DNA from: Piezodorus guildinii
Lineage: Eukaryota > Arthropoda > Insecta > Hemiptera > Pentatomidae
Direction of reading: 5' to 3'
DNA length: 64,000 nucleotides
Assembly: GCA_023052935.1 (NCBI GenBank)
Contig: CM041297.1
Coordinates: 2,718,280 to 2,782,279, forward strand
The notes under the pieces are model-generated. The model was given only the letters and a program-made list of their open reading frames with translations. It was not told the origin of the DNA and ran no database searches. The first letter of the stretch is position 1; each line of letters begins with the position of its first letter. Below, piece by piece: positions 1-64,000 of the stretch. A program made the position numbers and the translations under genes.

Positions 1-230
1 GTTTGAAGCAATTTGTTTTTTTGTTTTATGCATAGCTTTTCTCCTCATTGTTAATAATTGTATTTGTAAATAATCGTTGTAATTAATAAGTACTCATGTT
101 TATTTTGTCTGTTGGCCAGACATATTATATTTTTCTATTGTACATAACTATTATTCTTAGGGGACCTAGTCCCAGAATAAAATTTTTTTTCTATTCTATT
201 TCTATTCTATATATTCCACCCTGCAACAAT
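1..230 (+). mobile_element. 3' end of a LINE (untranslated tail)
   Basis: No coding sequence is visible. The stretch ends in a block containing tagtcccagaataaa (about 167-183), followed by T-rich and TTCTA-type repeats up to about 213. Nearly the same terminal block occurs at about 2690-2707, downstream of recognisable reverse transcriptase remains. That shared end is why I call this a LINE 3' end on the plus strand. The window starts inside the element, so its 5' extent is unknown. Confidence 0.5.
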
Positions 231-895
231 TAGTTCGGATTAACGAGATTACATTGAATTTACAATTATGAAGGAGTAAACCCTTTGGAACATGAATATT
301 GTAAGTTATGCGAAATACGCTCATATTCATTGGTGTTGGAATGTAGTGGGATCGATTCCACTCTCACATTATACAGTTACCCCAGAGCCATCAACAACAT
401 ACCGCAGGCTCATCAGCAAGTGATGGACTTCCTAGACCATCATCCCTGACCTCAGGAGGGTACGTTGTGTCCAGGTCGTGACTCCAAGAGCTAAAGGTTC
501 TTCGATGTTTGCGGGGTAATTGCCATGAGAAATGTGCTAAAAACAGCAAAAAAAGAGATGGATGATCCTCCGACATGACTCGGGAATTAAGGAAGCCTTG
601 TTTAAAAATTCATAACATCTTATCCCGTGTAATTTTCAGATTTGAAATTCAAGTAAACGCCATCAAATAGGAAAATGATCGCCAGCTCCGTACTAAGGTA
701 CTTATAACTGTTCTTCCCAATGAATAATCTCAACATAACGTATAAGATTGCTCAATACAATATTTATTTTTAGTAAGTAACAATGATGACGATCAAGAAA
801 TTCCATTCTATTGCAGAATCTTGATTCCAAATTACGCACCGTTTCCTGCCATAAAAATATTTGCGCAATTAAGACTTTCTGGAAACTACAATATC
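231..895. other. No recognised feature
   Basis: AT-rich sequence with only short chance open frames, such as a 61-codon frame on the minus strand at 391-576. I see no protein family, terminal repeat or tRNA-like structure. Confidence 0.4.
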
Positions 896-1396
896 AAATT
901 AAAATTTAACAATATATATTACCCATTTTAAACCTAAGGAAAACTGCACTCTATGTAAACCCAACGAATGAGAGGACTTATTTCACATTTTCAATCGATG
1001 CCCCATATACGCACCGTTCCGAACCCATTACATCCCTAGGGCCTTAAATATGAACAGTACAAATTTTATCGCCCTGTTTACCACCGAAGATATTGATGAA
1101 TTAAAAAACATTTATTATTATACCAGGCAATGTTGCCAAAGTAAATCATTTATAATAAATGAATAGAATCATTTGTCAACTCAATTATATAATTTATCTT
1201 ATTTCGCCGTGTTATGTAAAATAATATATTTATTATATTGGAAACTGCTATATTATTCATATATTGTCTTTGCATTATATTGTTAACTCTTTTACTGAAA
1301 TCTGTTTTGTATTATATATTTGTTATGTAGCCAGCTCTATTTGTATCTGGGTTAGTCCGAAAGCAAATAAAGTTATTCATTCATTCATTCCAAATT
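896..1396 (+). pseudogene. LINE C-terminal zinc-knuckle remnant and (ATTC)n tail
   Basis: Around 941-1035 one frame reads CTLC, then a stop, then EDLFHIFNRCPIY. This is the C-x2-C ... H ... C knuckle found at the extreme C-terminus of some LINE ORF2 proteins. A similar block (CSLC ... FHFLAACPIL) occurs at about 42310-42375. The downstream part ends with 'gccagctctatttg', 'aaataaag' and a short ATTC repeat at 1377-1391, a tail also seen at 44480-44515. The frame is broken by stops, so the copy is dead. Confidence 0.55.
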
Positions 1397-1397
1397 A

Positions 1398-1990
1398 CGA
1401 GGCAAGTTTTTTAAGTAAGTACCGTTTTGGAATTAAAAAAAGACGTGCCAAGATATCGCAATAATATTATTTTTACATGAAAGCCTGTACCTTAATCTAC
1501 TTTTCTACATAATTTCCATGAATTTTGAGGCACTTATCATAACGCGGCACCAGTTTTTGAATACCCTCCTCAAAAAATTCTGCCGCCTGACTTGTTAACC
1601 ACTGCATCACAACTGTTTTGACTTCGTTATCGTCTTGAAGACGCCGACCGCCCAGGTTTTTCTTCAAGTGCAGGAACAAATGGTAGTCGCTGGGCGCCAG
1701 ATCAGGGCTGTATCTTAGGTTCGATTAGCCACATGTGGACGAACATTGTCATGCAGTAAAAAGATACCTTTACTCAACTTGCCACGTCTTTTTAAGATGA
1801 TAACGAAGTCAAAACATTTGTGATGCAGTGGTTAACAAGTCAGGCGGCAGAATTTTTTGAGGAGGGTATTCGAAAACTGGTGCCGCGTTATGGCAAGTGC
1901 CTAAAAGTAGATTAAGGTACAGGCTTTCATGTAAAAATAAAATTATTGCGATATCAATACTTAAAAAACTTACTTAAAAAACATGCCTCG
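1398..1990. mobile_element. Palindromic mariner remnant (two 3' ends, head to head)
   Basis: The left arm (1398 to about 1680) encodes a mariner transposase C-terminus on the minus strand, including EFFEEGIQKLVPRYDKC and, just upstream, YSPDLAPSDYHLF, which holds the third catalytic Asp. The right arm (about 1790-1990) repeats the same C-terminal coding inverted, as AEFFEEGIRKLVPRYGKC on the plus strand. Both outer ends carry the terminal repeat cgaggcaagttttttaagta or its relative. The left end follows a TA at 1396-1397. In the minus-strand reading the HDN block (second catalytic Asp) is also visible, but sequence between it and YSPDLAP is deleted. The element therefore has two 3' halves and no 5' half. 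Confidence 0.75.
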
Positions 1991-2204
1991 CATTAAGTCA
2001 CCTGGATTTATATAAATATGTTCACGAAATAATTATAAGTAAACTGTGAAATTCTGCTGAAACATCCATGCTTCTTCGGTCGTGGTGCGATTAGGCTTCG
2101 CTCGGCGATACTCTATGATACGCCATAGGGTAGGGTCAACACACTCCACGTCTATCTTTGTGGATGGGCACCTTTTATTTATATGTATATCCTTTTAATT
2201 ATAC
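1991..2204. other. No recognised feature
   Basis: Short unassigned stretch between the mariner palindrome and the following LINE remnant. No motif was recognised. Confidence 0.3.
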
Positions 2205-2720
2205 ACTGTGGACGTCTCTGGAGATCTTGAAGCAATACTAAAACAATTATTCAACAGATTAATACGCTTCATCTTCGGAATATCGAGGGACACTTCCATC
2301 ACCCGATTCTTCGAAGAGTGGCGTTAGCATCTCTATGTTTTAAGTACTTCCTGGCATCCTTCCTCTTCCAAGCTCTGCAATTCCGCCGCCCATCCTAAAT
2401 CTCAGATATTTTTTCATACAAATCCTCGGTCCACTTCCGTAACACTCATTCGCGGCCTTCAGGTCTCTATATAACGCCCTATTGAACCGCAGTTTTCGAC
2501 AGATCCTACCTAATCCGCTCCTCGTCAGTATGGAATTTTATCCCCTCCGTCAAGTTTTGTAATTAACTATTAGTATTATTATTATCTAAAGCTATCTTTT
2601 AATTTATTACTACCGTATTTTTTTGTTTTGTTATATTTTTGTACTCTAAAGTTCTTTTAATGCATCTTATAATATTATTCTAAATGGACTTGTCCCAGAA
2701 TAAATAAACAATTAATTATT
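2205..2720 (+). pseudogene. LINE reverse transcriptase C-terminal remnant with 3' tail
   Basis: About 2220-2340 reads through LFNRLIRFIFGISRDTSIT, a typical stretch after the reverse transcriptase fingers and palm of Jockey/CR1-like LINEs (LN.AIRFIFG.RRD pattern). Stops and frame changes follow. The element ends with a 3' block (gacttgtcccagaataaata, about 2688-2707) like the one at 150-183, so the two copies belong to one family. No catalytic residues remain. Confidence 0.55.
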
Positions 2721-2764
2721 GTTATATATTTTTAATTTTCTACGAAAATGAAATTTCAAATTTA

Positions 2765-3735
2765 AGACTCATTGAGGGTCCTACTCATCTCATTTTACTC
2801 AGTCCAATGGTGTTCCTCAAGGCAGTATCCTAGGACCCATTCTCTACACATTATATATCGCATACATACAGCTGATATCCCAACCAATCCTAACACTTCC
2901 TTCCCACTTATGCTGATGACACTTGTGTGTTATCAGTCAATAACGATCCAACTGTTGCCTCTCAAACCCTTCAATCCCACATCAGAGACCTTGAGATATG
3001 GTGTCAGAATTGGAGGATTAGAATAAATTCCAACAAAACCCGCCAAATAACCTTTACCCTCCGTCGTAAACCAATGACATCCTGCCCTGCAGTGTACTTT
3101 AATAATATTCCGCTTGTCCCTGTTGAACAGATACGCTTCCTAGGTCTCCTCCTTGACAAACGTCTCACATGGAATCCGCACAAAAGACTGAAACGACAAG
3201 AAACTGCTCGCCGCTTTCGATTACTTCAACACTTACTAGACAGACGCTCAAACCTTCCACTTAACTACAAAAGGCTCATCAACATGACCATCATAAGGCC
3301 TATATGGACTAGCATTAGGGCATTGGGGCTCTACTAAACCATCGAATTCTTCCCGTATCCAATCTTTACAATCCAAAATCCTTCGTAAAATCCTCAACGC
3401 TCCTTACTTTGTCACAAATAAAATCATCCATAAAGACCTAAATGTTCCATATGTTGCTGATTTGGCCCGAACCAGATATCAATCCTTCTATGACGAACTC
3501 CATTCCCACCCCAACCAACTAGTTTCAACCCTGCGCGATTCCTGATAATCCTCCGAGGCGTCTGAAAAGAAGATGGCCTCGAGACCTTCTAGTTTAAAAT
3601 AGTTACTGGAGTGCTACCGTTGGATTGTTCCTCTACAAGTCTGTCTCATGTGATTTTTCTTTTAGCATATTTACTTGTTGTAATATAAATTACAGTTGTA
3701 AATTTCAATAAATAAATATTTTTAAAAAAAGACTC
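2765..3735 (+). pseudogene. Jockey-A LINE, 5'-truncated reverse transcriptase copy
   Basis: The copy starts near the GVPQG..LGP block of a Jockey-type reverse transcriptase, then runs through the thumb region: SNKTRQITFTLRRKPMTSCP, IPLVPVEQIRFLGLLLDKRL and a conserved RPIW box. An uninterrupted frame covers 2927-3337. Frameshifts break it from about 3338, after which remnants of SRIQSLQSKILRKILNAPYF and the terminal RRLKRRWPRDLL can be read. A 3' UTR ends in an A-rich tail at about 3710-3730. The region around the YADD catalytic box is frame-shifted. Many copies of this family lie in the window, all truncated at the 5' end as expected for target-primed reverse transcription. Confidence 0.85.
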
Positions 3736-4189
3736 TCTTATGGAACTTTTATCAGCTTCAACTTTATTTAATAGGCCTTAAATTGTTTTTAGGTAAGTGG
3801 AAGTCGTATGCAACAGATAATCTATTATTCTATTTTAAATTCATTTTCATGAAATGCTTTCGATAATTTAGTACTTGGATGTAAAAACATTCTATAACTA
3901 TCCCTATGATATGATATAATATACGATTTTATTTTTTATCTTAAGTTTTTTTTCGTCCCGAAATCTTTATGCGATCTGCCAGGTTTGAACCCCCGACCTG
4001 AGGAATAAACGAGACTGTTGATGGTGAACTGTGAGGAGCTCGTGGTTGAGTGCGCTTTTATAAGGATGTAATTGAATTCAATGGGCATTCACTCACAGCC
4101 TCTCTGCTGGGTATGTGAGATCCGTCAGTCGACTGGTGGCTATCCACAAAAATAGGCGTGGGGAGTAATGACCCTACTCTACAAAATTC
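3736..4189. other. Unassigned; one B-box-like motif
   Basis: No gene. 'ggtttgaaccccc' near 3986 resembles a tRNA B box, but no A box lies at the right distance on either strand, so a tRNA or SINE head is not supported. Confidence 0.3.
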
Positions 4190-4298
4190 ATCAAGAAACA
4201 TGGTCAGTATATTCTACCAGGAGATTACACCACGCGGTCAAGGGCCTACACGGCCTGTCATGCCAGAAACAAAAAAAAAAAAAAAAAAAAAAAAAAAT
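4190..4298 (+). repeat. Repeat F tail with poly(A)
   Basis: A block reading roughly 'gattacaccacgcggtcaag', then 'cacggcctgtcatgcc', is followed by a run of about 28 A at 4270-4297. A diverged copy of the same block lies at 6455-6525. The A-run on the same strand suggests the 3' end of a retroposed, SINE-like element. The 5' end cannot be defined. Confidence 0.45.
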
Positions 4299-4407
4299 TG
4301 TGACCTGTATTACGGTTAGTTTAAATGTAACTTTAAGATATAATTTTCTAAAAATAATATTTATTGATGTATTATTTTTTTCAGTTATATTTATTGTTAA
4401 TATTCGA

Positions 4408-5075
4408 CTTTCGGGTTTGAAACATCGAGACTCACTTTCACCTGTTTTATTTAATATAGCTTTAAAATATGTCATAGAAAAAGTGACGTATACCGAGAAA
4501 GGTTTAAATATGGGTGATAAGATTCCGGTATTGGGGTATGCCGATGATTTGGTACTGCTAGGTGAAGACACGGAAACCATACAACTAAATACAAGTGCGT
4601 TAATAAAAACCGGTAAAGAAATAGGACTCGAAATAAATACTAATAAAACGACATATATGATTAGTTGCAGAAACGGTGGCGATCTTAGTAATATTGATAT
4701 ATCAGGGCATACTTTTGAACACGTAGAGAAATTCAAGTACTTAGGTTCAATGGTAACAAGTAAAAATGAAATCCAGGAAGAAATAAAGTCCCGGTTAAAG
4801 GTGGGAAATGCGTGTTATTATTCAGTTGCTAAATTACTTAGCTCGCGGATTCTATCTAAAAACTTAAAGGTTAGAATTTATAAAACTATTATACTTCCGA
4901 CGGTTCTTTACGGATGTGAAACGTGGCCGCTTACTTTGAAGGATTAACAACGGCTTAAGGTTTTCGAAAATAAGGTACTGCGTAAAATACTTGGTCCGAA
5001 GAAAGATGAGGCCACTGGGGAGTTTAGAAGGTTGCACAACGCGGAATTGCGGAACTTGTGTCCTGTGAATATAAT
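4408..5075 (+). pseudogene. RTE-like LINE, 5'-truncated reverse transcriptase
   Basis: The frame to 4947 reads SGLKHRDSLSPVLFNIALKY, then the catalytic GYADDLVLLGE, the NTNKTTYMI box, KFKYLGSMV, and LYGCETWPLTLKD, in the normal order of an RTE-type reverse transcriptase from the palm onward. A stop at about 4945 interrupts it. The next part (FENKVLRKILGPKKDEATGE) continues to about 5075, followed by loss of the 3' hairpin and ATT tail seen at 41735 and 47632. It closely matches the longer copy at 47584-49519. Confidence 0.85.
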
Positions 5076-5459
5076 GTATACAAAAACAGGACAATTCAAT
5101 CATTTATTCTACCCTTAATTTTCATAAATCTGTCCAATTAACCCTATAAAGTTTTAATATATACCTTTACCATTCCTTATCTTAGTCCTTTTACAATCGA
5201 TTCATCGTTATATTGTCGATTTACATATCGATATATGGACACAAACTGGACCGAGTGAGTGGTGTGAGAGAGGCCTTGGGCTAAGTTTGGCTGTGTTACC
5301 GAAGGGTATTCTGCGCCTTGATTCGCACCTCCCGGCCTCACATCTCTCATCTCATAACTGCCAATTATAGGAAGCGATAGTACAATTATAAGAAAGGAGA
5401 CACGTTCCGAAAAAATATTGTGCTCACATCAAACTACTTCTATCTAACTTACTATTGGA
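5076..5459. other. No recognised feature
   Basis: Unassigned sequence between the RTE fragment and SINE-1. It contains the left 14-bp target-site duplicate of the SINE at 5446-5459. Confidence 0.4.
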
Positions 5460-5747
5460 GGGATCACTTGTAGCTGGGTGGCTAGCGTAACAGCCTACCA
5501 TGCCAAAGGTCACAAGTCCAACCCCTAGGTGGTCCTAGGATTTTTTAATGGGAGTAAAAAATCCTTAGTTACGCCGTCCTTCGGAGTGGACGTTAAAAGG
5601 TGGTCCCGAGCCTGTGTGATACCAGGTACTCGTTAAAGATCCCTATCCTAATAAAACCTGGTTAGGCAAAATTTAGGACTCCCACTGCAGCATCGTCCAA
5701 TTAGCCATAGTAGCATAAAGTGACGTTAAATAAATAAATAAATAAAA
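5460..5747 (+). mobile_element. SINE-1, complete copy with 14-bp target-site duplication
   Basis: This is the best copy of the family. Perfect direct repeats 'aacttactattgga' at 5446-5459 and 5748-5761 flank it. The head is tRNA-like: an A-box-like 'tggctagcgtaacagcc' is followed about 30 bases later by a B-box-like 'ggtcacaagtcc'; other copies have 'gggttcaaaccc' there. A conserved body holds 'ggtcctaggattttttaatg', 'gttaaagatccctatcc' and 'cataaagtgacgttaaa'. The 3' end is a TAAA repeat. It is non-coding and was probably mobilised by a LINE; which one is unknown. Confidence 0.85.
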
Positions 5748-5849
5748 AACTTACTATTGGAAATAAGTTTTAAAAGTACATTTATTTTCGATTAAATAGC
5801 ATCAAAAAACAACAAAAGGTTTTTGCACGAAACACATAGATTCGCTTAC

Positions 5850-6440
5850 TTCCTCTCAGGATATCAAGTTTTAAATTATCTTATTAGGATAAAAAGAAAA
5901 AGTAAAAAGAAATACGTTTCTTTGATGGAAAATATTTTCTCCATCTTAAAAAATAACTCAGTTATAAACGTATTTTTGGGTAAAATTTCAATTTGTTTTC
6001 TTTTCGTTTTTCCTTTTTTTATATTTATTCGCGGTTAAATACTAAAAAAAAAGAATATTGTCTCTATCTTAAAAAATATTGAGTTGTTGAGTTAAATCAC
6101 TTTTAATCGGTCCCAGTTTAAAACTAAACGGTTAATATCAACGTCTAGGTATTAGGATCATCGTAAAATGCCCTGGTATTTTTGTGTCAAATTTATAAAT
6201 AAATTGGTCCAGTAGTTTCGAAGAAATATCACGGACGGCGGACGAAGAGAGGTTTTTTTTTTTTTTTTTCATTTTCCACCTAACTTAAAATGTAAGTCCT
6301 CAATTTCTTTTTTTTTTTTTCCTTTTTTTTTACGATTACAAAGCTTCATTTTTGAAAATAGTAAACTAAAAAGCACTAGATACCGCAAGAATTTTGACAG
6401 GGTTTTAGTGCTAGTGGAATTCGGCGTTTTTTGTGGAGCC
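5850..6440 (+). repeat. Repeat family C
   Basis: AT-rich non-coding repeat. Shared blocks include 'aaaataactcagttataaac', 'atatcaacgtctaggtatta' and 'ggatcatcg'. The same blocks recur at 51175-51670 in this orientation and inverted at about 34060-34680 and 39340-39640. No terminal repeats or coding potential are visible. The class is unknown. Confidence 0.55.
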
Positions 6441-6535
6441 CCGTCCTAATATATATATAGAGTGTAATCGCACAGAAAATTACACCATGAGACCCAGGGC
6501 CTCACGGCCTGTCGCGCCACTGGAAGAAGAAGATA
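6441..6535 (+). repeat. Repeat F fragment
   Basis: Diverged copy of the 4190-4298 block ('aaaattacaccatgag', then 'cacggcctgtcgcgccac'), without a long A-run. Confidence 0.4.
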
Positions 6536-6606
6536 TATATAAATTCTTTTAAATATTTATTTATTGTAATTTACAACTGTATTATACAAATAAAATAAGT
6601 ATTTTT

Positions 6607-7121
6607 TGTTTTTTAATATTTATTTATTGCGATATATTACAATATATCAATAACTAAATATGCAGGATGAAGAAAAGTCATGAAAATGCCTTTAGAAAGA
6701 ACTACCCTGTGGTAGCTCTTCACGGACTATTTTAAGGCTCTAGGTCCCAAGGCCACCTTCTTTTCAATCGCCTCGGAGGATTATCAGGAATATCTAAGGA
6801 AGATGTGTTACGGACTAGTGGGTAAGTGTGGGCAGGAGTTTGGAATAATAAGAGGTTTATCTATCACAGGCAATGTTTGCAGCAAATGGGATGTTTAGGT
6901 CATTTTGACGGAGTAGATTTGTGACAAAATATGGAGGCCTCAGGATTTTGTATTGTGAGGATTGGATGAGGGAGGAATTAGATCGATTCCATATGTCCAA
7001 TAGGTCTGATAATAGTGATGTAAATGAGTCTTTTGTAATATACTGGAAGTTTTGAACGTTTGTCTAGTAAGTGTTGTAGTAATCGGTATCTTCGAGCAGT
7101 TTCTTGTCGTTTCAGTCTTGT
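6607..7121 (-). pseudogene. Jockey-A LINE 3' fragment
   Basis: Read on the minus strand, the segment ends with the conserved C-terminal RRLKRRWPRD block (complement near 6760-6785), preceded by degenerate ILRPPYFVT-like and RQETARR-like sequence. The 3' UTR and A-rich tail lie at 6607-6640 (T-rich on the plus strand). Frameshifts and stops abound. It is a 5'-truncated dead copy, more diverged than the copy at 2765-3735. Confidence 0.7.
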
Positions 7122-7419
7122 GTGTGTGGGGGAGGGAGTATAATATTATTTAAAATCATTTTTAAAAAAGATAAAAAACAAACTAAAGGATAATCTTGTA
7201 TCAAAACAACCAAGTGTAACACACATCGTGAAAACATGTTTTTTTTAATGCAGTAACTCCATTTTAAGAAATGTAATTTACAATAACAGTTCAATAAAAT
7301 AAGTGACGATTTGTTATAGAAAATGCAGTGATTGAATGGTTTTTATGATTATCTGGCGAAGCATCTCGTAATAAACTGAATTTTTTTTTTTTTGCACGAA
7401 TCGGCCATCAAGGACCACG
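7122..7419. other. No recognised feature
   Basis: AT-rich stretch ending in a run of T near 7380-7393. No motif was recognised. Confidence 0.3.
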
Positions 7420-8000
7420 TGATTATCATTCTGTCTTCTTCACATCTTTCATCTTCCTTTTTCTCCAATATTCTTTCATCTTCCTGGACTGTTCCTCCAG
7501 CTCTTCCTTTGTCCATTTTCTCCCCTGTTTCTTTGTTTTTCCTGTAAGAACCCCAACTTCTTTTATTTTCTTCCCGAAAAGCTCTCTATCTAAGCAGTCT
7601 ATTTTCTTGATTTTTAACCTATCGAGCTCCTCTTTTATTTGCTTTGCATAACCACCCATATTCTTATAGCCTAGAACTTTGTCTAAAATCTGTTTGTTCA
7701 GCCTGTGATTGTTCATTCTTACCATATGGCCATAAAACCTCAGTCTCCTAGATCTGATGACTACTTCAAGGTATTCCAAATTTCTATGTATTTCTTCATT
7801 GGATTTTAGCCTGTAGCCTTCTTATGTTATTTTGGGTCCATGAAGCCTCCTAAGAATTTTTCTCTCAATCTTGAGAAATTTCTCAAGACTCGGAAGGCAA
7901 ACTGTTTCCACACCATACAATTTTGTTGGTCTTACTACAGTACAGTACAGTACAGTCTTTCTAGTTTGGCTAATCTTTCATCTAGGCCTGCTTTATCTAT
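7420..8000 (-). pseudogene. LINE ORF2 C-terminal remnant (RTE/CR1-like)
   Basis: The minus strand reads LYGVETVCLPSLEKFLKIER, a KILRRLHGPKIT-like box, then an open frame (7779 down to 7426) beginning LEVVIRSRRLRFYGHMVRMN. This order (LYG.E...L....K..IERKILR...GP ... R.R.L.F.GH..RM) is the post-palm C-terminal domain of endonuclease/reverse transcriptase proteins. The rest of the 117-codon frame is lysine-rich linker. A stop-rich stretch and a TACAG microsatellite at about 7939-7955 break the upstream part. It differs from the RTE copies at 4408 and 47584, so it is another family. Confidence 0.6.
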
Positions 8001-8034
8001 CCCGTTGTTGCATATTATCATATTATAAATTTAA

Positions 8035-8215
8035 AAAAAACACTGTGTTTACTTATCAATTTATTTTGTTACTATCAGTCTATTAGGCATTTTGTTATTG
8101 TTTACATATATAATTGTGTTTTGTAAAAAAATTTACCCAGTTAAAGATGAATGCTCGCAATATATTTGTGCTGTGCCGGCCAGCTCCATTTGTTGTTGGG
8201 ATTAGCCCCCCCTAA
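8035..8215 (+). mobile_element. LINE 3' tail fragment
   Basis: Contains 'ggccagctccatttg', then 'ttgggattag', close to the 3' block at 1330-1360 that precedes an (ATTC)n tail. No coding sequence remains. Confidence 0.35.
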
Positions 8216-8342
8216 AAAAATATATATAGTAAAAAATAAATATTGACTGTCCGTGGAGTCCGCGTTTATTGACAAAATTATTCTTTAAACAATCTATATA
8301 ATTAATTAATAACAAAATAAAAGAATATATATATTTATTATA

Positions 8343-8663
8343 TAGCTTTTTTCAGTCAAATTCATAATTTTTTCAGTCAATTTCATAATCTTTTCAGTCA
8401 AATTCATAATTTTTTCAGTCAATTTCATAATTTTTTCAGTCGAATTCATAATTTTTTCAGTCGAATTCATAATTTTTTCAGTCGAATTTATAATTTTTTC
8501 AGTCGAATTCATATTTTTTTCAGTCGAATTCATAATTTTTTTCAGTCAAATTCATAATTTTTTCAATCAAATTCATAATTTTTTCAGTCAAATTCATAAT
8601 TTTTTCAGTCGAATTCATAATTTTTCAGTCAAATTCATAATTTTTTCAGTCAATTTCATAATT
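8343..8663. repeat. 21-bp tandem array, left arm
   Basis: About 15 units of a 21-bp repeat containing 'ttcataattttttcagtc', with variants at the last positions (caa, cga). It is the inverted counterpart of the array at 9800-10030. Confidence 0.9.
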
Positions 8664-9799
8664 TCTTGTACCCATTGTATACAGTCAATTTAATGAGGTT
8701 TTGCAATCAAGAACTTAACATTTTTATTGGATCTTGTTGTTGTTTATCTATTTAACGTCACTTTATGTTACTGTGCTTAATCCGACGGTGCAGCGGGAGT
8801 CTTAAGTTTTGCCTACCCAGGTTTACTTAAGATAAGGATCTTTTACGAGTTCCACTTTTTAAATCTTTTAAGAGTCACCTGCGGTGCAGAAATATAGGGC
8901 GATCTCCTGGTTTTGGACCTTAAACGTAGAAGGCTCCACAGGTGACCCTCAATGCATTCAACAAGGTGTTTGAATCTGCCGGGTTTGAACCCATGACCTT
9001 GGGCATATTAATCTTTAACTTCTTGCTGAATGCATCCAGGGTCACCTGTGGAGTAGTGGCTTGCATAACAGCCTCTTTTAAAAGACGAAATAACCAAAGA
9101 TATTTACTCCCTAAAAGCAAATATACTGCCATCTGGTTTTGAACTTGCGACCTTAAGCATAGAGAGCTGTTATGGCCAGCCACTACTCCACAGGAGAACC
9201 TTTATGAATTCTAAAAGGTGTTAAGGACTAATATGTCTAAGGTCACGGGTTCAAACCCGGCAGATTTAAACACCTTGTTGAATGCATCGAGGGTCACCTG
9301 TGGTGTAGTGGCTAGCCATAACATCCTTTTATCTACTAGATAGCGAGTTCATACCTGGCAGAATGACCTATGCAAGCCACTACTCCCAGGTGACCCTGGA
9401 TGCATTCAGCAAGGAGTTAAAGATTAATATGCCCAAGGTCACGGGTTCAAACCCGGCAGATTCAAACACCTTGTTGAATGCATTGAGGGTCACCTGTGGA
9501 GTAGTGGCTAGCATAACAGCCTTCTACGTTTAAGGTCGCAAGTCCAAAACCAGGAGATCGCCCTATATTTCTGCACCGCAGGTGACTCTTAAAAGATTTA
9601 AAAAGTGGAACTCGTAAAAGATCCTTATCTTAAGTAAACCTGGGTAGGCAAAACTTAAGACTCCCGCTGCACCGTCGGATTAAGCACAGTAACATAAAGT
9701 GACGTTAAATAGATAAACAACAACAAGATCCAATAAAAATGTTAAGTTCTTGATTGCAAAACCTCATTAAATTGACTGTATACAATGGGTACAAGAAAT

Positions 9800-10030
9800 T
9801 ATGAAATTGACTGAAAAAATTATGAATTTGATTGAAAAATTATGAATTCGACTGAAAAAATTATGAATTTGACTGAAAAAATTATGAATTTGATTGAAAA
9901 AATTATGAATTTGACTGAAAAAAATTATGAATTCGACTGAAAAAATTATGAATTTGACTGAAAAAATTATGAATTCGACTGAAAAAATTATGAATTCGAT
10001 TGAACAAATTATGAATTTGACTGAAAAAAG
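9800..10030. repeat. 21-bp tandem array, right arm
   Basis: About 11 units of the same 21-bp repeat in inverted orientation ('gactgaaaaaattatgaatt'). Confidence 0.9.
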
Positions 10031-10035
10031 CTATA

Positions 10036-10381
10036 ATACGTTAAATGTATGTAAGAATGTAAGGTAATTCACTATCACCGAATCTCACGAGTTTTCACCT
10101 AACTGTTCTCTCGCCGTGTAAAACAACCTTATAAGCTCTAGGTAGCACTCGTGAGAGCTACAGTTCTCACAGATTTTAGACGCTAGTGGAATTTCCATTC
10201 CTATCAATTTTATTTTTTAAATTTTGATCTTTTGCAGTTTCGCGTGAGAATGATAAGGCAAAAAGCTTTAGTTTTGTAGCAATTAAAACTGAATGTTTTT
10301 TCTCTAATATCTGTGAATTAAGAAGCGAGCTGAGTGAAGGCTAGGTCAGGGCTGCTCCCCAACATACCAACGTTCCTCCGG
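10036..10381. other. No recognised feature
   Basis: No gene or repeat family recognised between the fold-back element and the CA repeat. Confidence 0.3.
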
Positions 10382-10398
10382 GCACACACACACACTCA

Positions 10399-10456
<58 letters not shown>

Positions 10457-10500
10457 CCACACACACACACACACACACACTCACTCACTCACACACACAT
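10382..10500. repeat. (CA)n microsatellite
   Basis: Imperfect CA repeat of about 115 bp with CTCA interruptions. The Thr-His open frame across it is not a gene. Confidence 0.95.
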
Positions 10501-10807
10501 ACCAAGACACTCAGGTTTAGAATGACAATTGGGTTAGTGGTAGTAGGAGCGCGCGGAGGACAAAGACCTCACTGTTTTCGTGTAAATGAGTTCCCTTCAG
10601 GACTCACCGTTAGGTCATTAGTTGTGTCGATGGTGTCCCTATAGTCGTTTGTTTGTGTCTAATGTCTTTTTATTGTTGTCTTTCTGTTTGTCAAAGGCTG
10701 CCAAAACCTCTATCACATTTTAACATTTTTAAATTCTTAAAACTACGAATTTTCGAGGGGCAACAATCATGCATCAAAATCCTTTATTTGAACCAAACTT
10801 TTAGTTT

Positions 10808-10808
10808 C

Positions 10809-10841
<33 letters not shown>

Positions 10842-10850
10842 TACACATAA
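10808..10850. repeat. (AT)n microsatellite
   Basis: Interrupted AT repeat. A degenerate hammerhead-like 'ggaaacgttatg' block lies directly beyond it on the minus strand (about 10850-10885). Confidence 0.85.
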
Positions 10851-10928
10851 CGTTTCCAGGTCATATTGCTTCGTCTTCAGAACTGTTCATTAAAAATATC
10901 TTCCATATTAAATCAATATAGGTCATTT

Positions 10929-11601
10929 TTACTTTCACTTACTGTATATAGTAAGGGAAAGTATTGCGATAGAGAAAATTTTCGAATTCCAGTTTTCAAC
11001 GAAAATACACGTTTTAGGGTCTCCTGAGTCCAAATGACCAAGTCCCGCAAAAAGAGTCTGTGCGTCCGTGTGTCTGTGGTAAGTGGTAAGTCCTATGAAA
11101 CTGAAAGTTCATATTTAAGACAACCCATACGGTCGAGACGTTACGTCACTCATTTCACTAAAATCGACTGACCATGTCATTTGAACATCATTGCTAAAAG
11201 ACAGGTAAATTTATAAGTTGAACGAATCCAATATCCAACTAAAGGAGATAACTGCAAAAAAATTTGTTTAATAATTTTTTTTGTTTTTTAATTTAAGAAA
11301 AGTAATATACATGTATAATATACCGTTGGAGTACTAAATATTTTAGAAAAAATATTATCTTGTACATACTATTGTAAAAGATAACGGAGAGTAATGAAAA
11401 ACCGATAAAACAGACTGATTCTCATTGATAATAATATAATAGATTATTTAATAAAACACAAGTTTCTATTGAAATTCAATTCAATTATTTCTTTGACGAT
11501 TTACTTTTATCTCTAAATGTATATAAAATTGCTTAAATTGAATTTTAACAACGGATGTAAGTTAAAGTCGTGTGTTGCGCTGCGCGAACCAGATTTTTTC
11601 T
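10929..11601 (+). repeat. Repeat family D copy, internally shortened
   Basis: It begins 'actttcacttactgtatata' and ends with 'gtcgtgtgttgcg' and 'accagatttttt', the two ends of family D (described most fully at 17572-18660). Internal blocks such as 'cgtgtgtctgtggtaag' and 'aattgaattttaacaac' are kept, while about a third of the middle is missing. Confidence 0.75.
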
Positions 11602-11628
11602 ATGCTTAATTAAAACTATGATTAAGTA

Positions 11629-12513
11629 TTGGGCTGATGCAAAATTAATGCAGGTTTCCTCTATTGCAATATCTTAATTCCAATTGTGTAAACAAAGCTA
11701 ATCCTAACATTGATCATTATTATACCAAAACAAACCTTATCTAATACCCTCTCTTTCACCATGAATTTGTTTAGTAAAATCGTTTTGTTCAGTGTGTTCA
11801 AAGGTCTTGAATCGAAAATGTCAAAGTGCGATTTTCGTCAAATTTATTTTTACGAATTTAAATTAGGGCGCAGCGCTGCGCAAACGGCTCGTAATATTAA
11901 TGAAGTGTGGGGTCAGGGGGCTATTAATGAGTGCACGGTGCAGCGTTGGTTCCAGAAGTTTCGCAGAGGAGATTTCGACCTCGAAGACAAGGAAGGTCGG
12001 GGCCGTCATCTTGCTCTGGACAACGACCAGCTGAGGTCAAAAGTGGAAGAAGACCCAACCAAAACCACACGAGAAATGGCGGCGGAACTCGGTGTGAACC
12101 AATCCACAGTTGTACGCCACTTGGAAGCAATTGGTAAGGTAAAAAAGTTGGCCAAGTGGGTGCCAGTAGTAACGCCAGACCACACGTTGCACAACCAACG
12201 CGTTCGACGACTGCACGAGTTGGGCTACGAAGTTCTCCAACATCCGCCTTATTCACCTGACCTCTCTCCCTACTAGACACAACTTTTTGAGGGAGAAAAA
12301 TTTTCAAAACCAGGACGACATTGAAAATTCTTTTCGTGATTTCATTGAGTCCAGGGATTCGGACTTTTTTTCTGGTGGAATAAGAAAGCTTGTTGAACGT
12401 TGGCAAAAGTGCATTGATTCAGATGGAAATTATTTTGATTAAATATATATGGTTAAAGTAAAGATATGGCGTATTACCTACTAAAAACCTGCATTAATTT
12501 TGCATCAACCCAA
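11629..12513 (+). mobile_element. Mariner transposon with both terminal repeats, internally deleted
   Basis: 29-bp terminal inverted repeats at 11629-11657 and 12485-12513 (core 'gctgatgcaaaattaatgca') match at all but one position. The element is flanked by TA at 11627-11628 and 12514-12515, the target duplication of Tc1/mariner transposons. At 885 bp it is shorter than the usual 1.2-1.3 kb because part of the transposase gene is missing. It lies just beyond the end of a D copy. Confidence 0.9.
11818..12442 (+). pseudogene. Mariner transposase, broken
   Basis: Transposases of this family cut and join DNA with a DD34D triad. The start at 11818 gives MSKCDFRQIYFYEFKLGRSA, the typical mariner N-terminus with paired helix-turn-helix domains (EVWGQGAINECTVQRWFQKF, then STVVRHLEAIGKVKK) up to AKWV. 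The first catalytic Asp region is deleted. The frame then rejoins at a damaged second-Asp block (TPDHTLHNQRVRRL) and reaches YSPDLSP, where a frame change removes the third Asp context. The C-terminus (ENSFRDFIES ... RKLVERWQKCIDSDGNYF) follows in another frame to about 12442. It cannot encode an active enzyme but keeps the DNA-binding half. Confidence 0.85.
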
Positions 12514-12604
12514 TAGATAACACAGTCAGCCCCCAGGCGTTGAGCCCTAAAGCGTTCTCCCTACCCTAAGGTCGACCAACGGTTAAAATAACAGAATAAA
12601 TATA

Positions 12605-12823
12605 GAGGTCACCTGTAGCATGGTGGCTAGCATAACAGGCCCTAGTGACCCTAGGATTTTTTTAATGGGAGTAAAAGATCCTTAGTTATGCCGTCCTTCG
12701 GAGAGGACGTTAAAAGGTGGTCCTGAGCGTGTGCGGTGTGAGGTGCTCGTTAAAGATCCCACCGTAGCATCGTCCGATTAGCCATCGTAGCATAAAGTGA
12801 CGTTAAATAAATAAACAAACCTA
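12605..12823 (+). mobile_element. SINE-1 copy
   Basis: tRNA-like head 'ggtggctagcataacaggc', then the body blocks 'ttatgccgtccttcggagag' and 'cataaagtgacgttaaa' and a TAAA-rich tail. The B-box part of the head and a central section are deleted compared with 5460-5747. Confidence 0.8.
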
Positions 12824-13034
12824 ATATAGTTATTTGGAAATAATAAACCATTGTGTAATAATTTGAAGCGTTTTTTAACTTTTGACTTCCTAGACTTGAA
12901 GAGTTTTAATTTATTCTTTTAAAGTACTGAGTATAATGAATTCTTTTAAATATGATCTGGAGAAATTACTTTATACTACCCTTTACTTTATACTAAATGT
13001 TTTCAACTACGGAATTACTCCATCTTAACCCGCA
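12824..13034. other. No recognised feature
   Basis: AT-rich spacer between two SINE-1 copies. Confidence 0.3.
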
Positions 13035-13257
13035 ACCTCGCAAGTGGTCCTAGGATTTTTTAATGGGAGTACAAAATCGTTAGTTATGCCGTACTTCGGA
13101 GGGAACGTAAAAAGGTGGTCCCGGGCCTGTGTGATGTCAGGTACTCGTTAAAGATCCTAATAAATACCTGATTTGACGAAGTTTAGGACTCCCACTGTAG
13201 CATCGTTCGATTAGCCTCAGTACCATAAAGTGACGTTAAATAAATAAACAAACTAGA
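13035..13257 (+). mobile_element. SINE-1 copy, head missing
   Basis: Starts inside the head ('cctcgcaagtggtcctagga') and runs through the body to 'cataaagtgacgttaaataa'. The A-box portion is absent. Confidence 0.8.
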
Positions 13258-13261
13258 ATAG

Positions 13262-13348
13262 ATTCTTTAATAAATGACATGTTTCTGCAGAAATTAAATT
13301 AAATTAAATCCTTAACCTTTTTACTTCACTAACCTATATCTCTAAATG
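13262..13348 (+). repeat. Repeat D fragment, left of the hammerhead-like insertion
   Basis: D-like sequence ('gattctttaataaatgacat', then 'tatatctctaaatg'). Its continuation ('tatttaaaaattcttaaatt') resumes at 13961, after the insertion at 13349-13949. Confidence 0.55.
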
Positions 13349-13949
13349 ATGATGGAGTTTTGTTGACCGTAGAGAAATTAGATGAGGAAGATGGTTGGGG
13401 GTGCGGTCATAAATTAAAACCACACAATTAAAAATAAGAGTTATTTTTATTATGTGCCGACGTTTCGGCCTACAATGTGGGCCTTCATCAGGGCTAAAAG
13501 AAACAAGATAACAACCAATGTAATTATAGACTTAATAATGCGTTAGGTATATAATAATAATATGACAGTAATAAATTATGGGAACATAAATAATATTAAA
13601 TGTAAAATGATAATAAGATGACAATTATAAAGTATGGAAATAAGGATGACAGTTATAAAGTATGGAAGTAGACATAATTGAGATGATAATATTGTAATGA
13701 GAATATATAAATAGAGACTCAGTAAATGAAAAAAAAATGATAAAGGAAAATATGTGAACAATTAAAATTTTAAATATTAACAATTATGGTTGATATATGA
13801 CGGTAATATATTAAAAACATAGTTAAGAGTATAGGTAATATATAAAAAAATATAGTCATTACAAAAGAGAAACAGTATGAATAAAAAATAATAATTTAAA
13901 TTTTAAAAATAATGTAATATTAAACCCCCAACCATCTTCCTCATCTAAA
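13349..13949. mobile_element. Hammerhead-like retroelement, non-autonomous, with 11-bp TSD
   Basis: A 601-bp insertion between perfect direct repeats 'atctctaaatg' (13338-13348 and 13950-13960) splits a D copy. Its left part has a 31-bp lead ('gttgaccgtagagaaatt') and then 'agatgaggaagatggttggg'. The right end is the inverse of the latter, giving about 20-bp inverted termini. A hammerhead-like motif lies near the left end. The interior is AT-rich with no coding sequence. By its termini it is related to the insertions at 14464-15279 and 63575-63865. Penelope-like elements and retrozymes carry hammerhead ribozymes; assignment to either is inference. Confidence 0.65.
13456..13492 (-). ncRNA. Hammerhead-ribozyme-like motif
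   Basis: On the minus strand: the CTGATGA box, a 4-bp stem GGCC/GGCC with a 9-nt loop, then GAAACGTC. This has the order of a hammerhead core with a minimal ACGU helix III and cleavage after the C. Helix I can form GGC/GCC. One extra base (A) lies between CTGATGA and the stem, which is not canonical. Confidence 0.6.
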
Positions 13950-14000
13950 ATCTCTAAATGTATTTAAAAATTCTTAAATTGACTTTACCAACGGTGGTCA
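13950..14000 (+). repeat. Repeat D fragment, right of insertion
   Basis: Continuation of the D tail ('aaattcttaaattgacttta', 'ggtggtcagtgaaag'). Confidence 0.5.
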
Positions 14001-14062
14001 GTGAAAGCATCGTCCGATTAGCCACAGTAACATAAAGGGACGTTAAATAAATAAACAAACAA
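14001..14062 (+). mobile_element. SINE-1 3' end fragment
   Basis: Last ~60 bp of SINE-1: 'gcatcgtccgattagccaca', then 'aagggacgttaaataaataa'. Confidence 0.75.
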
Positions 14063-14094
14063 AACAGAGTAAATACTTATCCTAAAACACACTA

Positions 14095-14463
14095 TCCACA
14101 AGCCTCGGGATACATGTCATCCACTTCGAAAGGAAATAGCAGATGCCTGGCAATCCATGTGGGACGAAAGCCCTCCTGGCAAACTGAAAACAATTAAAAG
14201 AACAGTAAAGCCATGGAGCTCGTCCAGTCGCTCAAGTCGCAGAGAGGAAGTTGTCCTAGCTAGGTTGAGGATAGGCCACACTAACCTCACACATATAATC
14301 ATATCACCAAACAGCCACCCCCAAACTGCCAACACTGTAAAACCCACCTTACTGTCAGACACATATGGAGGAATGCCCTTTTTACCGATCATATTTAAAC
14401 AGATTAGGAATGAGACCTGATACAGCTACCTTATTGAGCAATGACGAAAATAATAAAATTATT
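14095..14463 (+). pseudogene. Jockey-C LINE: end of RNase H domain and C-terminal linker
   Basis: An open frame (14157-14420) reads DAWQSMWDESPPGKLKTIKR just upstream, then SSRREEVVLARLRIGHTNLT. This is the segment that joins RNase H to the C-terminal CCHC-like region in Jockey-type ORF2. The expected Cys-rich part is frame-shifted. The element is split at 14464 by the hammerhead-like insertion and resumes at 15280, ending in an AACAACAACAAC-type tail near 15525. Confidence 0.7.
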
Positions 14464-14533
14464 ACTGAAGGAATTAGTCCGGGTGGCGGTCATTAAATGA
14501 AACAACTGAATAGTTTCAATTATTTTATTGTTT

Positions 14534-14569
14534 GCCAACGTTTCGACCCCCATTGTGGGCATCATCAGG
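14534..14569 (-). ncRNA. Hammerhead-ribozyme-like motif
   Basis: Minus strand: CTGATGA, a stem with one mispair relative to its partner at 15143, then GAAACGTT. Helix I GGC/GCC is possible. It is the left member of an inverted pair. Confidence 0.5.
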
Positions 14570-15142
14570 GCTAGTAGTCAGTTTTACTACATATAGTTTA
14601 TACATTATTATTCTTACTATTGTATTATATTGTTTTTACTTCAAGAATCTTGTTAAAACATCTTCTAATACCGTTATGATGTTATTAATATTTTAGGTAT
14701 AATCTGAACACTTCCTTTTATGTTAATATTACAATTTTACTCATTGTTGTCAGATCCCGTCTAGAAATGTGGTACGTATTTTCCATTTTACCCAACCTTT
14801 TGTACGTACTTTCCTATCTACCTGCCTATATTCCATATTACCAAATTGTACCTAGTTTCCATTCGCCTACCAGACGGTACGTATCTCCACTGTACTCCAT
14901 TTTTTTAATGATTTTTATTTCATGTAATTTTTTCTTATATATTTGTACATTATCTTTAGTCAGTATCTGGTCTGTATAGCTCTCATTAGTATACCTTTAT
15001 CATTGTAATTTAATTAATTGATTTCTTTACACATCTAGTTCCTTTTATGTTATAATATTGACATTCTCTAGCGCAATAGTTATTTTTTTTAAATAGTATT
15101 TTTAATCTTATTTTAAATGTATCCTTTTTGTATCTTTTTAGC

Positions 15143-15178
15143 CCTGATGATGACCCACAATAGGGGTCGAAACGTTGG
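15143..15178 (+). ncRNA. Hammerhead-ribozyme-like motif
   Basis: Plus strand: CTGATGA, one extra T, a perfect 5-bp stem GACCC/GGGTC, GAAACGTT, and helix I GCC/GGC. The stem bases differ from the GGCC/GGCC stem at 13456 and 63743 but remain paired, which is compensatory change. Confidence 0.6.
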
Positions 15179-15279
15179 CAAACAATAAAATAGTTGAAAC
15201 TATTCAGTTGTTTCATTTAATGACCGCCACCCGGACTAATTCCTTCAGTAATTCTCAACGGTCAACTAATTATATCCAC

Positions 15280-15525
15280 AATAATAAAATTATTGCTAAA
15301 CTTTCTTAAGGCGCAGCAGCTGTTAAATAAAGTATAGGGATTCTGTAGTACACAATATAGTAAAATTATCTTGGTGGGACTAACGTTTTTTTTTTTTTTT
15401 TTTGTTATTTATTTTTTTTTTTTTTATTTTGAGTTTAGATAGAAATTAAATAAAATAAATAAACGAAATAAAGGCGTTGATGACCCTCGGGTTTAACGCC
15501 TCAAAACCCAAACCAACAACAACAA
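15280..15525 (+). pseudogene. Jockey-C LINE 3' end
   Basis: Continuation of the 14095-14463 copy. The 3' terminus has 'ggcgttgatgaccctcgg', then 'ttaacgcctcaaaaccc' and an ACAACAACAAC tail. The same terminus occurs inverted at 19892-19945. Confidence 0.65.
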
Positions 15526-15834
15526 CTCTCCACAAGCAGTATATGACACATTCAAATACCTTCAACTGGGAAGAAGACAGAGAATGAGACGGTTGAATAA
15601 TAACGCGATTGCGGAATTAGACATTGACTCTGAGACATATACTGTTATCCTGATTGCGGGCAGTTAGCCGATCACTGGCATGTACTACCATCATGGCTCG
15701 CGCATACCGATCTTCTGCGCAACCTTCTGCGTAAACATTTTTATTACCATTATCCCATTCCATGCTATATGCTAATTTATTGCAATGCGAAAAAGAACTT
15801 GTATTAAAAAAAAAAAAAAGTTTTTATAATATTG
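15526..15834. other. Unassigned
   Basis: No family recognised. It ends near an A-run at about 15808-15821. Confidence 0.3.
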
Positions 15835-16260
15835 AGAACAATTATTTTTATCTCAAGGTGTTCCGCAAGGTACAAGGTTCCTCTAACAACTATTAGAAAG
15901 TTTTGAAGTAATATTTCTCAACAAGTGTAAAGGATCCCACAATTTTTTTTTTTTTTTTTTTTTTTTAGATATATATTTATTTAATATTATTGACTATAAC
16001 TGTCTTGTTCGTCAGAGACTGCTGTTAAATATTGAAAATTTTGTCTCTTTATTTATCGCTGTGACAAGTCAAAACATGTAATGTTCACACTACGACAAAA
16101 CTCTTTTCCACCAATTTTTATCGAAGAAAACCAATTCCCTACGACAAACCACGCACATTACCTAGGACAAACACTCGATTCAATGAAGACTTGTCCTACG
16201 ATAGGTCCCACTTGCCAAGATGAAAAGAAATACTCTCAACCAACATCTAAAAGTAATATA
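15835..16260 (+). pseudogene. Jockey-C reverse transcriptase scraps
   Basis: Two pieces in the right order. SQGVPQGTRFL (about 15862-15894) is the box before the catalytic palm loop. MFTLRQNSFPPIFIEENQFP, then HYLGQTLD (16081 onward), is the box after it. The catalytic YADD region between them has been lost, replaced in part by a T-run (15942-15966). The frame to 16290 is open but damaged. Confidence 0.55.
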
Positions 16261-16290
16261 CTCTTTTATATTTATTGGCTTGTAAAATAA

Positions 16291-16965
16291 CTTTATTTTT
16301 ATATTATTATTATTTATTGAGATTTACAACTGTATTATTAGTTAATACATCAAGTAAATTAGCTGTCAGATAAAAAACATGAAGAGAAGATGCCAATCGG
16401 CAGCACTCCACTTGGTAATCAAAACTAGAAGGTCTCGAGGCCATCTTATCTTTAGAGCCTCGGAGGATTGTCAGGAATGGAAGAGGAAGCAAGGATTGCA
16501 ACTAGTGGGTTAGAGTGGGAGTGGAGTTTGTCATGGAAGGATTGATACCTGGTTCGGGTCGAATCAGCAACATATGGGATGTTAATTTCTTTATGGATGA
16601 GTTTATTCGTGACAAAGTAAGGAGCATTAAGGATTTTTCGAAGGATTTTGGATTGTAGGGATTGAAGAGCCCCAAAGCTCAACTCCGTAAGTCCAGATAG
16701 GCCTTATGATGATGATATAGATGAGCCTATTGTAGATAAGTGAATGTTTAGGCATCTGTCGAATAAGTGCTGAAGTAACCGAAAGCGGCGGTCGGCTTCT
16801 TGTCGTTTCAGTCTCATGGACGGATTCCATGTTAGACGTTTGTCAAGTAGGAGTCCTAGATAGCTAATCTGTTCAACCGGGACTAGCGGAATATAATTTA
16901 AGGACACTGTAGGGCAGGATGTGATAGGTTTACTATGACGGGTAAAGGTATGGGATTTGTTGGAT
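16291..16965 (-). pseudogene. Jockey-A LINE, 5'-truncated copy
   Basis: Minus strand: a MSLNYIPLVPVEQISYLGLL frame (16907 down), LDKRLTWNPSMRLKRQEADR, IIRPIWTYGVELWGS, SLQSKILRKILNAPYFVTNK and IPDNPPRL follow in order but in three different frames. The final RRWPRDL-like block is degraded. A 3' UTR and A-rich tail lie at 16291-16345. It begins after the catalytic YADD box, so it never could have encoded an active enzyme here. Confidence 0.8.
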
Positions 16966-17099
16966 TGGATTGATGTAAAAGAACTTACTAGCGTTTTTCA
17001 ATATTTCAATTTTATATCCTCCCTGTGCTTATAAAATCATGTTTACTTGGTCAATAATGTTTACATGTTCTAAAAAAAAAGGATTAGTTAAGGTGCTTT

Positions 17100-17571
17100 C
17101 ATGCATCGGTTTCAACCAATTTCCGTTTCTGAACTTTCTACTTTTTATGATTTTCTCAAAAACAGCTTTAACGATTTTGATCAAACTCGCTATATCGATG
17201 TAAAATTTAATGGACTTTAATATCACGTAGGTTTCATTCTTATTAAAATAATCTTAAAAGCCTTTAATTTTGAATTTTATTCCTTTAAAGTGCCTTTAAT
17301 TTTGTGGATTTCAAACAATTAGGCATATCATCTTAAATGTGCATGTTGATAAATAAATAAAGGAGAAAAATTCAAAAATATTTTGTTATGCAATGTTTGG
17401 TTTCTTGAATATACCATTGGAAAGCTAAATCTTTTAGAAAAAATATTATCTTACTAATTAAGTTGTAAAATTTAATGGATTGTGATGAAAAACGGATGAA
17501 AATATAAGAGATTATTTTAAAAAACACATGTTTCTATCGAAACTTTATGTAATTAATTCTTTGATATTTTA
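17100..17571 (+). repeat. Repeat D, partial copy
   Basis: Central and later parts of D ('aaactcgctatatcgatgta', 'ttggaaagctaaatctttta'), directly followed by a fuller D copy in the same orientation. Tandem or nested placement. Confidence 0.65.
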
Positions 17572-18660
17572 CTTTCACTTACTATATATAGTAAGGGGAA
17601 GTATTGCGATCGTGAAAATTTTCAAATTCCAGTTTTAACGGAAATACACGTTTTAGGGTCCCCTGAGTCCAAATAACCAAGTCCCGCAAAAAGGTCTGTG
17701 TGTGTGTCTGTGTCTGTGTGTGTGTGTGTGGTAACTCCCGGGCGGAAACGGTAAGAAACTGAAATTTCATATTTAAGACAACTATACGCCCGATACGTGA
17801 AAAAACTTTTTTCATCAAAATGAGCTTACCAGAAGAGGCACTTTATACCATGCATTTTGCACCTTTTTTCGATTTTCTCAAAAACGGTTCCGACGATTTT
17901 GATTAAACTCGCTATATCGATGTATTTGATAACAGCTAAATATGTAAGTTGTGTGAATTTAAAAAAACAACTAAAGGAAAAAAGTGAAAAAATATATTTT
18001 TAATGGAATTTTTCGTTTTTGAACAGAAGTAATATACATGTATGATATACCGTCGGAAAGCTAAAGATTTTAGAATAAATATTATCTCAAACACAAGCTT
18101 TTAAAAGTTAGTAAAGAGTGATGAAATGAACATAAAACGAACTGATTGTTTTAGATAATAATATAATAGATTTTTTAATAGAACACATATTTCTATATAA
18201 ATTCAATTTAATTAATTCTTTAATAGTTACACGTATTTTTATTTCTAACTGTATTTGAAAATTCTTTAATTGATTTTAAAAATGGAAAGCTAAAGATTTT
18301 AGAAAAATATCATCTCATACACAAGCTTTTAAAAGTTAATAGAGAGTGATGAAATGAACATAAAAGTAACTGATTATTTTAGATAATAATATAATAGATT
18401 TTTTAATAAAACATATGTTAATAAAATAAAATTATGTTTCTATATAATTTCAATTTGATTAATTCCTTAATAGTTTCACGTATTTTCACCTCTAACTGTA
18501 TTTGAAAATTCGTTCATTGATTTTAAAAATCGAGGTAAGTGAAAGTCGTGTGTTGTCCGCACCAGATGTTTTTCATCTCTAATTGTTTTTATAAATTCTT
18601 AAATTGATTTTAACATCGGAGGTGATATAAAGTCGTGTGTTCCCGCACCAGATTTTTTGA
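17572..18660 (+). repeat. Repeat family D, reference copy
   Basis: About 1.1 kb, non-coding. The 5' end has 'actttcacttactatatata', a near palindrome, then 'aagtattgcgatcgtgaaaa'. Next come a TG microsatellite, 'gtaactcccgggcggaaac', 'atgagcttaccagaagag', 'ctcgctatatcgatgtattt' and 'ctaaagattttagaataaat'. The end has 'gaggtaagtgaaagtcgtgt' and 'cgcaccaga' plus T-run. The end segment is duplicated (18540-18575 and 18625-18660). The two ends share the inverted 12-mer ACTTTCACTTAC, so a MITE-like DNA transposon is possible. About 15 full or partial copies lie in the window. Confidence 0.75.
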
Positions 18661-19059
18661 ATTTGTAACCCGATTCGACTATGATTATTTGATATTTATA
18701 ACAGAAAAAATAATATAGATGCAGATTGTGAGTTGAAGAGATGGAATTACAGGTTGTGGAGCTGGTAAATGATCTAGGAGCGACAAGACTCAGCAATTAT
18801 TCCTCCTCGTTCCATCTCCCATTTCTGACATTTCCTACTCCTTCCACCTCCTTCCATCAAATTGCCATGAGCACCATCCTAAGCCCAATCTTCAGCTTTC
18901 AATCAAAGCTCAAGTCGGAAATTGCACATCTCAAATCTTCTTGTTAACTCTTATTTTCATCATTGAAAGATTATTCACAAGAGTTTTTTTTTTTATGGAC
19001 CTTTATATTTTCAAGGATACTATTTCAATATGGAGAGAGAGGATTTAAATTTATTGCAC

Positions 19060-19093
<34 letters not shown>

Positions 19094-19149
19094 CGTGCAT
19101 AAAACCACGATTAATTTTTAGCCCTTTAAAGGACATTATGACCTAGTGT
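18661..19149. other. No recognised feature; long T-run
   Basis: Short chance frames only. Contains a poly(T) run at about 19062-19091. Confidence 0.35.
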
Positions 19150-19279
19150 ATCATTAAGAAATGAAAAATCTGGCAATTGCAACACACGACTTTCAATTAC
19201 TGCTGTTGTTAAAATCAATTTAAGAGTTTTTAAAAACATTGAAAGATATAGGTAAGTGAAGTAAAAAGGTCAAGGAATT
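19150..19279 (-). repeat. Repeat D end fragment
   Basis: Inverted D terminus: 'gcaacacacgactttcaatt', then 'aaaatcaatttaagagtttt'. Confidence 0.6.
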
Positions 19280-19891
19280 TTTTTTTTCCTCTCTACATAT
19301 CTATATTCACGCCTGTCAGAATGTTTCTGACAATCAGCAAAAGTACAGACATGGTAGGCACGGGGAAGTAAAGTGCTCAGCAGCACCCCTTCCAAGGCTT
19401 TGATTTAGGTAGAGGAGGTCTCTCATCCAGCTTCTCTTCAGCCTTCTTCTGACTGGCATTTCAGCTATTGATATGTTGTTAATCAGTCTATTGTCGTGTC
19501 CGTTAAGTTTACTGTGAAAACGAGAATAGAGTGTTCGTATATGTTGGTTCTGTTGTTTACGTACCAAGGAGCTGTCGTTATGAGACTTAACATTTTAGAT
19601 TGAAATAATTGCAGTTTTTGTATGTGAGTCTTTTTTGCTGAACCAAAAATCTATGAAGCATAATTCCATATTGACATAATTAGGTATGTGTATGTATTCA
19701 GTTTCTGTCTAATTTTTAGTTTTGATGATTTTGAAAAAAGAGAGTATAGTATTTTCAGTCGGTGGTTGAGAGTCTGTCTTTTCATCTTGACATGTGGGCC
19801 CCAAGTCATCCTTCGATCGAATGTCAGTCCTAGCTAATGTACAGAGTTGGTCTGAGGAATTCGGTTGTTGTCAATAAAAATTGGTGGGCAA
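19280..19891 (-). pseudogene. Jockey-C reverse transcriptase, 3' half of a split copy
   Basis: Minus strand: CPPIFIDNN, LGLTFDRRMTWGPHVKMKRQ, LKIRQKLNTYTYLI, FQSKMLSLITTAPWYVNNRT and HIRTLYSRFHSKLNGHDN follow in order, with several frame changes. The matching 5' half is at 20565-20830. The copy was split by the insertion at 19892-20564, whose 12-bp target duplicate marks the join. Confidence 0.7.
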
Positions 19892-20564
19892 GTTTGTTTG
19901 TTTGGGCTTTAAGGCGTAAAACTTCAAGGTCATCAACGCCTGTGCATCTTTAATCTTTAATCGCTAAGGTAATATTAGAAAAGAAACGGTATAAATAGAA
20001 GGAAAATAAAAGGAAAATAGTAAAATGAAATAATTGTTATAAATTTAAGAAAAATACATAAATGTTAATAAAGCTTTCCGAAAAAATGAAAAAAAAAATG
20101 TATATATATAAAGAAAAATAACACTATTAATCACTGCAGATATATAATGCTAATTACGATAAGTGCTAAATTTTATTTGAAATGTTATTTATTTTTAAAA
20201 AATTAAGTATTTTTGATATTTTGGCTATATCATCACCTAGACTAATTGAAATGTCTGAAGTAAGTCCCAATGTAGTCAAACTCGAAATGTAATAGGGGCA
20301 TTCTTGAAAAATATGTTTGACCGTTAGCATATTATTGCAGTGTTGGCATTTCGGGGGTGGCTGTTAGCTGATGAGGTAGGCATGGGTTAGATTCGTATGT
20401 CCTATTCTAAGCCTAGCAATAATTACTTCCTCTCTGCGGTTGGATCGATTAGATGTGGCCCAAGTTTTTACCGATTTTTTAATATTTTTGAGTTGGCTTG
20501 GTGGGCTATCATTCCACATGGATTGCCATCTGGCTGCCACTTCCTTCTTGAGGGGAAGACTTAT
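19892..20564 (-). mobile_element. Jockey-C LINE 3' end, inserted with 12-bp TSD
   Basis: A 673-bp 5'-truncated insertion flanked by perfect direct repeats 'ttggtgggcaag' (19880-19891 and 20565-20576). Read on the minus strand it holds the end of RNase H and the linker (WQPDGNPCGMIAHQANSKIL, then a degenerate RREE block, about 20540-20420), a decayed Cys-rich region, a 3' UTR, and the terminus 'ggcgttgatgaccttgaag' with an AAACAAACAAA tail at 19892. The family is the same as its host copy, so this is a nested insertion. Confidence 0.8.
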
Positions 20565-20830
20565 TTGGTGGGCAAGTGTTTTGTCGTAGTGTGAACGTTA
20601 CGTGTTTTGATTTGTCGTGATTTAAAGGAATTTTCCAAAGATTGTACCAATTTTGTAGTAATTTGCATTAAGTGATTTTGTAGAGTCAGTGAGGCCAGTA
20701 TTGGATCGTCGTTTGATGTTAAAATTGCAGTATTGTCCGCGTAAGTAGCAGTCAATGTGGTGGGGTGAGTTGGTATGTCATGTCTGTATACAATGTATAG
20801 GAGCGGAGCTTTTGATTTAATTTTAATATC
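20565..20830 (-). pseudogene. Jockey-C reverse transcriptase, 5' half of the split copy
   Basis: Minus strand: APLLYIVYRHDIPTHPTTLT, then ATYADNTAILTSNDDP (the catalytic box reads YADN rather than YADD, so one catalytic Asp is lost), ILASLTLQNHL, then in another frame WYNLWKIPLNHDKSKHVTFT. It continues at 19891 downward after the nested insertion. At about 20830 it meets a second fragment of the same family in the opposite orientation. Confidence 0.75.
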
Positions 20831-21296
20831 TACAGATTTAGAAAAACGGTTTAAAAGATGGAAAATAAAACTCAACATTGACAAATCGCAACACATCACC
20901 TTCATCCTACGACACGACACTTGCCCTTCAGTCTACATAAACAACTTACCGATAACACCAACACAGTTCATTACTTAGGACTCACTTTCGACAGAAGGAT
21001 GACATGGGGGCCTCACTACTGCACAAACACTCTTCTTTAAAAATCCGACAAAAACTAAATACTTATAACTACTTACTAAAACCCATATGGACATACGCCT
21101 CTCAAATTTATGGAATAGCGAAACGGGCTCAGATTGAAAAAATCCAGACTTTTCAATCAAAAACTTTAAGACTTATTACTCGATCACCCTGGTATGTCAG
21201 TAACAAAACTTTACATACAGACTTACACATACTAATGGTACAAGATCGCATTCGGAATTCTTACATAAAATATTTTGACAAACTTCACGGACATAC
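20831..21296 (+). pseudogene. Jockey-C reverse transcriptase fragment, inverted relative to its neighbour
   Basis: Plus strand: FKRWKIKLNIDKSQHITFIL, TCPSVYINNLPITPTQ, then in a second frame a KPIWTYASQIYGIAKRAQIE box and FQSKTLRLITRSPWYVSNKT, to IKYFDKLHGH. It is interrupted at 21297 by the Jockey-B insertion and finishes at 23061-23160 with RRLRRSWLRDLLK. It starts exactly where the neighbouring minus-strand piece begins, as in a 5' inversion. Confidence 0.75.
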
Positions 21297-23060
21297 ATTT
21301 TTTTTTTTTTTTTTTTTTTATTGAGATATATTACAATTTGTTACAAAATGAACAATAATAATATTGATAAGAGACCACATTCATACTATATATACAGAAA
21401 ATAATAATAATGGTCACATTACATAAAATAGAACATAAATAAATTCATATATATACAATAAAATAATAATAATAAATAAAAAACAAAACAAATCGAAACA
21501 AAAACCTATTATTGAGATAAATAAAAAGTTGGCAAATAAATAACTTCTTACATCTTACACACAATCATAACTATATACAATATATACAATTGCTAAAGGG
21601 ACCCCAGCAAGCGCTTTTCCCTCCACTTGTGGAGGAAAAAGCGGAATCCAAGAGATCCCAGCGCCTCTATCTCAGCCGCATCACTGGTCTGAGCCAGTGG
21701 AGGCTGAGGTAGGGCGCTGTAGCCACAAACGTACCGTACATGAGTGGAGGATCTGACCATTGTCAAAACTCCAGTTTAAATGTTTACAATAGGTCTCGTG
21801 GCCACTGCCGTTTCAATCTTCGAGGAGGATTGTAGGGATGGGTGGTGCTGGATAGGGATTGCGCTAGAGGGTTAGGATGATGACTAAGGTTCTGATGAAA
21901 TTTGGAAAATTTGGATGGTACCAGGTCTAAAACAAACGGAATATTAAGGTCATGGTGTAGGGTACAGTTGGTAACGTAATAAGGAGCATTAACTATTGTT
22001 CGGAGGACTTTGGATTGGAAGGATTGGATGCGTTTGATGTTAGAATGTTTAGCTGTCCCCCAAAGTTCAAGTCCGTAGGTCCATATAGGTTTCAGTACTG
22101 TCTTGTATATTAGTAATTTGTTGTCAATTGTAAGATGAGATTTTCTGTTTAGTAGTCTGTATAACTGGCCGAATCTGCGGTTGAGTTCTTTTCTTTTAGG
22201 TCTTGTATGTGGGTTCCACGTCAGTCTTTTGTCTAGTAAAAAGCCGAGATACCGGACTGTGTCTGAGGAAGGAAGCGGTATGGAATTGAAATTAACCGTT
22301 GGACAGGATTTGCGTCGAAGGGTGAATGTGACGTGAGTGCATTTGCTTTGGTTCACCTTAATGCGCCAAGCATTGCACCAGTCTTCGACAAGGGAAAGGT
22401 GCTTTTGGAGATTTAGCGATGCTGCTTCAGGATCGGAATTGGATGACAAAATGGCGGTATCATCAGCAAATGTTGCCAGAAAGGTATCGGGATCGGTAGG
22501 GATATCGGCGGTGTAGAGGATGTAGAGGACGGGTCCTAAGACGCTGCCTTGTGGAACACCGGCCTCAACAGTATAATGTTTGGAAAATTCGGAACCACTG
22601 CGAACTCGGAAGGAGCGGTTTGATAAATAGGATCGGAGGATTAGGTATAAGGATTGAGTTAAATGGGTTTTGAGCTTAAAGAGCAGTCCCGGGTGCCACA
22701 CCCGGTCAAAAGCTTGAGCTATGTCCAGAAAGGCACCCGAACAATACTCCTTGCACTCAAGAGCGGAGGAAATGTGGTCTACAACTCGGAGTCCTTGGTG
22801 AACCGTGGAATGTTGAGGACGAAATCCAAACTGATGTGAAGGAAAATTGTGAACTTTGGCTAGGATTCGTTTTAATAGGAGTTTTTCGAAGATTTTGGAG
22901 AAGATCGGGAGCAGGCTAATAGGTCTGTAAGATGAAGTGCTGTGGGAAGGTTTGCCTGGTTTTAGGAAAAGGATGATAGTTGAATGTTTCCATATGAGAG
23001 GGATAGGTAGTGCGTAGGATACAGTTATAGAGATATGCAAGAAATGTAATGGCTTTGGGA
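21297..23060 (-). mobile_element. Jockey-B LINE, 5'-truncated, 8-bp TSD
   Basis: A 1764-bp insertion into the Jockey-C fragment, flanked by 'ggacatac' at 21289-21296 and 23061-23068. Minus orientation: the poly(A) tail appears as a T-run at 21299-21319, preceded by a ~450-bp 3' UTR (to about 21784) that also occurs at 59460-59880. The 5' end is truncated inside the reverse transcriptase at a KAITFLAYLYNCILR block. Confidence 0.85.
21784..23040 (-). CDS. Jockey-type reverse transcriptase (partial ORF2)
   Basis: RNA-directed DNA polymerase of a LINE; it copies element RNA at a nicked target. The 418-codon frame covers most of the RT domain: KPGKPSHSTSSYRPISLLP, the GFRPQHST box, FLDIAQAFDRVWH (first catalytic Asp), GVPQGSVLGPVLY, and FADDTAILSS (catalytic Asp pair). 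The thumb (CTHVTFTLRRKSCPTVNF, RYLGFLLDKRLTWNP) and C-terminal RRLKRQWPRDLL follow. The real frame extends upstream (PKAITFLAYLYNCILRTT at about 23057-23004) but a one-base shift separates it. The endonuclease and ORF1 are missing. This is the best-preserved Jockey RT here, with its catalytic residues intact, but the copy is dead on arrival. Confidence 0.85.
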   Translation of the reverse strand: MHISITVSYALPIPLIWKHSTIILFLKPGKPSHSTSSYRPISLLPIFSKIFEKLLLKRILAKVHNFPSHQFGFRPQHSTVHQGLRVVDHISSALECKEYCSGAFLDIAQAFDRVWHPGLLFKLKTHLTQSLYLILRSYLSNRSFRVRSGSEFSKHYTVEAGVPQGSVLGPVLYILYTADIPTDPDTFLATFADDTAILSSNSDPEAASLNLQKHLSLVEDWCNAWRIKVNQSKCTHVTFTLRRKSCPTVNFNSIPLPSSDTVRYLGFLLDKRLTWNPHTRPKRKELNRRFGQLYRLLNRKSHLTIDNKLLIYKTVLKPIWTYGLELWGTAKHSNIKRIQSFQSKVLRTIVNAPYYVTNCTLHHDLNIPFVLDLVPSKFSKFHQNLSHHPNPLAQSLSSTTHPYNPPRRLKRQWPRDLL

Positions 23061-23295
23061 GGACATACTAACAAAATCATACAAAACATGGCCACGACAG
23101 ACATGCCAGGGAATATTCAAAGAAGGCTGAGAAGAAGCTGGCTAAGAGATCTCCTTAAGTAAACTCTTTTAAAATTCAAGTTAGGAGTAGATGCCAATGG
23201 GTATCGACCTCCCTCATGCCTGACATTCCCTTTATATCAATTGTTATCAAATCCGCTTATTGTCACGGGCTGAGCGACAAGTGTGGATGTAAAAA
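23061..23295 (+). pseudogene. Jockey-C 3' end after nested insertion
   Basis: NIQRRLRRSWLRDLLK (about 23110-23160) ends the ORF of the copy begun at 20831, followed by a 3' UTR-like tail. Confidence 0.6.
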
Positions 23296-23569
23296 TAAAT
23301 GATCAAAAATAAAAATATCTATAGAAACATGTGATTTATTAAAGAATCTATTCTAGTTAGTTTATTTATTTAACGTCTTTTTAAGCTACTGTGACTACGA
23401 AGGACGGCATAACTAAGGATCCCATTAAAAAATCTTAGGGCCACCTGCGGGTTTGAATCCATAGGAGGCTGTTACTAACCACTATGCTACAGGTAACCCC
23501 AAAAAATCTATTATATTTTTATCTGAAACAAACAATTAGTTTTATCAACTTTTCATCTCTCTCTGTTAA
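23296..23569 (-). repeat. Repeat D fragment containing a SINE-1 and ending at a TTAA
   Basis: Inverted D blocks ('atctatagaaacatgtgatt', then 'tcatctctctctgttaa') lie either side of a SINE-1 at 23356-23505. The D sequence breaks at 23566-23569 (TTAA), exactly where the piggyBac-like end starts. Confidence 0.6.
23356..23505 (-). mobile_element. SINE-1 copy, internally deleted
   Basis: Inverted SINE-1: 'tttatttatttaacgtc' start, 'ggacggcataactaagga', then 'gggtttgaatcc' (B box complement). The flanks 'aatctattcta' and 'aatctattata' may be its target duplicates. Confidence 0.7.
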
Positions 23570-24109
23570 CACGTTCACGCCGGGGTGACCCACCGGTGGG
23601 TCAGACTTGTCTGTTCCGTAGGGCGGGGTGACCCACCGGTGGGTCACGCTTAACTATTCTGTGGGGACGACGTGCATCACAGGTTTTTAGAAAATAAGTT
23701 TATTTCATTTTTTCTCAACGTTAAATTTTGTCGGAATTAAGAAGCATAAGGGTTTTTTCAATTAAATATTTTATAACTTTCAACATGCTCCCTCAAAGGA
23801 CTCTTATCGGTTAATTTCATTTGATTACTCTTCTTAAAGAATTTTATTAACTGTGAGTGATTTCATTTCATACTTTTATCCTCATGAATAAGAATATAAT
23901 ATAAGAATTATTTTTAATAATAAATAATAATATAAGTATTTCCATAATTACTCATTCAAGTCTTATGTGTATGTCAAAACTGTTATCAAAACAATATATC
24001 ATGAAACACGTTGGAATTTGCAACAGTGTCGCCCCACGAAGCGTAAGTAGCTAAGATAGTCCCACCTCACGAAAAATAACAAATTTTCGCCCCGGCTTTT
24101 TTGTGTAGA
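23566..24109 (+). mobile_element. piggyBac-like element end (partial)
   Basis: TTAA at 23566-23569 interrupts a D copy and is followed by 'cacgttcacgccgggg'. piggyBac transposons insert at TTAA, and many have GC-rich ends with nearby sub-repeats. Two perfect 18-bp palindromes TGACCCACCGGTGGGTCA follow (23586-23603 and 23629-23646). The rest is AT-rich with no transposase, and the opposite end was not found. The class assignment rests on the TTAA target and end style. Confidence 0.4.
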
Positions 24110-24394
24110 GATTAAAAAAAAAAAATGTGGTGCGGGCAACACACGACTTTCACTTACCTCCGTTTTTAAAATCAATGAAAGAATTTTCAAAAACAGTTAG
24201 AGATAAAAATACGTGAAACTATTAAAAAATAAATTAAATAGAATTTATATGGAAACTTTTATTAAAAACCTATTATATTATTATCTAAAACAATTACTTA
24301 GTTTTATCGGCATTTTATCACTCTCTAATAACTTTTAAAAGCTTGTGTATGAGATAATATTTTTTCTAAAATCTTTAGCTTTCCAACGGCATAT
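24110..24394 (-). repeat. Repeat D, first part (split by the Gypsy element)
   Basis: Inverted D from its terminus ('gtgcgggcaacacacgactt') to 'tttagctttccaacggcata'. It resumes at 31030 after the retrotransposon. Confidence 0.8.
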
Positions 24395-24962
24395 TGCTAC
24401 GGTCAAGACAATGACGGGTGGACCACGCCTGGAGGGGCCTAGATGAGGCTAGAGACTTCTGGACCTGGACAGTCCTCGAAGTGCCTGGAACGGCCCACCC
24501 TTCTTACCTGCGCCCAACGTGGGGCTAGAAGATTCGGCGGTGGTACAAATACCGGTCCCCCAAACCTGGGGGAGTCAGTCTTAATCCGGCTCAACAAGCA
24601 TCTGGGATGTATCAGTGAACAGTGACAGTGAACCGTTCGTGACAGTGTGACAGTGTAGTGAAACTGTGTGTCAGTATTGTGATAACCGGTCGGTGGGAAA
24701 TTAGAAGACTGTAGTTTATATATAACTTATAGTTGTAAGTTTTAGAATAAATCTAGCATATTGTATAAATTTTCGTAAGTAGTTTAATTGTTAGGAATAC
24801 CTGATTTTATATGTATACTGTTTAGTAGTAAGCTGGTAATTCCATTATTATTGTTAATATAGTGGTTAGTAATCCCTTTGTATTTTGTGTTTTCTGTATT
24901 AATAAATATTTGTAATTTGTAAACTGGAGTAGTTCATTTCGCACACCCCGTAGCCCGTAACA
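24395..24962 (+). repeat. 5' LTR
   Basis: 568 bp, 5'-TG...CA-3'. Contains GC-rich U3-like sequence, 'ggtacaaatacc' (weak TATA-like), and 'attaataaatatttg' near the end, which could supply the polyadenylation signal. It matches the 3' LTR with an offset of 6067 throughout the parts compared by eye. Confidence 0.95.
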
Positions 24963-24965
24963 ATT

Positions 24966-24983
24966 TGGCGTCAGAAGTGGGAT
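24966..24983 (+). other. Primer binding site, tRNA-Leu type
   Basis: 'tggcgtcagaagtgggat', starting three bases after the 5' LTR. Apart from one base at the discriminator position it is complementary to the 3' end of an animal tRNA-Leu (CAA) as I recall it (…CCCACTTCTGACA-CCA). This is the expected place for minus-strand primer annealing. Confidence 0.7.
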
Positions 24984-25046
24984 CATTGTAAATGGTTATA
25001 ATTTTGGTTTTCTTGTTTTTGTAATTATTGGGCTACTGTGTGGAAA

Positions 25047-26484
25047 ATGACTTCTCAGAGTGTTAGACTGAATGATTTAAAAGTTGCAGACTTAAGACGG
25101 GAGTTAGAAGAACGAGATCTGGATACTTCCGGAACGAAATTAGTACTGCAACAACGCTTGCGCCAATTTTTTGTTGATTCAGGGGAAAATCCAGACGAGA
25201 TTACGTTTGAAAATGATTTCAGTAAGTTGTCTGCAACTTTTTAAAAATGAGTTAGGTAATGTAGAAAAGAAGTTAGGAAATGAGTTAGATAATGTAGAAA
25301 AGAAGTTAGGAAATGAGTTAGGTAATGTAGAAAAGAAGTTAGGTAATGAGTTAAGTACTGTTAAAAATACATTGGAGGCCAAGTTAGGCAATTTAGAAAC
25401 TAAGTTAATGGAGAGTGTAGATAATAAGTTAGCTGATGTAGAATCTAGATTAGGAGAAAAAGTCGATTCAGTAGAAAATGAACTTAGGGTAAGAATAGAA
25501 GCTCTAGAAGAACGTATGAGCAACCCACCGACAATCGACACCGACCAACCCTCTGAGAGAAGCCCTCACAACACCATTCCCTCCGCCAATGCTGGGATGC
25601 CACCAACGCACAACACCATCCCATTGTTCGACGGGAAGACGCCGTGGGAGGACTACATGACTCTCTTCGAGACAGCGGCTTCGATCCACGGGTGGTCAAA
25701 GGAGACGCAAGCATCAGCGTTGTGCCTAGCCTTGCGTGGAGACGCCTTAGGAGTGCTACAGGGGATGCCCATGTCGGAGCGGTGCAACTACAGTGAGCTG
25801 ATGAAAAGACTGGAGATGCGTTTCGGCCATCGCCACATGGACCAACTATACCGTTCCCAGTTAAAGAACAGGGTCCAGAAGACCAACGAGACGCTGCAGG
25901 AATTTGAAGCAGATATCGCCCGGCTAGTGAGGAATGCCTACCCAACGGTCACCGACGACGTCTACGAGAGCTTGGCTATCGACAAATTCCTGGATGGACT
26001 TCGAGACCCGGAAACCCAACAGGCAGTGAAACTCGCACGACCTAAAACTTTGGGCGATGCATTGTCGCAGGCCATGGAATTCGAGGCTGTCAGGCAGTCA
26101 GTCCGTGGACATGCACGAGTTCGAGCGGCAGAAGCGGAGCCTAACGCGGCCCCCACCATCGAGGACATAGTAGCAAAGGTTTTAGAAGCCCTCAGGACCC
26201 GCAAAAAGGAGATACGCTGTTGGAGCTGCGGTCAACTTGGACACCCCAGAAGCAAGTGTCCTACCAGGAAGCCGGAAAAAGCAACAGGAAAACTAAGGAG
26301 GGTTGATGGGAAGGGGCAACTGTCAACCCGTAGCATCGAAGGCCCCAGGGTCGCCGTGAGAATCGCGACAATAGGGAGCAAGACAAATAGTTTTTTATGT
26401 GGATGGAATGGTGAACGGGCAGCTGCGGAGTTTTCTGCTAGATACCGGCGCAACCATGACAATACTGAACCCGAAGGCAGTTAA
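25047..26484 (+). CDS. gag: Gag polyprotein with SAP-like domain, coiled coil, capsid-like region and zinc knuckle; split by a +1 shift
   Basis: Gag packages element RNA and forms particles. ATG at 25047 (MTSQSVRLNDL) opens a SAP-like helix-extended-helix motif: LKVADLRRELEERDLDTSGT, then KLVLQQRLRQFF (about residues 8-40). This frame stops at 25242 (ttt taa). The next frame carries on in-family sequence: heptad-rich 11-residue repeats (LGNELGNVEKK) forming a predicted coiled coil, then a capsid-like region with PLFDGKTPWEDYMTLFETAA, LRGDALGVLQGMP, QLKNRVQKTNETLQEFEADI and FLDGLRDPETQQAVKLARP. A CCHC knuckle CWSCGQLGHPRSKC follows at about 26218-26260. The single-base offset at a T-run is either a mutation or a programmed +1 shift. 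The stop at 26484 overlaps pol by about 110 nt. Confidence 0.85.
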
Positions 26485-29400
26485 CGCTAAGAAGATATCA
26501 CCTACCACTTGGGCGTTACGGACAGCCACAGGACAGCCAGCCGAGGTCTACGGGGAGACAGTTGCCACTTTCTTCATCGGGGGCCAACGTCTAGAGCACC
26601 GCGTTCTCGTGGCGAAAATAGACGAAGAAGTCATCTTCGGCATGGACTTGATGATCAAATACGGGATCAAGCTGGACATGTCGAGAGGTGTGATGACGCT
26701 GGGAGACGAAGAGGTCATCCTTCGGCAGGGAAAGGACCTCTATGCACGAGTACTCCTACTAGAAGACACCACTTTACCTGCACGGAGTCAAATTCTGACG
26801 CATGGGACGATCAATGGACGACTACCGGAGGGTCAATGTCTTCTACTTGAACCTGGGAAGCACGAGGAGCAGGAAGTCGGACGCGGTGTTCTGGTTGCAA
26901 GGTCTCTCATCAAGGTCGGACATACCACCCCAATCCGACTGATGAATCTGAACAGCTTCCCGGTGACACTAAAGAGAGGAACACCAGTCGGAGAATGTAC
27001 GGCCGCTACCTCAGTAGTCCGACAGCTACAACGCAACCCCACCGAGCAACGAGGACTACCCAAAGAATTAAAAGGATTCGTGGAGGAATCATGCAGAGAA
27101 CTTTCGCCTGAACAGAGCGAAATCGTGAAGAGATTGATTACCCGATGGCAGAACATTTTCGAGATCAGCTCAGGACCACGGGGTAGAACGAACATCGTCC
27201 AGCACAAAATTGACACCGGGGATACAAAGCCCATCCGACAGATCCCGAGGAGGCTGCCGCTAGCTAAACGAAAGGATGCCGAAGAGATTATTAAGGATAT
27301 GGCGAATGATGGTGTCATCGAGCCCTCGAGTAGCCCATGGATGTCTCCTGTCGTACTGGTGAAAAAGAAAGATGGGACGACAAGATTCTGCGTAGATTAC
27401 CGTCTTTTGAACAACGCCACGAAGAAGGACAGCTACCCACTCCCAAGGATTGACGACACGCTGGACACACTAGAGGGTTGCAAACTATTTTCTACCTTGG
27501 ATCTCCGCAGTGGATATTGGCAGGTTGGATTGGCACCGGAAGATAAGGAGAAGACGGCATTTTCAATCGGCACTGGCCTCTGGCAATTTACGGTAATGCC
27601 ATTCGGGCTTTGCAATGCTCCTGCAACGTTCGAGAGGCTGATGGAAAGCGTCTTAAGAGGCCTTTCTTGGGAGATATGCCTGGTTTACTTGGACGACATC
27701 ATTGTACTGGGAAAATCCTTTACTCACCATCTGGAGAATCTGGAGCGGGTCTTCGAACGGCTGCGTGCAGCCAATCTAAAACTGAACCCGAAGAAGTGCA
27801 ATCTCTTCCGAAGGCAAGTCAACTACCTGGGGCATGTTGTATCAGACAACGGAGTTGCTGTTGACCCAGAGAAGATTACAGCGATCACCAATTGGCCAGC
27901 ACCTCGAGATAAGCACCAAGTGAGAAGTTTCCTCGGACTCTGCACCTACTACAGGAGGTACGTGAAAGGATTCGCCAACATCGCAAAACCCCTTACCAGG
28001 CTCACTGAGGAAAAACGGACTTTCCTTTGGGATCGCGAGTGTCAGGCTTCATTTGAGGAGTTAAAGAAGAAATTGAGTAGTGCGCCTATTCTAAGCTATC
28101 CACGTCCCGAGGGCAAGTTCATTCTTGACACAGATGCCAGCAACACTGCTATTGGAAGCGTCCTTTCCCAACTCCAAGACGGGGAAGAAAAGGTTATTGG
28201 GTACTTCAGCAAAGCACTGTCAGCTCCAGAACGCAACTACTGTGTCACAAGGAAAGAGCTTCTGGCAGTGGTTAAGTCCATAGAGCACTTTCATAAATAC
28301 CTGTATGGAAGAAGATTTCTACTGAGAACGGACCACGCAGCTCTAATGTGGCTGCTGCGATTCAAGTCACCGGAGGGACAAGTTGCACGGTGGATCGAGC
28401 GCCTTCAGGAATATGACTTCGAATCTGCTCATCGTTCTGGAACGAGTCACCGGAATGCGGATGCGCTCTCAAGGAGACCCTGTGATGGAGAACGCAAGCA
28501 TTGTTCTCGACAAGAAGAAAAGCAAGCAACAGTGTTGCGGACTACGGTCGTTACCGACGGTTGGCAGGACACACAACTGGCAAAGGAACAGGACGAGGAC
28601 CCGGACTTGAAACAAATAAGGGAATGGAAGCTATCAGGCCAAAGGAGACCAAGCTGGCAGGATGTTGCTCCAATGTCGAAAAATATAAAAACCTATTGGG
28701 CTCAATGGGACTCCATTCTACTGGACAAAGGTCTGCTGAAACGAGCATTGGAGAACACGGAGGGAGATCAGCGGAGACTACAGCTCATCGTACCAAAGAT
28801 TAAAGTGCCCGAAGTACTGAGGGAACTACATGATGGAGCATCTGGCGGCCACCTTGGAGTTCACCGGACATTAGAAAAGGTTCGTGAACGCTTTTACTGG
28901 GCAAACCTCAAGGACGATGTGTTAGATTGGTGCCGGCGGTGTGCAACTTGTGCCGCCTCTAATGGACCGATAAGGAAAAAGAAGGCACCTATGAAGAAAT
29001 ACAACGTAGGAGCACCATTCGAGAGAATAGCGGTAGACATCGCTGGCCCTTTTCCTGTGACAGATAATGGCAACCGATATATTCTCGTGGCCATGGATTA
29101 TTTTTCAAAGTGGGTGGAAGCTTATGCCCTTCCGAATCAGGAGGCCGCCACGGTTGCCGATGTTCTCGTGAAGCAGCTCGTCAGTCGGTTTGGGGTGCCC
29201 ATGGAACTTCATGCTGACCAAGGAAGAAACTTTGAGTCGGCAGTCTTCACCAGGATGTGCGAGGCTCTAGGAATACGGAAGACCAGAACGACGCCTCTTC
29301 ACCCTCAGTCCGATGGCATGGTAGAGCGCATGAACAGGACAATGGGTCGATATTTGGCCAAGGTAGTTTCTGACCATCAGCGAGACTGGGACCAATATCT

Positions 29401-30481
29401 TCATCTGTTCCTGCTAGCCTATCGTAGTTCAGTCAATGAAACGACAGGGCAGACCCCCGCCAATGTCGTGTTCGGCAGAGAACTACGCTTGCCTTGCGAT
29501 CTGAAATTCGGTTTCAAGCCTGATGAGGAGGTCGCCGGAGAAGACTACGCCACGAACCTACGGAAGCGAATGAACACTATTCACGAGAAGGTTCGCACAA
29601 ACATCCAGGGAGCAAGTGACAGAATGAAGGAGCGTTACGACATCAAGGCAGAGAAAGGTGGCTTCCAACCTGGAGACTTGGTCTGGCTACACGATCCTCG
29701 AAGAAGGCAAGGCTACTCACCGAAACTTCAAAACTCCTGGGACGGACCGTATGAGGTCATCAAGAGGATCAATGATGTCATCTATAGGATCAGGAAGCAG
29801 CCCAAAGGAAAACCCAAGGTAGTCCATTTCAACCGATTGGCCCCATACAAGGGAAACCATGGCCCTACAGAGGAACAGCAAGTCAGGAACCTCACCGACA
29901 AGGACCTAATTCCCCATCCTAAGGCGCCAGACTCCCGTAGGGTAACGCAGACAGTTTACAGAGACATATTCTCGTTACCGGTAGACTATGCTCTAGCACA
30001 TTGCGTCGCCGAACATCTGAGGAATTCCCGGGGGATTGCGACGGTCTTCAGGAAGAAGTTCGCTGGAATTGAAGAGCTGGAACGCCAGGGACCAAGAGTT
30101 GGGAAGGCTCTCCATCAAGAGCATGAAGGCCGGCACCTGTTTTACTTGGTTACCAAGAGTTCATCAGAGCAGAGGCCGACATACGACACACTGCGCCGGA
30201 GTCTTGACGACCTGCGGAGAAAGCTTCTGGAACTGCGTGTCACCAAGCTCGCCATCCCGAAGTTGGGTTGTGGATACGATGGCCTGGAGTGGAGGATTGT
30301 CAGGAACATTGTAGAAGAGACGTTCGCCAACTCTGGAGTCATCATAATGGTATGCACGTTCAACCCCTGGAAAGACAAAACACCTACATTGGAGGAAGAT
30401 CAGCATCGCTCAGCTTCTGCAATCTGTGCTCTGGGGCAGAGCACGTCTAAGGAGGGGGTAGTGCTACGGTCAAGACAATGA
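26375..30481 (+). CDS. pol: Pol polyprotein: protease, RT, RNase H, integrase, macrodomain
   Basis: Makes and integrates the cDNA. Residues are counted from 26399; the frame opens at 26375. The protease has LLDTGAT (Asp15). The RT has FCVDYRLLNNAT, FSTLDLRSGYWQVGL, PFGLCNAPATFERL and the catalytic VYLDDIIVLG (about 430). RNase H has FILDTDAS (about 577) and VTRKELLAVV. Integrase has an HHCC finger (GHLGVHRT ... WCRRCATC), core residues Asp (VDIAGPF, about 880), Asp (HADQGRNF, about 939) and Glu (MVERMNRT, about 975), and a GPY/F-type module (SWDGPYEVIKRI, about 1114). Residues about 1186-1322 form a TARG1/OARD1-like macrodomain. No stop lies before 30479, and the last six codons fall in the 3' LTR. 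Pol is in the +1 frame relative to Gag. Confidence 0.95.
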   Translation, partial: GARQIVFYVDGMVNGQLRSFLLDTGATMTILNPKAVNAKKISPTTWALRTATGQPAEVYGETVATFFIGGQRLEHRVLVAKIDEEVIFGMDLMIKYGIKLDMSRGVMTLGDEEVILRQGKDLYARVLLLEDTTLPARSQILTHGTINGRLPEGQCLLLEPGKHEEQEVGRGVLVARSLIKVGHTTPIRLMNLNSFPVTLKRGTPVGECTAATSVVRQLQRNPTEQRGLPKELKGFVEESCRELSPEQSEIVKRLITRWQNIFEISSGPRGRTNIVQHKIDTGDTKPIRQIPRRLPLAKRKDAEEIIKDMANDGVIEPSSSPWMSPVVLVKKKDGTTRFCVDYRLLNNATKKDSYPLPRIDDTLDTLEGCKLFSTLDLRSGYWQVGLAPEDKEKTAFSIGTGLWQFTVMPFGLCNAPATFERLMESVLRGLSWEICLVYLDDIIVLGKSFTHHLENLERVFERLRAANLKLNPKKCNLFRRQVNYLGHVVSDNGVAVDPEKITAITNWPAPRDKHQVRSFLGLCTYYRRYVKGFANIAKPLTRLTEEKRTFLWDRECQASFEELKKKLSSAPILSYPRPEGKFILDTDASNTAIGSVLSQLQDGEEKVIGYFSKALSAPERNYCVTRKELLAVVKSIEHFHKYLYGRRFLLRTDHAALMWLLRFKSPEGQVARWIERLQEYDFESAHRSGTSHRNADALSRRPCDGERKHCSRQEEKQATVLRTTVVTDGWQDTQLAKEQDEDPDLKQIREWKLSGQRRPSWQDVAPMSKNIKTYWAQWDSILLDKGLLKRALENTEGDQRRLQLIVPKIKVPEVLRELHDGASGGHLGVHRTLEKVRERFYWANLKDDVLDWCRRCATCAASNGPIRKKKAPMKKYNVGAPFERIAVDIAGPFPVTDNGNRYILVAMDYFSKWVEAYALPNQEAATVADVLVKQLVSRFGVPMELHADQGRNFESAVFTRMCEALGIRKTRTTPLHPQSDGMVERMNRTMGRYLAKVVSDHQRDWDQYLHLFLLAYRSSVNETTGQTPANVVFGRELRLPCDLKFGFKPDEEVAGEDYATNLRKRMNTIHEKVRTNIQGASDRMKERYDIKAEKGGFQPGDLVWLHDPRRRQGYSPKLQNSWDGPYEVIKRINDVIYRIRKQPKGKPKVVHFNRLAPYKGNHGPTEEQQVRNLTDKDLIPHPKAPDSRRVTQTVYRDIFSLPVDYALAHCVAEHLRNSRGIATVFRKKFAGIEELERQGPRVGKALHQEHEGRHLFYLVTKSSSEQRPTYDTLRRSLDDLRRKLLELRVTKLAIPKLGCGYDGLEWRIVRNIVEETFANSGVIIMVCTFNPWKDKTPTLEEDQHRSASAICALGQSTSKEGVVLRSRQ
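29957..30368 (+). other. Macrodomain (TARG1/OARD1-like) at the C-terminus of Pol
   Basis: Macrodomains bind ADP-ribose, and the TARG1 subgroup removes ADP-ribose from proteins or nucleic acid. Visible blocks, in family order: DIFSLPVDYALAHCVAEHLR, SRGIATVFRKKF, HLFYLVTKSSSEQRPTYDTL, LRVTKLAIPKLGCGYDGLEW and NSGVIIMVCTFNPW. Two residues match the known catalytic pair: Lys1253 in LVTK and Asp1294 in GCGYDGLEW, 41 apart. To my memory the human enzyme's Lys84 and Asp125 are also 41 apart. The glycine-rich GAGIA-type loop reads SRGIA. The domain is in frame with integrase, with no stop between, joined by a ~40-residue linker. Its role in the element is unknown. Confidence 0.9.
30449..30461 (+). 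other. Polypurine tract
   Basis: 'aaggagggggtag', immediately before the 3' LTR (30462). Purine-rich except for the last bases. The normal plus-strand primer site. It lies inside the end of the pol frame. Confidence 0.8.
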
Positions 30482-31029
30482 CGGGTGGACCACGCCTGGA
30501 GGGGCCTAGATGAGGCTAGAGACTTCTGGACCTGGACAGTCCTCGAAGTGCCTGGAACGGCCCACCCTTCTTACCTGCGCCCAACGTGGGGCTAGAAGAT
30601 TCGGCGGTGGTACAAATACCGGTCCCCCAAACCTGGGGGAGTCAGTCTTAATCCGGCTCAACAAGCATCTGGGATGTATCAGTGAACAGTGACAGTGAAC
30701 CGTTCGTGACAGTGTGACAGTGTAGTGAAACTGTGTGTCAGTATTGTGATAACCGGTCGGTGGGAAATTAGAAGACTGTAGTTTATATATAACTTATAGT
30801 TGTAAGTTTTAGAATAAATCTAGCATATTGTATAAATTTTCGTAAGTAGTTTAATTGTTAGGAATACCTGATTTTATATGTATACTGTTTAGTAGTAAGC
30901 TGGTAATTCCATTATTATTGTTAATATAGTGGTTAGTAATCCCTTTGTATTTTGTGTTTTCTGTATTAATAAATATTTGTAATTTGTAAACTGGAGTAGT
31001 TCATTTCGCACACCCCGTAGCCCGTAACA
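30462..31029 (+). repeat. 3' LTR
   Basis: 568 bp. Matches the 5' LTR with no difference found by eye. Ends gtaaca, followed by the ATAT target duplicate. Confidence 0.95.
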
Positions 31030-31033
31030 ATAT

Positions 31034-31635
31034 CATACATGTATATTACTGTTCTTATGTTCAAAAACGAAAAATTGCATTAAAAAAAATATGTTTTCGA
31101 ATTCATTCAATTTATATATTTACCTGTTTTTCGTAAGTGGTAACAAGATAATATAGTTATTTTTCTAGAATCAACAAAATTAAAGGTACTTTAGAGAAAG
31201 AAAATTTAAATATCGGCATTTAAGTCCTGTCAGACCATTTAAATCCAAATGAAACCAAAATTATATTAAAGCCCATTAAATTTTACATCGATATAGCTAG
31301 TTTAATCAAAATGGTCGGAACCGTTTTCGAGAAAATCTAAAAAAAGGTGCAAAATGCATAGTATAAAGTGCCTCTTCTGGTAAGCTCATTTTGATGAAAA
31401 AGGTTTTGTAACGTCTCGGGCGTAGATTTGTCTTAAATATGAAATTTCAGTTTTATAGGTCTTACCGTTTCCGCCCGGGAGTTACGACACACACACACAC
31501 ACAGACCTTTTTGCGGGACTTAGTTATTTGGACTCAGGGGACCCTAAAATGTGTATTTTCGTTGAAAACTGGAATTCGAAAATTTTCACGATCGCAATAC
31601 TTCCCCTTACTATATATAGTAAGTGAAAGTAAAAA
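31034..31635 (-). repeat. Repeat D, second part
   Basis: Continuation of the 24110-24394 copy: 'catacatgtatattactgtt', 'cctcttctggtaagctcat', a CA microsatellite at 31487-31502, and the D start 'actatatatagtaagtgaaa' at about 31610-31628. Confidence 0.85.
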
Positions 31636-32017
31636 TGCAAAAGAAAAATTTAAAATATTCAAGTATGACTTCTCCCTAACTTACGCGAGTGCAAGATTCG
31701 TTACTTCTTCATTTTTAATTGAATTATTTATCAAAGCATTGAATACAATATAATTGCAAGTTGAAACAGCATTTATTTGTGCTAATGATGGTTTATTACC
31801 GCTGGTAGACTGATATTAAGAACCTCGTAGGGAAGAAGTTACACCCACGAGAGAGCAGGCAGGCCTCTATCTAAGATATACCCTACCACCGCCCACGGTT
31901 CCACGTCGGAAATATTTTTCCTTCCACATACGACGCGCCGAAGAATGATAATCTGAATAAAATATATAATAGGATAAATAATAACAATAATAGGAAGTAA
32001 AGATTGGGAAAATATAA
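31636..32017. other. No recognised feature
   Basis: No family or terminal repeats were recognised. A short GC-richer block lies at 31840-31930. Confidence 0.35.
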
Positions 32018-32645
32018 AATAAAAATCTGGTGCGCGCAACACACGACTTTCACTTACCTGTTGTTTATATCAATTTTAAAAAAATTAGAGTTTAAATAGA
32101 TATTAAAAATCAGGCAACGCACGAATTTTACTAATATCCGTTTTAAAAATCGATTAAAGAATTTTTAAATAGAGTTAAGAGACAAAAATAAGTAAAACTA
32201 ATAAAGAATAAATTAAATTGAATTTCCATACAATTCCATAATAATCTACTGTATTATTATCTAAAATAATTAGTTTATTTTATCGGCTTTTCATCACTCA
32301 ACTTTTACAAATTTGTGTACAAGATAATATTTCTTTCTAAAATATTTACCTTTCCAACGGTATATTATACATGTTCTAATGTTCCAAAACAAAAAATTGT
32401 ATTAAATATTTTTTTTGTAGTTTCCTCCTTTAGTTGGATATCGAATTCGTTCAACTTATATATTTAGCTCTTTTTTTAGCAATGCTTCAACATATGTTAT
32501 GGTCAATTTCATAAAATCTACAAAATAAAAGGTATTTTATGGGAAGATAATATAAAATATAGGCATTTAAGCCCTGTCAGACTATTTCAATAAGAATGAA
32601 ACTTACATGATATTAAAGCCCAATAAATTATACATCGATATAGCG
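32018..32645 (-). repeat. Repeat D, partial copy
   Basis: Starts at the D terminus ('gcgcaacacacgactttcac'), with a second diverged terminus at about 32105, and runs to 'acatcgatatagcga', where a Jockey-A fragment begins. Confidence 0.7.
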
Positions 32646-33068
32646 AGACTGAAACGACAAGAAACTTACTTAAACTGGACTTACGGAGTTTAGGGCTCTA
32701 CGAAACCATCAAATTCTTCCCGTATTCAATCCCTACAATCCAAAATCCTCAATACTCCTTACTTTGTCACAACTCACCCATAAAGACCTTAATGTCCCAT
32801 ATATAGCTGATTTGGCCCGAACCAGGTATCAATCCTTCCATGAAATACTCCATGGAAAAGAAGATGGTCTCCAGACCTTCTAGTTTAGTTACCTAGTGGA
32901 GTGATGCCAATGGGCATTTTCTCTTCATGTTATTTTCATGTATTTTATTATTATTGCCAACGTATAATAATGTAATATGCATATTGCAAATGTAATATGC
33001 AACATTACCAACATATTTACTTGTTGTATTACAAAATACAGTTGTAAATTTCAATAATAATATTTAAA
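32646..33068 (+). pseudogene. Jockey-A LINE 3' fragment
   Basis: Starts at LKRQET ('ctgaaacgacaagaaac'). Remnants of GLRSLGLYETIKFFPYS-like, IHKDLNVPYIADLARTRYQS and the last WSPDLLV-type block follow, interrupted by deletions (the ILRKIL segment is shortened). The 3' UTR ends near 33068. Confidence 0.7.
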
Positions 33069-34059
33069 AAATAATTGTAATCTAATAACCTTCTCTACAA
33101 ATTAAAATAAAAGTAAGAATGGAAATATCTAACATAATTTGACGATTTTTGTCCACGAAAAGTCACCTTTATATTATTCTAATCTAGTTTAAATTTCTTA
33201 TTTTTTTTATATTAGAGTAGTTAATAATTATCCCCTTAAATCATCTTGGAATACATACGCTTTCATTCACCAAGAAGACTTTCCTTTTTTTTTTTCGGTG
33301 CCCGAATTAAGTTTAATCCTATATTCTTCGTTATAGTTATACTTTTTAAATAATTGTCATCTGCTAATATTCTCAATAATTATATTAAACATTGAATGGA
33401 AAATATCCAGCAAATGTATACAATTTTTCAAAAACGAGAAATCACATAGATTTTATTCTAATCTGATTTAATTTAATTATGCGAACAAAATTCGAAACAA
33501 AAACAGGTATGCATCAGACTGATAATGCGTGGCTGGCGGACCAGAATGCGAACTGTCCAGATTTTTACATCGATAAGGAAATGGACATCCGCATATTTAC
33601 TCATGATTTTATTTATTATGACAAAATAAGACTGGAAGACAGTCTGTCAGCCACTTTATGCAAGGATAAAATTATATATGGATTCCAGGTTCACGGAAAA
33701 CGGCGGGAGAGGATTTGACAGGAGTGGGTTCGATGACCCTCTGGGAAACTGCTACTGGGTCCTCAACTTCTTGGAAGGGAGAGACTCGGCTTCAAGCGCG
33801 ATGGTACTTCTTCCTGGAGGGTCGCGTTTGTCAATTAGCTCTGCCACTGTTGGCTGTCATCTCACCGGGTCCATTGGCAGAATTTCCGAAGTGTTTTGAC
33901 CGACCATCTGCAAAGTTTTGGCTTATTGACGTCATGTTAAGACTTTTTGGTTCTTAATATCATATACTTACTATTACACGCAAAAAGTTCATTAAAATTC
34001 GATTAAATAACTAACGATGTAATGATGATATTTATCCCGCAATCAACTTTTTGGTTTGA
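33069..34059. other. Unassigned, with a GC-richer patch at about 33670-33930
   Basis: AT-rich to about 33470. Overlapping frames of 73-80 codons cover 33479-33957 (one starts MRTKFETKTGMHQTDNAWLA). I recognise no family and see no splice pattern I would trust. It might be a decayed exon or an unknown element. Confidence 0.3.
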
Positions 34060-34680
34060 ACCCCTCAGCCCTTCTCATCAAAATATGAGGGCTTATATTT
34101 CAAGATATGTAAAATCAGAATAGCAAAAAAAAAAAAAACTATTAAAATATAAAAAGCCGTACGCGGATTTCTCTCTGCAATTACGGGACCAATTATGCTG
34201 AAATACAGCACAAAAATACTAACGCATCCAACGATGACCCTAACACCTAGACGTTAATATACGCAGATTATTTTTATAATGGCGGCCGTTTAAATATGAT
34301 TTAATTCAATAACTAAGTTATTTTTGAAGACAGAGACAAAATTTATTAGGATAAAAAAGAAATTGGAATTTTACCCATAAATACACCTATAACTCAATTA
34401 TTTTTTTAAGATGGAGAAAGAATTGTACTGTGTATAAGGATCAGGACATCGCTACGAATAAAAAAAAAATATATTCTTTTTTTAAAAGAAAAGAAATAAA
34501 ATTGATGTCTGGCCTATACATGCGCTATTAACTCCATTATTTTTGAAGATAAAAAACAATTGCATAGAATTTCAGAATCAGTACACTGCTATTAATTATA
34601 AAACAGAGAAAAAAAATTATATTTCATCAAATTATACGCCCTTCACTCAGTTATTTTAGAAAGTAAATGCCAAAAATTAA
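34060..34680 (-). repeat. Repeat family C copy
   Basis: Inverted family C blocks: 'tcaaaatatgagggcttata', 'caacgatgaccctaacacct', 'aatggcggccgtttaaatat'. Non-coding. Confidence 0.55.
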
Positions 34681-34684
34681 AAAC

Positions 34685-35585
34685 AAAATCTGATGCGGGC
34701 AACACACGACTTTCACTTACCTCCATTTTAAAAATCAATGAAAGAATTTTCAAATACAGTTAAAGATAAAAATACGTGAAACTATTTAAGAATTAATTAA
34801 ATTGAATTTAGATAGAAACATGTGTTTTATTAAAAAATCTATTATATTATTATCTATTATAATCAGATTTATCTGCCCTTCATTACTCTCTATTAACTTT
34901 TACAAGTTTGTGCATTAGATAATATTTATTCTAAAATCTTCAGCTTTCCAACGGTATATTATACGTGTATATGACTGTTGTTCAAAATAAAAAAATTGCA
35001 TTAAAAAAATATGTTTTCAGTTTTCTCCTTTAGTTGGATATCGAATTCGTTCAACTTATATATTTATGTGTTTTTTATCGGTGGTAACAAGATAAAATAT
35101 TTATTTTTATAAAATCTACGAGATTAAAGGTACTTTACAGGAAACAAATGTAAAATATCGGCATTTAAGCCTTTCAGACCATTTTAATCGGAATGAAAAC
35201 TACATAGTATTAAAGCCCATTAAAGTTTACATCAATATAGCGAGTTTAATCAAAATAGTCGGAACCGTTTTAGAGAAAATCGAAAAAATATGGTAAATGC
35301 ATGGTATAAAGTGGCTCTTCTGGTAAGCTCATTTTGATGAAAAAGGTTTTGTAACGTCTCGGGCGTATATTTTCATAAATATGAAATTTCAGTTTCATAG
35401 GACTTTTCGTTTCCGCCTGGGAGTTATCACACACACACACATACACTCACATAATTTTTTGCGGGACTTGGTTATTTGGACTCAGGGGAGCTTAAAATGT
35501 GTATTTCCGTTGAAAACTGGAATTCGAAAATTTTCACGATCACTATACTTTCCTCCACTACATATAGTAAGTGGAAGTAAAAAAA
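34685..35585 (-). repeat. Repeat D, near-complete copy
   Basis: From the terminus ('gcgggcaacacacgactttc') to the start end ('tccactacatatagtaagtg'), about 900 bp, with the CA microsatellite at 35430-35450 in the usual place. Confidence 0.8.
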
Positions 35586-35663
35586 AAAGTTAAATTTTCT
35601 ACAAAAGGAAAAAAAACGTTAAAATCGGTTTAGAAATATAGTCCGATTCTAATTGAACCTGCA

Positions 35664-35669
35664 TAGGCT

Positions 35670-35751
<82 letters not shown>

Positions 35752-35752
35752 C
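35664..35752. repeat. (TG)n(TA)n and poly(T) microsatellite
   Basis: TG repeat to about 35690, TA repeat to about 35724, then a T-run to about 35751. Confidence 0.95.
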
Positions 35753-36231
35753 ACTTGTACTGATAGGACATAGGGGTGCGCGAAATTTTTTTGTTGGGAA
35801 CAATGAGTCTAGAGTGTGAAGTAGAGCACTTTCAATCGTTCGTTAATGAGTTAAACTTTCTATCTTGACCTTCTAGCCCCTAGTGATCAATTTTTGGAAT
35901 GTTATCAATTAATAACAATAAATAAAGTAATATAAATGAGCAATAGACCTACAACACTAGCGCTCGTACGGAGCCAGCCACAAGCTCACAGACCGAGCAC
36001 AAACAAAGACAAGCAGAGAGAAGCGGCGCTCGACATCCACCTGCTTGGAAGACCTTGGGCCCAGGGCACCGGGTCAAGGAGCCATTATGTAACCATTCTC
36101 TTCCTAGCGTCGCTTTCATTTGTTTTATTAGTCCGTCTAATTAGCGGGGGCGTCAGCAGGATTTTCGTCCGGTCGAGCAGGTTAGGAATATATAGTGGGG
36201 CGGTCATGTCGGCTTGAAAATATACTACTTA
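35753..36231 (+). other. Unassigned GC-richer segment with a 93-codon frame
   Basis: Frame 35936-36217 (MSNRPTTLALVRSQPQAHRP ...) has a hydrophobic run YVTILFLASLSFVLLVRLI but matches no family I know. The high GC content, an 'aataaa' at about 35918 and 'gaatatatagtgg' at about 36187 might suggest an LTR, but no direct-repeat partner was found. Confidence 0.3.
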
Positions 36232-36395
36232 TATTTTTGGTTTATTTGTTTATTCATATAACTTTATGCTACAGTGGCTAATAGGACGATGATACAGTGT
36301 GAGTCTCAAATTTTGCTGTAGATGGTTAAATAGGATAGTTATCTTTAACGAGTATCTGACACCACACTTGCTGGGAACCACCATTTTACGTTCCC
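36232..36395 (-). mobile_element. SINE-1 fragment
   Basis: Inverted tail and part of the body: 'tttatgctacagtggctaat', then 'atctttaacgagtatctgac', diverged. Confidence 0.65.
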
Positions 36396-36507
36396 CTAAA
36401 AAAGGTGGTATGTGTTCACGCCATTTGTTAGGGTTAGGGTATTGGAATAGGTGCTCAACCTCTTGGTTATTAGCAACGAATATATTTATAGTAACAGATA
36501 TTTTTTT

Positions 36508-37405
36508 TTCCAAGTATTGCGATCGTGAAAATTTTCGAATTACAGTTTTCAACGGAAATACACATTTTAGGGTCCCTTGAGTCCAAATAACCAAGTCCCG
36601 CAAAAAGGTCTGTGTGTGTGTGTGTGTGTGTGTGTTTCCGTTTGTGGTAACTCCCGGGCGGAACCTTAAAGTCCTATGAAACTGAAATTTCATATTTAAG
36701 TCAAATATACGCCCGAGACGTTACAAAATCTTTTTCATCAAAATGAGCTTACCAGAAGAGCCACTTTATACCATGCATTTTGCACCTTTTTTCGATTTTC
36801 TCGAAAACGGTTCTGACGATTTTGATTAAACTCCGCTATATCGACGTAAAATTTAATGGGCTTTAATATCATGTAGTTTTCATCCAGATTAAAATGGTTT
36901 GAGAAGGCCTAAATGCCGATATTTTAAATTGTATTCATCTAAAGTACCTTTAATTTTGTAGATTCTATAAAAATGACCACATTATCTTGTTACCATTGAT
37001 AAATAACAGTTAAATATGTAAGTTGTGCGAATTTAAAAAACAACTGAAGGAAAAAAGTGAAAACATATATTTTTAATGGAATTTTTTATTTTGAACATAA
37101 GAGCAGTAATATACATGTATGATATACCGTTGGAAAGCTAAAGATTTTAGAAAAAATATCATCTCATACACAAGAGCTTGTAAAAGTTAATAAAGAGCGG
37201 TGAAAAGCCGATAAAACTAACTGATTATTTTAGATAATAATATAATAGATTTTTTAATAAAACACATGTTTCCATAGAAATTCAATTTAATATTTAATTA
37301 ATTCTTTAATGGTTTCACTCATTTTTATCTCTTACTGTACTTGAAAATTATTTAATCGATTTATAAACGGAGGTAAGGTGTGTTGCCCGCACCAGCTTTT
37401 TTTAT
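36508..37405 (+). repeat. Repeat D, near-complete copy
   Basis: Lacks the first ~30 bp; starts 'aagtattgcgatcgtgaaaa'. TG microsatellite at 36608-36634. Ends 'gtgtgttgcccgcaccagct'. Confidence 0.8.
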
Positions 37406-37439
37406 TTTATTTTTTTTTAATTTATTAATTATTTTATTA

Positions 37440-37713
37440 TTTTCCTTATAGTTCCGAGAGCAGATTGCATTCTTTGACGAACCTCAGTAGTGAAATAATT
37501 GTTTCACTAGATTTCTTCAAGCTCTCACTCAAGGATCTAGCTAGGTTAAATTTTTCCATCAGTATATGGAATTTCGGGCAGTTCTCAATTATATGTTTTA
37601 TTGAGAGAGGCACTCTACACAAGTCACACATTGGTACGGGCTGCCTGAGGATGAGATGGAGATGTGTGAGCCTGCTATGTCCGATGCCAAGTCTCGCCAA
37701 AGCAGTTTCCTCG
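37440..37713 (-). pseudogene. Jockey-C LINE: Cys-rich C-terminus, split by a Transib-like element
   Basis: Minus-strand frame: RREETALARLGIGHSRLTHL, then CDLCRVPLSIKHIIENCPKF, a C-x2-C ... H ... C knuckle after RNase H as in Jockey-type ORF2. The frame continues to LLSEL. Its upstream part is at 38576-38760, beyond the 852-bp insertion. Confidence 0.8.
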
Positions 37714-37718
37714 CGGCG

Positions 37719-38570
37719 CACAGTGGACAATATGACCGATTTAGTTGGACAAAATTCAGAAACTTGTCTATATTTAACCTTTGGGATCCCAGATTACGGA
37801 AAAAAATATTTTAAAAAATTATAAGAAAAAAATATAAAAACTAATTAATTTTGACACGATTGGTGAGCGCACAGTGTCAAACACCAAATTTATTTGCTAA
37901 AATCTAAAACTTCCCTATATTTTACGTTTGAAGTCCTAGAATACGGAAAAAGTAATACAAAAAATCAAATTATGGCTCGGAGCTGCTAAAACCTGCTAAT
38001 AGATGTATTTTATATCATTTAGGAAATTCTTGAAATTATATATTGCAATTGATTCGGAATGTTGTGTCTGAAAAAAATTATGTATCACCCAAAACGCAAA
38101 AAATCGCAAAAATTCTTAGTTCTATCTAAAGACTAGAACGATTGATGAAACAAATCTTTGGGGTAACTTGGGGGTTATATAGTTTTTCGTTATTGAATAA
38201 GGGCATACATTTACAAATTTCTAAATTAACTTTACAGGTGAGATTGCAACGTATATTCAACAACGAATTTGGAAATGTCTTACCTGTCTTTACAATGTCC
38301 ATTGTTAAATAAAGGCAAAAAGATTTTGCTCTAAATACACCTTGAACACAATAAATGGCTATCGAATAAAGATAATCCCACTGTCGGTTATTAGGCACTT
38401 GTGCGAACAGGAATGATTCATTCATTTACTATTTATTTGTAAACACGTTTTGGCGGGAAATATTGGTATTAAGGGTCTTGCCAACTAATAATAAAAAGGT
38501 GAAGCACTGAAAAATTCCAAACTTTTGACTTGTCTTTTGCCCACCTAAATTGGTGATTTGGCCCACTGTG
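37719..38570. mobile_element. Transib-like non-autonomous DNA transposon
   Basis: An 852-bp insertion inside the Jockey-C copy. Termini CACAGTGG (37719-37726) and CCACTGTG (38563-38570) begin inverted repeats of about 35 bp at roughly three-quarters identity; conserved positions include ATTTAG and TGG.CAAAA. Target duplicates of 5 bp, cggcg (37714-37718) and cgtcg (38571-38575), differ at one base. Removing the element and one duplicate restores the Jockey reading frame. A CACWRTG start with a GC-rich 5-bp target duplicate is the hallmark of Transib, the superfamily related to RAG1. The interior has only short frames, so it depends on a transposase elsewhere. Confidence 0.7.
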
Positions 38571-38575
38571 CGTCG

Positions 38576-38765
38576 GTCACTTCGCAATGATGTCTTCCAT
38601 GTAGAGGTGATTGCTTTATATTCCTTAATTTATTTGTGTTGCCAACTTCTAACCAGATCTGTTCCCAAGCCTTTACCTTAAGGTGATTTCTTATCTCTTC
38701 CTAGATGTAATTTGGATGGATTTGGGCGTTTGATAATGCAGCTTCTTTCGGCATTTGTTATGGCA
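38576..38765 (-). pseudogene. Jockey-C LINE: end of RNase H domain
   Basis: Minus strand: PKEAALSNAQIHPNYI, a stop, EEIRNHLKVKAWEQIWLEVG and STWKTSLRSDR, leading straight into RREE at 37713 once the insertion is removed. Same family as 14095-14463. Confidence 0.7.
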
Positions 38766-39339
38766 TGATAAGGTTTTTTTTATGGTCGTTTAATTTAAAA
38801 TAAAAAAACTCCATAATTTTTCTAATTTTTATCATAAGTTCATTTTTTAAATTTACCTTTATGTTATATTTGTTTTAAAATATATATATATATTTTTTTT
38901 TTAGAATAGAGAGTCAATAGAATAAATTCGGAATTCAATTGTTTTATTACTGACTCGATGCAAGTCTAGTGTTGAGATAGCTTCTGAGCGGTGAGGCTGT
39001 GCTGTATACAGACCAAAATCTATCCTCAAGGAACTCTGAACATTTGCAAACGTATTTGTGTCACTAGCTGCGTTCTTCTTCATCGTCTTATCATCGTTTC
39101 CCTTGGAACTTGGAAGAGCCACCCTGAGGTCCATTTCTTCGTTTCTCAACTGGACTTCGTTTACGTAATTATAGCCTATCTTTAACCTATATTGTTAATT
39201 AATTTATTTCTATCTTTAATTAATTTTGTTTACTATAATTTCTTACATATAATTAGTTCAAGTTTGTTTTTCATATTTTCTTGAATCTGTTTAATTAGGT
39301 AAATTTTGATTCCTATATTTTGGTTTATTTTCAATAATG
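38766..39339. other. Unassigned
   Basis: AT-rich, with short frames of 64-82 codons at 38901-39185 that overlap on both strands. No family recognised. Confidence 0.3.
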
Positions 39340-39640
39340 GACCTTTGTAATCGACAAAAAAAAAAAATTACCCTCAAAATTTGAGGGCTTACGTTTCAAG
39401 ATGCGTAAAACCCGAATAACTAATAAAAAAAAAATCCGTTTGTTTGCCGTCCGCTGCTTTTCTCCAAATCTAGTGGACCATTTTTTTTTTTTTAAATTCG
39501 CCACAAAAATACTAGTCCATGCAACGATGATACAAACACCTAGACGTTGATATCAGCTGGTTATTTTTTAAATGGCGGCCGATTGAAAGTGATTTAATTT
39601 ATTAACTTAGTTATTTTTGGAGATATAGAAAAAATGTATT
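39340..39640 (-). repeat. Repeat family C fragment
   Basis: Inverted C blocks: 'aaatttgagggcttacgttt', 'tgatatcagctggttatttt', 'aatggcggccgattgaaagt'. Confidence 0.55.
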
Positions 39641-39764
39641 TGTGTTTTTTAACTTACGTTTTATTGTGTGATTTTCAAACATCGTCCGTATATGCACCAT
39701 CGAAAGGCAGTTTTCGACAGATCTTTCAGGATTCTATCTCTCCTTTTTGTTTGTTTTCACATAA

Positions 39765-40395
39765 GACGAAATATATGATTAGTAGCAGAGACAGTGGCGA
39801 TCTTGGTGATATTGATATATCAGGGCATACTTTTGAACACGTTGAGAAATTCAAGTGTTTAGGAAATGCGTGTTATTATTCAGTTACTAAGTTACTTAGC
39901 TCGCGGCTTCTGTCTAAAAACTTAAAGTTTAGAATTTATAAAACTATTATTCTTCCAACGGTTCTTTACGGATGCGAAACGTGGCCGCTTACTTTGAAGG
40001 ATGAACAACGGCTTAAGGTTTTCGAGAATAAGGTACTGCGTAAAATATTTGGTCCGAAGAGAGATGAGGCCACTGGGGAGTTTAGAATGGTCGCACAACG
40101 CGGAATTGCGGAGTTTGTACCCTGTGAATATAATTGAGTTGATAGCATCACGGAGACTCAAATGGGGCGAGTAAAGTTGTTGGGTTCGGTGATGAACGGA
40201 TTCCGAGAAAGTTGGTATTCGCTGACCCGACTGGTAGGCGTCCGAAAGGTAGGCCGAAGCGTCGATGGGAGGATTGCGTTAAGGCTGATCTCGGTAGCTT
40301 GGGCTTGAACGGTGAACATTGGACGTGCTTGTGTAGGAGGAATTTGGTGGTATCGGCATTTGTTATTATTAATATCATTATGATTATTGTGTTTT
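39765..40395 (+). pseudogene. RTE-like LINE 3' fragment
   Basis: Reads TKYMISSRDSGDLGDIDISG, HTFEHVEKFKCLG, then (after a deletion) NACYYSVTKLLSSRLLSKNL, VLYGCETWPLTLKDEQRLKV, FGPKRDEATGEFR, and, frame-shifted, the PTGRRPKGRPKRRWEDC block. The 3' end lacks the UUCG hairpin ('cggcatttgttatt'). It starts after the catalytic box. Confidence 0.8.
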
Positions 40396-40439
40396 ACGGT
40401 GAAAATCCTGACTTATCAACGTTTATTAAGTAATTTCAA

Positions 40440-40510
40440 TCATGATAATATCGATATTCACATGTTTCCATCGAAACTTATTGTAATTATTTAAACTATT
40501 TTTAACTCTA
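40440..40510 (+). repeat. Repeat D fragment, left of RTE insertion
   Basis: 'cacatgtttccatcgaaact' and following D sequence, ending at the target duplicate 'tatttttaactcta' (40497-40510). Confidence 0.7.
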
Positions 40511-41011
40511 TAATAATGATAATAGGCTTACTGAACCCGAAGGTTCGATGCCGATACCACCATATTCCGTCTACACAGACCCGTCCAATGTTATCCGTCC
40601 ATGCCCAAGCCCCCGAGATCAGCCTTAATGCAATCCTCTCATCGACGCTTCGGCCTACCTTTCGGAAGTCTACCAGTCGGTTCTACGAATACTAACTTTC
40701 TCGGAATCCGTTCCTCACCACGCCTTAACAATTTTACTCGCCCATTTGAGTCTGCGTTGTACAACCTTCTAAACTCCCCAGTGGCCTCATCTCTCTTCGG
40801 ACCAAATATTTTAGTAGTGCCTTATTTTCGAAAACCTTAAGCCGTTGTTCATCCTTCAAAGTAAGCGGCCACGTTTCACATCCGTAAAGAACCGTTAGAA
40901 GAATAATAGTTTTATAAATTCTAACCTTTAAGTTTTTAGATAGAAGCCGTGAGCTAAGCAACTTAGCAACGGAATAATAACACGTATTTCCCACCTTTAA
41001 CCGGGACTTTA
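40511..41011 (-). mobile_element. RTE-like LINE, 5'-truncated, 14-bp TSD
   Basis: A 501-bp insertion into a D copy, flanked by perfect 'tatttttaactcta' at 40497-40510 and 41012-41025. Minus orientation: VGNTCYYSVAKLLSSRLL, ILLTVLYGCETWPLTLKDEQ, FENKALLKYLV and the GRLPKGRPKRR-type block, then the 3' hairpin (one mismatch, 40532-40547) and a short TAATAATG tail. Confidence 0.85.
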
Positions 41012-41105
41012 TATTTTTAACTCTAACATAATTTAAAAGTTCTTAAATGAATTTTAACATCATAGGTTAGGGGAAGTCGTGTGTTGCGTGCACCTGATTT
41101 TTTAA
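41012..41105 (+). repeat. Repeat D terminus, right of RTE insertion
   Basis: 'aagttcttaaatgaatttta', then 'gtcgtgtgttgcgtgcacct'. Confidence 0.7.
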
Positions 41106-41636
41106 TAATCATTAATCATTAGAAGTTACTTTTTTTATGGGATTTTTCGCTCTTTCTACGATATGTAGCAATGACATAATAGACGGTTTATCTGAGAGTT
41201 GACTATTCTAACCGGGGTGGCTAGATCGAAGTTTAATCTTCCATTGGCCAATTTGGGTTGATATGAACTTTTCATCTCTTTGTCCACAAAAAATCAAATT
41301 CCCCTCTGAAAAAATACCTATGGATCCCCCTTCAGGTACAATTGCGGTTGGATCTAATAATAGAACTTACAAAGCCGGAACCTTAGAGCTTGCTAAGAAA
41401 CTAAATATAGAAACTAAATGCACCCATTTGTATTTGGATCTTGACAATAGTCGGGAAACCCGAAGCGATTCATTAGACTTGGACGGGGAAATGTAAGCTG
41501 AGGCAAATCAAGAAAGCAGAAGAATGTCATATTAAGAGAACTGTTGACACCACAGTCAAGGATTTTAAGTACTTCCGTGAACTGAGCATATATCAATCGG
41601 AGCCTACGCTTTTATGTTTGTTTCTTTGTTTATTTG
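41106..41636 (+). other. Unassigned, coding-like segment
   Basis: Frame 41263-41496 reads PPSGTIAVGSNNRTYKAGTL, then ELAKKLNIETKCTHLYLDLD, and may continue with one frame change to about 41600. Its composition looks more coding than its neighbours', but I do not recognise the family. Possibly a decayed exon or an unknown element ORF. Confidence 0.3.
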
Positions 41637-41765
41637 TCGATGGGAGGATCGCATTAAGGCTGATCTCGGGGGCTTGGGCTTGTCCGGCGAACATTGGACG
41701 AGTCTGTGCAGGCGAAGTTTGGTGGTATCGGCATCGAACCTTCGGGTTCGGTAAGCCTATTATCA
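41637..41765 (+). mobile_element. RTE-like LINE 3' tip
   Basis: Last codons RWEDRIKADLGGLG, the 3' UTR, the hairpin cgaacc-ttcg-ggttcg at 41735-41750, and an ATTATCATTATT tail. A severely truncated copy. Confidence 0.8.
41735..41750 (+). other. RTE 3' UUCG hairpin
   Basis: In RNA: a six-pair stem closed by a cUUCGg tetraloop, directly before the ATT-rich tail. The same hairpin is at 47632-47647 (minus strand), and one-mismatch at 40532-40547. Confidence 0.8.
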
Positions 41766-41771
41766 TTATTA

Positions 41772-41811
41772 TTGTTTGTTTATTTATTTAACGTCACTTT
41801 ATGCTACTATG
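41772..41811 (-). mobile_element. SINE-1 3' tip
   Basis: 'tttatttatttaacgtcac', then 'tttatgctact'. Only the 3' terminal ~40 bp. Confidence 0.6.
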
Positions 41812-42420
41812 AAATTATTTAGCTTACCGCAAGCTACCCCGTCCAACTTGATACATTTAGAAACCAAAATAGTCTCAATGTTTATAGAAACCTTAAAAAT
41901 ACAGCATAGTTATACTATCAAAGTTAAAAACCTGACAAAAAATAGGCTACCATATTTATTAAACAATGAATTTGTTAAACAAAAGGTATACTGGATAAGG
42001 GATTTAAGAGAAATAGCTGAAAAACATAATATTGACATAGACATTAAACTTGACAATCAAAATAAATGGGATTTAATTCTACAGGAATTTAGAGTATCGT
42101 TAACAGAAATTTACAGATTAAAATATGTACAAAAGGCTTCAGTTTCGGAAAAAATGTATCTGTATAAAAACTTAAATTATGATTTTGGATCACATTACCT
42201 TGATGATAATCAAATAAACTTTAATGGGGTTAAATGGATATTCAAAGTTAGATGTGAACTTCTTTATCTCAACTACAACAGATTTTATTCAAATAGTAGT
42301 GTGATGTGTTCCTTGTGCAATAAAAAAGAAACAGAAAATACATTTCATTTCCTGGCTGCATGTCCGATTCTGTCTGAAATTATAAAAAAAAAGGTTGCGC
42401 CCAGACCGGCAGTGTGGTAA
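41812..42420 (+). pseudogene. LINE ORF2 C-terminal domain with zinc knuckle
   Basis: An open frame (214 codons from 41776; the first ones come from the SINE tip). FNGVKWIFKVRCELLYLNYN leads to CSLCNKKETENTFHFLAACP, a C-x2-C ... H ... C knuckle like the remnant at 941-1035. The upstream part is charged and has no RT motifs, as expected for the domain after reverse transcriptase in this LINE type. It abuts ORF1-like sequence at about 42480, so a rearrangement or two head-to-tail copies must be assumed. Confidence 0.6.
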
Positions 42421-42679
42421 CATCGTCTCCGTACCGATTGATCTTAGAATTCGTTTGTGAAGCCGTTTCGAAATAAGAATTGGTATACACGGAAATATAG
42501 TGTTTCAAAGTATTTCTGTGAATTTTGAAAAAAATCGGACGACGGATACCTCCGTGGTGATTGTGAAACTATTTGCTAATTTTTGGCTTCACCTGGTGTT
42601 ATCTGGAGCGGGCCTGAACAGGATAGCCCCCACCCGAGATCTGTTAGCCGTCTCTTATCTGGTCTCTTATCTAGCAAGG

Positions 42680-43640
42680 TCAGTGGCAGTACTGTTTATT
42701 TACTTGTCAAACCTATTGGCTCGTAAATACATGAATAGAAAAAAAGAGCTTAATGAAGGTATCTCTTCACCAAAATCTGTAGATTCAACGAAAAGAAAAC
42801 GGATTATAAATTCCCCTGAAGAAATAAAAAAGTTCAGACTGAAACAATAGAAGCCATGGAAATAGAAAAAATGATGGAACGGTTTGATAAAATGTTAGAC
42901 GTTAAATTTAAATCTCTAAAAAAAGATATACCATCAAAAGAAGATTTTAAATTGTTAGAAAATAAATTACTAATAGAAAATGAAGAGTTAAGAAAAGAAA
43001 TCAAAACATTAAAAGAAAAAGAGAAACATATGAGTAATATTATTGAGAATTTGATTAATAAAAATAAAATGAAAAACCTCATTTTCAGGGGTCTAAGAGG
43101 AAGTAAGGAAGATATTCCAAAAACTATCAAGACTTTATGCGACCAAGTGCTTAGTGTAAATAATGTCACAATTAATAATGCTTTTAAAATCAAGAATAAC
43201 ACGCAAAAAAACATAGTTCTAGCAGAATTCGATAACGAAAAAATTATATGGGATATTCTGAAAAATTCAAGGAAGTTAAAAGGCAGTGGTATCTTTATAC
43301 ACAGGGATCTTTCTGGAAGAACTAGGAAGAGAAGAAGGTGCCTATGGAGGATAAAGGAAAAAATTATACAAGTGGATAAGAGCGCTGTTGTCCAGATTAG
43401 AGATTTCTACCTTTTATTTAAAAACAAACTTCTGGGACTTTGATGAGGGTCTTAAATGTGATGGAAAAGATGGAATAAGGATTCTGGAAGAAGTAATGGG
43501 AACTACATTTTCCGAAGAAGTGATGAAGAGCATGAAAGCAGTTCTTGAAGAGGATCTCCGTAGCGGTGAGGCGGCCCCCAATAACAGTCAACCGTTTACC
43601 TCCAGTGCTAGTTCAAAAAACGAAGGAAAGTTAGTGTAAA
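42680..43640 (+). pseudogene. LINE ORF1-like protein (coiled coil plus RRM-like), broken
   Basis: ORF1 proteins of LINEs bind RNA as multimers. One frame ends RKRIINSPEEIKKFRLKQ (42850). The next (42856-43443) starts MEIEKMMERFDKMLDVKFKS and is a strong predicted coiled coil up to KEKHMSNIIENLINKN. MKNLIFRGLRGSKEDIPKTI, FKIKNNTQKNIVLAEFDNEK and FIHRDLSGRTRKRRRCLWRI follow, resembling the RRM and C-terminal domains of L1-type ORF1. A final frame continues to 43639. Three frames are needed, so the gene is broken. The LINE clade is uncertain. Confidence 0.6.
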
Positions 43641-44380
43641 AAATGGTATAAGTGAGAGTGATAAAGCTATTATTAATAATTTAGGTGAGATAAATATTTT
43701 ATGTTATAATATAAGGGGAAATTAAATCTAAAGAAAATGTTTTTGTTTTTAAATTTGTCAAAAAATTCGATATTTTTTTGTTGGTAGAGAAATTTCTAGT
43801 ATAAGAAAATGTTTTATTTTATAAACAAAAATTTTTAGATTTCGAATTGAAGTTTATAGGTGCTAAAAAGGGAGGGATAATGGGAAGAGCCAGTGGGAGA
43901 TATCTATCTATATGGATTTAATAAAACAAAATTCAATAAAATCAAGTTGAATACTGCATTATTCAAAACAAAATTTGTATTCAGTTAAAAATTAATGAAA
44001 AAATAATATATCTTGTTCTGATCTATTTAAATTCCAGTAATTGGAATAGTGAATTTGATGAAGTAATAGAATTAATTAAATTGACTAGAAATTATGATGT
44101 TGTTCTTATCGGGGACTGGAATGCTCACACTAGAAAATTGAAAATATATCCTAATGGAATTTTAGAGGGAACAAACTTAACAACTGAAATCAGAAATTTA
44201 AAAGACGGTAAAATAGATGAAAGAGGAATTAAGGTCGCGGAATTTTGTGAAGATAAAATACAGAAATTTTTTAGTACAACTTATATTAATATTAAATCTT
44301 TACAATAAATAAATCATAACGTTACTAAAAAAATATATATATAAATTATTATCAAAACTGAAAAAAAAAAAAAAAAAGAA
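43641..44380 (+). pseudogene. APE-type LINE endonuclease remnant
   Basis: INILCYNIRG (about 43695) is the start motif of an apurinic-type endonuclease. After a decayed middle, NYDVVLIGDWNAHTRK (44090-44137) carries the conserved GDxNAH catalytic block. No reverse transcriptase follows; the copy passes to a 3' tail. Confidence 0.6.
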
Positions 44381-44515
44381 AAAGGGGCAACTCGACAGAC
44401 GGCTTAACGCCATTGTCTTGTGGGCTTTGATCTAAAAAAAATGTATATATATGTTATTACTATTTTGTATATTATGTAAATAAAGCATTTATTCATTCAT
44501 TCATTCATTCATTCA
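44381..44515 (+). mobile_element. LINE 3' end with (ATTC)n tail
   Basis: 'acagacggcttaacgcc', 'aaataaagcatttattc' and about six ATTC units. Its tail type is shared with 1330-1391. Confidence 0.6.
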
Positions 44516-44747
44516 TTATAAAAAAATGTTTCGGAAAGAGTTCTCTAAAAGTTGATGATGTGATAAAATGTCTCAATGGTGATTACTGAGTGTCTGTATA
44601 CAATTTTTTGTAAAATTGCATGGCCTTATAGATATGGGCTTATTAAAGAATTTAATTATAATTGAAAACACTTTCTAATGTGTAATATTATTGATATGAT
44701 TGATTATTGTTATTTTTTTTCTGTTGTTTTATTTATAAGTTAATACA

Positions 44748-44779
<32 letters not shown>

Positions 44780-44964
44780 AGTTAGAAGGTGAACAGAATA
44801 AGTAAGTGACCTGTTTGACTATTGTATAATTTTGTAAAACTTTTCAGATCGGCTCCGGGCTCACGGTCTAAAAGACCATAGTTCTACAAATGTTTTTTAT
44901 ACTTATAATATTTGTTTTTGTTGTTGTAATATGCTTAAAGAAATAAAAAACAGTTATCTATCTA
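44516..44964 (+). other. Unassigned; TTA repeat and an element tail ending in TCTA repeats
   Basis: TTA microsatellite at about 44751-44777. At 44850-44968 a block 'cggctccgggctcacggtct', then 'aataaaaaacag' and a TATC/TCTA repeat looks like another retroelement 3' end. No coding part. Confidence 0.35.
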
Positions 44965-44967
44965 TCT

Positions 44968-45235
44968 AATGCTACTATGGCTAAACGGACGATGCTACAG
45001 TGGGAGTCCTAAATTTTGCCTATTCAGGTTTTATTAGGATATGAATCTTTAACGAGTACCTTACATCGCACAGGCTCGGGACCACCTTTTAACGTCCCCT
45101 CCGAAGGACGTCATAACTAAGGATTTTTTACTCCAATTATAAAATCCTAGGACCACCTGCGGGTTTGAACCCGTGATAGAAGGCATAGAAGGCTGTTTAT
45201 CTTAGCTACTATGCTAGAGGTGATCCCTCTTGTAC
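44968..45235 (-). mobile_element. SINE-1 copy (in an inverted duplication)
   Basis: Body blocks 'gatgctacagtgggagtcct', 'gtcataactaaggatttttt' and the B box complement 'gggtttgaacccg'. It is the inverted partner of the SINE at 47224-47476. Confidence 0.8.
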
Positions 45236-45606
45236 AAAGCATACTAATCAATCTACATTAAATTATTTTTAAATACATTTTTTTCTTTTACATTATAATT
45301 ATTATTTTAACCATTGACAGTTATTTTTAACGTTATTTATTAATATAACTACGGTTTCATGTACAACCTAGTTTTCTAGAGGCTTTTGTTAGTTCTTAAA
45401 TATTTTATCTTCGTGAGAGTTCTGTGGTTTGGGTCTCGTGGAACGATCCCAAAGGAACTTCCTAGAGAACATAATACAAGCAATAGGGATGTCGCGATTT
45501 TGGCCGATAATGTGATCCTGGACTGTCTGGGAATCATCCATTACCACATTTATGGTTAGCAGTGTATGTATGTGTATGTGTTTTACTTTCACTAACCTAT
45601 ATATGA
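45236..45606. repeat. Inverted duplication arm and D start fragment
   Basis: 45236-45370 is the inverse of 47090-47223 (shared 'aatcaatctacattaa', 'ttaaccattgacagtt' with differences). A D start 'actttcactaacctata' lies at 45585-45602. Confidence 0.5.
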
Positions 45607-45712
45607 AATACTAGCAGTACCAAATCATCGGCGTATCCCACAACTGGAACTTTATCGCCCAGTTTTAAACCTTTCTCAGTACACGTCACTTTTTTTATGA
45701 CATTCTAAAGCT
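45607..45712 (-). pseudogene. RTE-like LINE scrap
   Basis: The complement of the GYADDLVLL region ('gtaccaaatcatcggcgtat') and of the adjacent IEKVTCTEKG segment, with a stop. Confidence 0.65.
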
Positions 45713-46190
45713 ACTTCGTCTGCGTCAATTTCTGTTATTATGATCGCTATTAAGAAGTTTTTGAAAGAATATATTTATTATGTACTTACATGTAAATGAC
45801 ATTTTTATTTTATTGTGGCAGAAGAACATGGTGGTATTCTCGGCAACCCGATCTTGACGTAAATCCATTTCTAAGTGTTTAAATGTTTACCTCTATCATT
45901 TATTAATTGTTACGTCAAAAGATAAATTAACGGGAAATTGAATTATTTTAAAATTAAAAGGTGAATCATTAGGAATCATTGGGATACAAGGTTCATTTAC
46001 CTCGTTTTTCCTAGATTTTCCACTGATTCTTCAATCATATTGGTCGCATCATGATGTTATATAGCCTATAGCTCGATAAATGGACTATCCAACACAAAAA
46101 CAATTTTCCAATTCGAACTAGTAGTTTCTGAGATTAGAGCGTTCAAACGAACAAACAAACTCTTCAGCTTTATAATATTAGTATAGATAC
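45713..46190 (+). mobile_element. LINE 3' tail (RTE/CR1-like) in its last part
   Basis: The end 'cgaacaaacaaactcttcag', then 'tttataatattagtatagat' (about 46150-46190) is a tail that, from memory, is common to RTE-type LINEs and their SINEs in insects. The first ~300 bp are unassigned. Confidence 0.4.
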
Positions 46191-46194
46191 AGTA

Positions 46195-47040
46195 AGGTAA
46201 AGTATTGCGATCGTGAAAATTTTCGAATTCCAGTTTTCAACGGAAATACACTTTTTAGGGTCCCTTGAGTCTAAATGACCAAGTCCCGCAAAAAGGTCTG
46301 TGTGTATGTGGTAACTCCCGCGCGTAAACGAAAACTCCTATGAAACTGAAATTTCATACTGAAGACAAATATACGCCCGAGACGTTACAAAACCTCTTTC
46401 ATCAAAATGAGCTTACCAGAAAAGCCACTTGATACCATGCATTTTGCACTTTTTTTTCGATATTATCGAAAACGGTTCCGACGATTTTAATTAAACTCGC
46501 TATATAGATGTAAAATTTAATGGGCTTTAATATCATGTAGGTTTCATTCTGATTAAAATGGTCTGACATGGCTTAAATGCCAATATTTTACATTTTTTTT
46601 CCTGTAAAGTACATTTAATTTCGTAGATTTTATAAAAATAAATATATTATCTTGTTACCAGTGATGAAAAACACGTAGATATATAAGTTGAATGAATTCG
46701 ATATCTAACTAAAGGAGAAAACTGAAAAAATATTTTTTTGAATGCAATTATTTTATTTTGCACATAGCAACAGTAATATACACGTATAATATATCGTTGA
46801 AAAGCTAAAGCTTTTAGAATAAATATTATATAATGCACAAAATTGTAAAAATTAATAAAGAGTGATGAAAAGCCCATAAAACTGATTATTTTAGATAATA
46901 ATATAATAGAATATAAAATCAATTTAATTACTCCTTTAATAGTTTCACGTATTTTTATCTCTAACTGTATTTGAAAATTCTTTCATTGATTTTAAAAATT
47001 GAGGAAAGTGAAAGTCGTGTGATGTCGCACCTGATTTTTT
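46195..47040 (+). repeat. Repeat D, near-complete copy
   Basis: From 'aagtattgcgatcgtgaaaa' to 'gtcgtgtgatgtcgcacctg'. The TG block at 46297-46310 is short here. Confidence 0.8.
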
Positions 47041-47223
47041 TCTTTAGACAGATGTAAATATTCAAAAATATGAAATAACCAAAGAAAGTTGATTGAGTAT
47101 TAATAAATAAGTAGTAACGTTAAAAATAACTGTGAATGGTTAAAATAATAATTATAATGTTAAAGAAAAAAATTGTATTTAAAAATAATCTAATGTAGAT
47201 TGATTAGTATGCTGTGTAAAAGA

Positions 47224-47476
47224 GGGATCACCTCTAGCATAGTAGCTAGCATAACAGCCTTCTGTGCCTTCTATCACGGGTTCAAACCCGCAGGAGGTCC
47301 TAGGATTTTATAATTGGAGTTATGCCGTTCTTTGGAGGGGAAGTAAAATCGTGCTCCCGAGCCTTTAAGAAATCAGGTACTCGTTAAATATCCCTATCCT
47401 AATTAAACCTAGGTAAAATTTATAATTCCCACTGTAGCATCGTCCGATTAGCCAAAGCAGCATAAAGTGACGATTT
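47224..47476 (+). mobile_element. SINE-1 copy (in an inverted duplication)
   Basis: Head 'tagtagctagcataacagcc' with B box 'gggttcaaaccc', body and tail. Flanking sequence matches that of the inverted copy at 44968-45235. Confidence 0.8.
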
Positions 47477-47477
47477 T

Positions 47478-47571
47478 TTTTATTTATTTATTGAAATTTA
47501 CAACTGTATACAGGAATACAACAAGTAAATTAGATGAAATATATAAAGGCATGAAACACATAGAGAGAAGC
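47478..47571 (-). pseudogene. Jockey-A 3' UTR, left of the RTE insertion
   Basis: T-rich tail complement and 'attgaaatttacaactgtat', the Jockey-A 3' UTR end. The copy continues at 49520. Confidence 0.7.
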
Positions 47572-47580
47572 TTCTCAATG

Positions 47581-47583
<3 letters not shown>

Positions 47584-47624
<41 letters not shown>

Positions 47625-49519
47625 GGCTTACCGAACCCGAAGGTTCGATGCCGATACCACCAAACTTCGCCTGCACAGACTCGTCCAATGTTCACCGGTC
47701 AAGCCCAAGCCCCGAGATCAGCCTTAATGCAATCCTCCCATCGACGCTTCGGCCTACCTTTCGGACGCCTACCAGTCGGTTCAGCGAATACCAACTTTCT
47801 CGGAATCCGTTCCTCACTAAGCCCAACAACTTTACGCGCCCATTTGAGTCTCCGCGATGCTATCAACTCAATTATATTCACCGGGTACAAACTCCGCAAT
47901 TCCGCGTTGTGCAACCTTCTAAACTCCCCAGTGGCCTCATCTCTCTTCGGACCAAATATTTTACGCAGCACCTTATTCTCGAAAACCTTAAGCCGTTGTT
48001 CATCCTTCAAAGTAAGCGGCCACGTTTCGCATCCGTAAAGAACCGTTGGAAGAATAATAGTTTTATAAGTTCTAACCTTTAAGTTTTTAGACAGAAGCCG
48101 CGAGCTAAGCAATTTACCAACCGAATAATAACACGCATTTCCCACCTTTAACCGGGACTTTATTTCTTCCTGGATTTCATTTTTTCTTGTTATCATTGAA
48201 CCTAAATACTTGAATTTCTCTACGTGTTCAAAAGTATGACCTGAAATATTAATATCATCAAGATCGCCACCATTTCTGCAACTAATCATATATTTCGTCT
48301 TATCGGTATTTAATTCGAGACCTATTTGTTTACCGGTTTTTATTAACACACTTGTATTTAGTTGTATAGTTTCTGTGTCTTCACCTAGTAGTACCAAATC
48401 ATCGGCATACCCCAAAACCGGAATCTTGTCACCCATATGTAAGCCTTTCTCGGTACTCATCACCTTTTCTATAACATATTCTAAGGCTATATTAAACAAA
48501 ACAGGTGAAAGGGAGTCACCCTGTTTCAAACCCGATCGCACCTTAAATCTCTCGGAGTAATTATGACCGATTCTAACTTTATGAAATGTTTCCGACAAAC
48601 ACATCTCTACTAGGTTTACTAACTTTTTAGGTATCCCCTGTTCAATCATGATGTTATATAGCTTCTGACGGTCTATGGAATCATAAGCCTTTTTAAAATC
48701 TATATAAAGTTGATGGACTACACCGTTGTATTCCAGTTTCTTCTCTAATATTTGACGTAAGGAAAATATTTGATCAATAGTCGAGCGATTCCGCCTAAAA
48801 CCACATTGGTAGTCTCCGATAATTTCCTCAGCGTATTCCGTGATTCGGCTAGTTAGTATTGACGAGAATATTTTATAGCATACTGGGAGAAGAGAGATCC
48901 CACGATAGTTGTTACAATCCGTCCTCGGTCCTTTTTTGTGAATCGGAATAAGTATTGATTCTTTCCATTCTTCGGGTATTTTTTCATTTTCCCAGATCTT
49001 TTTAACTAAATCATGTAATTTGGAAACGCCCGCTTCTCCACACGCTTTGATTAATTCACTCGTGATATTATCATTTCCTGCAGCTTTATACCGTTTTAAT
49101 TTTCCTATCGCCATTTCAACTTCCTCTTTACTCGGTGCGTCTACCCATGGTTCAGCGCTCTGGTATTCAGAGGGAGGAGATCGATTATTATTTTCCGTAT
49201 TTAGAATGCCGTCAAAGTGTTGTTTAAATGTATTTAATATCTCAGTCGGATCCGCAATTATGTTGTTATTCGCATCTTTAACCCCATTCAATACAGGTTC
49301 AAATCTTTTACGCGATTTGTTTATACCTTTGTACATCTCTCTTACGTTATTTTCGCTTCTGTGTTTTTCTATTTCTATTATTTTGCCTTTAAGATACTCT
49401 CTTTTCTTATTTTTCAAGAATTTTGAAGTTTCGTTTTTTACTAACCGAAAGTAAGCCACATTATTATTGCTTGGATTATTTAAGGAATGGAAGCACTCAA
49501 TGGAATGGAATAAATGGAA
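47584..49519 (-). mobile_element. RTE-like LINE, longest copy, 12-bp TSD
   Basis: Inserted in a Jockey-A 3' UTR, with perfect duplicates 'ttctcaatggaa' at 47572-47583 and 49520-49531. The 3' end has the UUCG hairpin (47632-47647) and about 12 TAA/ATT units (47584-47623). The 5' end is truncated before the RT domain; the junction (about 49483-49519) carries extra target-like sequence. No endonuclease is present. Confidence 0.9.
47699..49459 (-). CDS. RTE-like reverse transcriptase (partial ORF2, intact frame)
   Basis: 586 codons without a stop. Order: KKGPRTDCNNYRGISLLPVC, the GFRRNRSTIDQIF box, YIDFKKAYDSIDRQKLY (first catalytic Asp), GLKQGDSLSPVLFNIALEYV, GYADDLVLLGEDTETI (catalytic Asp pair), TDKTKYMISCRNGGD, EKFKYLGSMIT. 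The C-terminal domain follows: LYGCETWPLTLKDEQRLKVF, FGPKRDEATGEFRRLHNAEL, ASRRLKWARKVV and GRRPKGRPKRRWEDCIK. All RT catalytic residues are present. The N-terminal APE endonuclease is lost by 5' truncation and the start codon is arbitrary. The open frame indicates a young insertion, yet it cannot initiate its own nicking. Confidence 0.9.
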   Translation of the reverse strand: MAYFRLVKNETSKFLKNKKREYLKGKIIEIEKHRSENNVREMYKGINKSRKRFEPVLNGVKDANNNIIADPTEILNTFKQHFDGILNTENNNRSPPSEYQSAEPWVDAPSKEEVEMAIGKLKRYKAAGNDNITSELIKACGEAGVSKLHDLVKKIWENEKIPEEWKESILIPIHKKGPRTDCNNYRGISLLPVCYKIFSSILTSRITEYAEEIIGDYQCGFRRNRSTIDQIFSLRQILEKKLEYNGVVHQLYIDFKKAYDSIDRQKLYNIMIEQGIPKKLVNLVEMCLSETFHKVRIGHNYSERFKVRSGLKQGDSLSPVLFNIALEYVIEKVMSTEKGLHMGDKIPVLGYADDLVLLGEDTETIQLNTSVLIKTGKQIGLELNTDKTKYMISCRNGGDLDDINISGHTFEHVEKFKYLGSMITRKNEIQEEIKSRLKVGNACYYSVGKLLSSRLLSKNLKVRTYKTIILPTVLYGCETWPLTLKDEQRLKVFENKVLRKIFGPKRDEATGEFRRLHNAELRSLYPVNIIELIASRRLKWARKVVGLSEERIPRKLVFAEPTGRRPKGRPKRRWEDCIKADLGAWA

Positions 49520-50062
49520 TTCTCAATGGAAGCACTCTAAAAATGTTCTAAACTAGAAGGTCTCGGGGCCATCTCCTTTTCAGACGCCTCGGAGGATTGT
49601 CAGGAATTGAAGAGGAAGATCGGATTGAAACTAGAGGATTAGGGTGGGAATGGAGTTTATCATGAAAGGAATGGTATCTAGATCGGGCCAAATCAACAAC
49701 ATACGGAACATTAAGGTCTTTATGGATTAGTGTATTCGTGACAAAGTAAGGAGCGTTGAGGATTTTGGATTGTAAGGATTGGATACGGGAAGAATTTGAT
49801 GGTTTAGTAGAGCCCCAAAGCTCTACTCCGTAACATCTGATTTAATCATGTAGACGAGTCTTTTGTACTTAAGTGGAAGGTTTGAACGTTTGTCTAGTAA
49901 GTGTTGAAGTAGTCGAAAACGTCGAGCAGTTTCTTGTCTTTTCAGTCTTGAATGAGGGTTCCAAGTGAGACGTTTGTCAAGGTGCAGTCCTAGATATCGG
50001 ATCTGTTCAACCGGAACAAGAGAAGTTTTATTGAAGGAGATAGTAGGGCAGGATGTCATATG
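49520..50062 (-). pseudogene. Jockey-A LINE, right of the RTE insertion
   Basis: Minus strand: MTSCPTISFNKTSLVPVEQI, RYLGLHLDKRLTWNPHSRLK, a 78-codon frame that breaks near the RPIW box. SIQSLQSKILNAPYFVTNTL-like, LARSRYHSFHDKLHSHPNPL and RRLKRRWPRDLL blocks follow in other frames. Truncated just before the RRKPMTS box. Confidence 0.8.
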
Positions 50063-50203
50063 AAAAAGTGACGTTAAATAAATTAAAAAAAAAAAATTAT
50101 TTTTATCTCTAAATGTATTTAAATTAAAAATTCTTAAATTGATTTTAACAACGCAGGTAAGTGAACGTCGTGTGTAGCGCGCACCAGATATTTTTTTTCT
50201 GGT
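50063..50203 (+). repeat. SINE-1 tip and repeat D terminus
   Basis: 'aaaaagtgacgttaaataaa' (SINE-1 3' tip) followed by D end blocks 'aaattcttaaattgatttta' and 'cgtgtgtagcgcgcaccaga'. Confidence 0.6.
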
Positions 50204-50698
50204 CTTTTCAAAGTTTCATGGCTGAAAATACTAAATGATGAGAGGAGAGGCTGTTTGCTAAGTAGCCACTTACGCCCACCAGTACTGGTACCAGGTGCCC
50301 TATCCCCGACAGCTTCCTAACGGGACCAGACCAGGAAGTGGATCCACCAGCAGTTTTTTCCCTCCCGATTCCCAACTACCCGGATCATTTTTTTCCTTTG
50401 CCTCCCCCGCCGACAGTAGCCGAGCCTATATCCGTGAGAAGCCCCATGTAACCTATTGTTCCTGCTCCAGGTAAACACACTCCTCGCAGCTTCCGCGTCC
50501 CGGACGGCAGCATATGGTCGTCGGCCACTTCAGGATAACCAGCGCTTTGGGAGTCATCCTGGGCCATCTCATGAATGGATGATCGAAGAGTGGGTACGGA
50601 ACCTTCACTGGGATCCCAGGATGTCTCAATGTTTTGTTCATTCATGATTTTTGAGGAACAAAAAAAAACAAAAACATTATTTAACACACCGACGTATC
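50204..50698. other. Unassigned GC-rich segment
   Basis: Clearly GC-richer than its surroundings. Minus frame 50687-50385 (100 codons) includes SWDPSEGSVPTLRSSIHEMA and a GGGGKGKK end; the plus frame overlaps. No family recognised. It could be a decayed gene piece or an unknown element. Confidence 0.3.
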
Positions 50699-50795
50699 TA
50701 AAAATCTGGTGCGCTCAACACACGACATTCACTCATCTTCGTTTTTTTAAATCAATTGAAGAATTTTTAAATATATCTAGAGATAAAAAAAAAAA
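50699..50795 (-). repeat. Repeat D terminus
   Basis: Inverted: 'ctggtgcgctcaacacacga', then 'ttaaatcaattgaagaattt'. Confidence 0.65.
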
Positions 50796-51174
50796 AAATG
50801 GTTTATTATTTCAAAATAACAATATTGGGGTATAACTGTTTATAAGGCTGTTGATTGGCAATTAAGTAATATGAAAACCAATAATTTAAAGGATAAAATC
50901 ATATCACTACCACTAATTTCAAAACGCAATATCTAAGCTAGTTGTAAACTAAATTCAATGATTATTTTTTCATTCAGTCCAAAATTTATTTGGAGAATAG
51001 CACTGGGATCTTCTGGAACTCTGATTTGCTATATACTTGTGAATGGAAAGTTTAGTTTGTCGTTACCGATTGTATATCGTAAATCATTAGTTCAAGATAA
51101 TTGTTTTGATGCTAACAAAGTTTCTATTCATTTTCATTTTATTATTGACATGTAATACTTTTTTTTTTTTGTTT
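50796..51174. other. No recognised feature
   Basis: AT-rich; a 65-codon chance frame at 50958-51155 shows no family. Confidence 0.3.
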
Positions 51175-51670
51175 ATCGCGCTTTACTGATTCTAAAACTC
51201 AATACATACTTTTCTATATCGTCAAAAATAACTGAGTTATGAGCGTATTTATGTGAAAAATATCAATTTTTTTCTTTTCTTTTTTCTCTTTTATATAATT
51301 ATTCGCGTTTTGTTGGCTAAAAAACACTAATAAATTGTTTTTTCTATCTTCAAAAAATAAAATAACTGAGTTATTAAATTAAATCATTTTTAATCGGCAG
51401 CCATTTTAAAAATAACCAGCTGATATCAACGTCTAGGTGTTAGGATCATCGTTGCATGACAAGTATTTTTATAGCGAATTAAAACCAAAATTAATCCGTA
51501 GTTTTGGGAGAAATGCCGCGTACGGCGAACAAACGGATTTTTTTTTATTCGTTATTCGGATTCTACGCATCTTGAAACGTGGGCCTCAAATTTTGAAGGG
51601 GGGGGGTAATTTTTTTTTTGTTCGATTACAAATTTTTATCATTGAAAATAATAAACCAAAATAATTCATA
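51175..51670 (+). repeat. Repeat family C copy
   Basis: 'ataactgagttatgagcgta', 'cagctgatatcaacgtctag' and 'tcttgaaacgtgggcctcaa', matching 5850-6440 and, inverted, 34060 and 39340. Confidence 0.6.
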
Positions 51671-51792
51671 TTGCTATTTATGTTTAAATTAAGTCAAGAG
51701 TTTTTTTTTTGTTTTTAGTATGTGTGGTCATCTGTTATAACAATAATAGGTGGAAATAATAAAAAGTCAATAAGGTAAAGAAATTTAAATTT

Positions 51793-51829
51793 GCCGACGT
51801 TTCGGTTTAAACATGAAGCCATCATCAGG
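51793..51829 (-). ncRNA. Hammerhead-ribozyme-like motif, diverged
   Basis: Minus strand: CTGATGA, one extra T, a stem GGCTT/AAACC with one mispair, then GAAACGTCGGC. The surrounding ~100 bp are AT-rich and lack the inverted ends seen elsewhere. Confidence 0.5.
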
Positions 51830-51861
51830 ACAGAAATGAGCAATGCCAGGCATAAACTTTT

Positions 51862-52525
51862 TACTTTCACTTACCTATATATGTAATGTATAGTAAGGGA
51901 AAGTATTGCGATCATTAAAATTTAAGAATTCTAGTTTTCAATGGAAATACGCGTTTAAGAGTACTCTAATAACCAAATCACCAAGTAGCTCGAAAAACTT
52001 ACGCCTGAGATGTTACAGCAACTTTTTCATCAAAATCAGCTAACCAGTAGAGCCTCTTTACTTTTGTACCTTTTTACGATTTTCTATATTGACTACTATA
52101 TTGATGTAGAATTTAATTGGCTTTAATATGATGTAGTTTTCATTCTGATTGAAATACTCCAAAAGGGCTTAAATGCCGAATTTTGTTAACGAATTCGATA
52201 TACAACTTAAGAAGAACATCCAACTACAATAAACATTTTTTTTATACAGTTTTTTGTTTTTTAAACAGTAATATAGATGTATAATATACCGTTGGAAAGC
52301 TAAACGTTTTAGAAAAATTGTTATCTTATACACAAAATTGTAGAGGTTATTAGTGAGTGATGAAAAGCTGATAGAATTAACTACTATAATAGATTATTTA
52401 ATGAAACACACGAGATTCAATATAATTAATTCTTTAAAAAAATATTTATTTATCTCTAAGTTTATTTAAAAATTTCTTAGAACAATTTAAATTGAGGTAA
52501 GCGAAAATTTTGAAAATGCGCGCTT
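51862..52525 (+). repeat. Repeat D copy, shortened and diverged
   Basis: Start 'actttcacttacctatatat', later 'aatataccgttggaaagcta', end 'ttaaattgaggtaagcgaaa'. The microsatellite part is missing. Confidence 0.7.
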
Positions 52526-53034
52526 AAATATGAAGTACAAAATCAAAAAAAATTGTCTCTACTATTTTGGTTTAGAAGGCATGTGGTCGACTGCTGAAAT
52601 AATAACAGGTGGAAACAATTAAAAATCAGTCAAGTGAACAATATTTTAATTTTGTGGACATTTCGGCTCATTGTCAGATGTTCAGTTTTTGAGTTATTTG
52701 AAAACAATTTTATTTAGGTATTAGAAATATATTTTTTTCAACCACTTAAAAGACTTTTTTTCTAAATCTAGTCTTATTCCACATTCAGATAGTAAAAAGA
52801 ATCTTGAGATACTGCGATGACCAGAAAATTGATTGAAACGTTTTTTTTTTTTGTTTTTTTTTTCATCCCCTTTGGTTGTTTTTTTTTTACACAAAATACA
52901 AATATGATATGTACACATGTCACAGACATTTGTCATTTTATCACCCGAAGATATTCTAAGGAAGATTTCTATGTGCGCTGCATGCACTATTAACCTTTCA
53001 AGGGCTTCTATGCCTTTATGTATTAATTACAAAA
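52526..53034. other. No recognised feature; decayed hammerhead-like block
   Basis: 'gtggacatttcggctcattg' (about 52654) resembles a decayed hammerhead-like motif on the minus strand. Otherwise unassigned. Confidence 0.3.
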
Positions 53035-53178
53035 TGGGAGGGTCCATTCAATGGAAACGGTTATAAATATAGAATGATTGCTAAGCACGTGAAGTTGGCT
53101 ATGAAAACGAGAATAGATAGTTCGTATGTGTTGGTCAACTGTTATTTGTAGTAAGTTCGTATGTAGAGTTTTATTATC
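53035..53178 (-). pseudogene. Jockey-C reverse transcriptase scrap
   Basis: Minus strand: NKTLHTNLLQITVDQHIRTI, YSRFHSQLHVLSNHSIF. The same region is seen as HIRTLYSRFHSKLNGHDN at 19280-19891. It joins head to head with a Jockey-A piece. Confidence 0.6.
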
Positions 53179-53715
53179 CTCGTGGACTGAAACGACAAGA
53201 AACTGCTCGGAGATATCGATTACTACAACACTTACTAGACAAACGTTCAAAACTTCCAGTACATTACAAAAGACTCATCTACATTACTATTATCAGACCT
53301 ATTTGGACATATGGAATCGAGCTTTGGGGCTCTACTAAACCATCTAATTCCTCTCGTATCCAATCCTTACAATCCAAATTTTACATACAATATTACAATA
53401 TTTTGTCACAAATTAACTCCTCCATAATGACCTTAACATCCCATTTGTTGCAGACATAGCCCGTGATAGATACTCCTCTTTTCATTCTAAACTCCCTGCC
53501 CATACAAATCCACTTGTCCGTAATTTATCTTCCTTAGACATCCCTGATAACTCTCCGAGGCGACTGAAAAGAAGGTGGCCTCGGGACCTACTGCCTAAAT
53601 AGTTACTGAAATGCTACCACTAAGACATTTTCATGACTTTTTTTTTTTAATCCTGCATATTTACTCATTGTGTTCTTTAATGCAGTTGTAAATTACTATA
53701 CATAAAAAAAAAAGA
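53179..53715 (+). pseudogene. Jockey-A LINE 3' fragment
   Basis: Starts at the LKRQETAR block. LLQHLLDKRSKLPVHYKRLI, IRPIWTYGIELWGSTKPSNS, a damaged ILRQIL segment, VADIARDRYSSFHSKLPAHT and RRLKRRWPRDLLPK follow. The 3' UTR ends in an A-run at about 53704. Confidence 0.8.
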
Positions 53716-54284
53716 ATAAAAAAAAAAAGAGAGTTTTATTGTTTACTTAACAAGCAGCTGTCATTATGAGTCCGAAAAATAATTAATAAGAATTGAATAA
53801 CATATTTTGAAGGAGTAAGAATGCCAGTTTCGATACCTTTACAATTTATTTTTGATACCCCGAGAAATGATTTGGTGTTTACAAGCGAATGCCAATCGAC
53901 TTTGATAATGATAATTACACAAGGCTATTACCAAAGTAAAAGGATTTGAGTTGTTTGTCTCGAGGGAGTATTAATAATACGACATTATTAATCTCTCGGG
54001 AATTACTTTCACATTCAGAATCGAAATAATAGATTTCCCAATCTGTTTTTCTCAATTCAGGTCTATAAGATAATTGATTAATCAGCTTTCTCCTTTCCAT
54101 TGGAAAAACATTCCAGAAAAGCAAATTATACGTTTCACAATCTTTTCAATGAATTTGAGGAATTCGAAGGTGATAAAAAAAATCAACTGCCTTTACAACC
54201 AATGAAGATTCTTGGGTTCACAACAAGTAGAGGTTACCAACTGTCTCACTGATTTTTATAATTTTTTTTTCAGGTAAAACTGAC
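53716..54284. other. No recognised feature
   Basis: Includes a 69-codon minus frame (53915-54124) with no family match. Confidence 0.3.
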
Positions 54285-54438
54285 TCAAAAAATCACTCTT
54301 AACCACTCTTAATCAAACTTAACTTCCTTTTATTATACATTTATTTTTTCTTCACTATCTATGACATTGTTTTTCTACGTTTCGGGGTTCTGTCCTCAGT
54401 ATCATGATATTTTATGCTTTTGTAAAAGTTCATCCATT
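54285..54438 (-). repeat. Repeat family E fragment
   Basis: The complement holds 'aaccccgaaacgtag' after a CTGAGGA box, then 'aggaagttaag'. The same arrangement is at 57690-57790. A distant hammerhead-like relationship is possible. Confidence 0.4.
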
Positions 54439-55190
54439 TTTACTTTCACTTACTATACATAGTAAGGGAAAGTATTGCGATCGTGGAAATTTTCGAATTC
54501 CAGTTTTCAACGGAAATACACATTTTAAGGTCCAAATAACCAAGTCCTTGTGTGTGTGGTGACTCACGGACGGAAACAGTAAGTCCTATGAAACTGAAAT
54601 TTCATATTTAAGACAACTATACGCCCGAGACGTGACAAAACTTTTTTCATCAAAATGAGCTTACCAGAAGAGGCACTTTATACCATGCATTTTGCACCTT
54701 TTTTCGATTTTCTCAAAAACGGTTCCGACGATTTTGATTAAACTCGCTATATCAATGTAAAATTTAATGGGCTTTAATATCATGTAGGTTTTATTCTGAT
54801 TAAAATGGTCTGACAGGGCTTACATGCCGATATTCTTCCCCTAAAGTACCTTTCATTTTGTAGATTCTATAAAAATAACTATATTATCTTGTTACCATTG
54901 ATGAAAAACAGATAAATATATAAATTGAATGAATTCGATATCCAACTAAGGGAAAAAACAAAAAAAAATATTTTTTTAATGAAATTTTTCGTTTTTGAAA
55001 ATAAGAATAGTAATATACATGTATGATATACCGTTAGAAAGCTAAAGATTTTAGAAAAAATATTATCTCATACACAAGCTTTTATAAGGTAATAGAGAGT
55101 GATAAAAATCCGATAAAACTAACTGATTATTTTAGATAATAATATAATAGATTTTCTAATAAAACACATGTTTCTATGGAAATTTCCTGT
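54439..55190 (+). repeat. Repeat D copy, 3'-truncated
   Basis: 'actttcacttactatacata' start, TG block at 54549-54556, and the usual middle, ending abruptly after 'aacacatgtttctatggaaa'. Confidence 0.8.
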
Positions 55191-55849
55191 CTAGGATTCA
55201 GATATTAGATTATATTATTAATGGCATCATAACAACTGACACAGAAACCATTTCATCTTTCTGCCACTCCAGCTTAGTCAGATATTTTTTTTCATCTAGG
55301 AAATATTAATGGCTAATAGACAAATAGAGAAGCGTTTAGAACTAGATGGGTAGCGAAAATATACTGGAACAATATCGGAGAGTGATGTTGAACAAGGAAC
55401 ATAGCTTTTAACTTTTTGTAGATATTTTTTCACGAGGAAGCTGAGAAAGGCTTTGTTTTTTTGGGGGGGCGACAGATCTGGATTTGGAGGCAGGAAGTTA
55501 GTTTAGAAATACAGTCTATGAGATACCTGAGGCTGTGGCCAACTCTATTCCTCTTAAAGTGCTAAAGATACATATCTAATAGCTCTCGTCTAGCAATTTA
55601 TTTTATTTTACATATCAAAAATAAAATATACAACTCCCACGCGTACGCCTAGAACTCTAGAACTGTTGCTATCAAATCTCGAACACTGAGATTTGTTTTA
55701 ACCAAATTTATGCCACCTCTATTAATATTTTTAGTTCCCGGATGTCCCGTACCATGTAGAGGGCGTATATGAAAGCGTCACTCTTCACTTTTCTGAATAA
55801 CATTTTCACAATTTTCTTATCACCACTTATTTATTTCCCCCTCTCCTCT
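55191..55849. other. No recognised feature
   Basis: AT-rich, no coding frame of interest and no repeat match within the window. Confidence 0.3.
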
Positions 55850-56075
55850 CATTCTTATGTTTTTCTATTATATATCTCTAAAAGTTCATCCATTTCTTAA
55901 GAAGCGATGTATTGTTGGTCTAATAAATCTATTAGAAATGGAAGTTGATGAGTGCTTAATTAAATATGAAATATTGAATGTGGCTTCCTAAAAAATTATA
56001 AAAGTAAAGAAACTAAATTTAAAAATGGAAACCAGCAGCAACCATATGACCAACAATTCATCACATCTTAAGAAA
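55850..56075 (-). repeat. Repeat family E with inverted ends
   Basis: 'tcttaagaagcgatgtattg', then 'ttggtc' near 55895, is the rough inverse of 'gaccaacaattcatcacatc', then 'ttaag' near 56052. The interior matches 57558-57640 inverted ('aagaaactaaatttaaaaat'). Confidence 0.4.
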
Positions 56076-56079
56076 AAAA

Positions 56080-56480
56080 ATCTGGTGCGCGCAAGACACG
56101 ACTTTCACTTACCTTGACTGTTAAAATCAAATATTTTGAGTTGATTTTAATAAAACGTGTATTAATTTTTGTAGGAATCATATGATTTAATAGAATTATT
56201 AAATTTTTAATCAGTAATAAGTTTATTTCCTATTCGTCTTTTTATATTACCTTTTACAACTTTGTGTATAACATAATGTTTTTTCTAAAATCTTTTTCTT
56301 TCCAACGGTATATTATACGTCTGTATTGCTGCCCTTATTATTAAAAAAAAAAATTACATTAAAAAATAGTTTTGCTGTTTTATCCTTTAGTTGTTCATCA
56401 AAAACGTGTATTTCCGTTGAAACTGGAATTCGAAAATTTTCACGATCTCCATACTTTCCATTACTACATTTGTCCCCTAA
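56080..56480 (-). repeat. Repeat D, internally deleted
   Basis: Terminus 'tggtgcgcgcaagacacgac', then a jump to the start end ('cgaaaattttcacgatctcc'), missing the middle. Confidence 0.7.
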
Positions 56481-56520
56481 GAAATCTTCAACGAGCCCTT
56501 CATATAATCATTACAACCAT

Positions 56521-57383
56521 TGTCAGAACTCCAGAATAGATGTTTACAATATGTCTCGGGGCCACTGCCGTTTCAACCTTCCAGGAGGGTTGTATGGATG
56601 AGTGGAACTGGATAGGAATTGTGCTAGAGGATTAGGATGATGAATGAGATTCTGATGGAATTTGGAAAATTTGGATGGAATCAGGTCTGAAATAAATGGA
56701 ACATTAAGGTAGTGGTGTAAGGTATAGTTGGAGACATAATAAGGAGCATTTACTATTGTTCTATGAAAAGTTATTATTAATTTAGTACTTTTAATATATT
56801 GGTTTTTTATTTATTTAACGTCACTTTATGCTACTGTGGCTAATCGGACGATGCTACAGTGGGAGTCCTAAATTTTGCCTATCCAGGTTTTATAAGGATA
56901 GGGATCTTTAACGAGTACCTGACATCGCACAAGCTCGAGACCACCTTTTAACGTCCTCTCCAAAATACGGCATAACTAAGGATTTTTCACTCCCTTTAAT
57001 AATCCTAGGACCACTTGCGGGTTTGAACCCAACAAGAGAGTTTAGCAGTTATATTTTTTCTCATCTTTTAACATATGCATGCTTAGGAAGTTAATTCTAT
57101 TTGGTTAACCACAATTCTTGTTTTTGCATAATGTTTTTAGTACATTAAGTGACGTTTCCATAACTCTAAGTCGTTATTGTATAATGTTTATATATATTAG
57201 GTTAATGTTGCAAATGTTTGTATTAATAAGGAATTGTTAATAAATAGTTCTTGTAAATATTGAGTGATTGGTTTATTTTATTTTTTCTAGAGTAAAAATA
57301 TAATCCAATGCTATTTTACATGTAAACACGCTAGAGGTTAAAAGCTCATTTAGGAAAAGTTATAATTATTTTAGGACTTTAAA

Positions 57384-57420
<37 letters not shown>

Positions 57421-57551
57421 TACCACTACAACCCATGAAGGGTCTTGGGCTCAGTACATATAGAGATTCGTACTGTTTCTAGGCCAACGGCAGTGCAATG
57501 AGGTGATTAGGCCTTAATCACGCTCAGCCGCCAGGTTTTTCCCCAATTAAT
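56521..57551. repeat. Left arm of a ~3-kb palindrome
   Basis: Near-identical inverse of 58419-59478. From outside in: Jockey-B RT end (minus strand), a SINE-1 (about 56805-57035, minus), about 350 bp of unassigned sequence, an A-run (57387-57416), and the end part of SINE-2 (minus). In about 120 bp compared base by base (56640-56760) only one difference was found. Confidence 0.9.
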
Positions 57552-57554
57552 TAC

Positions 57555-57830
57555 TGTTCATATGGTTGGATCTAATTTCCATATTTAAATTTAGTTTCTT
57601 TTCTTTTTTAATTTTTTTAGAAGTTAATAGTGAACAATAATCCATCAAATTTGAAGAAAAAAATAGATGAACTTTTAGAAAAGCACTTTATATCTTAAAA
57701 ATGGGGAAACAACCCCGAAACGTTGATAGATGTGAATGGTTGTGAAATAAAATAGATAAACACAAAGGGAAGTTAAGGTGTGCTCATTAAGTGTTAATAT
57801 TAAGAAAAACTTCCAGAAAAATTAAAAAAT
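57555..57830 (+). repeat. Repeat family E in the palindrome spacer
   Basis: 'catatggttggatctaattt', then 'acaaccccgaaacgttgata', 'gggaagttaaggtg'. Shared with 54285-54438 and 55850-56075 in the other orientation. Confidence 0.45.
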
Positions 57831-57895
57831 AAAATAAAATAATCATTTAAATGTCAAGGAGCCCCTAAATCCTAAATATTACTTATATGTATACA

Positions 57896-57897
<2 letters not shown>

Positions 57898-57964
<67 letters not shown>
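57898..57964. repeat. (AT)n microsatellite
   Basis: About 33 AT units in the palindrome spacer. Confidence 0.95.
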
Positions 57965-57970
<6 letters not shown>

Positions 57971-58149
57971 TTTTAGAGGGCTACACCGTATCACGTGCAT
58001 TGCGTGCTGAGTACCTCGACTAAAACTCTATAATCTTGAAATGGCCTAGTTGTGGAATGAAAATAAAGAAAAGAACCAGTCTTTAGGAGTTTACTTCAAG
58101 CCACGAAACAATGAATAACTAAAATGTTGAACTTGTTTAATGTTCCTAG

Positions 58150-58205
58150 AATTATTAAAACGAGTGAAAAATCCTTCGTTATGCCGTCCTTCACAGGAAA
58201 CTTAA
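58150..58205 (+). mobile_element. SINE-1 body scrap
   Basis: 'gagtgaaaaatccttcgtta', 'tgccgtccttcacagg'. Short and diverged. Confidence 0.5.
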
Positions 58206-58248
58206 TAACCTGATCAACAACACTTTTTTACTTAATTTATATTTAAAG

Positions 58249-58551
58249 AGGGAGCGGCGTGGTCTAGTGGATAGAGCACTAGTCTGCTGTGCTCCGGGTC
58301 CTGGGTTCGAATCCCGGCTGTGGCAAAAATATTATTTATTCTGTTAATTCAGTCGGGGGCGACCCTAGGGTATGGAGACCCTCCTGGGGCAGACCCAGCC
58401 TCTATAAAGTGGATACCCAAATTAATTGGGGAAAAACCTGGCGGCTGAGCGTGATTAAGGCCTAATCACCTCATTGCACGGCCATTGGCCTAGAAACAGT
58501 ACAAATCTCTATATGTACTGAGCCCAAGACCCTTCATGGGTTGTAGTGGTA

Positions 58552-58610
<59 letters not shown>
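58249..58610 (+). mobile_element. SINE-2, tRNA-derived, with a poly(T) tail and 10-bp TSD
   Basis: Flanked by perfect 'atatttaaag' at 58239-58248 and 58611-58620. The head (58250-58325) is tRNA-like, with A box 'tggtctagtggatagagca' and B box 'gggttcgaatcc', and a T-arm stem CTGGG/CCCGG around TTCGAAT. No acceptor stem or CCA is present. The body contains 'gtatggagaccctcctgggg' and 'ggcggctgagcgtgattaag'. The 3' end is a run of 55 T (58556-58610) directly against the target duplicate. A 3' T-tail is unusual for a SINE. Confidence 0.85.
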
Positions 58611-58613
<3 letters not shown>

Positions 58614-59478
58614 TTTAAAGTCCTAAAATAATTATAACTTTTCCTAAATGAGCTTTTAACCTCTAGCGTGTTTACATGTAAAATAGCATTGGATTATATT
58701 TTTACTCTAGAAAAAATAAAATAAACCAATCACTCAATATTTACAAGAACTATTTATTAACAATTCCTTATTAATACAAACATTTGCAACATTAACCTAA
58801 TATATATATAAACATTATACAATAACGGCTTAGAGTTATGGAAACGTCACTTAATGTACTAAAAACATTATGCAAAAACAAGAATTGTGGTTAACCAAAT
58901 AGAATTAACTTCCTAAGCATGCATATGTTAAAAGATGAGAAAAAATATAACTGCTAAACTCTCTTGTTGGGTTCAAACCCGCAAGTGGTCCTAGGATTAT
59001 TAAAGGGAGTGAAAAATCCTTAGTTATGCCGTATTTTGGAGAGGACGTTAAAAGGTGGTCCCGAGCTTGTGCGATGTCAGGTACTCGTTAAAGATCCCTA
59101 TCCTTATAAAACCTGGATAGACAAAATTTAGGACTCCCAGTGTAGCATCGTCCGATCAGCCATAGTAGCATAAAGTGACGTTAAATAAATAAAAAACCAA
59201 TATATTAAAAGTACTAAATTAATAATAACTTTTCATAGAACAATAGTAAATGCTCCTTATTATGTCTCCAACTATCCCTTACACCACTACCTTAATGTTC
59301 CATTTATTTCAGACCTGATTCCATCCAAATTTTCCAAATTCCATCAGAATCTCATTCATCATCCTAATCCTCTAGCACAATTCCTATCCAGTTCCACTCA
59401 TCCATACAACCCTCCTGGAAGGTTGAAACGGCAGTGGCCCCGAGACATATTGTAAACATCTATTCTGGAGTTCTGACA
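58419..59478. repeat. Right arm of the ~3-kb palindrome
   Basis: Inverse of 56521-57551. It contains the SINE-2 end, T-run, unassigned part, SINE-1 (about 58975-59195, plus strand) and the Jockey-B RT end. Its homopolymer is longer (55 versus 30). Confidence 0.9.
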
Positions 59479-59888
59479 CTGGTCAGATTCTCCTCTCATG
59501 TGCGGTGTGATTGTGGCTGTGGCGCCCTCACTTAGCTTCCGCTGGCTCTCACCAGTGATGCGGCTGAGAGGGAGGCGCTGGGATCCTTTGGACTCTGCTT
59601 GTCCTTCCACAAGTAGGGGGACAAGCCCCGTCCGGGGTTCCCGAGCTGATTGTAAATATTGTACATAGGTATGAATGTAACATGATTTGTTTATTTGTTA
59701 ACTTAATTTATTTGTATTTACTTTGTCTACAAATTTTGTTATTGTATACGTTTATTTATTTTGATTTTATTTTATGTAATTGACTTTCCTTTTGTTTATA
59801 TTGTAAATATTGTATGAATGAGATCCTGTAGCACTATTATTATTGTCCATTATGACAAATTGTAATATATACGAAAAAAAAAACTTTT
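59235..59888 (+). pseudogene. Jockey-B LINE 3' end
   Basis: Reads NAPYYVSNYPLHHYLNVPFI-like sequence, DLIPSKFSKFHQNLIHHPNP, NPPGRLKRQWPRDIL, then the 3' UTR shared with 21340-21784 ('tgatgcggctgagagggagg', 'attgtaatatatacg') and an A-run at 59875-59883. Its coding part is also the outer part of the palindrome's right arm, and the 3' UTR continues beyond the palindrome. This shows the right side is the original and the left arm the copy. Confidence 0.8.
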
Positions 59889-60595
59889 CATAAATGAACT
59901 TCTTTCGGAATCAATAAAGAGTACTATTATTGAAATTAGCGAACAAACATAACATAAAAGAACTCACATTTTGGGCCTATGGAGAGATCTATTACCTAGC
60001 CAGACCCACGTTTCGTTCACCATTCCATTCAGTATTGACATCCATACCCCTGCCCCTGACCATACACAAGTATCCATTACACTCCGCAGTCCGCGACGAT
60101 ATCCCAGCCTAACATAATGGCCATCAACATTAGCATCCAAAACAGTTTTTATGCTCCTCTACATGAGGGTGGAGAACTACATCCCTCAAAAAAAAATCCC
60201 CCATTTTTTTTTCTAGGGGGGGGGATCCTGGGTTGCGCAACGCAGGCTCAGGTAAGGCTCATTGTATTTTTTCCAGCTTCCCTCCGCCTAGCATCCGATT
60301 CTTAATGAGGCTCCGCTTCGGCTGGTAGTCATTCTCCCACGTAATAATGACAGCGCCTTTTTAATATATGTATTTTTTTTTTTTTAATTCTTTATCTCCT
60401 TCCGGATATTCTTATTGGATACAGCTGGCCTTGATAATATATTCTCGGATTATACCGCGTACCGTTTTTTCAAACAGATCACTTCCTACCCCAGGGTACA
60501 AAGGGTAGCCAGAAAAAATATGCGGGCAACTCTCACAGTTTTTTAACAAGGAAAAAAAACGAGCGTGAAAAAAAAAATTATTATTGATTTTAAGT
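59889..60595. other. No recognised feature
   Basis: Short chance frames (60-65 codons), G-run at 60217-60224 and T-runs. No family recognised. Confidence 0.3.
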
Positions 60596-60599
60596 ACGG

Positions 60600-61355
60600 T
60601 TCCAGCCATTGCAGAATGGTGTCACAATTGGAGAATCAAAATAAATCCTAATAAATCCCACCAAATCACCTTCACTCTACGCCGTAAACCTATGACTTCC
60701 TGTCCAGTTGTCTCCTTTAATCATACCCCACTCATCACTGTAGAACAAATACGATACCTTGGACTTCATCTTGACAAACGCCTTACTTGGAATCCTCATA
60801 CAAGACTTAAACGACAAGAAACTGCTCGTAGATATCGACTATTAAAACACTTACTTGACAAACGATCAAAACTCTCTCTATACTTCAAAAAACTGATTTA
60901 CACAACCATAATTAGACCTATCTGGACTTACGGCATAGAGCTATGGGGCTCCACTAAACCATCGAATTCCTCCCGCATCCAATCCTTGCAATCCAAAATT
61001 CTTCGACAAATCCTAGACGCTCCATACTTTGTTACCAACAAACTCATCCATAGAGACCTGAATATCCCACTTGTTGCAGAAATTTCCCTAAAAAAAATAC
61101 TCCTCCTTTCATTCCAAATTACCAGCCCATACAAACCCGCTTGTCCGTATCCTCTCATCGGCATCTATTCCCGATAATCCTCCGAGGCGTCTGAAAAGAC
61201 TGTGGCCTCGAGACCTGCTTACCAAATAAACTCTGAAGTGCTACCACTGGGTAGATTCTTCTCAAGACTTTTCCAAGCCAATGTTCTGTAAATAGCTCAT
61301 TTACTTGTTGTACTGTGTACATTTGTAAATACCAATAAAAGAATTTAAAAAATAA
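60600..61355 (+). pseudogene. Jockey-A LINE, 5'-truncated, best open frame of the family
   Basis: Frame 60584-61177: WCHNWRIKINPNKSHQITFT, LRRKPMTSCPVVSFNHTPLI, RYLGLHLDKRLTWNPHTRLK, TIIRPIWTYGIELWGSTKPS and SLQSKILRQILDAPYFVTNK, then a frameshift near 61090. FHSKLPAHTNPLVRIL and RRLKRLWPRDLLTK follow in another frame. 3' UTR and A-rich tail to about 61355. It begins after the catalytic YADD box. Confidence 0.85.
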
Positions 61356-61669
61356 AATAAAAAAATTACGGTTCCAATTATTATTTCATAGGCATAGCAT
61401 ATAATATGATATTTTTAAAAATTATGACGACTCTGCTGATAAGGGGTGAAATGAATTGATATGTAACATGGATATGCATGGTAGGTGACATAATTATTAA
61501 AAATAATTTATTATGTGATGTAATTAGATGTTGAAAATGTATAAATGCAATAAAACTTTAATTGATTACAGAAGCTTGAGAATGGCCCTAGAGGCTGAAA
61601 CGTTGCGATGACTGGATTAAATAAATTGTTTAAAAAAATATATTCAAGATTTCTTCTGTAGAACGGCCT
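61356..61669 (+). other. Unassigned, with a hammerhead-like tail
   Basis: 'cttgagaatggccctagagg' then 'ctgaaacgttgcgatg' (about 61573-61608) resembles a decayed hammerhead-like block (GGCC/GGCT stem, GAAACGTT) with the CTGATGA box altered. Confidence 0.35.
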
Positions 61670-61760
61670 AATATTTATCGCACAAAAATTGCATTAAAAA
61701 ATTATTTTAATCAAAATGAAACCTACATGATATTAAAGCCCATTAAATTTAGCATTTAGC
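61670..61760 (-). repeat. Repeat D fragment
   Basis: 'aaaattgcattaaaaaatta', then 'catgatattaaagcccatta'. Confidence 0.55.
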
Positions 61761-61774
61761 GTTTAATTTTTTAT

Positions 61775-62757
61775 TATTTTTTTTATCTATGATTTCTTTA
61801 TTTACAAGTGTATTGATTAATAAATCTAGTAAATTAGCTGTAAGATAAAACACATGAAAAAGACATGAAGAGAAACTGCCCATTGGCAGCACTCCAATAG
61901 GTCATCTAAACTAGAAGGTCTTGAAGCCATCTTCTTTTCAGACGCCTCGGAGGATTGTCAGGAATGGAAGAGGAAGCTAGAATTTTAACTAGTGGGTTAA
62001 AGTGGGATTGGAGTTTGTCGTGGAAGGATTGATACCTGGTTCGGGCCAAATCAGCTATATAGGGAATATTAAGGTCTTTATGGATGGGCTTATTGGTGAC
62101 GAAGTAAGGAGCGTTGAGGATTTTTCGAAGGATTTTGGATTGTTAGGATTGAAGACGGGAAGAATTTGATGGTTTAGTAGAGCCCCACAGCTCAACCCCG
62201 TAAGTCCAGATAGGTCATATGATGGTCATGTAGATGAGTCTTTTGTAGTTAAGTGGAAGGTTAGAGCGTCTGTCTAGTAAGTGTTGAAGTAACCGAAAGC
62301 GACGAGCAGTTTCTTGTCGTTTCAGTTTAGTGTGGGGATTCCATGTTAGGCGTTTGAGGCGAATGTCATAGGTTTACGACGAAGGGTAAAGGTTATTTGG
62401 TGGGATTTGTTGGAATTTATTTTAATACGCCAATTCTGACACCATACCTCAAGTTCTCTGATGTGGGATTGGAGAGTTAGAGAAGCAACAGTTGGATCGT
62501 TGTTGACTGATAACACACATGTGTCATCCACATAGGTAGAAAGGAAGATGTTAGGATGGGTTGGGATATCAGTTGTATAAACTGTGTAAAGAATTGGACC
62601 AAGTATACTGCCTGGACGTAGGAGTAAAAATGGACGAATAGGAACTATTGTTATTTATTTTAAAGGATCTGTCAGAGAAGTAAGACTGAATAATAAGGAG
62701 GTAAGTAGGTGGGAGGAATTTACGAAGCTTGTACAGCAGTCCTGGGTGCCAGACTCG
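61775..62757 (-). pseudogene. Jockey-A LINE, 5'-truncated
   Basis: Minus strand: HRVWHPGLLYKLRKFLPPTY (after the first catalytic Asp), a damaged GVPQG..LGP area, SVNNDPTVASLTLQSHIREL, SNKSHQITFTLRRKPMTFAS, a deletion of the IPLVPVEQ block, then RLTWNPHTKLKRQETARRFR, YGVELWGSTKPSNSS, SFHDKLQSHFNPLVKILA and RRLKRRWLQDLLV. 3' tail at about 61775-61810. It reaches further 5' than most copies but is full of frame changes. Confidence 0.8.
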
Positions 62758-63560
62758 GTGAGTTTAATTAAATTCGTTAGAGTCGTTAATGAGTAAATCG
62801 TAAAAAGGTGCTAACTGCATAATATAAAGTAGATCTTCTGGTTATCTGATTTTGATGAAAACGTAGCTGTAACATCTGGGGCATATAGTATTAAAGATAT
62901 AAAAGTAGTGTATTTTTAAATGTATAATTTCAGTTTCGCACGACTTTTCGTTTTCGCACTAGACTTACCGCATAGGTACACACGTTGTGTTTCTGTATGT
63001 GTCTGTAGTAAATCTGGCAAGACAACGAAAAGTGATACTCTACTGAAATATCATATTTAAAACAACAATACGACCGAGATGTTACAGCAACCTTTTCATC
63101 AAAATCGGCTAACCAGAAGAGCCACTTTATACTATGCATTTTTCACCTTTTTCCGATTTTCTCAAAACCAGCTCTAACGATTTTCATTTAACTCGTTATA
63201 TCGATGTCAAATTTAATGGGCTTTAATATGATGTAGTCTTCATTCTGATTAAAATAGTCTGTCAGGACTTAAATGCTGATATTTTAAAAAATCTTCTTCT
63301 AAACTAACATTAATTTTGTACATTCCAAAAGATTAACCATATCATCTTAATGACATTGACAAAGGACGCCTAATATATACAAGTTGGAAGAATTTGATAA
63401 CCGACGAAAGGATAAAAGAGCAAAACTATTTTTTTATGTAATAATGTAATGTAATGTATTACTGATAATTAATTATACGTAACAATTTAATATAGTTATA
63501 TTATTTAATTTAAATCATATGCTTCCAACGAAAATGAAATCCCGTTTTATTAAAATCAAC
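62758..63560. repeat. Two repeat D segments, partly inverted
   Basis: 62760-62960 matches D in minus orientation ('tataaagtagatcttctggt'). From about 62970 the sequence is D in plus orientation ('aaaatcggctaaccagaaga', 'atatcgatgtcaaatttaat'). The two overlap in content, so they form an inverted pair around a TG-rich block at 62976-63010. Confidence 0.6.
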
Positions 63561-63636
63561 TTAAAATTTTTGTTAATGATGGAGTTTTGTTGACCGTTGA
63601 GAAATTTGATGAGGATAAGTGCTATTTTAATTATGT

Positions 63637-63673
63637 GCCGACGTTTCGGCCTACAATGTGGGCCTTCATCAGG
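63637..63673 (-). ncRNA. Hammerhead-ribozyme-like motif
   Basis: Same as 13456-13492: CTGATGA, an extra A, GGCC/GGCC stem, GAAACGTC. Left member of the hairpin pair. Confidence 0.6.
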
Positions 63674-63742
63674 GTTGACTCTGAGACGCTGCCTAAAGGA
63701 GCCCTCCTTGATTGACTCCTTTAGGCAGCGTCTCAGAGTCAA

Positions 63743-63780
63743 CCCTGATGAAGGCCCACATTGTAGGCCGAAACGTCGGC
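63743..63780 (+). ncRNA. Hammerhead-ribozyme-like motif
   Basis: Plus-strand twin of 63637-63673. Helix I is limited to two pairs here (CC before CTGATGA, GG after GTC). Confidence 0.6.
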
Positions 63781-63865
63781 ACATAATTAAAATAGCACTT
63801 ATTTTAAATGTGTGTATCTAATTTATGACCGCAGCCCCAACCATCTTCCTCATCTAAAATATTAA

Positions 63866-64000
63866 ATGTTAAATTGAAGTATAGTTGATAGGGTTTAAAT
63901 AAATTTTAACAGTCGTGGTAAGTGAAAGTAGGTTGTTGCCCGCACCAGATTTTTTATATCGTAAAATTGATTTAATCTTTTTAAATATTCTTCGATTGAT
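63866..64000 (+). repeat. Repeat D terminus
   Basis: 'gtcgtggtaagtgaaagtag', then 'ttgcccgcaccagatttttt'. The window ends shortly after. Confidence 0.65.

What the first reader, a model, noticed from the sequence alone, without database searches (positions are those of the whole stretch)
29957..30368. A Gypsy retrotransposon whose Pol ends in a TARG1/OARD1-type macrodomain
Seen: after integrase and a GPY/F-like module, the same uninterrupted frame runs into LPVDYALAHCVAEHLR, SRGIATVFRKKF, HLFYLVTKSSSEQRPTYDTL and KLAIPKLGCGYDGLEW. These are the ordered blocks of the TARG1/OARD1 macrodomain. Lys1253 and Asp1294 are 41 residues apart, the spacing I recall for the catalytic Lys84/Asp125 pair of the human enzyme. 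Known: this subgroup hydrolyses ADP-ribose linked to acidic residues or nucleic acid, and viral macrodomains counter PARP-based defence. Inference: the element captured a host macrodomain and may use it against ADP-ribosylation during replication or integration. The frame is intact in a copy with apparently identical LTRs, so the domain has been kept up to recent times.
Basis: partly seen in the sequence, partly recalled or inferred. Interest (0 to 1): 0.9.

Follow-up and report, generated by a model that had tools for sequence, protein, structure and literature searches.

The report
Retrotransposon carrying a captured ADP-ribose eraser
A jumping gene, whose tell-tale motif occurs hundreds of times in what is likely an insect genome, has a TARG1-type macrodomain fused to the end of its integration enzyme; the domain is predicted to remove ADP-ribose tags and would let the element undo marks that host cells likely place on proteins or DNA.

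The parts
24391..24394 (.). target-site duplication ATAT, 5' side
   Evidence: sequence
24395..24962 (+). 5' LTR, 568 bp, TG...CA
   Evidence: identical to the 3' LTR
24966..24983 (+). primer-binding-site-like stretch just after the 5' LTR
   Evidence: position and sequence; tRNA identity not tested
25068..25172 (+). SAP domain at the Gag N-terminus (frame starting at the ATG at 25047; not the frame of the rest of Gag in this copy)
   Evidence: Pfam SAP 43.4 bits, E 2.4e-11; frames
25171..26484 (+). Gag ORF as listed (Retrotrans_gag above its cut-off; CCHC knuckle below cut-off)
26399..30481 (+). Pol ORF, 1,360 aa, ends inside the 3' LTR; another frame than Gag in this copy
26402..26650 (+). 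aspartic protease (Pol 2-84)
   Evidence: Pfam
27359..27838 (+). reverse transcriptase (Pol 321-480)
   Evidence: Pfam
28106..28414 (+). RNase H (Pol 570-672)
   Evidence: Pfam
28790..28963 (+). integrase H2C2 zinc domain (Pol 798-855)
   Evidence: Pfam
29015..29305 (+). integrase core (Pol 873-969)
   Evidence: Pfam
29744..29845 (+). integrase p58 C-terminal / GPY-F-like module (Pol 1116-1149)
   Evidence: Pfam Integrase_p58_C
29936..30376 (+). TARG1/OARD1-type macrodomain (Pol 1180-1326)
30155..30157 (+). codon of Lys1253 (human TARG1 Lys84)
   Evidence: alignment
30278..30280 (+). codon of Asp1294 (human TARG1 Asp125)
   Evidence: alignment
30449..30458 (+). polypurine tract before the 3' LTR, inside the Pol reading frame
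   Evidence: sequence
30462..31029 (+). 3' LTR, 568 bp
31030..31033 (.). target-site duplication ATAT, 3' side
   Evidence: sequence

Best explanation
This is a Ty3/Gypsy LTR retrotransposon whose Pol polyprotein ends, directly after integrase, in a TARG1-type macrodomain that likely works as an ADP-ribosyl hydrolase, tethered to integrase, which removes ADP-ribose that host PARPs would attach to the element's integration complex, its DNA ends or nearby chromatin. Shown: the fusion, its homology and predicted fold, the catalytic pair, hundreds of copies of the active-site motif, the same fusion at the same place in a clade of related elements, and fewer amino-acid changes than neutrality predicts. 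Inferred: one capture of a cellular TARG1 gene at the base of that clade (donor not identified). Inferred and untested: that the domain is active, that it stays joined to integrase after protease processing, and that its substrate is PARP-made ADP-ribose on the element or at its integration site.
Against: No activity was measured. Constraint on the domain (omega about 0.4) is much weaker than on integrase (0.06); at a minimum of 3 copies p is 0.045, and at 5 copies only 3 silent and 4 replacement variants remain. Three of 22 clade members lack the domain and two have lost catalytic residues: P0069 both, P0070 the Asp; so it is not essential to every member. In PMC7712786 three of the eight significantly changed elements fell, nine further Gypsy-type elements rose without passing the significance limit, and the authors leave an indirect effect open. 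Human Gly41-Ala42 is mostly Ser-Arg in the elements, so substrate preference may differ.
Confidence: 0.55

Rival explanations
1. The domain is a reader, not an eraser: it likely binds ADP-ribose and steers the integration complex to ADP-ribosylated chromatin, as chromodomains at the same place of Pol steer chromoviruses.
For: It sits directly after the GPY/F-like module, the place recalled for chromodomains. The lineage P0069/P0070 keeps an open frame and a recognisable domain but has lost catalytic residues. [quoted passage not shown]
Against: Catalytic Lys is kept in 22 of 23 and Asp in 21 of 23 element domains, which pure binding would not need. The only target preference seen, TA at the centre of the 4 bases after the 3' LTR (26 of 29 copies with a found LTR end, read), needs no reader.
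Confidence: 0.22
2. The domain acts apart from integrase, likely cut free by the element's protease, as a soluble counter to ADP-ribosylation of Gag, RNA or capsids, as viral macrodomains do.
For: TARG1-type domains also occur in RNA viruses: an alphavirus-like polyprotein (P0027, 42% identity), and structure matches to Kadipiro virus VP8 and thrips-associated viruses. In P0026 the domain is not at the integrase end.
Against: The domain lies after integrase in 39 of 40 carriers. No protease site was tested.
Confidence: 0.18
3. Passenger: a captured domain without use, carried because it does no harm.
For: Absent in 3 of 22 clade members; evolves faster than RT and integrase.
Against: Shared variants show a replacement deficit (p 0.0085; 0.045 at a minimum of 3 copies). 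Active-site columns stay conserved although the adjoining linker is down to 29% identity.
Confidence: 0.05

Closest known systems
TARG1/OARD1 (C6orf130), human terminal ADP-ribose protein glycohydrolase
   Same: Closest solved relative by sequence and fold; catalytic Lys and Asp at the same spacing.
   Different: Stand-alone cellular protein; here a Pol domain. Gly41-Ala42 is mostly Ser-Arg in the elements.
Fish epsilon-like endogenous retroviruses with macro-domain ORFs (Basta et al. 2009, known here only through one passage of the review PMC4977317; the paper itself is not held)
   Same: An LTR retroelement with a macro-domain gene.
   Different: Mentioned there as additional ORFs in vertebrate retroviruses; here fused in frame to integrase in Ty3/Gypsy elements. 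The subtype of the fish domain was not seen or tested.
Chromoviruses (Ty3/Gypsy with a chromodomain after integrase; recalled)
   Same: Extra domain appended after integrase GPY/F in Pol.
   Different: No chromodomain match in Pol at E up to 1; a macrodomain takes its place.
Viral macrodomains (alphavirus, coronavirus, rubella) and TARG1-type domains of RNA viruses
   Same: Macro fold carried by a replicating element.

Membership tests
TARG1/OARD1-type macrodomain | closest to TARG1 by sequence, clearly above other macrodomains | tested here: met
   E 1.3e-31 against 6.7e-06 for the next entry
TARG1/OARD1-type macrodomain | TARG1 fold | tested here: met
TARG1/OARD1-type macrodomain | catalytic Lys84 and Asp125 | tested here: met
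   Lys1253 and Asp1294; that these two are the catalytic residues is recalled
TARG1/OARD1-type macrodomain | removes ADP-ribose from acidic residues or nucleic-acid ends | not testable with these tools
   needs the purified protein
Pfam Macro (PF01661) | score above the curated cut-off | tested here: not met
   17.3 bits against 22; the related element P0003 passes with 22.3
Ty3/Gypsy LTR retrotransposon | Gag; Pol order PR-RT-RH-IN; LTRs; short target duplication | tested here: met
Chromovirus | chromodomain after integrase | tested here: not met
   no chromodomain in the Pfam scan of Pol at E up to 1
Retrovirus or errantivirus | env ORF between pol and the 3' LTR | tested here: not met
   Pol ends inside the 3' LTR, leaving no room

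The most novel reading that the evidence does not exclude
A lineage of insect Gypsy elements has carried an integrase-tethered ADP-ribosyl hydrolase through its diversification as counter-defence against a PARP-based silencing or repair response; a second capture (P0026) and TARG1-type domains in arthropod-associated RNA viruses point to an ADP-ribosylation defence against mobile elements in arthropods that the paper searches made here did not find described.
Probability: 0.3. Interest if true: 0.92.

Novelty: new variant of a known kind. Interest (0 to 1): 0.76.

Why it matters
Macrodomains in viruses are read as signs of an ADP-ribosylation defence. A TARG1-type domain kept next to integrase by a clade of LTR elements, with signs of selection, makes it testable whether insects mark mobile elements or their integration sites with ADP-ribose, and gives a natural integrase fusion that may erase or read that mark. 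It also warns that 'OARD1-like' genes in hopper genomes can be element fragments.

Tried and rejected
Chance or frame artefact: rejected. Single-copy fusion: rejected. Host TARG1 gene in this genome: not found, not excluded. A search with a nematode TARG1 (150 of 504 candidates scored) gave 150 matches, all at 45-47% identity, the level of the element's own copies, many at places already; I did not check each. A degenerate pattern for the usual Leu-Asp form of the active site gave one place, with a control count of 1; that place is no TARG1 exon. Other element families in this genome: not sought, because the genome search stayed busy. Virus contigs: with the window domain no relative; with alignment A1 ten contigs, whose contents I did not study. 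Prokaryote contigs with P0025: none. Joining P0026 to the C-terminal domains is not rejected by the domain tree (AU p 0.342); a second capture rests on its place in Pol and in the RT tree, where it has a long branch whose place is unsure. One search compared minus-strand copies on the wrong strand and is superseded. The structure matches come from one domain only; families not listed there are not excluded. Papers: ten searches. Searches paired macrodomain, TARG1 or OARD1 words with retroelement or virus words; one search was on PARP. I saw search listings, and passages of PMC4977317, PMC8053099 and PMC7712786. In one search papers needed 3 of 4 terms, and the 30 listed of 642 all show 0 uses of 'macrodomain'; of 104, 20 were listed. 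No report of an integrase-fused TARG1-type macrodomain was seen there; one may exist outside that library.

Full report
Observation. The element runs from 24395 to 31029. Its two LTRs are 568 bp long, start with TG, end with CA, are identical, and are flanked by ATAT. Pfam finds protease, RT, RNase H, integrase zinc domain, integrase core and the p58 C-terminal module in order within a 1,360-residue frame. The frame continues into the macrodomain at Pol 1180-1326, passes through the polypurine tract and stops 20 bases inside the 3' LTR, so no env gene fits between. In this copy Gag and Pol lie in different frames, and the first codons of Gag (a SAP domain) lie in another frame than the rest. 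Of the 150 best copies in the genome, 30 have an open frame of at least 1,790 residues around the domain, long enough for Gag and Pol together (contents not checked), and 31 have one of exactly 1,444 (lengths, counted).

Spread in the genome. The protein search scored 150 of 545 candidates; all 150 are 98-100% identical to the window domain with no stop inside (best-scoring copies, so a biased set). A 27-base degenerate pattern of the active site occurs 471 times, against 0 for the reversed pattern. In the 30 copies fetched (L008 is the window's own) the Pol frame ends 183 codons (28 copies) or 176 codons (2 copies) after the domain start, close to the start of the following LTR. Of the 100 places that one search lists (all on contig C1), the first 60 were fetched: 50 of 60 keep the domain's frame without gap, insertion or stop, and 58 of 60 keep the AAG codon of the catalytic Lys (the Asp codon is fixed by the pattern).

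Selection. In those 60 copies, without the nine codons of the pattern, variants found in at least two copies are 15 silent and 16 replacement; the neutral expectation (transitions weighted 2, an assumption) is 2.72 replacement per silent, so omega is about 0.39 (p 0.0085). With at least three copies the counts are 9 and 10 (p 0.045), with at least five 3 and 4; with all variants 39, 37 and 3 stops. For the 1,200 bp upstream, mostly integrase, in the 51 copies where it aligns, variants in at least two copies are 33 and 6, omega 0.06. The domain is constrained, but clearly less than integrase (Fisher p 0.0017).

Relatives. A search with the domain within Pol gave 28 proteins, with the domain alone 11, and with the RT/RNase H part 7,898 of which 120 are listed. 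Of 141 retrieved proteins with an RT or integrase match, the window's own included, 40 carry the domain; 17 of these are from the longhorn beetle Molorchus minor and one (P0075) from the bean beetle Callosobruchus maculatus (names; lineages). In 39 of the 40 the domain follows integrase; P0026 is the exception.

Tree. The tree of RT plus integrase used 54 of 92 usable Pols: all 20 carriers and, of 72 non-carriers, the 34 with the highest RT identity. One clade of 22 (100/99) holds 19 carriers and three without the domain (P0052, P0056, P0072). P0072 keeps the short motif that follows domain and zinc finger in its relatives, which suggests a deletion; the other two could be cut-off predictions. 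Outside lie 31 non-carriers and P0026. Of those 31, 29 end 3-24 residues after the integrase match; P0096 has 96 more residues, and in P0121 the match stops early. In P0026 the TARG1-type domain (PDB E 1.2e-31) lies between RNase H and integrase (Pol 815-954).

Origin. In the domain tree of 34 rows (two short or very long-branched rows, P0039 and P0040, left out) the 22 C-terminal domains, the stand-alone 'OARD1-like' proteins of Macrosteles quadrilineatus and Nilaparvata lugens, and a metagenome fragment (P0034) form one side of a branch at 98/97. Human TARG1, the nematode protein P0035, four unnamed stand-alone proteins, the RNA-virus domain P0027 and P0026 stand on the other. One capture for the C-terminal type is the simplest reading. 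For P0026 the domain tree does not exclude a common origin (AU p 0.342). The hopper proteins begin with the linker that joins integrase to the domain in Pol: P0030 is 52% identical to the window's Pol over 61 positions, P0032 62% to P0005 over 53. They are element pieces or genes derived from such; both species are Hemiptera.

Variation. A subgroup carries a CCCH zinc finger after the domain (Pfam zf-CCCH above cut-off in P0067 and P0070). Of 23 domains counted, 22 keep the Lys and 21 the Asp: P0069 has Arg and Asn in their place, P0070 keeps the Lys and has Asn for the Asp. Mean identity among 18 elements is 78% for RT, 72% for integrase, 50% for the domain, 39% for the 180 residues before RT and 29% for the linker before the domain.

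Mechanism. Committed reading: an ADP-ribosyl hydrolase joined to integrase that removes ADP-ribose at the integration complex or its target. Shown: fusion, homology, predicted fold, retained residues, constraint. [quoted passage not shown] In parp-1 mutant flies, of eight significantly changed mobile elements five rose and three fell, with springer (Gypsy clade) rising most; ten more rose without passing the limit, nine of them Gypsy-type; the authors leave an indirect effect open (passages of PMC7712786). Inferred: activity, tether, substrate. The chief rival is a reader that steers integration.

Novelty. Macro-domain ORFs in fish endogenous retroviruses are mentioned in a review. TARG1-type domains occur in RNA viruses. 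An integrase-fused TARG1-type domain shared by a clade of Ty3/Gypsy elements was not seen in the ten paper searches listed under Tried and rejected. I file it as a new variant of a known kind.

Limits. No DNA of other element families was in hand, so the selection test rests on copies of one family.

Noticed in passing
window 25047-25244: The Gag N-terminus encodes a SAP domain (Pfam 43.4 bits), in another frame than the rest of Gag in this copy.
   Followed up: partly
window 25245-25376: Gag holds about four tandem 33-bp units (NELGNVEKKLG-like), perhaps a coiled coil.
   Followed up: no
L001-L029, end of the 3' LTR: Insertion sites seem to prefer TA at the centre of the 4 bases after the 3' LTR: 26 of the 29 copies with a found LTR end, the window's own included; 14 read ATAT (from; only the 3' flank was read).
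   Followed up: partly
P0030, P0031 (Macrosteles quadrilineatus), P0032 (Nilaparvata lugens): Proteins annotated 'OARD1-like' carry the Pol linker of such elements: misnamed fragments or domesticated copies.
   Followed up: partly
P0025, P0067, P0070 and Molorchus minor proteins: A subgroup has a CCCH zinc finger after the macrodomain.
   Followed up: partly
P0069, P0070: Sister elements whose macrodomain has lost catalytic residues while the frame stays open.
   Followed up: partly
P0027; structure matches: TARG1-type macrodomain in an alphavirus-like RNA-virus polyprotein, and structure matches to Kadipiro virus VP8 and thrips-associated viruses.
   Followed up: partly
G000, copies: 31 of the 150 best copies have an open frame of exactly 1,444 residues, which suggests amplification of one variant.
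   Followed up: no
window 31340-36833: Several direct and inverted repeats of 76-167 bp downstream of the element.
   Followed up: no
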